Source of the DNA: Caldilineaceae bacterium | Lineage (GTDB): Bacteria > Chloroflexota > Anaerolineae > Caldilineales > Caldilineaceae | DNA length: 33,100 nucleotides | Assembly: GCA_020433455.1 (NCBI GenBank) | Contig: JAGRCP010000016.1 | Coordinates: 1-33,100 of the forward strand | Direction: 5' to 3' | Notes under the pieces: model-generated | Databases searched by the model: none | The model's input: the letters and a program-made list of their open reading frames with translations, nothing else | Told to the model about the DNA's origin: nothing | Position numbers and translations under genes: made by a program | Shown: positions 1 through 33,100 of the stretch, piece after piece | Layout: every line of letters starts with the position of its first letter | Numbering within the stretch: the stretch's first letter is position 1

Positions 1-515
1 GACCAAAGTCTCGTTGTAGTACTATTCAGATTTGGGGTATAAGGCGCCCTGCAGTTTCTCTTATATGGATAATTAAGGTTAACCCAAATCTTCTCCAAGT
101 TTTGCAGGATAGTAGTTTGAGAAGCACAGCCCGTATCCATGACAGAATTAACCGAGCATGAAACATGATATAAACCAAAAACATGCCCCATTTCATGACG
201 AGCCAAGTATTCACGGAATGACTGGGTGTTATAATAGTATCGATTTAGCCAAATATCGGCACGTGTAGCTTTATCGTTAACTCTATCACAGTCTCCTGTT
301 GGGAGATGATAGATAGGTATGTAGCAGAAATTGTCCCCCCTCATAGGTTTGGCCCATCCTGCATAATTAGTAGCACCCCGATTTTTTTCATCAACATATA
401 CCCCAAAACCTGTCGAATTTCTATGTAATGTAGTGGTATTGTTGTCCTGCGCCTGAATGCTGCCGACACCCGACATGCCTGAGAGGGTAATTCGACAATG
501 GCGGCTTTCAAGCAT
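1..515 (-). CDS. Partial metzincin-like zinc metalloprotease (C-terminus cut by window edge)
   Basis: The minus frame is open from 593 to the window edge. It encodes the extended zinc-binding motif HEMGHVFGLYH at 197-165 (HExxHxxGxxH: three zinc-ligand histidines and a catalytic Glu), followed by SVMDTG at about 143-126, which fits a metzincin Met-turn. Residues before the motif (NRYYYNTQSFREYLAR) resemble the active-site helix of matrixin-type domains, so a secreted or cell-surface peptidase is likely. The start is uncertain. I chose the ATG at 515, which has a weak GGTGG upstream; ATG 476 is also possible. No signal peptide is visible, and the frame closes with TAA at 596-594. The gene may therefore be 5'-truncated or frameshifted; a second minus frame is open up to 691. 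Base composition is clearly AT-richer than in the rest of the window, which suggests transfer. The motif is certain; gene integrity is not. Confidence 0.6.
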   Translation of the reverse strand, partial: MLESRHCRITLSGMSGVGSIQAQDNNTTTLHRNSTGFGVYVDEKNRGATNYAGWAKPMRGDNFCYIPIYHLPTGDCDRVNDKATRADIWLNRYYYNTQSFREYLARHEMGHVFGLYHVSCSVNSVMDTGCASQTTILQNLEKIWVNLNYPYKRNCRAPYTPNLNSTTTRLW

Positions 516-630
516 CGGGTCCACCGTATCACGCCGGCAGAAAGTACTTGGAAAGCTGCTGAAATTCGCAAACCATTTACATAAATCATGGATTTATGAC
601 GAATTGGGTCGGAATTTGGATTAACTCGCG

Positions 631-662
631 ATTGCCCTAACACCGTCTCCCCACGGTATACT
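631..662 (+). promoter_or_regulatory. Possible promoter of the YfhO-type gene
   Basis: TTGCCC near 631 and TATACT at 657-662 are separated by about 19 bases, and the start codon is 40 bases downstream. The -10 is good, while the -35 and spacing are only fair. No ribosome-binding site is visible before ATG 702. Confidence 0.3.
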
Positions 663-701
663 GGCGAGCATGACAGACGCCACTCCATCACTCATGACCT
701 T

Positions 702-3182
702 ATGAACATTCCCGCCCTTGCCTGGCTGGGCATTGGCCTGCTCTGGCTGGCGCTGGTCCGGCTTCTGCGCCGGCGGGAAACGCACCGACCCGCCGCCCCC
801 GCCTACAGTTGGGACGTGCTCGCAGGAGGCGCGCTCTTCCTGCTCACCGCGGGCTTCTTCTGGCGCACAATCAGCGGCGACGTCTTCCAGCCCGCGGACG
901 GCGGCGATCTGGTGAGCTTCCTCTTTCCCACCTATCGCTTTGCCGCGGCCCAGGTTGCCCAGGGCTCGTTGCCTCTGTGGAACCCGACCCTCTATGGCGG
1001 CGCGCCCTTCATCAGCGACATCCAGGCCGGCTTTCTCTACCCGCCCAACCTGCTCCTCTTCCTGCTCAAGCCCGACTTCGGCTACCCCATTTTGCAGTGG
1101 CTGAGTATAGGCCACCTCTACTGGGCGGGGCTGGGCGTCTACGTTCTCGTACGCGTCCTGCGCCCAGGCGGCAGGGAGATATCGCGCCCGGCCGCGCTCT
1201 TCGCTGCCCTGGCCTTCCAATTTAGCGACCCGCTCCTGCTCCATTTGGGCAACCTCAACCTCATCGCCGTGCTGAGCTGGCTGCCCTGGGTGCTGGCCGC
1301 CTTCCACCTAGCGCTGACCCGCCGCTCCACGGCCTGGGCCGTCCTCGCGGGCGTCCTCTTCGCCATCGCCAACTACGCAGGCCATGCGCCCAGCACCGTC
1401 TTTCTGGGCATGGCAATTGGGTTTTACTGGATTGGGTGGGTGAGTAAGGAAAAATTGAAGATTGAAGATAAAAGATTGGAAGCAAGCGACTCGCCGCCAA
1501 TCTCCCAATCCCCCAATCTCCCAATCTCCAATCTTCAATCTTCTAATCTTCAATCTTCAATCTTCAATCTTCAATCTTCAATCTTCAATCTTTTTATCGT
1601 CATCATCCTCGCCGGCCTCCTCACCGCGCCAATTTTGTTACCTGCCTTCCAGCTCACCGCCTTCACCGAACGCAGCGACTTCGTCTACCAGGATACGGTG
1701 GCCTATTCCCTGGCTCCGGCCCAGGCGATTGGGCTCATCACGCCGGGCTTCTTTGGCCGGGGACCGGCCCTCCATTGGGGCTTGTGGGATCGGGTAGAGT
1801 TGCCATATGCAGGCGTGGCCGCGCTCCTGCTGGCTCTGGGCGCGCTGTTGATCGGATCGCGCCGGACGCGCCGGGATCTGGTCCCGTGGATGCTTCTGGC
1901 CGCGGTGGGCTTTCTCGCCGGACTGGGCATCTACGCCATTATCCACGGCTGGCTGACCCTGGTCGTACCCGGCTTCGATCAGTTCCGCGCGCCGGCCCGG
2001 GCCCTGGTCCTGTGGACGCTGGGCGTAGCCGTGCTCAGCGCGGCGGGCCTTGACGCGATTGCAGCCTGGGGCGGCAAACGGGTGACCGATGCAGCATACA
2101 ACCGCTTCCGCCGCCTGCTCCAGTGGGGCGGACTGCTCCTGGTGGGCGTCTTCGTCCCCCTCATGTATCTGGCCCTGCTCCTCACTCAGTCCGACCCCAC
2201 GGCCTTTCTGCGCGCGTCCGTGGCAAGTCTGGCCATGACGCTGGCCGCGAGCTTCTGGCTCGTGACGTGGGCGCTCATCGCGCTGCGCCGGGGGGAGATC
2301 ATCTCCGCGCCCCTCTTTGCCGGACTCATGATCGCCCTGCTCTTTCTGGACCTGAGCGCCACCGGTGCGTACACGGACATCAGCCCCAATGATCCGGCCG
2401 CCAACTTCCAACATCCTGAAATCGTCGCCTTCCTGCACGATGACCCGGACCGCTTCCGCATCGACACCCGGACGGACATCGCCGATCTCTGGCAGCCCGA
2501 CGCGGCCGCGCTCCACGGTCTGGAGGATGTGTGGGGCGTGGCCAATCCCCTCATGCTGGAAGAGTGGAACGCCCAGTGGGAAGCCACGGGCGGGCGCCAA
2601 ACCCGGCGCTACGATGCGCTCAACGTTAAGTACGTCCTGGTGCGCGACGGCACACCCTTGCCCGACGGCAAGTTTGAGCTGGCCCTGGACGCGCCTGGCG
2701 ATCTCTCCGTCTATCGCAATCTGGATTTTTGGCCCCGGGCGTGGCTGGTGCATGACCTTATCAGTAGCGACGCAGCGCATGAGGCAGATCCGACCGTAGC
2801 GGCCGTCATGGAAGAAAATGAGGGGCAAGGTCTCACCGTGGAGCCGGCCGTAGGCGAGGAGAGCGTACACGAAGTCAGCTATGGCGCATCCGTCCAAAGC
2901 TGGCGGGTAAACGCGGACGCGCCCGGCCTTCTGGTCATGAGCGAGACCTGGTATCCCGGCTGGCGGGCTACGGTAAACGGAGCCGAAATGCCCGTCTTGC
3001 GCGTCAACGGCGCGCAGCGGGCCGTGGCCGTGGCGGCGGGCGAGTCGCTTGTGACACTACGCTTCGCGCCCCAGAGTTGGCGCGTGGGGTTACTCTTGTT
3101 CGGCGTGGGGATTGTGTTGGCGGCGCTGCTGCTGTGGATTGGACGGAAGCGAACTTCTCACGGCATCCAGGACGCGGCATAG
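702..3182 (+). CDS. YfhO-family multi-pass membrane protein (GT-C-like)
   Basis: This 826-residue integral membrane protein has an N-terminal TM helix (about 4-22) and many further TM segments to about residue 550. A large extracytoplasmic region follows, and the last TM helix (about 798-818) is followed by a basic tail. PADGGDLVSFLFPTYRF (64-80) and PLWNPTLYGGAPF (91-103) are hallmark first-loop motifs of YfhO/GT-C-type proteins. The YPGW element near residue 750 matches the family's C-terminal beta domain. Family members act in polymer or lipid glycosylation; the substrate here is unknown. Residues about 247-298 are an oddity: a low-complexity insert (SSIFNLQ repeated) encoded by heptamer DNA repeats and placed just before a TM helix. 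The 3' end overlaps the convergent Nudix gene by 25 bp. ATG 702 was chosen because an upstream ATG at 693 runs into a stop after three codons. Confidence 0.8.
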   Translation: MNIPALAWLGIGLLWLALVRLLRRRETHRPAAPAYSWDVLAGGALFLLTAGFFWRTISGDVFQPADGGDLVSFLFPTYRFAAAQVAQGSLPLWNPTLYGGAPFISDIQAGFLYPPNLLLFLLKPDFGYPILQWLSIGHLYWAGLGVYVLVRVLRPGGREISRPAALFAALAFQFSDPLLLHLGNLNLIAVLSWLPWVLAAFHLALTRRSTAWAVLAGVLFAIANYAGHAPSTVFLGMAIGFYWIGWVSKEKLKIEDKRLEASDSPPISQSPNLPISNLQSSNLQSSIFNLQSSIFNLFIVIILAGLLTAPILLPAFQLTAFTERSDFVYQDTVAYSLAPAQAIGLITPGFFGRGPALHWGLWDRVELPYAGVAALLLALGALLIGSRRTRRDLVPWMLLAAVGFLAGLGIYAIIHGWLTLVVPGFDQFRAPARALVLWTLGVAVLSAAGLDAIAAWGGKRVTDAAYNRFRRLLQWGGLLLVGVFVPLMYLALLLTQSDPTAFLRASVASLAMTLAASFWLVTWALIALRRGEIISAPLFAGLMIALLFLDLSATGAYTDISPNDPAANFQHPEIVAFLHDDPDRFRIDTRTDIADLWQPDAAALHGLEDVWGVANPLMLEEWNAQWEATGGRQTRRYDALNVKYVLVRDGTPLPDGKFELALDAPGDLSVYRNLDFWPRAWLVHDLISSDAAHEADPTVAAVMEENEGQGLTVEPAVGEESVHEVSYGASVQSWRVNADAPGLLVMSETWYPGWRATVNGAEMPVLRVNGAQRAVAVAAGESLVTLRFAPQSWRVGLLLFGVGIVLAALLLWIGRKRTSHGIQDAA
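1453..1594 (+). repeat. Heptamer tandem repeat with complementary arm, inside a CDS
   Basis: The left arm (about 1454-1482) carries ATTGAAG-type units. The right arm (1497-1594) carries AATC words spaced 7 or 8 bases apart, ending in a run of near-perfect CAATCTT units. The arms are complementary, so the block could fold as a hairpin. It stays in frame in the host gene because three 7-mers make 21 bases, giving a seven-residue peptide period. Confidence 0.85.
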
Positions 3183-3634
3183 GGCCCGCCGTCGGCCAGA
3201 TACTCTGCAATGCGCGCCCGGCTGGCCATATTCATGTTAGGCGGCAGGTTATCCAGCGCAAACCAGGCCCGGCCGGCAATCTCCCAGGAAGCGGGCGGCG
3301 GCGCAAGGTCAAAGTCATCGCTGGCATAGACCGCCACGTGATCGCTGCGTCCCAACACCTGATAATAGTAGATGCCCAGCAGTTGCGGTTCGCTGCGCAG
3401 GACCGCGCCCGTCTCTTCCCACGCCTCGCGCGCGGCGCACTGGGCCAGCGTTTCGCCCCGCTTGACGCCGCCGCCAGGAATGTACCACTTGTCGGCATAG
3501 GTGTGATGGATGAGGAGCGTTTTCCCCTCCTTCACCAGGATGATACGCACCGACGGCGTCACCGGTCGTACGAGGGAGAGAAAGATATCGTGGGCGTAAC
3601 GCAGGCCGTAGAGCAGAAAACCGGGCGCCTTCAT
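3158..3634 (-). CDS. Nudix hydrolase (158 aa)
   Basis: The protein has a complete Nudix box at residues 55-77 (GX5EX7REUXEEXGU: G55, E61, R69-E70, E73-E74, G76). Nudix enzymes cleave nucleoside diphosphates linked to another group, using Mg2+ held by the box glutamates. The substrate cannot be told from the sequence; the leading segment (LRYAHDIFLSLVRP) is family-typical of small uncharacterised Nudix proteins. The start is ATG 3634, whose ATGA overlaps the TGA stop of the upstream acetyltransferase, so translation is probably coupled. The longer open frame to 3724 would run back into that gene and is not preferred. It is the last gene of the Nudix-GNAT-Nudix operon and its 3' end overlaps the convergent membrane-protein gene by 25 bp. 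Confidence 0.85.
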   Translation of the reverse strand: MKAPGFLLYGLRYAHDIFLSLVRPVTPSVRIILVKEGKTLLIHHTYADKWYIPGGGVKRGETLAQCAAREAWEETGAVLRSEPQLLGIYYYQVLGRSDHVAVYASDDFDLAPPPASWEIAGRAWFALDNLPPNMNMASRARIAEYLADGGPYAASWMP

Positions 3635-4131
3635 GCCGCGGCCGTCTTCCCAACCGTCAAATCCTTGGCAAAAAAGAGGCTCAGGGGATCGGAAACATAG
3701 TCGCCAAAGGGCCCCGTCGCGCAATAGCCGCTGCGGACATAGAGGCGCTGCGCAGCCGGCTGACGCACGCCCGTCTCCAGCCGGGCCCGGAAGATGCCGC
3801 GCTTGATGAGTTCCGCTTCCAGGAAGCCCAGCAGCGCATAGCCCAGCCCTTGCCCGCGCCAGGCAGGATCGACCATCATGCGCTTAATCTCGCCATAGCG
3901 CTCGCCCGCGCCGTCTCGGGTCATCACAGCCGCACCGCACCCCACGGCCGCACCATCCGTCCGGGCCACGGCAAAGAGGACTTCAGTCTGATCGAACGCG
4001 GCCATATCCAGCAGGTGATTACTTTCCGGCGGATAAAGGGCCTGCTGATAGGCGTCCAGCGCCTCAATCAGTGCTATGACGTCGGCTTGCGAAGGCAATT
4101 CCAACGCCAGGCCCAATATTGGATCGGCCAT
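3631..4131 (-). CDS. GNAT-family N-acetyltransferase (166 aa)
   Basis: This is a single GNAT domain. Motif A, with the acetyl-CoA pyrophosphate loop, is at residues 82-101 (IKRMMVDP followed by RGQGLG), and the late YVRSGY element (131-136) marks the conserved C-terminal strand/helix. The protein would transfer an acetyl group from acetyl-CoA to an amine; the acceptor is unknown. The start is ATG 4131, which shares one base with the TGA stop of the upstream Nudix gene (TGATG); a TTG one codon earlier is less likely. At the other end its stop overlaps the ATG of the next Nudix gene. This coupling at both ends argues for co-expression of the three small enzymes, but not necessarily for a shared pathway. 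Confidence 0.85.
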   Translation of the reverse strand: MADPILGLALELPSQADVIALIEALDAYQQALYPPESNHLLDMAAFDQTEVLFAVARTDGAAVGCGAAVMTRDGAGERYGEIKRMMVDPAWRGQGLGYALLGFLEAELIKRGIFRARLETGVRQPAAQRLYVRSGYCATGPFGDYVSDPLSLFFAKDLTVGKTAAA

Positions 4132-4712
4132 CAAAGCAGCCCGTCAATCATAAGATAGGCGGCTGCCGCCACCAGCACCCGGTCCCGCACAATGCCGGAG
4201 CGAATCGCCTCTTTCAGCCAGTAGGGGCGCTGCCAGTGAAGCGAAATCGCCTCGGCCGGATCGCGGGCAATTTCTTCATTCTGCTCCAGATTATAGGCGG
4301 CGAAAATATGACTCTGGCTATCTCCCAATGCGGGGTTATCCCAAATGCTGCCCAGATAGCGCACCGTACGATCGTTGATGAGGGCGGGTGCATAGCCGGT
4401 CTCTTCGCGTAATTCGCGCAGGCCTGCTTCGCGCAGGGTTTCGCTGCCGCCGGCCAGCCCGCCGGGCAGTTGCCAGACAATTTCCCCCACGCCGTGGCGA
4501 TATTCTTTCTCCAACAGGATGCGGCCTTTTTCATCAAAGCCGATAATCGCCACGCCGATTCCGGCCGGGCGCAGGCGCGTGTATTCATAGCGCTCGCCGT
4601 TGGGCAATTCAACCTCATCAACGAGCACGCCGGTCCACCGATTGCTGAACGCCTCGCTGGTGGAAAGGGTCGTCCACGGTTCAAGAGTCATCTTCTTATT
4701 ACGCTTTGCCAT
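4131..4712 (-). CDS. Nudix hydrolase, ADP-ribose pyrophosphatase-like (193 aa)
   Basis: The Nudix box lies at residues 85-107 (G85, E91, R99-E100, E103-E104, G106). It is preceded by an N-terminal beta region (VDEVELPNGERYEYTRLRP) and a VWQLPGG strand typical of ADP-ribose pyrophosphatase / NudF-type enzymes, which hydrolyse ADP-ribose to AMP and ribose-5-phosphate. The length fits that subfamily (about 180-210 aa). ATG 4712 is preceded by AGGA about 10 bases upstream. It is the first gene of the coupled operon with GNAT and a second Nudix gene, and it lies 114 bp downstream of the minus-strand nitrilase-like gene. Exact substrate specificity is inferred. Confidence 0.85.
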   Translation of the reverse strand: MAKRNKKMTLEPWTTLSTSEAFSNRWTGVLVDEVELPNGERYEYTRLRPAGIGVAIIGFDEKGRILLEKEYRHGVGEIVWQLPGGLAGGSETLREAGLRELREETGYAPALINDRTVRYLGSIWDNPALGDSQSHIFAAYNLEQNEEIARDPAEAISLHWQRPYWLKEAIRSGIVRDRVLVAAAAYLMIDGLL

Positions 4713-4754
4713 ATTCAGTTTTTCCTCAAATGTAACGACATAAGTTCATCCGGG

Positions 4755-4801
4755 AGAGCAATTTCCCGCAGGCTATGCAGTAGCCCTCAGATAATTGCTC
4801 T
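4755..4801. repeat. Nested inverted repeat in the nitrilase-Nudix gap
   Basis: AGAGCAATT (4755-4763) is perfectly complementary to AATTGCTCT (4793-4801). Inside it, GGCTA (4771-4775) pairs with TAGCC (4781-4785). No T-run follows on either strand, so it is not a classical terminator. It could be a leader hairpin of the Nudix operon, an RNA processing site or a binding site. Confidence 0.6.
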
Positions 4802-4826
4802 GTTTCCCCGATACGTCCTGGTATTC

Positions 4827-6119
4827 CTACTCATCAAAGCGGCCGGGCAGGGCATCCATTTCGTCGGTTTCATCCTCGGTCCGAATGGGAGAGCCGGCGA
4901 CCGTGTCGCGGGATTGGAGTTGAGCAATGGACAATTCATCGTCCGCAGATGAACCGTCCAAAGGCCAGCGGCGGGTAATGGACGCGAAGACCGGTAAATC
5001 GTCCAGCGCGATGACGGCATCCGCGGCCTTTCCCGCCGCGTCCGCCTTCGCTTCCTCATCCTGCCGGATGAGGGCATCTTCTTCCCCGCCGTCGGACAGC
5101 AGGTGTTGACGGCTGTATAGCCGGGCCAGAATTTCGTTGGCCTGCTGTACAGGCAGCTGACGGCGCACGGGCGTATCCGACTCCTCCCACAATTTCCGCA
5201 GCGCGGCAAAGTCCCACTCTGCGGTCAAAACGCCCTCGCTGCGCTGACTGCCCATCTCCACCAAAACGCCGCTGAAGCGAGGCGTCAGGTCCTGGGGCGC
5301 GAGGATGGCCGACTTGCCCGCAAAGGGTTCGCGGCTGCTGCGGCCAAAGTCATTATGCCCCACCAGAAACGAAATGGCGCTAAAGAGCTGATTGTCCTGC
5401 ATCCGGGCCAGCATGCCCGTACGCAGCTTGTTGTAGAGGGCAGGCGTCGTGCATGACGCCTGCCCAATCAGCATCTCCGCCTCCTGATAAGCCAGCAAAC
5501 GGCCGATCTCCGGATAGAGAATATCATTCCCCAGCATGAGGCCGATGCGCCCCGCTTCGGTGGGAATGACGTTGAGCGCCGTCCCCGGCTCCACCAGGTC
5601 CTGATCCTCAGCATGAAGCATGAGCTTCGCCTGCGTGCCCAGAAGATAACCGTCGGGGCCGAAGACCGCCGCCAGATTACGCGGAACGCCATCCAGGGGA
5701 TCAGGCAGGTAGGCGCTGGGCGCCACGACCGTCATCCCGTACTCCCGGGCCAGACCGCCGTACACGTCAATGTAACTCGCCCACAGATCATCTCCGTGCA
5801 GCTCCAGCAAACCGCTCAGGGAAGTGCGCAGGTCTGCATGAAAGAGACCGGCCATGCTCTGGGCGACCGCGCCCGTCGTGCGCTGCCAGATGCCGGCGCG
5901 CCGGCGGCGTCCCTGATCCGCGCGCAAGAGCAGGCCGGAACGGAAGTCGGCCAGATAGGGCACGCCGACCAGCAGCCCGGCAAGCTCGGGAAAGATAATC
6001 AGCCGGGCCTGCTTATTCTGCGCGGCCCGGGCAAAACGGCGTAAGTTATCGCGATAATCATCCAGCGTAAAAGGCAATCGTAAACGCTGCTGTACACATG
6101 CAACGGTAATCCGGTCCAA
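4827..6119 (-). CDS. Carbon-nitrogen hydrolase-fold protein lacking the catalytic Cys (430 aa)
   Basis: The protein has the nitrilase/amidase fold. ITVACVQ (4-10) is the first strand, Glu45 sits in FPELAG (catalytic Glu), and Lys165 lies in GTQAKLML (catalytic Lys). The nucleophile site reads [13 protein letters not shown] (192-204), so Gly197 stands where the family has Cys in the usual CxDxxxPE block. The enzyme is probably not a normal amidohydrolase and may be a binding or regulatory pseudoenzyme. About 90 C-terminal residues are acidic and unrelated to the fold. I chose the TTG start at 6119 because AGGAGAG lies seven bases upstream and the family domain begins at once. The longer frame to 6248 would translate intergenic heptamer repeats. 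Confidence 0.75.
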
Positions 6120-6150
6120 TGCATCTCTCCTGGTGTCAAACAAATACCGA

Positions 6151-6248
6151 GCAAGTTGCAAGTTGCAAGTAGGCAAGTCGCACGTTCTGAGGCCACGGGA
6201 GATCGGAGATACCCTGCCACCTGCCACCTGCCACCTGCCACCTGCCAC
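6151..6248. repeat. Heptamer repeat pair (GCAAGTT units, then CACCTGC units)
   Basis: The left block 6151-6177 has GCAAGTT-type units. The right block 6213-6248 has about five CCACCTG units. Read on one strand the units share the scaffold GCARGTK, so the blocks can pair with some wobble. The same CACCTGC heptamer recurs inverted at 33076-33100. The block lies upstream of the minus-strand nitrilase-like gene. Confidence 0.85.
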
Positions 6249-6302
6249 TTTACCACAGCGAACCGCGCGTCAAAACTTATTCACCATTTCGTTCATGCAA
6301 AT

Positions 6303-6331
6303 TTGACCCGACAGACCAATCCGGCTATACT
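6303..6331 (+). promoter_or_regulatory. Sigma-70-type promoter of tRNA-Glu
   Basis: TTGACC (6303-6308) is followed after 17 bases by TATACT (6326-6331). Predicted transcription starts near 6338, 40 bases before the mature tRNA. Confidence 0.75.
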
Positions 6332-6377
6332 CTGTACCTGTCCTAGCCGCGTCTGATTTGGCGTGAATATCCGGTAC

Positions 6378-6453
6378 GCCCCCATCGTCTAGAGGACTAG
6401 GACTCAGGCCTTTCAAGCCTGCAACAGGGGTTCGAATCCCCTTGGGGGTACCA
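6378..6453 (+). tRNA. tRNA-Glu (anticodon TTC)
   Basis: The full cloverleaf is visible. The acceptor GCCCCCA pairs with TGGGGGT (first pair G-U). The D arm contains CTAGAGG, the anticodon stem CAGGC/GCCTG encloses CTTTCAA with anticodon TTC, and the T arm AGGGG/CCCCT encloses TTCGAAT. The discriminator is A, and the CCA end is encoded. It closely resembles bacterial tRNA-Glu, including the TCGTCTAGAGG 5' part. Confidence 0.97.
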
Positions 6454-6460
6454 CTCGCAG

Positions 6461-6493
6461 AAGAAAGGCTCCGCAGCAGCGGGGTCTTTTTTC
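6461..6493 (+). terminator. Rho-independent terminator after tRNA-Glu
   Basis: GGCTCCGC pairs with GCGGGGTC across a four-base loop and is followed by six T. The flanking AAGAAA can extend the stem with the T-rich tail. It separates the tRNA from recO. Confidence 0.8.
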
Positions 6494-6538
6494 TTGCTTA
6501 TTATGTCGCTCTCTGTTTGTTACGCTCTCTTCACCGCC

Positions 6539-7315
6539 ATGGCCAACCGCATCCGCTCCACCGGAACCCGAGCCGTCATTCTCCGTCGCCGCGACTACGG
6601 CGATGCGGATCGCATCGTAACGACCTACACGCCGTCTCTGGGCAAACAGGAATTTATCGCCAAGGGCATCCGTAAGACGAGCAGCCGCAAGGCAGGGCAT
6701 CTCGAGTTATTCACCCACAGCGCGCTGCAGGTAGCTGACGCCCGTACGTGGCCCATCATCACCGAAGCGGCGACGATAGAGAGCTTCCGCACCCTGCGCA
6801 CAAACCTCGCAACCATTGGCGCGGCCAATTACATAGCCGAACTAATCGACCGCTTCACTGAAGCCAATGACGAAAATCAGCCTTTATGGGAATTACTTCT
6901 CCTGGCCCTGCGCGAGCTGGATCAGGCCGCGGACGACGATGCCGCGCCCAGGCGCGCCTTGCTCCTCCGCTGGTTTGAACTGCATCTCCTGGGGCTAACG
7001 GGCTTTCAACCCCAGTTGTTCCATTGTCTGAGCTGCGGCGAAGCGCTGGAGCCTGTACAGAACTTCCTGAGCCTGTCAGACGGCGGCCTCTACTGCCCGG
7101 CCTGCGCCACAGGCAATCGGGACCTGGAAGCGCTGGATCCGGACGTGCTCAAGGTGCTGCGCTATCTCCAGCGGGAGCCGTGGCCGGCCGTTTATCAGCT
7201 TAGCGTCCGGCCGGCCATTATGCTGCGCATGGAAAACGTACTGCACCGCTACCTGCTCACAATTCTGGAATATCGCCTGCGCTCCACCGATTTTCTGCAC
7301 CACGTTCAGGGCTGA
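6539..7315 (+). CDS. recO: DNA repair protein RecO (258 aa)
   Basis: RecO helps RecF and RecR load RecA on SSB-coated single-stranded DNA and anneals complementary strands. The N-terminal OB fold starts with RSTGTRAVILRRRDYGDADRIV and continues to about residue 80; a helical region follows. A zinc finger is formed by CLSC (C163, C166) and CPAC (C186, C189), present in many RecO proteins. The length is typical. ATG 6539 best matches the usual RecO N-terminus, but no Shine-Dalgarno is visible, and ATG 6503 in the same frame remains possible. It lies between the tRNA-Glu terminator and a MazG-like gene 39 bp downstream, with the SOS repressor lexA further on. Confidence 0.92.
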   Translation: MANRIRSTGTRAVILRRRDYGDADRIVTTYTPSLGKQEFIAKGIRKTSSRKAGHLELFTHSALQVADARTWPIITEAATIESFRTLRTNLATIGAANYIAELIDRFTEANDENQPLWELLLLALRELDQAADDDAAPRRALLLRWFELHLLGLTGFQPQLFHCLSCGEALEPVQNFLSLSDGGLYCPACATGNRDLEALDPDVLKVLRYLQREPWPAVYQLSVRPAIMLRMENVLHRYLLTILEYRLRSTDFLHHVQG

Positions 7316-7354
7316 CGATCAGCTCTCCGCCTCTTCAAAAAAGCGAGTTACGCC

Positions 7355-7744
7355 ATGCACATCCGCGACTATCAAACCTGGCTGGAGGAGTGGGACCGCG
7401 TCCGTACGTGGGACAAAATATTGCCCAGCCACACCCTGCTGCACGCCATGGAAGAGTTAGGCGAAGTCTCCAAGTTAGTCCAGATGCTGGAAGGCTACCG
7501 GGAAGCAGATCCGGCCGATCAAGACGCATGGCGACAGGAGCTGGCCCTGGAATTGAGCGATCTCCAGGTCATGCTCTTCAAGCTTGCCTACCTATGCGGC
7601 ATTGACATGGAAAGTGCAATGCAGGCCGGCCAGGCCAAAGCCGACGCCCGCTTTCCCGACCCGGCGGCGGGACCGGCCGCCCAGGCTGCCTACCGGCAAC
7701 GCTTCCGCCGCTATCTCGATGAAGCCGATCTGGGGCTCGAATAA
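7355..7744 (+). CDS. MazG-like NTP pyrophosphohydrolase (129 aa)
   Basis: This is a small all-alpha NTP-PPase. EELGEVSK (about residues 33-40) and ELALELSD (about 62-69) supply the ExxE and ExxD metal-binding acidic clusters of the MazG/dUTPase-like superfamily. Such enzymes hydrolyse (d)NTPs to monophosphate and pyrophosphate, as house-cleaning or dNTP-pool control. It is 39 bp downstream of recO and probably co-transcribed; ATG 7355 has only a weak ribosome-binding site. The C-terminal 30 residues are Ala/Arg-rich and not diagnostic. The substrate is unknown. Confidence 0.8.
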   Translation: MHIRDYQTWLEEWDRVRTWDKILPSHTLLHAMEELGEVSKLVQMLEGYREADPADQDAWRQELALELSDLQVMLFKLAYLCGIDMESAMQAGQAKADARFPDPAAGPAAQAAYRQRFRRYLDEADLGLE

Positions 7745-7854
7745 CCGCGGGAAACCCAATAATCTTTGGGATAAATTGGGGATAACGCGCAAACCAATGC
7801 GGATTGGGTCCCACCATCGGCTCTTCACCCTTCAAGTCTCTTACAATCCAAAAA

Positions 7855-7868
7855 CGAACAAACGTGCT
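7855..7868. promoter_or_regulatory. SOS box 1 (LexA operator candidate)
   Basis: CGAACAAACGTGCT matches the Gram-positive-type consensus CGAACRNRYGTTYG at 12 of 14 positions. It lies just upstream of the lexA -35 element. Confidence 0.6.
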
Positions 7869-7876
7869 TTTGGGGG

Positions 7877-7905
7877 TTGACATCGCACAGATGTTCGCGT
7901 ATACT
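7877..7905 (+). promoter_or_regulatory. Near-consensus sigma-70 promoter of lexA
   Basis: The -35 is TTGACA (7877-7882), the spacer is 17 bases, and the -10 is TATACT (7900-7905). Transcription would begin near 7912, leaving a leader of about 90 bases. An SOS box fills the spacer. Confidence 0.88.
7884..7897. promoter_or_regulatory. SOS box 2, within the lexA promoter spacer
   Basis: CGCACAGATGTTCG matches CGAACRNRYGTTYG at 13 of 14 positions. It lies entirely between -35 and -10, so bound LexA would block RNA polymerase. Confidence 0.8.
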
Positions 7906-7919
7906 TTGGGATAATTTGG

Positions 7920-7933
7920 GAAACAAACGTTCT
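7920..7933. promoter_or_regulatory. SOS box 3, downstream of the lexA start
   Basis: GAAACAAACGTTCT keeps the core AACRNRYGTTY of the SOS box; only outer positions differ (11 of 14). It lies just after the predicted transcription start. Confidence 0.5.
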
Positions 7934-7999
7934 CATTGGGATATTGTAAGATTTATTCAGCAGATTCATGCAGGCTCACACAGGGGAAAGGTCGCCATC

Positions 8000-8680
8000 A
8001 TGGCAGGGTTAGCGGAAAAGCTTTCTGATCGGCAGCGGGACATTCTGAACTTCATCATCGAATTTGTTACGGAGGAGAAGTACCCGCCCACTATCCGCGA
8101 AATCGGCAAACAGGTACAGATCAGCAGCACGTCGGTGGTGAATTACAACCTGAAGCGCCTGGAAGAAGAAGAACTCATCACCCGACGTAAGGAAAAGAGT
8201 CGCGGCCTGGCCCTCAACTGGGGCAAGTTGCTGACGGAAGGGCTGATTGATGAGAGTCAACTGCCCGGCGTTGCCATCCGCATCCCCGTACTCGGAGCCA
8301 TTGCCGCGGGTGAGCCGATTCAGGTAATACCCAGCGAGGCCAACAACGCCGATGATTATCTGGAAGTAACCGAGGCCATGCTGGGGGACGCCCGCAACAC
8401 GGACAAGCTCTATGCCCTGCGGGTACAGGGCGACTCCATGATCGACGCCAGCGTTATGGACGGCGATGTGGTCATCCTGCGTCATCAGGAGCGAGCCGAA
8501 AACGGCGAAATGGTGGCCGCGTGGCTCGAAGAGAATGAGGAAACTACCCTCAAGTATTGGTACGCAGACGGAAAACGAATACGTCTGCAACCGGCCAACC
8601 CCAACTATAACCCGATTCTATGCGACCCGGCCACCGTTCACGTGCAGGGCAAAGTGGTGGGCGTCTATCGCTCCATCTGA
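8000..8680 (+). CDS. lexA: LexA repressor / self-cleaving SOS regulator (226 aa)
   Basis: LexA represses DNA-damage genes until RecA filaments trigger its self-cleavage. The N-terminal winged helix-turn-helix (about 7-70) starts LSDRQRDIL and contains PPTIREIG and SSTSVVNYNLKRLE. The cleavage site is Ala103-Gly104 in GAIAAGEPI. The Ser-Lys dyad is Ser146 (GDSMIDA) and Lys185 (ETTLKYW). All functional residues are present and the length is normal. ATG 8000 has AGGGGAAAGG about eight bases upstream; the longer open frame to 7877 starts inside the promoter and is rejected. Three SOS-box-like sites around its own promoter predict autoregulation. It is followed by a long palindrome. Confidence 0.95.
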   Translation: MAGLAEKLSDRQRDILNFIIEFVTEEKYPPTIREIGKQVQISSTSVVNYNLKRLEEEELITRRKEKSRGLALNWGKLLTEGLIDESQLPGVAIRIPVLGAIAAGEPIQVIPSEANNADDYLEVTEAMLGDARNTDKLYALRVQGDSMIDASVMDGDVVILRHQERAENGEMVAAWLEENEETTLKYWYADGKRIRLQPANPNYNPILCDPATVHVQGKVVGVYRSI

Positions 8681-8687
8681 ACGCTGT

Positions 8688-8758
8688 CGCTTTTCGTTCA
8701 TCTTTAAACGCCCGCGTGGGATATTCCCATGCGGGCGTTTAAAGATGAACGAAAAGCG
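8688..8758. terminator. 71-nt near-perfect palindrome between convergent lexA and mobA
   Basis: The 34-base arms (8688-8721 and 8725-8758) are complementary with a single non-Watson-Crick pair (G-T) and enclose a three-base loop. It lies in the short gap between the ends of lexA (+) and mobA (-). It probably acts as a bidirectional terminator or mRNA 3'-end stabiliser, although no clear U-tract follows. A palindromic mobile or REP-like element is the alternative. Confidence 0.8.
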
Positions 8759-8790
8759 CCCTATGCGGTCCTGCAAGGTCCGGTTAAGCG

Positions 8791-9459
8791 TCACGGTTGC
8801 CGGGACAGCAGACGCCTCCGCGCGGCCTGCCACTCCGCCGGGGTGTTGGCGTTATAAAAGGAGTGAAACGGACCATCGGGCAGATCCAGGTCCGCTTCGT
8901 CCACCTCGCGCACGCGCGCCGCGGCCAGAAAATCAAGGGCGCGCCGCTGCCCGGTCTGCAAAAAAGCGATCATTGAGGGCAAAGCCCGTGCATGATACAG
9001 AGCGTGCAGCGGCTGCAGACGGCCGTCAACCCGCGGCAGAACGACATCAACCGGCGCATGGGGCTGGGCATAGGCGGCAAGGCGCTGCAACAGCCCGGGA
9101 TCAACAAACGGCAGATCGCAGGCCAGCACCCAGGCCCAACCGGGAGAGTAGGACAACCCCGTTGCAATGCCGCCCAGCGCGCCGCTCTGGGGATACGCAT
9201 CCGTCACGTAGCGCACATCCAGCGACGTTTGCACCGTCCGGGCCACAGCCGGATCGTTGGCGACAACGATGACAGGCCGGGCCGCCAAGGGAGCCAACCG
9301 CGCCAGCATGTGTTCCAGCAGCGGCCGCGCGTGGGGCGGCGTAGGCAGGAGAGCCTTGTTGGCGCCCATACGCCGCCCGTCTCCGCCCGCGTTGATGATA
9401 AGCGCCGGATTCTCCGGGCCTGCATCCGAATGACCAATCGCCATGAACATATTCCACAT
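8791..9459 (-). CDS. mobA: Molybdenum cofactor guanylyltransferase-like protein (222 aa)
   Basis: MobA attaches GMP to molybdopterin to form the MGD cofactor. The nucleotide-binding loop reads INAGGDGRRMGANKALLP (about 22-39), close to the family's GGxSxRMGxDKALLP but with Asn for the usual Asp before Lys. GALGGIATGL (about 93-102) and CDLPFVDPGLL (about 114-124, Mg-binding Asp) follow, as in MobA. The C-terminal YNANTPAEW (about 203-211) matches the family's N-x-NTPEE element. The start is uncertain: ATG 9459 or ATG 9444, neither with a good Shine-Dalgarno. A minus-strand terminator sits only 13 bases upstream of ATG 9459, which suggests attenuation or a separate short transcript. It is convergent with lexA. 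Confidence 0.85.
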   Translation of the reverse strand: MWNMFMAIGHSDAGPENPALIINAGGDGRRMGANKALLPTPPHARPLLEHMLARLAPLAARPVIVVANDPAVARTVQTSLDVRYVTDAYPQSGALGGIATGLSYSPGWAWVLACDLPFVDPGLLQRLAAYAQPHAPVDVVLPRVDGRLQPLHALYHARALPSMIAFLQTGQRRALDFLAAARVREVDEADLDLPDGPFHSFYNANTPAEWQAARRRLLSRQP

Positions 9460-9471
9460 AAAGAGGAAAAC

Positions 9472-9506
9472 AAAAAGGCAAGCTCCGAACAGTCTCGGAA
9501 CTTGCC
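9472..9506 (-). terminator. Rho-independent terminator just upstream of mobA
   Basis: On the minus strand the arms at 9495-9506 and 9477-9488 form a 12-base stem (GGCAAGTTCCGA with TCGGAGCTTGCC) with a six-base loop, followed by five T (9476-9472) and a T-rich tail. Confidence 0.8.
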
Positions 9507-9786
9507 CCGGTATAGCGGACGAAACCAGATTCAGTTGACGTCGGCCTGACGGGAGGAGAAATCATTTCCTCGCAACGAAAAACCGCCTCAGCGCGTCAAT
9601 GCCGCGGCTGAGGACGTTTCCTGTTGTGAAAGGCGGGCTCCCCCACGCTTTGACGCAACGTCACCGAAACCCTACGTTACCAAGCCGGCGACGATTCGTC
9701 TAGTGAATCCCGGCGAAAATTCGCTTGCAAATTCTATCAGCGACAGAGCCATCGAATTTCCGTCACGGTATTCACGCTATCCTGAA
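9507..9786 (-). other. Structured gene-free region between acpP and mobA
   Basis: No coding sequence is supported. The minus strand carries a 174-base stretch after acpP, a terminator (9578-9613), then 71 bases with a GAGGA...TCCTC hairpin before a second terminator. GCGTCAATGC (9593-9602), which overlaps the first terminator's loop and stem, is complementary (9 of 10) to GCTTTGACGC (9647-9656). Next to it, GACGTT (9613-9618) pairs with AACGTC (9657-9662). This allows a structure competing with the terminator. I do not recognise it as 6S, tmRNA, RNase P or a known riboswitch. Confidence 0.45.
9578..9613 (-). terminator. Rho-independent terminator downstream of acpP
   Basis: On the minus strand CCTCAGCCGCG pairs with CGCGCTGAGG (one bulge, seven-base loop). 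Two bases further on is a five-T run (9582-9578). Confidence 0.7.
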
Positions 9787-10023
9787 TTAGTTGGCGCCGT
9801 CCAGATAGGTGACGACATCACCCACGGTCACCAGACCCTGGGCTTCTTCATCGCTGATCTCGCCGCCGAACTCCTCCTCAAAGGCCATGATCAACTCGAC
9901 CAGGTCCAGGCTATCGGTTTCCAGATCATCACGGAAGCTGGCTTCCATGGTCACGTCGGACGGATCAACGCCGAGCTGCTCGACAATGATGACTCGTACT
10001 CGATCAAAAGTGCTGTCTGACAT
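9787..10023 (-). CDS. acpP: Acyl carrier protein (78 aa)
   Basis: ACP carries growing acyl chains in fatty-acid synthesis on a 4'-phosphopantetheine arm. The attachment Ser38 sits in the DSL motif ([12 protein letters not shown], 34-45). The protein is small, acidic and four-helical in pattern. ATG 10023 has AAGGAGAAGG directly upstream, which decides the start; an in-frame ATG at 10041 lies before this ribosome-binding site and is rejected. The usual fab partners are not adjacent: mobA follows and a gene-free region precedes. A strong promoter at 10226-10254 predicts a leader of about 195 bases. Confidence 0.95.
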
Positions 10024-10225
10024 TCGTTCCTTCTCCTTCATACTGTGGCAATGTTTCGATTATTGTCTACACAAAAAGCGCAGGCGTCACACTTAAACGC
10101 AGACCGGGTATAGCTGGTTCACAACACAACGGAAACGACCGTACGCCCACAGCCTGCCGGTTGCAGACCCGTGACAACTTGCCGGCTCAGTGTAAAAATT
10201 CTCCTCCGGTAGAGGCAGTGTCGCC

Positions 10226-10254
10226 ATTGTAGTCAGCGCCGCTTCCCCTGTCAA
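10226..10254 (-). promoter_or_regulatory. Sigma-70 promoter of acpP
   Basis: On the minus strand TTGACA (10254-10249), a spacer of 17 bases and TACAAT (10231-10226) form a near-consensus promoter. The start would be near 10219. Confidence 0.75.
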
Positions 10255-10637
10255 GGATAGAGGCTCATTAGTTCCCGCTTCCGACGGCGTGCGACAGCGG
10301 GAGCATTCGGGTACAACATAGCCACAACATCGTCCAAGTACGCTATGCAACGTAAAGCGTTTTCGGCTGGATTGTCCGGCCACTACTCTCAACACCGACT
10401 GGAAATAAAAGTCGCGGACAATGCCAAGACAGCGCCGAAGCGCAGGGACGCGGTTCCTCGGTCCGCACAGCAGTCAAGCGGCAGTTTGACGCCTGTCCGG
10501 AGTTTCAGAGTTTGAGGGGAGCTTACTCTGAAGCTTAGAACCAGTGCCTCCTTTGGTTCCTCCTTTGCATCAGCCCGCCATCTCTTTTGGGGTGGCGGGC
10601 TGGTCATTTTGGGCCGGTAAAAGTTCGTCCCTGCCGA
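10255..10637. other. Gene-free region with a run of stable hairpins (candidate structured RNA)
   Basis: No convincing coding frame. From 10415 to 10602 the following occur in order: CGGACA (10415-10420) pairing with TGTCCG (10494-10499) and enclosing GCGC-CGAA-GCGC (10432-10443) and GTCAA/TTGAC (10473-10477 / 10486-10490); TTCAGAGT/ACTCTGAA (10504-10511 / 10525-10532); GAACCA/TGGTTC (10538-10543 / 10554-10559); and a 10-bp stem at 10571-10602. A closing helix around several hairpins is typical of a structured RNA. Strand and promoter are not established. Confidence 0.4.
10571..10602. terminator. Strong hairpin downstream of the lamin-tail gene
   Basis: CAGCCCGCCA pairs with TGGCGGGCTG across a 12-base loop. 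On the plus strand a weak CATTTT follows. It lies 36 bases beyond the stop of the minus-strand lamin-tail gene and may end that transcript or a plus-strand RNA. Confidence 0.5.
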
Positions 10638-11981
10638 TCACTCCGTCCTGCTGACCACGGGCAGATAGATTTGCCGGTCGCAAAGCCGATTCGCCGCACC
10701 GGGCGTCACGCAATACATGAACGTCGCCTCGCCGTTGCCGTTGGGCCACCGACCATAACCGATCCCCCTGGGCACGCTATCCCACGCCATGGCGTCGATC
10801 TCCACCGTGCCCAATGCGCCGTACATGCCCAGCGATTCGCCATCCCGATCAAGCCGGAAGTCCAGGTGGAGCGGACCCTGCTCTGCATCCTTGTCAGCGT
10901 AGAAGATCAGATAACCGTGGGGCTCGATGGAGAGACCGTCGGTAATGGCGAATTTAGTCGGCTCGCCCGGATTATCGCTCAGATAGAGTCCGTTCAGGCT
11001 CACCGCCTGGGCGCTGGTGTTGTAGATCTCAATCCAGTCGGGATAATCGCCCGGATCGTCCGGGTCTTCCAAACCCAGAAAATTGTCGGGCAGCACTTCG
11101 TTGATCACCAGCGGCGGGATGTTATAGCCCACCACATAGCGGCCGCCCACGGGCAATTCAAAGACCGGGTCCGGCGTAAACTGGCCGTCGCCGTCTTCGG
11201 CGCGCAGGGTAAACTCCACCAATGAGCCGTCAGGTTGGGGCGGGATGTCGCCGCCATAGCGCCCATCGGCCAGGGTCATGGGCACGCTTATGGGGCCTAC
11301 GCCGTCCACCGTGTAAAAAATCGTCGCGCTCACCACGGCTACATCATCCGTGATGACCGCGCTGACGTGAACCGGCCCGTCGGCTGCGGGCAGGTCCGGC
11401 GTGCGCCGGAGGTCGCTGATGCGGGGCGAGGTGACCAGATTCGAGCGCCCCGGCGACGGCCGCGTCAGCCGCGTGAACGCGCCGCTGCCATTGGGCAGGC
11501 GACCGGTGGAGATGTCGGCATCCTGGGGACCGTACTCCACCTTGTCAATCAGCGTCTCCCCACCCGCACCGGTGTAGAGACCGATAAAGCCGCTGTCCTT
11601 GCTGAGGCGGAAGCTCAGGTGATACGCTCCCTCCGTCTCCTCTTCATCATCGGCGTAGAAAACGGCGTAGCCGTTGGCCGGAATGGTGAGCCCGGTCGTA
11701 ATGGCAAATTTAGCGGGCAGCGCGGGATCGTCGGTCACAAAGACGCCGTCCAAACTCAGGGGCTGGCTGGAGCTGTTATACAGTTCGATCCAGTCGGGAT
11801 ATTCATCCAGGCCAGGATCATCCGGATCGATCCAGACGCTCTCATTATCCGCCATAAATTCGTTAATCCGCAGGGCGGCGGTAATCGTTCCCTGGGCAGA
11901 GACATTGCGCCCGAATCCCAGGAGGGTGCAAAGTGCGGCCATCAAAATGGCCGCGTAGAACAGAAGAAAGCGTACGTGCAT
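10638..11981 (-). CDS. Secreted protein with two lamin-tail (LTD) domains (447 aa)
   Basis: A signal peptide (residues 1-29: MHVR, a hydrophobic stretch, then VSAQG) predicts export. Two LTD beta-sandwich domains follow. The first begins LRINEFMADN (about 37) with YPDWIELYNSSSQPLSLDG; the second begins LVINEVLPDN (about 293) with YPDWIEIYNTSAQAVSLNG. They flank a middle beta-rich domain (about 190-285) that contains a VSATIFYTVDG strand. The C-terminus ends in IYLPVVSRTE, a tail type I associate with secreted Chloroflexota proteins. Bacterial LTDs are thought to act in surface binding or anchoring; no catalytic domain is present. ATG 11981 has AGGAG nine bases upstream. It follows the 2H phosphoesterase gene by 69 bp. 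Confidence 0.9.
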   Translation of the reverse strand: MHVRFLLFYAAILMAALCTLLGFGRNVSAQGTITAALRINEFMADNESVWIDPDDPGLDEYPDWIELYNSSSQPLSLDGVFVTDDPALPAKFAITTGLTIPANGYAVFYADDEEETEGAYHLSFRLSKDSGFIGLYTGAGGETLIDKVEYGPQDADISTGRLPNGSGAFTRLTRPSPGRSNLVTSPRISDLRRTPDLPAADGPVHVSAVITDDVAVVSATIFYTVDGVGPISVPMTLADGRYGGDIPPQPDGSLVEFTLRAEDGDGQFTPDPVFELPVGGRYVVGYNIPPLVINEVLPDNFLGLEDPDDPGDYPDWIEIYNTSAQAVSLNGLYLSDNPGEPTKFAITDGLSIEPHGYLIFYADKDAEQGPLHLDFRLDRDGESLGMYGALGTVEIDAMAWDSVPRGIGYGRWPNGNGEATFMYCVTPGAANRLCDRQIYLPVVSRTE

Positions 11982-12050
11982 AGTGAGAATCTCCTAAAGA
12001 GTTGGGTAAAATCGGGACAAGTCGGTACGGTACAGACGCTGGAATTGGCG

Positions 12051-12632
12051 TTAAGGTAGCGGTGAACCGGAGAGGGGAATTACGGAGGCGGAGGACGGCT
12101 CACTCGTTCCGCCGTTTTGCCGCAGCACAAAGTGATCGACCATAAATTTGGCGATGAGCTTGTCCGCACGCGCGGCGCCCGCCATCTTGTGGGCCTCCTC
12201 TTCATACAGGCCCAGGGCAAGCGTAATATGCGGTAAATACTCCCGCTTACTGATGTCGGGAAAGCTGTCCGTGCGAACGGGCGCCAGGCGCATATCGATG
12301 TCGGCATGCAGGGCGCGCAGCCGCTGGAGGCCGGAACCGCCCTCGGCCGGCGGCGTGAGAAAGACGGCCCAATAGACGGGACGCGTCCAATCAGGAACAA
12401 CTGTTAACTGGGTCAGGCTAACGGGAACCGGGCTGTGGCCGGCAGCCGCATTCACCAACTCCGCCTCCAGTTGTCCACGGCTCAGCACGCAGGTAAAGGG
12501 AGCCAACAGGGTCATATGGCCGCCCCAACCGGGCCAACTTGCGCCGGACGTGTTGGCGGCCCAGCGCGCGAAACGGCGGTTCAGGTCGTCCGGCAGCATA
12601 ATTTGCAGGCTGTATGTGGGTTGGTCGGCCAT
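12051..12632 (-). CDS. 2H phosphoesterase / 2'-5' RNA ligase-like protein (193 aa)
   Basis: Two HxT motifs define the 2H superfamily: HMT at residues 39-41 (GGHMTLLAPF) and HIT at 135-137 (PHITLALG). The two motifs are about 95 residues apart, as in LigT/CPDase-like folds. These enzymes open 2',3'-cyclic phosphates or handle 2'-5' RNA linkages; the cellular substrate is unknown. The Ser/Pro-rich C-terminal 20 residues are probably disordered. ATG 12632 has no evident Shine-Dalgarno. It lies between the phosphofructokinase-like gene (91 bp upstream) and the lamin-tail gene in a run of four minus-strand genes. Confidence 0.85.
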   Translation of the reverse strand: MADQPTYSLQIMLPDDLNRRFARWAANTSGASWPGWGGHMTLLAPFTCVLSRGQLEAELVNAAAGHSPVPVSLTQLTVVPDWTRPVYWAVFLTPPAEGGSGLQRLRALHADIDMRLAPVRTDSFPDISKREYLPHITLALGLYEEEAHKMAGAARADKLIAKFMVDHFVLRQNGGTSEPSSASVIPLSGSPLP

Positions 12633-12723
12633 GGTTAGGTCATGGTTGGGTCAATGTGCAGGCGGGAGCGGACGGATGTCCGACTTGCAAAACAGGGGCC
12701 ATTTTACCACGTTGGACGGAAGG

Positions 12724-13881
12724 CTAAAAGAGCAAGGCTCCGGCCGTCTCTCTTTGTGCGCCGATGCGACGGCGCAAGTCGGCCACGCCCGCGGGCGTAA
12801 TGTCAAAATCTGAGCCGGCATAATAAAAGGCGGGCAACGTCCGGGTTTGCCCCGCGATCGAAGCCAGAGGAATCGGCTCGGGCGTTACCATGACGTCGCT
12901 CCGGCCTGCTGCAAGCGCCTGAACGGCCGCTTCGCCCAGACGCCGGCTCAACGCATGATCGGCAGCGGTAACCAGACGGCGCGCGCTCCGCTGCATGATG
13001 TCCGGACGAATGCGCCGACAGCGCAAGCCCAAAGCACGATTGATGCGCGCGGCCAGATAGCCGGCCACGCCCGCGCCCAGCCCCAATAGCGCCTGATCGG
13101 ACGCATCCCGATCCAGCGGAGCAGCCTGCTTCTCCGCCAGGTAACGACCATGGCGATCCTGCACGCCCTCCGCGGCTGCAATCAGGCAGACTTCATGCTT
13201 GCCGTGCAGGCGGGCGATCTCCGCCAGGAGCGCGTCCTCATCCACCGATCGTTCGGGGACCAGGATAATGTGCGGTCCTTCGTCCGGCTCCTGGCGCGCC
13301 AGGGCGGATGCAGCCGCCAGCCAGCCGGCATGACGCCCCATCACCTCCACCACCGCCACGTCGTCAAAATGGCGCATGGCGTAAAGATCCAGCCAGGCAT
13401 CCGCTACGCCGGCCGAGATAAAATTGGCTGCGCTGCCGTAGCCCGGCGCGGCGTCAATGCCCGCCAGGTCATTATCAATCGTCTTGGGCAGGCCGATCAC
13501 GTGCAGCGGGTGCGCCGCCGAACGTGCGGCGAGGGCCAACTCATGCGCGGCGGTCATGGCGCCGTTGCCGCCGCAGAGAATCACGCCGCCGACCGCGCGT
13601 TCATCCAATAGCGCCGCCGCAGCCGACAGTTCATGGAGTTGGGGGCGGTAACGCCCGCTGCCCAGAGCCGCGCCCGGCTGATGGGAGAGGCGAGCGAGCT
13701 GGGCCGGCGTCAGTCCGGTCAGGTCCGCCCAATCGCCGCGCACCACCCCCTCCAGCCCCAGGCGCGCGCCCCAGACGCGGTCGATCTCCGGCGTCGCCTG
13801 ACCGGCCGCAACCGCAGCGGCCAGGGCTGCATTCAAAACCGGCGTAGGACCGCCGCACTGGGCAATCAGGATGTTCATCAT
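12724..13881 (-). CDS. 6-phosphofructokinase family protein with mixed ATP/PPi motifs (385 aa)
   Basis: The PFK fold is recognisable by the N-terminal GG loop (QCGGPTPVLNAAL, 8-20), the phosphoryl-donor loop GGNGAM (104-109), the catalytic block PKTIDND (132-138), MGRHAGWLA (181-189) and the VPE substrate element (208-210). It would phosphorylate fructose-6-phosphate or a related sugar phosphate. PKTIDND, with Lys, is the mark of pyrophosphate-type enzymes, but the donor loop has Gly where PPi enzymes carry Asp, and the preceding Asp of GGDG is Asn. Donor and substrate therefore cannot be called. The tandem ATGs at 13881/13878 lie 13 bp after the threonine synthase-like gene, so co-transcription is likely. 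Confidence 0.85.
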   Translation of the reverse strand: MMNILIAQCGGPTPVLNAALAAAVAAGQATPEIDRVWGARLGLEGVVRGDWADLTGLTPAQLARLSHQPGAALGSGRYRPQLHELSAAAALLDERAVGGVILCGGNGAMTAAHELALAARSAAHPLHVIGLPKTIDNDLAGIDAAPGYGSAANFISAGVADAWLDLYAMRHFDDVAVVEVMGRHAGWLAAASALARQEPDEGPHIILVPERSVDEDALLAEIARLHGKHEVCLIAAAEGVQDRHGRYLAEKQAAPLDRDASDQALLGLGAGVAGYLAARINRALGLRCRRIRPDIMQRSARRLVTAADHALSRRLGEAAVQALAAGRSDVMVTPEPIPLASIAGQTRTLPAFYYAGSDFDITPAGVADLRRRIGAQRETAGALLF

Positions 13882-13894
13882 GGTTGAGGATTCT

Positions 13895-15070
13895 CTACGC
13901 CCACAGATGAGCGTATTTCAGCCCGGAGCCGGTATTGAAGAGGACAACCGTCTCATCAGAGCGAATCCAGCCGGCGGTAAGCAGCTTGACCTGCGCCGCC
14001 AGACAGGCTGCTCCCTCGGGCGCGGGGAATATCCCGGTCATACGCCCCATTTCCCGGGCATAGGCCAGCATCTCAGCGTCCGTCACCGTAACGGCCGTTC
14101 CGTTACTCTCGCGCAGGGCGCGCAGGATCAGAAAATCGCCCACGGCAGCGGGAACGCGCAGGCCGTCGGCAACGGTAGCCGCGCCTTCCCAGGGCGCAGC
14201 AAATTCATCGCCCTGATCGAATGCCCGCACCATGGGCGCACAGCCGCTGCTCTGGACGGCGACCATGCGGGGTCGTTCGCTGCCCACGAGGCCCATAGCC
14301 TCCATTTCGGCAAAGGCTTTCCACATGCCGATGAGGCCGGTGCCGCCGCCCGTAGGATAGATAATGACGTCCGGCAGGGTCCACCCCATCTGCTCGGCTA
14401 CTTCATAACCCATGGTCTTCTTGCCCTCCACCCGATAGGGTTCCTTGAGGGTGCTCACATCAAACCAGCCGTGCTGGGCCGCGCCCTCACGCGCCTTGAC
14501 GCCGCAGTCGGTGATCAGGCCGTCCACCAGCGTCACGGAGGCGCCTAATTCGCGACACTCTACCTGGAAGAGCGTCGGCACGTCCTGGGGCATGAAAACG
14601 TGGGCGGGCAATCCCGCCAGGGCGGCATACGCGCTCATGGCACCCGCGGCATTTCCCGCACTGGGAATGGCCAGCGCGGGCGCGCCCAGCTCATAGGCCC
14701 GGCTGACGGCCATGCTCAGCCCCCGGGCCTTGAATGAGGCGGTGGGGTTGACGCCCTCATCTTTAATATAGGTCGCCGGGCACCCGATTGCTTCGCCCAG
14801 GCGCGCCGCGTGGTTTAGCGGCGTCCAGCCTTCCCCCAGGCAAAGCACGGCGTCGCGGCGCCGGACGGGCAACACTTCCGCATAGCGCCAGAGGCTCGCT
14901 TCCCGCTCGGCCAGGGATTCCGGCGTAAGGGTCGCGGCCGCCCGGGCCAGATCATACCGGGCCAGAAGAGGCTTGCAGCACTCATGGCACAGGTTGATCA
15001 ACTGGTCTGCGGTGTAGGTTTCACCGCAGTAGGCGCACGCAAGATGGGTGAGAGTGGAAGATGTGGTCAT
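13895..15070 (-). CDS. thrC: Threonine synthase-like PLP enzyme (391 aa)
   Basis: This fold-type II PLP enzyme has an N-terminal zinc-ribbon-like Cys cluster (C12, C15, C28, C31/C32) typical of archaeal-type/class II threonine synthases. The PLP lysine is Lys114 in NPTASFKARG, and the phosphate loop is YPTGGGTGLIG. It would convert O-phosphohomoserine to threonine; a related aminotransferase-like or cysteate synthase role cannot be excluded. I chose ATG 15070, where homology begins (LTHLACAYC). The open frame extends to ATG 15154, but the 28 extra residues look unrelated and neither start has a strong ribosome-binding site. It is the first of four minus-strand genes and divergent from the nuo operon. 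Confidence 0.85.
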   Translation of the reverse strand: MTTSSTLTHLACAYCGETYTADQLINLCHECCKPLLARYDLARAAATLTPESLAEREASLWRYAEVLPVRRRDAVLCLGEGWTPLNHAARLGEAIGCPATYIKDEGVNPTASFKARGLSMAVSRAYELGAPALAIPSAGNAAGAMSAYAALAGLPAHVFMPQDVPTLFQVECRELGASVTLVDGLITDCGVKAREGAAQHGWFDVSTLKEPYRVEGKKTMGYEVAEQMGWTLPDVIIYPTGGGTGLIGMWKAFAEMEAMGLVGSERPRMVAVQSSGCAPMVRAFDQGDEFAAPWEGAATVADGLRVPAAVGDFLILRALRESNGTAVTVTDAEMLAYAREMGRMTGIFPAPEGAACLAAQVKLLTAGWIRSDETVVLFNTGSGLKYAHLWA

Positions 15071-15249
15071 AGAAGATTGTCCGCCGTCTTGGGTTGTTAT
15101 CGTGTCGGATTGTTCATGGGATTGAGGAAGATTTAAGCAGGAATATTCCATCATTTTACCACCGACTACCGGTGAGTCCGTTTTCAGTACAAAACCGATA
15201 GGCTATACAGAATACACAAATGCCGGAAAAGGGACGTAATTCAGTCAAA

Positions 15250-15278
15250 TTGACAGCCCAATATGCTCGTGATAAAAT
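15250..15278 (+). promoter_or_regulatory. Sigma-70 promoter of the nuo operon
   Basis: TTGACA (15250-15255), a 17-base spacer and TAAAAT (15273-15278) precede nuoA by about 190 bases. The rest of the 15071-15466 gap holds the 5' leader with one inverted repeat and no gene. Confidence 0.8.
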
Positions 15279-15357
15279 CTACAATCGCTGCAGGGAAATG
15301 CGCGGCCGAACAGACAACGCAAGATGCTGACTTATCCAGCGTACACAGACGTGCCTG

Positions 15358-15392
15358 ATTGACTCAACACTTACTGATCGTGTTGAGTCAAT
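15358..15392. promoter_or_regulatory. Perfect 13-bp inverted repeat in the nuo leader
   Basis: ATTGACTCAACAC (15358-15370) is fully complementary to GTGTTGAGTCAAT (15380-15392) across nine bases. It is followed by AATTTTG. It lies about 75 bases after the predicted start and 75 before nuoA. It could be an operator or an attenuator hairpin. Confidence 0.7.
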
Positions 15393-15466
15393 AATTTTGC
15401 CCGCTAATTTTCGCAGCTCTATTTTTGGAGACAGCGCAATTCCGCTCAATAAAATGAGGTAGGTAC

Positions 15467-15826
15467 GTGGCAATCGACTATCTTCCCCTATTAATATTGG
15501 TTATTACGGCAATGATATTTGCCGCAATCGCCATCATTACCCCCACCATATTTGGTCCCAAACGCGACAACACGCAGAAGAAGCAGCCGTATGAATCGGG
15601 CATGATTCCCTTTCATGACGCTCGTCGCCGCTTTTCGGTCAAATACTTCCTGGTGGCCATGCTCTTCCTGCTTTTCGATATCGAGGTTATCTTCCTCTAT
15701 CCGTGGGCTGTCGTATTACGCGACTTGCGCTGGTTGGCCATGGCGCCCATGGTCTTCTTCCTGGCGGTTTTGATCGTCGGCCTGCTGTACGAATGGAAGA
15801 AAGGCGCGCTGGACTGGGGAGAATAG
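15467..15826 (+). CDS. nuoA: NADH-quinone oxidoreductase subunit A (119 aa)
   Basis: This is a small membrane subunit of complex I at the junction of the peripheral and membrane arms. Three TM helices are visible (about 7-30, 62-82, 88-110). The conserved loop has KQPYESG (about 38-44), and the second helix carries FDIEVIFLYPWA (about 73-84) with the acidic pair linked to the quinone/proton channel. Length and order match NuoA. Translation starts at GTG 15467 with TGAGGTAGG six bases upstream. It is the first gene of the operon, and the promoter lies about 190 bp before it. Confidence 0.96.
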   Translation: MAIDYLPLLILVITAMIFAAIAIITPTIFGPKRDNTQKKQPYESGMIPFHDARRRFSVKYFLVAMLFLLFDIEVIFLYPWAVVLRDLRWLAMAPMVFFLAVLIVGLLYEWKKGALDWGE

Positions 15827-15829
15827 GAC

Positions 15830-15852
15830 CTGCGAAAATTGTGTTTTCGCAG
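15830..15852. repeat. Hairpin in the nuoA-nuoB gap
   Basis: CTGCGAAAA is perfectly complementary to TTTTCGCAG across a five-base loop. It begins three bases after the nuoA stop. Confidence 0.75.
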
Positions 15853-15914
15853 AAGCCCCGTTTTGATGATTGCTCCGTAACGCCCTATAGGCGTGAAAAT
15901 TCTGAGGTGAGTCG

Positions 15915-16469
15915 ATGGGTCTTGAAGACAAAATTCCAGAAGGCATCCTAACTACTTCACTGGAAGGATTGGTTAACTGGAGCCGACAGAACAGCACCTG
16001 GCCGCTGCTCTTCGGTCTGGCCTGCTGTGCGATAGAGATGATTGCCGTGGGCACCGCTCGCCACGACATTGCTCGCTACGGCTCCGAGTTGTTCCGGGCC
16101 AGCCCGCGCCAGGCCGATCTCATGATCGTCTCCGGCCGGGTCAGCAACAAAATGGGCCCGATTATCAAGCGCATCCACGACCAAATGCTGGAGCCTAAGT
16201 GGGTTATCGCCATGGGCATTTGCGCCAGTGCGGGCGGGCCCTTTAATAATTACGCCATCATCCAGGGCGTGGATAAGGTCGTTCCCGTAGACGTTTATGT
16301 GCCCGGCTGCCCGCCGCGTCCTGAAGCGCTTCTCTATGCGCTGGATAAGCTGCGCGAAAAGCAGAAGAGCGAAACATTCGCCCAATATCGGGAAGCCGAG
16401 CAGCGGGCGATCCGAACGTCCGCCGACATTGACGCGCTCGCCGCCCCGCGCAGCAAGCAACTCGCCTAG
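15915..16469 (+). CDS. nuoB: NADH-quinone oxidoreductase subunit B (184 aa)
   Basis: NuoB holds cluster N2, the last Fe-S centre before quinone. The four ligands are Cys37-Cys38 (GLACCAIEM, tandem cysteines), Cys103 (MGICASAGG) and Cys132 ([12 protein letters not shown]). GRVSNKMGP and [16 protein letters not shown] are family signatures. The roughly 30-residue tail after the core is Arg/Ala-rich. ATG 15915 has GAGGTGA at a good distance. The 88-bp gap to nuoA contains a perfect hairpin; 105 bp separate it from nuoCD. Confidence 0.97.
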
Positions 16470-16540
16470 TAAATCCCGACGGAAATAAGCCGACGGCTCC
16501 CAGCAGAGGCAGAAGGCCCTGATTTCCGCCGTGGTATTTA
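16470..16540. repeat. Imperfect inverted repeat in the nuoB-nuoCD gap
   Basis: The arm at 16470-16486 (TAAATCCCGACGGAAAT) pairs with 16522-16540, with a few mismatches in the middle and perfect ends (TAAAT/ATTTA and GGAAAT/ATTTCC). Confidence 0.6.
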
Positions 16541-16574
16541 CGCCGTAATGTATTAGGATCCGGAGCCACACACC

Positions 16575-18410
<1,836 letters not shown>

Positions 18411-18471
18411 CGCGCGGATTGGGCCAATGCGGGATGACGGCGCCATCGTCGGGAAAAATTTTGCAGATATC

Positions 18472-18486
18472 CTGGTCAATGACCAG
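18472..18486. repeat. Small hairpin in the nuoCD-nuoEF gap
   Basis: CTGGTC and GACCAG flank AAT and are followed by ACGCTTTT. This resembles a weak plus-strand terminator or attenuator in the middle of the operon. Confidence 0.5.
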
Positions 18487-18594
18487 ACGCTTTTCAGGTA
18501 AACGCAGCGGAGACCGTTACGGCGGCGCAGCCGAACATTCGCTGACATTCGCTCTATCCGCGTGACCCGCGGGCTATTTCTCCAGGACATAACC

Positions 18595-20574
18595 ATGGTC
18601 TTAACCGAAGCTATCCGGGCAGAGATTCAGAAGTGGATCGACCTTTACCCTTTGGGCCGGGGGCGGTCGGCAATCTTGCCCGCGCTCTATATCATTCAAC
18701 GGGAGTTCGGCTACTGTCGCGTTGAGGCGCAGAACGAGCTGGCGGAAATGCTCGATCTGGAACCGGCCGAAGTGGGCGGGGTGGTGGATTTCTACCACAT
18801 GCTCCATACCGAACCCAAGGGCGAGTACCATGTGGAGGTCTGCACCAACGTTCCGTGCATGTTGCGGGGCGCAGGCCAGTGCATGGACCATTTTGAAGAA
18901 CAGTTGGACATTCATCATGGTCAGACCACCGAAGATGACCGCTTCAGCCTGGACCATATGGAATGTCTCGGCTCCTGCGGCACAGCGCCCATGGTCTCAG
19001 TCACCGAACGCGAAACCGGCAAGATCCGCTACTTTGAGGAGCTGCATTCCGGCGAAGACGTGAAAGCCGCGTTGGAGGTAATCAAAACGGGCAACGCCTT
19101 CGACGTGCTGGAACGCTGGACGCCCGACGGCGACCCCCAGCGCACGGGCAAGGCCGCCGGCCCCTACCGTCACGGCGGCATGGAAACTCGCTACCTGACG
19201 GCTCGGGTAAATGAGCCCGACAGTCACGCCATCGACACCTACATGGCCGACGGCGGTTACGAAACGGCCCGGCGCGCGCTCAACGAGATGCAGCCCCAGG
19301 ATGTGCTGGAACAGGTAAAGGCCAGCGGCATTCGCGGCCGGGGCGGCGCAGGCTTTCCCACCGGCGTCAAGTGGGGATTCCTGCCCGAGGGCTCCTTCCC
19401 CCGCTATCTGGTGGTCAACGCCGACGAGTCGGAGCCGGGCACCTTCAAAGACCGCATGATCATGGAGTATGACCCTCATCAACTCATCGAGGGCATCATC
19501 CTCTCCTCCTACGCGATCAAAGCCAACCGGGCCTTCATTTATATCCGCGGCGAATATTATTTCGGCTTCACGCGTTTGGTGGAGGCCGTAAAAGAAGCTC
19601 AGGCCAAGGGCTTTCTGGGCGAAAACATTTTCGGAACCGATTACGACCTGAAGCTTGTGGTTCATCGCGGCGCAGGCGCTTACGAGTGCGGCGAAGAGAC
19701 CGCGCTCCTTTCCAGCCTGGAAGGCTACCGAGGCCATCCGCGCATGAAGCCGCCCTTCCCCGCGGTGGAAGGGCTCTACGCCAAACCCACCATTGTGAAC
19801 AACGTGGAATCCATCTCCAACGTGATTCAGGTTATGCGCCACGGCGTTGAGTGGTACCGCGGATTCGGCACGGAGAAGAGCCCGGGCATGCGCATCTTCT
19901 GTCTCAGCGGCAACGTCAAGCGCCCCGGCCTCTACGAACTGCCCCACGCCACGCCCCTGCGCGAGCTGATCTACGAATACGGCGGCGGTCCGCAGCATGA
20001 GGACGCGCCCATCAAGGCGGTGGTGCCCGGCGGTCTCTCCATGAAGCTGCTCACTGTTGAGCAGCTGGACACGCCGCTGGATTATGAATCGGTGGCCGAG
20101 GCGGGCTCAGCGTTGGGCTCGGCGGGCGTGATCGTGATTGACGAAGGCGCATCCATGGTGGATGTGGCCCTACGCACCATAAGCTTCTATCGGGAAGAGA
20201 GTTGCGGCAAATGTACGCCCTGCCGGGAAGGTACGGGCTGGCTGGAAAACATTTTGCTGCGTATTCAAGCAGGCGAAGGGCGGCAGCGGGACCTGCCTCT
20301 GCTGGAGCATGTGGCAAGCTTCGTCACCGGCAAAAGCTTCTGTCCCTTCGGCGATGCCGCGGTCTGGGGCTTGCAGAGCAATCTGACCAAGTTCCGGGGC
20401 GAATTTATCGAACTTATCGACGCCACCAACCCGACGGGGGCCACGCCTAATTTGCCCATTCGCCCCATTTACCGGCCTGACGTCGGCTCCCCCAGCAATG
20501 TGGCAAACAACGCCCTGGAACCGACAGGCGACTCGCCGCTGAACCGGGATCACGTAGTGGAGACGGTGGAGTAG
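18595..20574 (+). CDS. nuoEF: Fused NADH-quinone oxidoreductase subunits E and F (659 aa)
   Basis: The N-terminal NuoE domain (about 1-165) binds [2Fe-2S] N1a through Cys83, Cys88, Cys124 and Cys128 (CX4C...CX3C). After a linker of about 30 residues comes full NuoF (about 198-659). It has the FMN/NADH loop GIRGRGGAGFPTGVKW (245-260), GAYECGEETALL (361-372), and N3 [4Fe-4S] ligands Cys537, Cys540, Cys543 and Cys583. It is the NADH-oxidising entry point of complex I. The E-F fusion resembles HoxF diaphorase subunits, but here all 2Fe-2S ligands are intact and the gene sits in a nuo operon. ATG 18595 has AGGA eight bases upstream; the open frame starts earlier, at 18562. Confidence 0.95.
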   Translation: MVLTEAIRAEIQKWIDLYPLGRGRSAILPALYIIQREFGYCRVEAQNELAEMLDLEPAEVGGVVDFYHMLHTEPKGEYHVEVCTNVPCMLRGAGQCMDHFEEQLDIHHGQTTEDDRFSLDHMECLGSCGTAPMVSVTERETGKIRYFEELHSGEDVKAALEVIKTGNAFDVLERWTPDGDPQRTGKAAGPYRHGGMETRYLTARVNEPDSHAIDTYMADGGYETARRALNEMQPQDVLEQVKASGIRGRGGAGFPTGVKWGFLPEGSFPRYLVVNADESEPGTFKDRMIMEYDPHQLIEGIILSSYAIKANRAFIYIRGEYYFGFTRLVEAVKEAQAKGFLGENIFGTDYDLKLVVHRGAGAYECGEETALLSSLEGYRGHPRMKPPFPAVEGLYAKPTIVNNVESISNVIQVMRHGVEWYRGFGTEKSPGMRIFCLSGNVKRPGLYELPHATPLRELIYEYGGGPQHEDAPIKAVVPGGLSMKLLTVEQLDTPLDYESVAEAGSALGSAGVIVIDEGASMVDVALRTISFYREESCGKCTPCREGTGWLENILLRIQAGEGRQRDLPLLEHVASFVTGKSFCPFGDAAVWGLQSNLTKFRGEFIELIDATNPTGATPNLPIRPIYRPDVGSPSNVANNALEPTGDSPLNRDHVVETVE

Positions 20575-20644
20575 AAAAAGAGAAAGAAGGAAAAAGAAAG
20601 GCCCGCAAGTCAAAGCCGAAGTTCCTGATTTCTAATTTCTCATT
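20573..20644. repeat. Purine tract and heptamer words in the nuoEF-nuoG gap
   Basis: A purine-only run (20573-20601) is followed by ATTTCTA-ATTTCTC words at 20627-20644 with a 7-base period. The two parts are weakly complementary. Confidence 0.55.
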
Positions 20645-20666
20645 GTTTTACAGAGAGAACTCACTC

Positions 20667-23219
20667 ATGAGCGATGAACTGGTCACCCTGACCATTGATG
20701 ACAAAGAAGTGCAAGTGGCGCCCGGTACGCTGATCGTAGACGCCGCGGCCGCGGTCAATGTCGAGATTCCCATCTTTTGCAGCCACCCCAAGCTGGATCC
20801 GGTGGCCTGCTGCCGCATGTGCCTGGTGGAAGTCGAAGGTCCCCGCGGTCCCATGCTGCAAACCGCGTGCTCCGTGCCCGTGCGCGAGGGGATGGTGGTC
20901 CATACGGACACGGAACAGGTGCAGGCCACCCAGGAAGCGAATCTGGCCTTCATCCTCCTCAACCACCCGCTGGACTGCCCCATTTGCGACAAGGGCGGCG
21001 AGTGTCCGCTCCAGGATCAGACCATGCGCTTTGGCCCGGGCATCAGCCAGTTGGTTGAGCCCAAACGCCACAAGCAAAAAGATTACCACATCTCCGACAC
21101 CATTGTGCTGGATCAGGAGCGCTGCATTATCTGCTGGCGCTGTATCCGCTATCTGGAGGAATGGGAAGACAAGCCCCAATTGGCCCTTTTCAAGCGGGGC
21201 GGCGCGACCCTTATCGACATTCAGCCCGGTCAACCCGTAGACGCCAAAACCGGCGGCAACATCATCGATATCTGTCCGGTAGGCGCATTGACCAGTAAGG
21301 TCGCCCGCTTCGGCTTCCGCCCCTGGCAAGTCGAGCGCACGCCCAGCATTGACCCCCACTTTTCCACGGGCGACAACATCCGCATCGACACGCGGACGTA
21401 CGCAATCCGGCGCATCGTGGGCCGGGAAAATATGGGCGTCAACGATCAGTGGATTGCGGACAAAACCCGTTTTGCCTGGGCGTGGGTTAACAGCGACGAG
21501 CGGCTGACGACGCCTCTGGTGCGCAAGGACGGCGAGCTCCAGCCTGCAACCTGGAGCGAGGCGCTCCAGGCGGTGACTGACGGCCTGAAGCGGGTAAAAG
21601 AGCGGCAGGGCGCCGACGCGGTCGGCGGCATTGGCAGCGCCAAACTGAGCAACGAGGCCAACTACCTGCTACAGCGCTTCATGCGCCAGATCGTAGGGAC
21701 CAACAATGTAGACCATCGGGACGGCGGCGACGTCGCGGCGCTGTCCACGGGTATCCCGTCTCTGGCCGCCGTCATGCAGCCCCAATACGGCCCGCCGCCC
21801 CAATACGACGTCATTATGCTTGTGGGCGTGGACCCCAGCGAGGAAGCGCCCATCCTGGACCTGCACATCAAGCGGGCCGTGCGTCGGAGCGGAACCACCC
21901 TGGTCATCGCCCACCCGCGCCATATTGAGCTGACCCGCTACCCGGGCTCCTACTTGGGCTACCGGCCCGGCAGCGAAGCTACCCTGCTCAACGGCCTGGC
22001 CCGCATGGCCCTGGCCGTCAAGGGTGAAGAAAACCAAACCGTCAGCCAGTTGACTGACGATGCGACCGATGAACGACTGCTCAACCTGTGCGGCGTGGAT
22101 CCCGAAGCTGTAGAGGGCGCGGCCAGGCTCCTGGTCGAGGCCAAAAATCCGCTGATTTTGTACGGTCCCATGGCCGCACAGGGCGCAACGGGCGAGCAAG
22201 TCCGAAACGGCCTCACCAACCTGGCCATGGTGCTGGACTGTTACGAAAATTTGGGCTATCTGGGTTTAAATGCCAATAGCCAAGGCTGTCGCGATGTGGG
22301 CGTCCTGCCCGACGCCCTGCCCGGTCACGCGCCACTGGATGATGAGGCGGCCCGCACCCTGCTCGCTGAGCTATGGGGCGGGGAATTGCCCACAGCCCCC
22401 GGGAAGACGTACCGTCAGATGCTGGACGCCGCGGGCGACGACATCGGCGCGCTGCTCGTCATGGGCGCAGACCCGGCCGGCGAACGGCCTGAATGGGCGG
22501 CCAATTTGGCACAGCTGGACTTCCTGGCAGTACAGGAACTCTTTCTGACCGATACGGCGCGGCTGGCTGATGTGGTGCTGCCTGCTGTCTCCTGGGCCGA
22601 GGGGGACGGAACCTTTACCAACTGTGAACGCCGCATTCAGCGTGCGCCCAAGGCGGTCAGCAATCCTGCAAGCAAGGCGGCTCAGGACTGGATGATTCTG
22701 GATCACATAGCCGCACACATGGGCATGCAGTGGCCTTATGCCAGCGCCCAGGGCGTGTTGGAGGAAATCACCACGGCTATCCCCGCTTACGCCGGCCTGG
22801 ATTGGACGGCGCTGGGCGATCAGGGCGTGCAGTGGAATGCCGAAACAGTAAGGCCCCGACCCGCCTACCGCCGTTGCCGACAGGACGACCTGCCTGCCGC
22901 GGGCGAAGGGGAATTGGCGCTGGTCACGGGAACCGTGGCATATGACGGCGGCACGCTCTTCCGCCTCACCCAGGCCATGCGCGATATGATCCACGCAGCA
23001 GCCGTAACGCTCAATCCGGACGATGCGGCCCAGGCCGGCGTGAAAGACAATGACGCCGTGCTCGTCCGCAGCGCCCACGGCGAGTTGAGGCTGCGCGCCG
23101 CGGTCAGCGAGGAAATCGAGCCCGGCACGGCGTGGATTCCCGAAAGCCTGCCCGGCGCGCCGGTGGGCGCATTGCTCAACGGGCGCGAGCAGGAATTCGT
23201 GACCATTACGCCGCAATAA
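20667..23219 (+). CDS. nuoG: NADH-quinone oxidoreductase subunit G (850 aa)
   Basis: This is the large Fe-S subunit of the NADH module. The [2Fe-2S] N1b ligands are Cys38, Cys49, Cys52 and Cys68. N5 uses His100, Cys104, Cys107 and Cys113. N4 uses Cys153, Cys156, Cys159 and Cys203. A molybdopterin-oxidoreductase-type domain follows (about 290-740), with a MopB C-terminal domain at about 745-850. The extra cluster N7 found in E. coli and Thermus is absent: the site reads SIDPHFSTGDN, and the fourth ligand position is Ala264. ATG 20667 was chosen because the ferredoxin fold starts there; the ribosome-binding site is weak (GAGAG). An in-frame ATG at 20643 is less likely. Confidence 0.95.
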   Translation: MSDELVTLTIDDKEVQVAPGTLIVDAAAAVNVEIPIFCSHPKLDPVACCRMCLVEVEGPRGPMLQTACSVPVREGMVVHTDTEQVQATQEANLAFILLNHPLDCPICDKGGECPLQDQTMRFGPGISQLVEPKRHKQKDYHISDTIVLDQERCIICWRCIRYLEEWEDKPQLALFKRGGATLIDIQPGQPVDAKTGGNIIDICPVGALTSKVARFGFRPWQVERTPSIDPHFSTGDNIRIDTRTYAIRRIVGRENMGVNDQWIADKTRFAWAWVNSDERLTTPLVRKDGELQPATWSEALQAVTDGLKRVKERQGADAVGGIGSAKLSNEANYLLQRFMRQIVGTNNVDHRDGGDVAALSTGIPSLAAVMQPQYGPPPQYDVIMLVGVDPSEEAPILDLHIKRAVRRSGTTLVIAHPRHIELTRYPGSYLGYRPGSEATLLNGLARMALAVKGEENQTVSQLTDDATDERLLNLCGVDPEAVEGAARLLVEAKNPLILYGPMAAQGATGEQVRNGLTNLAMVLDCYENLGYLGLNANSQGCRDVGVLPDALPGHAPLDDEAARTLLAELWGGELPTAPGKTYRQMLDAAGDDIGALLVMGADPAGERPEWAANLAQLDFLAVQELFLTDTARLADVVLPAVSWAEGDGTFTNCERRIQRAPKAVSNPASKAAQDWMILDHIAAHMGMQWPYASAQGVLEEITTAIPAYAGLDWTALGDQGVQWNAETVRPRPAYRRCRQDDLPAAGEGELALVTGTVAYDGGTLFRLTQAMRDMIHAAAVTLNPDDAAQAGVKDNDAVLVRSAHGELRLRAAVSEEIEPGTAWIPESLPGAPVGALLNGREQEFVTITPQ

Positions 23220-23248
23220 CGGTAAGAACGGCATAATAGATAATTGTG

Positions 23249-23332
23249 AATAAATAATTGCTAATTATTAATGGCTGACGGTACGCTCCATTAATAATTA
23301 ACCGTTATTTATTCTCCATTAACCATTAACTA
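23249..23332. repeat. AT-rich long inverted repeat in the nuoG-nuoH gap
   Basis: The 26-base arms 23249-23274 and 23288-23313 are complementary except for a central four-base mismatch. They are followed by CCATTAA-CCATTAA (period 7) up to 23332. The block is strikingly AT-rich in a GC-rich operon. Confidence 0.85.
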
Positions 23333-23342
23333 GGACCATCCC

Positions 23343-24329
23343 ATGGATTGGCTCAACCTACTCATCATTCCGCTGGCTCGGTCTGTCGCACTGATTCTTG
23401 TGCTGCTGACGGCGTTTGCGTACCTTACCTGGTTTGAACGCAAGCTGCTGGGCCGTTTTCACGTGCGCTACGGCCCCAATCGGGCCGGGCCCAAGGGTCT
23501 GTTGCAGCCTGTGGCCGATGCGGTCAAAGCGATCTTCAAGGAAGAGTTTATCCCCGATCACGTGGATAAGCCCATCTACGTGTTGGGACCGGCCCTGGCG
23601 TTGATTCCCGCGCTGGTTATCTGGGCGGTGATTCCCATAGCCAAGAACGTCCCGGCCATAGCCGACGTCAACATCGGCTTTCTGTGGATTTTGGCCGTGG
23701 CCGGCGTAGAAAGTTACGGCCTCATCCTGGCGGGCTGGAGCAGCAACAACAATTATTCGCTGCTGGGCGCGCTGCGTTCATCGGCCCAGATGATCTCTTA
23801 CGAACTGCCCATGGGCATGTTCCTGGTCAGCATTCTCATGCTGGCGGGCAGCTTCAGCCTGGTCGAGCTGCTGAACAGCGGTCGAGCCTGGTGGGAATGG
23901 CTCTGGTTATGGGCCATGTTCCCCCTCTTCTTCATCTGCATCCTGGCCGAGACCAACCGCAGTCCCTTTGATCTGCCCGAGACGGAAAACGAGCTGGTCG
24001 CCGGTTATCAGACGGAATACGGCGGCATCAAGTTTTCGCTCTTCATGATGGCCGAGTACATCAACATGATCACCACCAGCGCCATTATGGCCACCCTCTT
24101 CTTCGGCGGCTGGCGCCTGCCCTTCGGCCTCTTGCAGAATGTGCAGATCCTGGGCCCCTTCGTACTGGCGTTCAAGGTGATTTTGCTGCTCTTTCTCTTC
24201 GTCTGGGTGCGGGCCAGCGTCGGTCGTCCCCGCTACGATCAGCTTATGGGCTTTACGTGGAAGATTCTGTTGCCCATCAGCATCGGGTACATGATGATTA
24301 CGTCAATTCTGGTGGTATTGTTTAAGTAA
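23343..24329 (+). CDS. nuoH: NADH-quinone oxidoreductase subunit H (328 aa)
   Basis: This membrane subunit forms the entrance of the quinone channel. Eight or so TM helices are visible. Signatures are FERKLLGRFHVRYGPNRAGP (31-50), DAVKAIFKEEFIP (about 59-71) and ETNRSPFDLPETENELVAGY (about 202-221), where the acidic cytoplasmic loop links quinone reduction to proton transfer. The length is normal for NuoH. ATG 23343 has AGGA seven bases upstream. The 123-bp gap before it is filled by an AT-rich inverted repeat. Confidence 0.97.
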   Translation: MDWLNLLIIPLARSVALILVLLTAFAYLTWFERKLLGRFHVRYGPNRAGPKGLLQPVADAVKAIFKEEFIPDHVDKPIYVLGPALALIPALVIWAVIPIAKNVPAIADVNIGFLWILAVAGVESYGLILAGWSSNNNYSLLGALRSSAQMISYELPMGMFLVSILMLAGSFSLVELLNSGRAWWEWLWLWAMFPLFFICILAETNRSPFDLPETENELVAGYQTEYGGIKFSLFMMAEYINMITTSAIMATLFFGGWRLPFGLLQNVQILGPFVLAFKVILLLFLFVWVRASVGRPRYDQLMGFTWKILLPISIGYMMITSILVVLFK

Positions 24330-24389
24330 TGCGTGATGCGTGATCGCCGTCGTTGCGGCAGTCCCTTACGCATTACTCGTTACTCATTA
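24327..24389. repeat. Heptamer-built inverted repeat in the nuoH-nuoI gap
   Basis: The left arm 24327-24344 (TAATGCGTGATGCGTGAT) overlaps the nuoH stop codon. The right arm 24372-24389 can pair with it through 13 Watson-Crick and 3 G-U pairs. A shifted register (TTACGCATTA, 24366-24375) pairs even better. Both arms have a 7-base period. Confidence 0.75.
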
Positions 24390-24405
24390 GACTTTGAGGT
24401 CTCGT

Positions 24406-24876
24406 ATGGCTCTGAATGACCTGGTAAAAAACGCGCTGGAAATCGGCAAGGCCATGGGCGTTACGCTCAAGTATCTGACCCAAACGCCTGTTACGGTGGA
24501 ATATCCCAATGAGCCCGTGTCTCTCTATCCCCGCTTTCGGGGCAGACACGAGCTGCGCCGTTATGAAAACGGCATGGAGCGCTGTATCGGCTGCATGTTG
24601 TGCGAAGCGGCTTGCCCCACAGGCGCGATTTACGTGGATGCGGCGGAGAACGACCCGGCCAACCCCACGTCACCGGGCGAACGCTATGCGAAGGTGTACG
24701 AAATCAACCTGCTGCGCTGCGTCTTCTGCGGCGACTGCGAGGAAGCCTGTCCCACCGAAGCCATTGTGCTGGGGCACGAGTTCGCCATGGCCAACTATGA
24801 TCGACACGACTTTATTCTGAACAAGCAGACGCTGCTCAACCCGGGCATGCCGAATGTGGTTATTCGGCCCGATTGA
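24406..24876 (+). CDS. nuoI: NADH-quinone oxidoreductase subunit I (156 aa)
   Basis: This 8Fe ferredoxin subunit carries N6a and N6b and passes electrons from NuoG to NuoB. The two [4Fe-4S] motifs are [12 protein letters not shown] (Cys60, 63, 66, 70) and [12 protein letters not shown] (Cys105, 108, 111, 115). All eight ligands are present. The N-terminal amphipathic part ([18 protein letters not shown]) fits membrane contact. ATG 24406 has GAGG at good spacing; a TTG four codons upstream in the same frame is rejected. The stop is 48 bp before nuoJ. Confidence 0.96.
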
Positions 24877-24924
24877 GCGGATTCAGTCTTTGCACACTCT
24901 TTTATTCCGTTAAGGATTGCCCTT

Positions 24925-25536
24925 ATGTCCTGGCCCATTCTCTTCTTTATCCTGGTCGGCGCTTTAAGCATCGCGACCGCGGTGGGCGTTGTCTCCAGTC
25001 GCCAACCGATCCACAGCGCGCTCTTTTTGCTGGTCAACTTTATTACGCTGGCCATCATGTACGTGAGCCTGGAGGCCCAATTCCTGGCCGCGGTTCAGGT
25101 CATTATCTATGCAGGCGGCATCGTCATTCTCATTCTCTTTGTGATTATGCTCATGGGCTCCGAAGACGTACCCGTAGACCGGATCGACTCTTCCTGGGCC
25201 TCGATTGCCGCGCTGGGGCTGGGGATGCTCATGGCCGCCACCCTGCTCTACAGCTTTATGGCCGATTTCCTCTTTCAGGCCGAGCCCAACACCCTGGCCG
25301 GGGGCGCGCCCTACGCCATCGGCATGACCCTCTTTACTCGCTACATTTTGGCTATTGAGATGGTGGCCATCCTGTTACTGGTGGCCCTCATCGGCGCGCT
25401 GCTCCTGGCGCGGGGGCCGCGCACGGGCCCCAAAACCGGGGCGGAACTCCATGCCGAGGAGGAAGAAGCGGACGCAGCGGGCACAACGATTCCATACGTC
25501 GATGACGAAACGACGGTCATGGCCGCGGCCGAATAA
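24925..25536 (+). CDS. nuoJ: NADH-quinone oxidoreductase subunit J (203 aa)
   Basis: This membrane subunit has five predicted TM helices. The third helix carries the family signature IYAGGIVILILFVIMLMG (about 70-87), which contains the bulge region of the central hydrophilic axis. The C-terminal 40 residues are acidic and probably cytoplasmic and flexible. ATG 24925 has AAGGA about eight bases upstream. The gap to nuoK is only 10 bp. Confidence 0.95.
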   Translation: MSWPILFFILVGALSIATAVGVVSSRQPIHSALFLLVNFITLAIMYVSLEAQFLAAVQVIIYAGGIVILILFVIMLMGSEDVPVDRIDSSWASIAALGLGMLMAATLLYSFMADFLFQAEPNTLAGGAPYAIGMTLFTRYILAIEMVAILLLVALIGALLLARGPRTGPKTGAELHAEEEEADAAGTTIPYVDDETTVMAAAE

Positions 25537-25546
25537 GGAGATCATC

Positions 25547-25849
25547 ATGGTTCCTACCTTCTATTACCTGATTCTGAGCGCGGTGCTCTTCACCATCGGC
25601 GCCGTCGGCGTACTCACCCGGCGCAGCATTCTCATCATCTTTATGTGCGTCGAGCTGATGCTCAACAGCGTCAATCTGACCCTGGTCGCGGCGGCGCGCC
25701 AGTGGGGCAACTTCAACGGCCACATCTTTGTTTTTATGATCATGGCCGTGGCCGCAGCCGAAGTCGCGGTCGGGCTGGCCATTCTTATCTCTCACTACCG
25801 GCTGACCGGCTCCACCGACGTCAGCAAAATTCACCTGCTCAAGTGGTAA
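25547..25849 (+). CDS. nuoK: NADH-quinone oxidoreductase subunit K (100 aa)
   Basis: This small three-helix subunit carries the two membrane glutamates needed for proton translocation: Glu36 (CVELMLNSVN) and Glu72 (AAAEVAVGLAI), at exactly the numbering used in E. coli. ATG 25547 has AAGGAG six bases upstream, which decides this start. A longer frame that opens at 25355 inside nuoJ is rejected. Confidence 0.96.
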   Translation: MVPTFYYLILSAVLFTIGAVGVLTRRSILIIFMCVELMLNSVNLTLVAAARQWGNFNGHIFVFMIMAVAAAEVAVGLAILISHYRLTGSTDVSKIHLLKW

Positions 25850-25891
25850 GCAACCGCTTTTTGCACCGCTTGCGTACCCAAGGATCGTCCC

Positions 25892-27796
25892 ATGGTTGAG
25901 CAACTCTTTCAATTTTCCTGGCTGCTGCTGGCGCTGCCCGCCGCGGGGCTTTTAATCAATTTACTCTTCGGCCACCTCCTTTCCCGCAAGATGATCGGCG
26001 GCATCGCCTCGGGCGTGGTCGCGGCCGCCTTCCTGGCGGGTCTGGGTCTTTTCGCCGCGCTGACGAGCCTGCCGGAAGAAGAGCGCATGGTTACAGTCCA
26101 GTTGTGGGACTGGATCACCATCGGCGCTTTTCACGTGAACGCCGCGCTCAGCATCAACCCCCTCACCATCCTCATGGTGCTGGTGGTGACGGGCGTCGGT
26201 GCATTGATTCACGTCTATTCCATGAGCTATATGGAGGATGACGAACGCTATCAGCGCTTCTTCATTTATCTGAACTTCTTCATCTTCGCCATGCTTCTGC
26301 TGGTGCTCAGCGACAACTTCCTGGGCCTCTTCGTGGGCTGGGAAGGCGTGGGGCTGGCCTCCTTCCTCCTCATCGGCTTCTGGTTTGACCGACGGGACGA
26401 TCTCTACGGCTGGTATGCAGACGCGGGCAAGAAGGCCTTTCTGGTCAATCGCGTCGGCGACTTCGGCGTTATTCTGGCCATTATCATGATTTGGGCCAAT
26501 CTGGGCACGCTCAACTTTATCGAGGTGGCCGATAAAGTCCATCACGGCGGTCTGGCCGTGGGGACAGCCACCATTATCTGCCTGCTCCTCTTTTTGGGCG
26601 TAGCGGGCAAGAGCGCGCAGATTCCCCTCTTCGTCTGGCTGCCCGACGCCATGGCCGGCCCGACGCCCGTCTCGGCGCTGATTCACGCCGCAACCATGGT
26701 CACAGCAGGCGTCTTCCTCATGGTGCGCACGGGCGCGCTCTGGCACGTGGCCGTCCCCGCCGCGGTTGTAGCGGCGTGGGTGGGCGGACTGACCGCCTTT
26801 TTTGCCGCCACCGTGGCCCTGGTTCAGACAGACCTCAAGAAGACGCTGGCCTACTCCACCATTTCCCAACTGGGGTATATGGTCATGGCCGCGGGCGTGG
26901 GCGCCTACGGCGGGGCTATGTTCCACCTGACGACCCATGCCTTCTTTAAGGCGCTCCTCTTCCTGGGCGCGGGCAGCGTCATGCACGCCACCCACGGCGT
27001 ACTGGACATGCGCCGTCTGGGCGGCCTGAAGGAAAAGATGCCTGCTACCCACAAAACGTTTGTCATCGGCGCGGCCGCATTGGCCGGTCTGCCGCTCATG
27101 TCCGGCTTCTTTTCCAAGGACGCCATTTTGCTGGGCGCGCTGGTCAAGGATCCCTTTCTCTACGTGCTGGGCCTGATCACGGCGTTGATGACGGCCTTCT
27201 ACAGCTTCCGCATGGTCTTCCTCACCTTCTACGGCGAGCCCAAGGATCAGGAACTGTATGATCATGTGCACGAGAGCGCGCCGCTTATGACCATCCCCCT
27301 CTGGATTCTGGCGGGCTTCGCGCTTGTGGGCGGCATTATCAACCTGCCGTTCGTCCTCACGCTGGACCGATGGCTGGAGCCCGTTATCGGCCTGCACGAA
27401 GAGCCCCTGCTGACGCTGGAGCTTTTCGCCATTATCATGAGCGTGGTTATCTCGCTGTTCGGTTTTTACATGGCCTATACCCGCTATATTCGCAAGGATC
27501 CGTGGGTGGAACGCTTTGCCGCCAACTTCAGCGGACTAACGCCCTGGCTCCAGAACGCCTATTACGTTGATGACTTCTACAAGCGTGCAATCGTACAGCC
27601 GCTCCTGCGACTGAGCGAGCAGTTCGCCAAATTCGATCGCAAAGGCATCGACCGGATCGTCAACGACGTGGGCGCCTACAGCCTGGCCGCGGGCGACTGG
27701 CTGCGCCGCTTCCAGACCGGCGTCATCCCCGGCTACGCCATGGGCATTTTCATCGGCGTGGTCGCGGTGCTGGTCTACTTCGTCTTTATCGGATAG
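25892..27796 (+). CDS. nuoL: NADH-quinone oxidoreductase subunit L (634 aa)
   Basis: This is the distal antiporter-like proton pump of complex I. Some 14-16 TM helices are followed by the long lateral helix and a last TM helix (about 612-632). Signatures are GWEGVGLASFLLIGFW (about 149-164), the lysine-bearing GKSAQIPLFVWLPDAMAGPTPVSA and KKTLAYSTISQLGYM. The length is normal. ATG 25892 has AAGGA seven bases upstream. It is 42 bp after nuoK and 55 bp before nuoM. Confidence 0.97.
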   Translation: MVEQLFQFSWLLLALPAAGLLINLLFGHLLSRKMIGGIASGVVAAAFLAGLGLFAALTSLPEEERMVTVQLWDWITIGAFHVNAALSINPLTILMVLVVTGVGALIHVYSMSYMEDDERYQRFFIYLNFFIFAMLLLVLSDNFLGLFVGWEGVGLASFLLIGFWFDRRDDLYGWYADAGKKAFLVNRVGDFGVILAIIMIWANLGTLNFIEVADKVHHGGLAVGTATIICLLLFLGVAGKSAQIPLFVWLPDAMAGPTPVSALIHAATMVTAGVFLMVRTGALWHVAVPAAVVAAWVGGLTAFFAATVALVQTDLKKTLAYSTISQLGYMVMAAGVGAYGGAMFHLTTHAFFKALLFLGAGSVMHATHGVLDMRRLGGLKEKMPATHKTFVIGAAALAGLPLMSGFFSKDAILLGALVKDPFLYVLGLITALMTAFYSFRMVFLTFYGEPKDQELYDHVHESAPLMTIPLWILAGFALVGGIINLPFVLTLDRWLEPVIGLHEEPLLTLELFAIIMSVVISLFGFYMAYTRYIRKDPWVERFAANFSGLTPWLQNAYYVDDFYKRAIVQPLLRLSEQFAKFDRKGIDRIVNDVGAYSLAAGDWLRRFQTGVIPGYAMGIFIGVVAVLVYFVFIG

Positions 27797-27806
27797 AACG
27801 AATTGG

Positions 27807-27822
27807 ATAGACCGCGGTCTAT
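27807..27822. repeat. Perfect 16-bp palindrome in the nuoL-nuoM gap
   Basis: ATAGACCGCGGTCTAT is fully self-complementary and lies 11 bases after the nuoL stop. It may be a protein-binding site or an RNA hairpin. Confidence 0.7.
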
Positions 27823-27851
27823 TTATCGATTTTCATCAAGGATTGACAGCT

Positions 27852-29414
<1,563 letters not shown>

Positions 29415-29428
29415 CGACAGGACTCACT

Positions 29429-30901
29429 ATGGAGACCACGCTCGATCTCTCAACCCTCAATCTAGCCGTCGTTCTGCCTGAACTGACGCTTATCGTCTTT
29501 GCCATCCTGGTGATGGCGGCTGATGTGTTCGCTACGCCAAAAAATCCGGCCCCGCGTCAATGGACGCCCTGGATCGCGCTGGCAGGCGTGGTTGCAGCAG
29601 CGATTGTCAACTTGTCGGTCAGCGGCAGAGAGGTCACCCTCTTTCAGGGCGCGGCCATTCTGGACAAGTTCGCCGTGGGGCTGAACTATATCATCCTGCT
29701 GGCCACCGGTCTGGGCATTCTGCTCAGCGTCAAGTATATTCCCCGCATCAACAAGCAGGTGGGCGAATATTATGCGCTGACGCTGCTGACCGCCACCGGC
29801 ATGATGATGATGGGCGCGGCACTGGATCTCATTACCCTCTTCCTGGCGCTGGAAATCTTTTCCCTGGCGCTCTACATTCTTTCCGGTCTCAATCGCACCA
29901 GCCCGCGCAGCACCGAAGCAGCCATCAAATATTTCCTGCTGGGCGCATTTTCCAGTGCGTTTTTCGCCTACGGCGGCGCGCTCATCTACGCGGGCACTGG
30001 CACAACCCAGTACTACGGCATCGCCCAGGTGACCGCGGCGGGACTGGCCAACACGCCCCTGCTCTATGCCGGCATTGCCCTGCTGGTCGCCGGCTTCGGC
30101 TTCAAGGTGAGCCTGGTTCCCTTCCACTCATGGACGCCTGACGTCTATCAGGGCGCGCCCACGCCGGTCACTGCCTTCATGAGCGTAGGCACCAAGGCCG
30201 CAGCCTTCGCGGCTTTTTTCCGGGTGATGCTCGTGGCGCTGCCCTTCTCCTACGGCGCATGGAGCATGCCCTTGGCCCTGCTGGCCGTCATCACCATGGC
30301 CGTGGGTAATTTTGCTGCACTGCAACAGCGCAGCCTCAAGCGCATGCTGGCCTACTCCAGCATCGCCCACGCCGGCTACATTCTGACTGCCCTGGCGGGC
30401 GGCGCGGCCGAAGGCGCGGATGCGGCCCTCTTCTATCTCTTTACCTACGCCTTTATGAACATCGGCGCCTTCGCCGTCGTCATGGCGCTGGAGGAGATGG
30501 GTGCGGAAGACGCCATGCAGGACCGGGCCAAAGGGCTGGGCAAGACTCACCCGATCATGGCCTTCTTGATGGCGATCTTTATGTTCGGCCTGAGCGGGAT
30601 GCCGCCTCTGGCCGGCTTCTACGGGAAGGTACTGCTCTTTGAAGCAGCCGTGGCCGGGGGAATGATCTGGCTGGCCATTGCGGCGGTCGCCTTCACCGCG
30701 GTGGGTGCGGTCTATTACCTGCGCGTCATCGCCAACATGTACTTTGCCGATCCCGTCGACGAAAGCGCAGATGAAGTCAACCGCTCCCTGCCCCTGGACG
30801 TGGGCTTGGCCATCGCGGTAGCCGGCACCATTTTGGTCGGCGTCTTTCCCGGCTTTTGGATGAACGCCTTCCAGCAGTCTATGGCCCTTTTTGGGGGATA
30901 A
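29429..30901 (+). CDS. nuoN: NADH-quinone oxidoreductase subunit N (490 aa)
   Basis: This is the third antiporter-like pump, nearest the quinone site. Signatures are LALEIFSLALYILSGLNR with the membrane Glu, GFKVSLVPFHSWTPDVYQGAPTPV with the pump lysine, KRMLAYSSIAHAGYI and SGMPPLAGFYGKV. The length is typical. ATG 29429 has AGGA seven bases upstream. It is the last gene of the operon and ends 12 bases before a strong terminator. Confidence 0.97.
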   Translation: METTLDLSTLNLAVVLPELTLIVFAILVMAADVFATPKNPAPRQWTPWIALAGVVAAAIVNLSVSGREVTLFQGAAILDKFAVGLNYIILLATGLGILLSVKYIPRINKQVGEYYALTLLTATGMMMMGAALDLITLFLALEIFSLALYILSGLNRTSPRSTEAAIKYFLLGAFSSAFFAYGGALIYAGTGTTQYYGIAQVTAAGLANTPLLYAGIALLVAGFGFKVSLVPFHSWTPDVYQGAPTPVTAFMSVGTKAAAFAAFFRVMLVALPFSYGAWSMPLALLAVITMAVGNFAALQQRSLKRMLAYSSIAHAGYILTALAGGAAEGADAALFYLFTYAFMNIGAFAVVMALEEMGAEDAMQDRAKGLGKTHPIMAFLMAIFMFGLSGMPPLAGFYGKVLLFEAAVAGGMIWLAIAAVAFTAVGAVYYLRVIANMYFADPVDESADEVNRSLPLDVGLAIAVAGTILVGVFPGFWMNAFQQSMALFGG

Positions 30902-30912
30902 AAACTCAGGAT

Positions 30913-30962
30913 GGTCCAATAAAAAAAAGAGACTGTGCACAGTCTCTTTTTTTTATTGGATC
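30913..30962. terminator. Bidirectional terminator between nuoN and the glycosyltransferases
   Basis: The 23-base arms (30915-30937 and 30938-30960) form a perfect palindrome without a spacer, and one wobble and one further pair extend it. Each arm contains an eight-base A- or T-run, so the stem is followed by T on both strands. It suits the convergent ends of nuoN (+) and the GT4 gene (-). Confidence 0.9.
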
Positions 30963-30999
30963 ATTTCTTCACCAAGACTGCTTGACCACGGCCAAACAA

Positions 31000-32064
31000 T
31001 CAACGAGACATCATTTCTCGCAGCCCCGCCTCAAACGCATCCGTACACCTCTCCCAATCATAGCGCGCGGCGGTGCGCCGCCCGGCCGCGGCGAGCCTGG
31101 CCGCCAGCGCCGGATCGCGCAGGACGCGTGCGGCGGCTGCGGCCAACGCCGCTCCATTCCGGGCCGGCGTCATCAGACAATTCTCCCCGTCCACGGCATA
31201 ATCGCGTACGCCCATGGAGTCAGTGAGCACCACCGGCGTACCGCAGGCCATGGCTTCCAAAGGCGGATAGCCCAATCCCTCGCCCCAGGAGGCGGAGAGA
31301 AACAGATCGCTGCTGCGATAGAGCCGGGCCAGTTCCGCGTCTGACGGCGCGAGATGAAATTCAACCGACGCGTCAGTCTCCAGCACGCACGGCTCCTTGG
31401 ACGCAATCACCAACAGCAGGTTCGGAAAATCAACCGCCAGTTGATCCGCTGCGGTCAAGACTTCGCGCAGCCCCTTGCGCGGCCGCATGTCGCCCACATA
31501 GAGAACGCGTATCAAGCCGTCACCAGGACTAATGCGCGGCCGGCCAAAGAGCATTTCGGGCTGCCCCAAACCGCCCCGAATGGTGTCAATGGGGGCGCGG
31601 GTATGGCCGCTTACCGTGTCGGTAAGCGGCTGGGAGATGGTAAAAATGCGATCAAAAAAGCGAGGCGTAAAATCGAGAAGAAAGCGCTCCACGCGTCGCC
31701 CGGCAAACATCTCCGGGTAATCCATGTAGAGCCAGCCGCGCCGGGCATGACCTCGCGCCAGAAGCACGGGCAGGACCGTAGGCGTATGGGTCGCGATGAC
31801 CGCATCGGCGGGCGGAATGGCGGCGCGCAGGGCCCCGGTCAGGCGTAACAGCGCAAGGGGCGACCGACTCTGGGGCAAACCCCGGGCGGCCTCCGCAATC
31901 GCCACGTCGACGTGAAGGCGCTCCTGCACGTGGGGGGAAACAGACGCGGCGGGCGTCACCAGGGTGATCGCATGGCCCCGGGCGCTGAGGCGATTGGCAT
32001 ATTCGGCGACCAGCAGCACCCCGCCCGACAGGCGCAGGGAAGAGAGAACAAAGGCGATGCGCAT
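31000..32064 (-). CDS. GT4-family glycosyltransferase, GT-B fold (354 aa)
   Basis: The N-terminal acceptor domain begins MRIAFVLSSLRLSGGV, with the glycine-rich loop of GT-B enzymes. The C-terminal donor domain starts near IRVLYVGDMRPRKGL (about 190) and holds the E-x7-E element WGEGLGYPPLEAMACG (about 264-279), which binds the sugar nucleotide. It would transfer a sugar from an NDP-sugar to a surface glycan or lipid; donor and acceptor are unknown. It lies 6 bp after the GT2 gene on the same strand, so co-transcription is likely. The operon ends at the shared palindromic terminator with nuoN. ATG 32064 is the only good start. Confidence 0.88.
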   Translation of the reverse strand: MRIAFVLSSLRLSGGVLLVAEYANRLSARGHAITLVTPAASVSPHVQERLHVDVAIAEAARGLPQSRSPLALLRLTGALRAAIPPADAVIATHTPTVLPVLLARGHARRGWLYMDYPEMFAGRRVERFLLDFTPRFFDRIFTISQPLTDTVSGHTRAPIDTIRGGLGQPEMLFGRPRISPGDGLIRVLYVGDMRPRKGLREVLTAADQLAVDFPNLLLVIASKEPCVLETDASVEFHLAPSDAELARLYRSSDLFLSASWGEGLGYPPLEAMACGTPVVLTDSMGVRDYAVDGENCLMTPARNGAALAAAAARVLRDPALAARLAAAGRRTAARYDWERCTDAFEAGLREMMSR

Positions 32065-32070
32065 GGAAAA

Positions 32071-33075
32071 TCAATGGTGGGAAGGAATATCCGCTTCCGG
32101 GGGGAAGTCGGGCATGTCCGCATCGTCCGGCTCTTCCGTCACGGTCTCCAACCGGCGCACGCGGAAGAGGGTCTCTTCCATAAGGCGGCGATTGAAGTTG
32201 ACCAGATCGGCCAGCAGACCGATTAGTGAAATCTGAAAGCCCACGATCAGGAGAATCGCGGCCAGAATCAGAGACTGGATATGGCCGCCGCCGCCGTCAA
32301 GAAAGTAAAAATAGAGAAAGCGCACGCCCAAGGCCACGCCGCCCAGGACAAAAAGCAGCCCCAAAGATAGAAAGACGCGCAGCGGGCGATAGAGGGTGTA
32401 GGCGCGCATGATGGTGGCGCCGGAGTTGGAAAGGTAATGAGGGAGATTGCGCATCAAGCGTGACGGGCGAGTCGGCGGATTGGTGCGAATAGGCACAAAC
32501 GCCACCGCGGTATGGCGGGCGCCCGCCTGAATGAGAGTCTCCAGCGTGTAGGAATAGCGACTGAGAACAATGGTTCGGAGGGCCGCGTCCCGGGAAAAGG
32601 CCCGGAAGCCGGAAGTTGCGTCGGGCGTGGCCACGCCTGCCGCACGGCCCACAACCCAACTGCCGAATTGCTGCAAACGTCGCTTGAAGGGCGAAAAATA
32701 TTCCAGCGCGCCCACGCCCCGATCCCCCACAACCAACTCAGCCCGCCCGGCCAGGATGGGTTCCACCAGGCGCGGGATGTCCGCGCCCACGTACTGGTTA
32801 TCCGCATCCGTGTTGACGATGATGTCGGCATCCCGACGCACGCACGCCTCCAGCCCGGTGGTGAAAGCTTGCGCCAATCCCTTGTTCTGGCGATGGCGCA
32901 CCACGTAATCCACGCCCAACGCCTGGGCTACAGCGGCCGTTCCGTCGGCGCTGCCGTCGTCGATCACCAATACTTCAATCGTATCGATGCCCTCAATCAC
33001 CCGCGGCAAGGCCGCCACCGTCTCCGGCAGCGTTGCGGCCTCGTTATAGCAGGGAATTTGGATGATGAGTTTCAT
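32071..33075 (-). CDS. GT2-family glycosyltransferase with C-terminal TM pair (334 aa)
   Basis: The GT-A domain (about 1-225) has the start [17 protein letters not shown], the nucleotide element [10 protein letters not shown] (about 37-46) and the DxD-type metal site NTDADNQY (about 88-95). It resembles dolichol- or undecaprenyl-phosphate mannosyl/glucosyltransferases (DPM1/GtrB-like), which load a sugar on a lipid carrier. Two TM helices follow (about 232-252 and 268-292), then an acidic tail. The lipid-linked sugar could serve GT-C enzymes such as the YfhO-type protein at 702, though the two genes are far apart. CACCTGC heptamers abut the ATG, so there is no Shine-Dalgarno. Confidence 0.88.
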
Positions 33076-33100
33076 GTGGCAGGTGGCAGGTGGCAGGTGG
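33076..33100. repeat. GTGGCAG heptamer repeat at the window end
   Basis: Three and a half GTGGCAG units run off the window edge directly upstream of the minus-strand GT2 start codon. The unit is the inverse complement of the CACCTGC heptamer at 6213-6248. Confidence 0.85.

What the first reader, a model, noticed from the sequence alone, without database searches (positions are those of the whole stretch)
1453..1594. Heptamer element translated in frame inside a membrane-protein gene
The element sits inside the YfhO-type CDS and adds about 50 residues, with a seven-residue SSIFNLQ period, between two membrane segments without breaking the frame. This is a recent insertion or expansion candidate, and copy-number changes not in multiples of three units would switch the gene on and off, as in phase variation.
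Basis: partly seen in the sequence, partly recalled or inferred. Interest (0 to 1): 0.65.

Follow-up and report, generated by a model that had tools for sequence, protein, structure and literature searches.

The report
Heptamer palindrome inserted in a gene
A membrane-protein gene of a Caldilineaceae bacterium carries, in frame, one copy of a genome-wide kind of insertion built from two facing arrays of 7-base repeats around a short unique centre; it looks like a tolerated passenger that recurs in the same loops of several proteins, and nothing found shows that it is an on/off switch.

Summary
The repeat is real. It runs 1451-1592: a left arm (1451-1479), a 17-nt unique centre (1480-1496) and a right arm of inner octamers and outer heptamers (1497-1592; six perfect CAATCTT units at 1551-1592), translated in frame in an 826-aa YfhO-like gene. 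Repeat-free orthologues have 28-42 residues where this protein has 61, so the net gain is 19-33, not 50. It is one of dozens of copies in this genome. RarA and Mfd carry similar in-frame elements, and related genomes carry different heptamers, in the same layout, in the same loops of all three proteins. Opposed array pairs face each other with the G-rich strand pointing to the centre (17 of 17 in 2.6 Mb). Arms can be different heptamers. Insertion is supported. Phase variation is arithmetically possible, but every repeat-bearing gene examined is in the ON frame. A telomerase-like reverse transcriptase is not the general cause: four element-bearing genomes have none. Known relatives in kind are heptameric simple repeats and Rickettsia palindromic elements; the polarity, hybrid arms and lineage-specific heptamers at shared loops I found described nowhere. 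The generating mechanism is open.

The parts
702..3182 (+). YfhO-like membrane protein gene (826 aa) that hosts the element
   Evidence: open frame; orthologues in 61 of 61 relatives; Pfam YfhO sub-threshold; AlphaFold2 model pLDDT 81.6, pTM 0.87
1451..1479 (+). left arm, G/purine-rich heptamers AAAATTGAAGATTGAAGATAAAAGATTGG
   Evidence: inverted repeat of the right arm, 88% over 32 nt
1480..1496 (.). unique centre AAGCAAGCGACTCGCCG; centres of other copies are different sequences
   Evidence: other copies
1497..1528 (-). right arm, inner part: octamer-like units (G-rich strand reads GGGAGATT)
   Evidence: TRF period 8
1529..1592 (-). right arm, outer part: CAATCTT heptamers (G-rich strand AAGATTG), six perfect units at 1551-1592
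6151..6248 (.). second, hybrid element in the window: (GCAAGTT)n left, (CCTGCCA)n right, intergenic
33076..33100 (+). start of a third element, (GTGGCAG)n, which runs into an assembly gap just beyond the window and has an inverted right arm

Best explanation
The feature is one copy of a class of dispersed insertions common in Caldilineaceae and other Anaerolineae: two arrays of 7-8-base repeats face each other (G-rich strand pointing inwards on both sides) around a short unique centre. The whole arm-centre-arm unit is extra sequence added at the site. Copies persist between genes and in surface or inter-helix loops of proteins, where the C-rich arm is open in all three frames and the G-rich arm is short enough, or lies in a frame, to avoid its TGA codons. 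In this gene it lengthens a permissive loop between two membrane helices by about 20-30 residues of low-complexity, heptad-periodic peptide, and is most likely a neutral passenger, not a regulated switch. Shown: anatomy, copy number, polarity, recurrence in the same loops of three proteins, in-frame state. Inferred: neutrality, and the mechanism of birth. My preferred guess for birth is slippage or extension of 3' ends at a break or extruded hairpin, followed by joining at the centre, which would give facing arrays, different arms and a random centre; this step is not shown.
For: About 40 other places in the same genome match; 180 pattern hits in G000 and 153 in G012, with five more family members above a handful, 9 of 120 genomes in all. 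Lag-7 arrays 51 against 1 shuffled in 786 kb. Inverted partner arm on the inward side for 25 arrays, outward 0, shuffled control 0 at 13/14; opposed pairs 17 G-C against 0 C-G, p = 1.5e-5, of which 5 hybrids, 7 same-family and 5 intermediate. RarA loop 22 residues in most relatives but 67, 56, 42 and 40 in four genomes carrying heptamer palindromes of different sequence; Mfd loop 32-47 in genomes without repeats, 51-69 in six or seven with them. The same YfhO loop holds GGGTATT, GGGGATT, AAGAATA and other arms in other genera. Arrays are depleted in genes: 17 of 56 in long ORFs against a coding mask of 90%. C-rich arms are open in all frames, GAAGATT arms carry TGA in all frames.
Against: No very near relative with an empty site is held, so the exact junctions and any target duplication are unseen. 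One pair points outward (L181:1053-1085). Conserved inner motifs (CCTAACGAAATA) next to the arms in one genus suggest that some copies could descend from a mobile master. A function of the insert in this protein is not excluded.
Confidence: 0.7

Rival explanations
1. Phase-variation switch: slippage in the heptamer tract turns the membrane protein on and off.
For: Six perfect 7-base units inside the ORF; any change not a multiple of three units truncates the protein at 355-459 aa. Heptamer tracts are a known substrate of phase variation in other bacteria (own knowledge; PMC8262952 appeared as a lead but was not read).
Against: All repeat-bearing YfhO, RarA and Mfd genes examined are in the ON frame; the same element class sits in housekeeping genes and mostly between genes; orthologous Mfd inserts in G006 and G018 have equal length. 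Selection for intact genes would also produce the ON state, so this is not decisive.
Confidence: 0.1
2. A classical non-autonomous mobile element (MITE/REP-like, or like Rickettsia palindromic elements) that is copied by a transposase.
For: Dispersed palindromes, in-frame in genes as for Rickettsia palindromic elements (PMC10969869); conserved inner motif in genus g7; two Y1 transposase-like genes in G000.
Against: Centres and heptamers differ from copy to copy and genome to genome, and hybrids join unlike arms. G031 has no Y1_Tnp yet has heptamer arrays, though those are mostly single-armed.
Confidence: 0.15
3. Telomerase-like addition by a reverse transcriptase with an RNA template (as in DRT10).
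For: Facing G-rich repeats with fixed-phase inner ends look like joined telomeres; DRT10 makes tandem repeats from an RNA template in bacteria (PMC12632851).
Against: G006, G009, G011 and G013 carry heptamer elements and have no RVT_1 match; the two reverse transcriptases of G000 lie, by my reading of the flanks, in a CRISPR-Cas1 locus and a diversity-generating retroelement.
Confidence: 0.03

Closest known systems
Heptameric simple sequence repeats (STRR of cyanobacteria; GGGNATC repeats of Xanthomonas and Nostoc, PMC4692102; GATAGRA satellites of Chloroflexus aurantiacus, PMC6749651; TAACTGA repeats of Beggiatoaceae, PMC4679880)
   Same: dispersed tandem heptamers, mostly between genes, lineage-specific sequence; in Xanthomonas/Nostoc the preferred strand relative to neighbouring genes fits the same inward polarity
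   Different: here arrays come in facing pairs around a unique centre, with hybrid arms, and recur in frame in the same loops of orthologous proteins; the passages of these papers that I read do not describe this
Rickettsia palindromic elements (Ogata et al. 2000; via PMC10969869)
   Same: palindromic insertions kept in frame inside unrelated protein genes
   Different: those are about 150-bp families with conserved sequence and peptide; here arms are short tandem repeats whose sequence changes by lineage and centres are unrelated
Contingency loci with tandem repeats (phase variation)
   Same: repeat unit not a multiple of three inside an ORF
   Different: no OFF state seen, host genes include housekeeping genes, most copies lie outside genes
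DRT10 / telomerase and interstitial telomere repeats
   Same: G-rich repeats facing a junction
   Different: no reverse transcriptase in several element-bearing genomes

Membership tests
Phase-variable contingency locus | tandem repeat with unit not a multiple of 3 inside an ORF | tested here: met
Phase-variable contingency locus | OFF-frame alleles occur | tested here: not met
   none among repeat-bearing YfhO, RarA, Mfd genes; single assemblies only
Phase-variable contingency locus | unit number varies within a population | not testable with these tools
   no reads and one genome per species
Heptameric SSR / STRR | tandem 7-base units dispersed over the genome, over-represented between genes | tested here: met
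Heptameric SSR / STRR | unit of the named G-run type GGGNATC or GGGGA(C/T)T | tested here: not met
   window unit is GAAGATT (outer) and GGGAGATT (inner); related genomes do use GGGGATT/GGGGACT
Rickettsia palindromic element | palindrome inserted in frame in genes | tested here: met
Rickettsia palindromic element | conserved family consensus of about 150 bp with a conserved peptide | tested here: not met
   centres differ and heptamers change by lineage
REP/MITE moved by a transposase | co-occurring Y1 transposase (RAYT) | tested here: inconclusive
   present in G000, absent in G031, which has mostly single arrays
REP/MITE moved by a transposase | target site duplication | not tested
   no empty site near enough in sequence
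DRT10/telomerase-like product | reverse transcriptase with matching RNA template in the genome | tested here: not met

The most novel reading that the evidence does not exclude
A bacterial process without a reverse transcriptase extends both 3' ends of a break or cut hairpin with lineage-specific G-rich heptamers and joins them, leaving facing repeat arrays around a random junction, comparable to interstitial telomere repeats; genes survive only where such scars fall in frame in loops.
Probability: 0.12. Interest if true: 0.85.

Novelty: new variant of a known kind. Interest (0 to 1): 0.52.

Why it matters
Heptamer repeats are the commonest long simple repeats in many bacteria and have no settled origin. 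Facing polarity, hybrid arms, a unique centre and repeated arrival of different heptamers in the same loops constrain how they can arise: neither slippage alone nor one clonal mobile element gives all four. It also shows an inflow of low-complexity, heptad-periodic peptide into conserved proteins such as Mfd and RarA.

Tried and rejected
Telomerase-like/DRT10 reverse transcriptase: searched RVT_1 in G000 and 60 relatives; several element-bearing genomes have none. RAYT transposase: no clean co-occurrence. Rfam: nothing at the element. Named relatives with the single protein as query: none (with the alignment worked, one search did not). Literature by sequence string: no paper; by Caldilinea plus repeat terms: nothing relevant. 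Cyanobacterial plasmid for a polarity test: accession not held and BLAST masks simple repeats. A loose array detector found few pairs in G006/G013/G031 because second arms are short; reading the flanks shows the facing layout.

Full report
What was checked. The window is G000:C8:1-33100, a 5.25-Mb assembly in 172 contigs. Named relatives with the best matches are Caldilineaceae, Chloroflexota. The element at 1451-1592 is an inverted pair of short-repeat arms around a 17-nt centre, folds better than shuffles on either parameter set, and is read in frame in an 826-residue ORF.

Orthologues. All 60 relatives searched have homologues. In the segment that corresponds to residues 244-304 repeat-free orthologues have 28-42 residues, this protein 61, the nearest relative (G012, 67% identity) 75 with its own heptamer arms. 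Other genera carry other heptamers there, again with inverted arms: GGGTATT, GGGGATT/GGGGACT, AAGAATA, CAATTTT and GGGGATC/GCGATTG. In the AlphaFold2 model the insert extends helices 229-263 and 276-307 with a low-confidence turn; with no deep alignment of the repeat this is only suggestive.

Other proteins. The same kind of insert is found in frame in Mfd, RarA, an HRQ1-like helicase (two inserts), a GlyQ-GlyS-like fusion and a membrane protein with three inserts. For RarA most relatives have 22 residues at the site; G000 has 67, G012 56, G003 42 and G004 40, and the last two are clean GGAGATT and GGAGACT palindromes. For Mfd, six or seven of the genomes carry heptamer arms, some with unlike arms (G014, G018); G006 and G018, of one genus, share the centre and the length. 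The centre is part of the added sequence, since it has no counterpart in short orthologues.

Genome scale. In 786 kb of G000 lag-7 arrays are 51 against 1 in shuffled sequence, lag-8 21 against 1, other lags 6-13 against 0-4. In 400-kb samples lag-7 also dominates in G006 and G031, not in G013. The exact CAATCTT family is confined to a few genera: 9 of 120 genomes. In the YfhO-type ORFs of 34 Caldilineales contigs arrays are four times as dense as in the flanks (0.42 against 0.10 per kb), concentrated in 10 contigs, and the ORFs stay open.

Polarity. For skewed arrays in four genomes an inverted partner lies on the side to which the G-rich strand points in 25 cases at 13/14 identity, on the other side in none, in shuffled flanks in none. 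Adjacent opposed arrays over 2.58 Mb are 17 G-C and 0 C-G (p = 1.5e-5), with 5 pairs of unlike heptamers; 5 further neighbouring pairs have the same orientation. One outward pair was seen in the YfhO contigs (L181:1053-1085). In G000 the inner units tend to be GGGAGATT and the outer ones GAAGATT on both arms (by eye). In genus g7 the right arm is shared by three genomes while the left arm of L019 has outer GGGTATT and inner GGGGATT units, which could mean that inner units are younger; this is an inference from few cases.

Mechanism. Step shown: whole units are gained at loops and between genes, and genes remain in frame. Step inferred: copies are neutral. Step unknown: how facing arrays of a lineage-specific heptamer arise. 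Slippage accounts for tandem growth and perhaps for the length of seven (proposal of Mrazek and co-workers, cited in PMC4679880) but not for the polarity. A clonal mobile element accounts for polarity but not for hybrids and changing heptamers. Extension of 3' ends followed by joining accounts for all of these but has no known enzyme here; a reverse transcriptase is excluded as the general cause.

Phase variation. The frame arithmetic is correct. No OFF allele, no population data, conserved length in one congeneric pair and presence in housekeeping genes speak against it as the role of the element; it is not excluded for this gene.

Verdict.

Noticed in passing
window 6151-6248: Hybrid facing element, (GCAAGTT)n and (CCTGCCA)n, intergenic, upstream of a tRNA gene at 6378-6450.
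   Followed up: partly
window 33076-33100 and L092:1-190: (GTGGCAG)n array runs into 86 N and is followed by the inverted arm: such elements break the assembly.
   Followed up: partly
L072 (G000:C155): Reverse transcriptase beside formylglycine-enzyme-like ORFs, looks like a diversity-generating retroelement.
   Followed up: no
L071 (G000:C60): Reverse transcriptase in what looks like a CRISPR Cas1/Cas2 locus.
   Followed up: no
L042 (G000:C142): One membrane-protein ORF with three separate heptamer inserts in frame.
   Followed up: no
L037 (G054 YfhO orthologue): A different in-frame insert, CHSEERSDEES type, at another site of the same gene.
   Followed up: no
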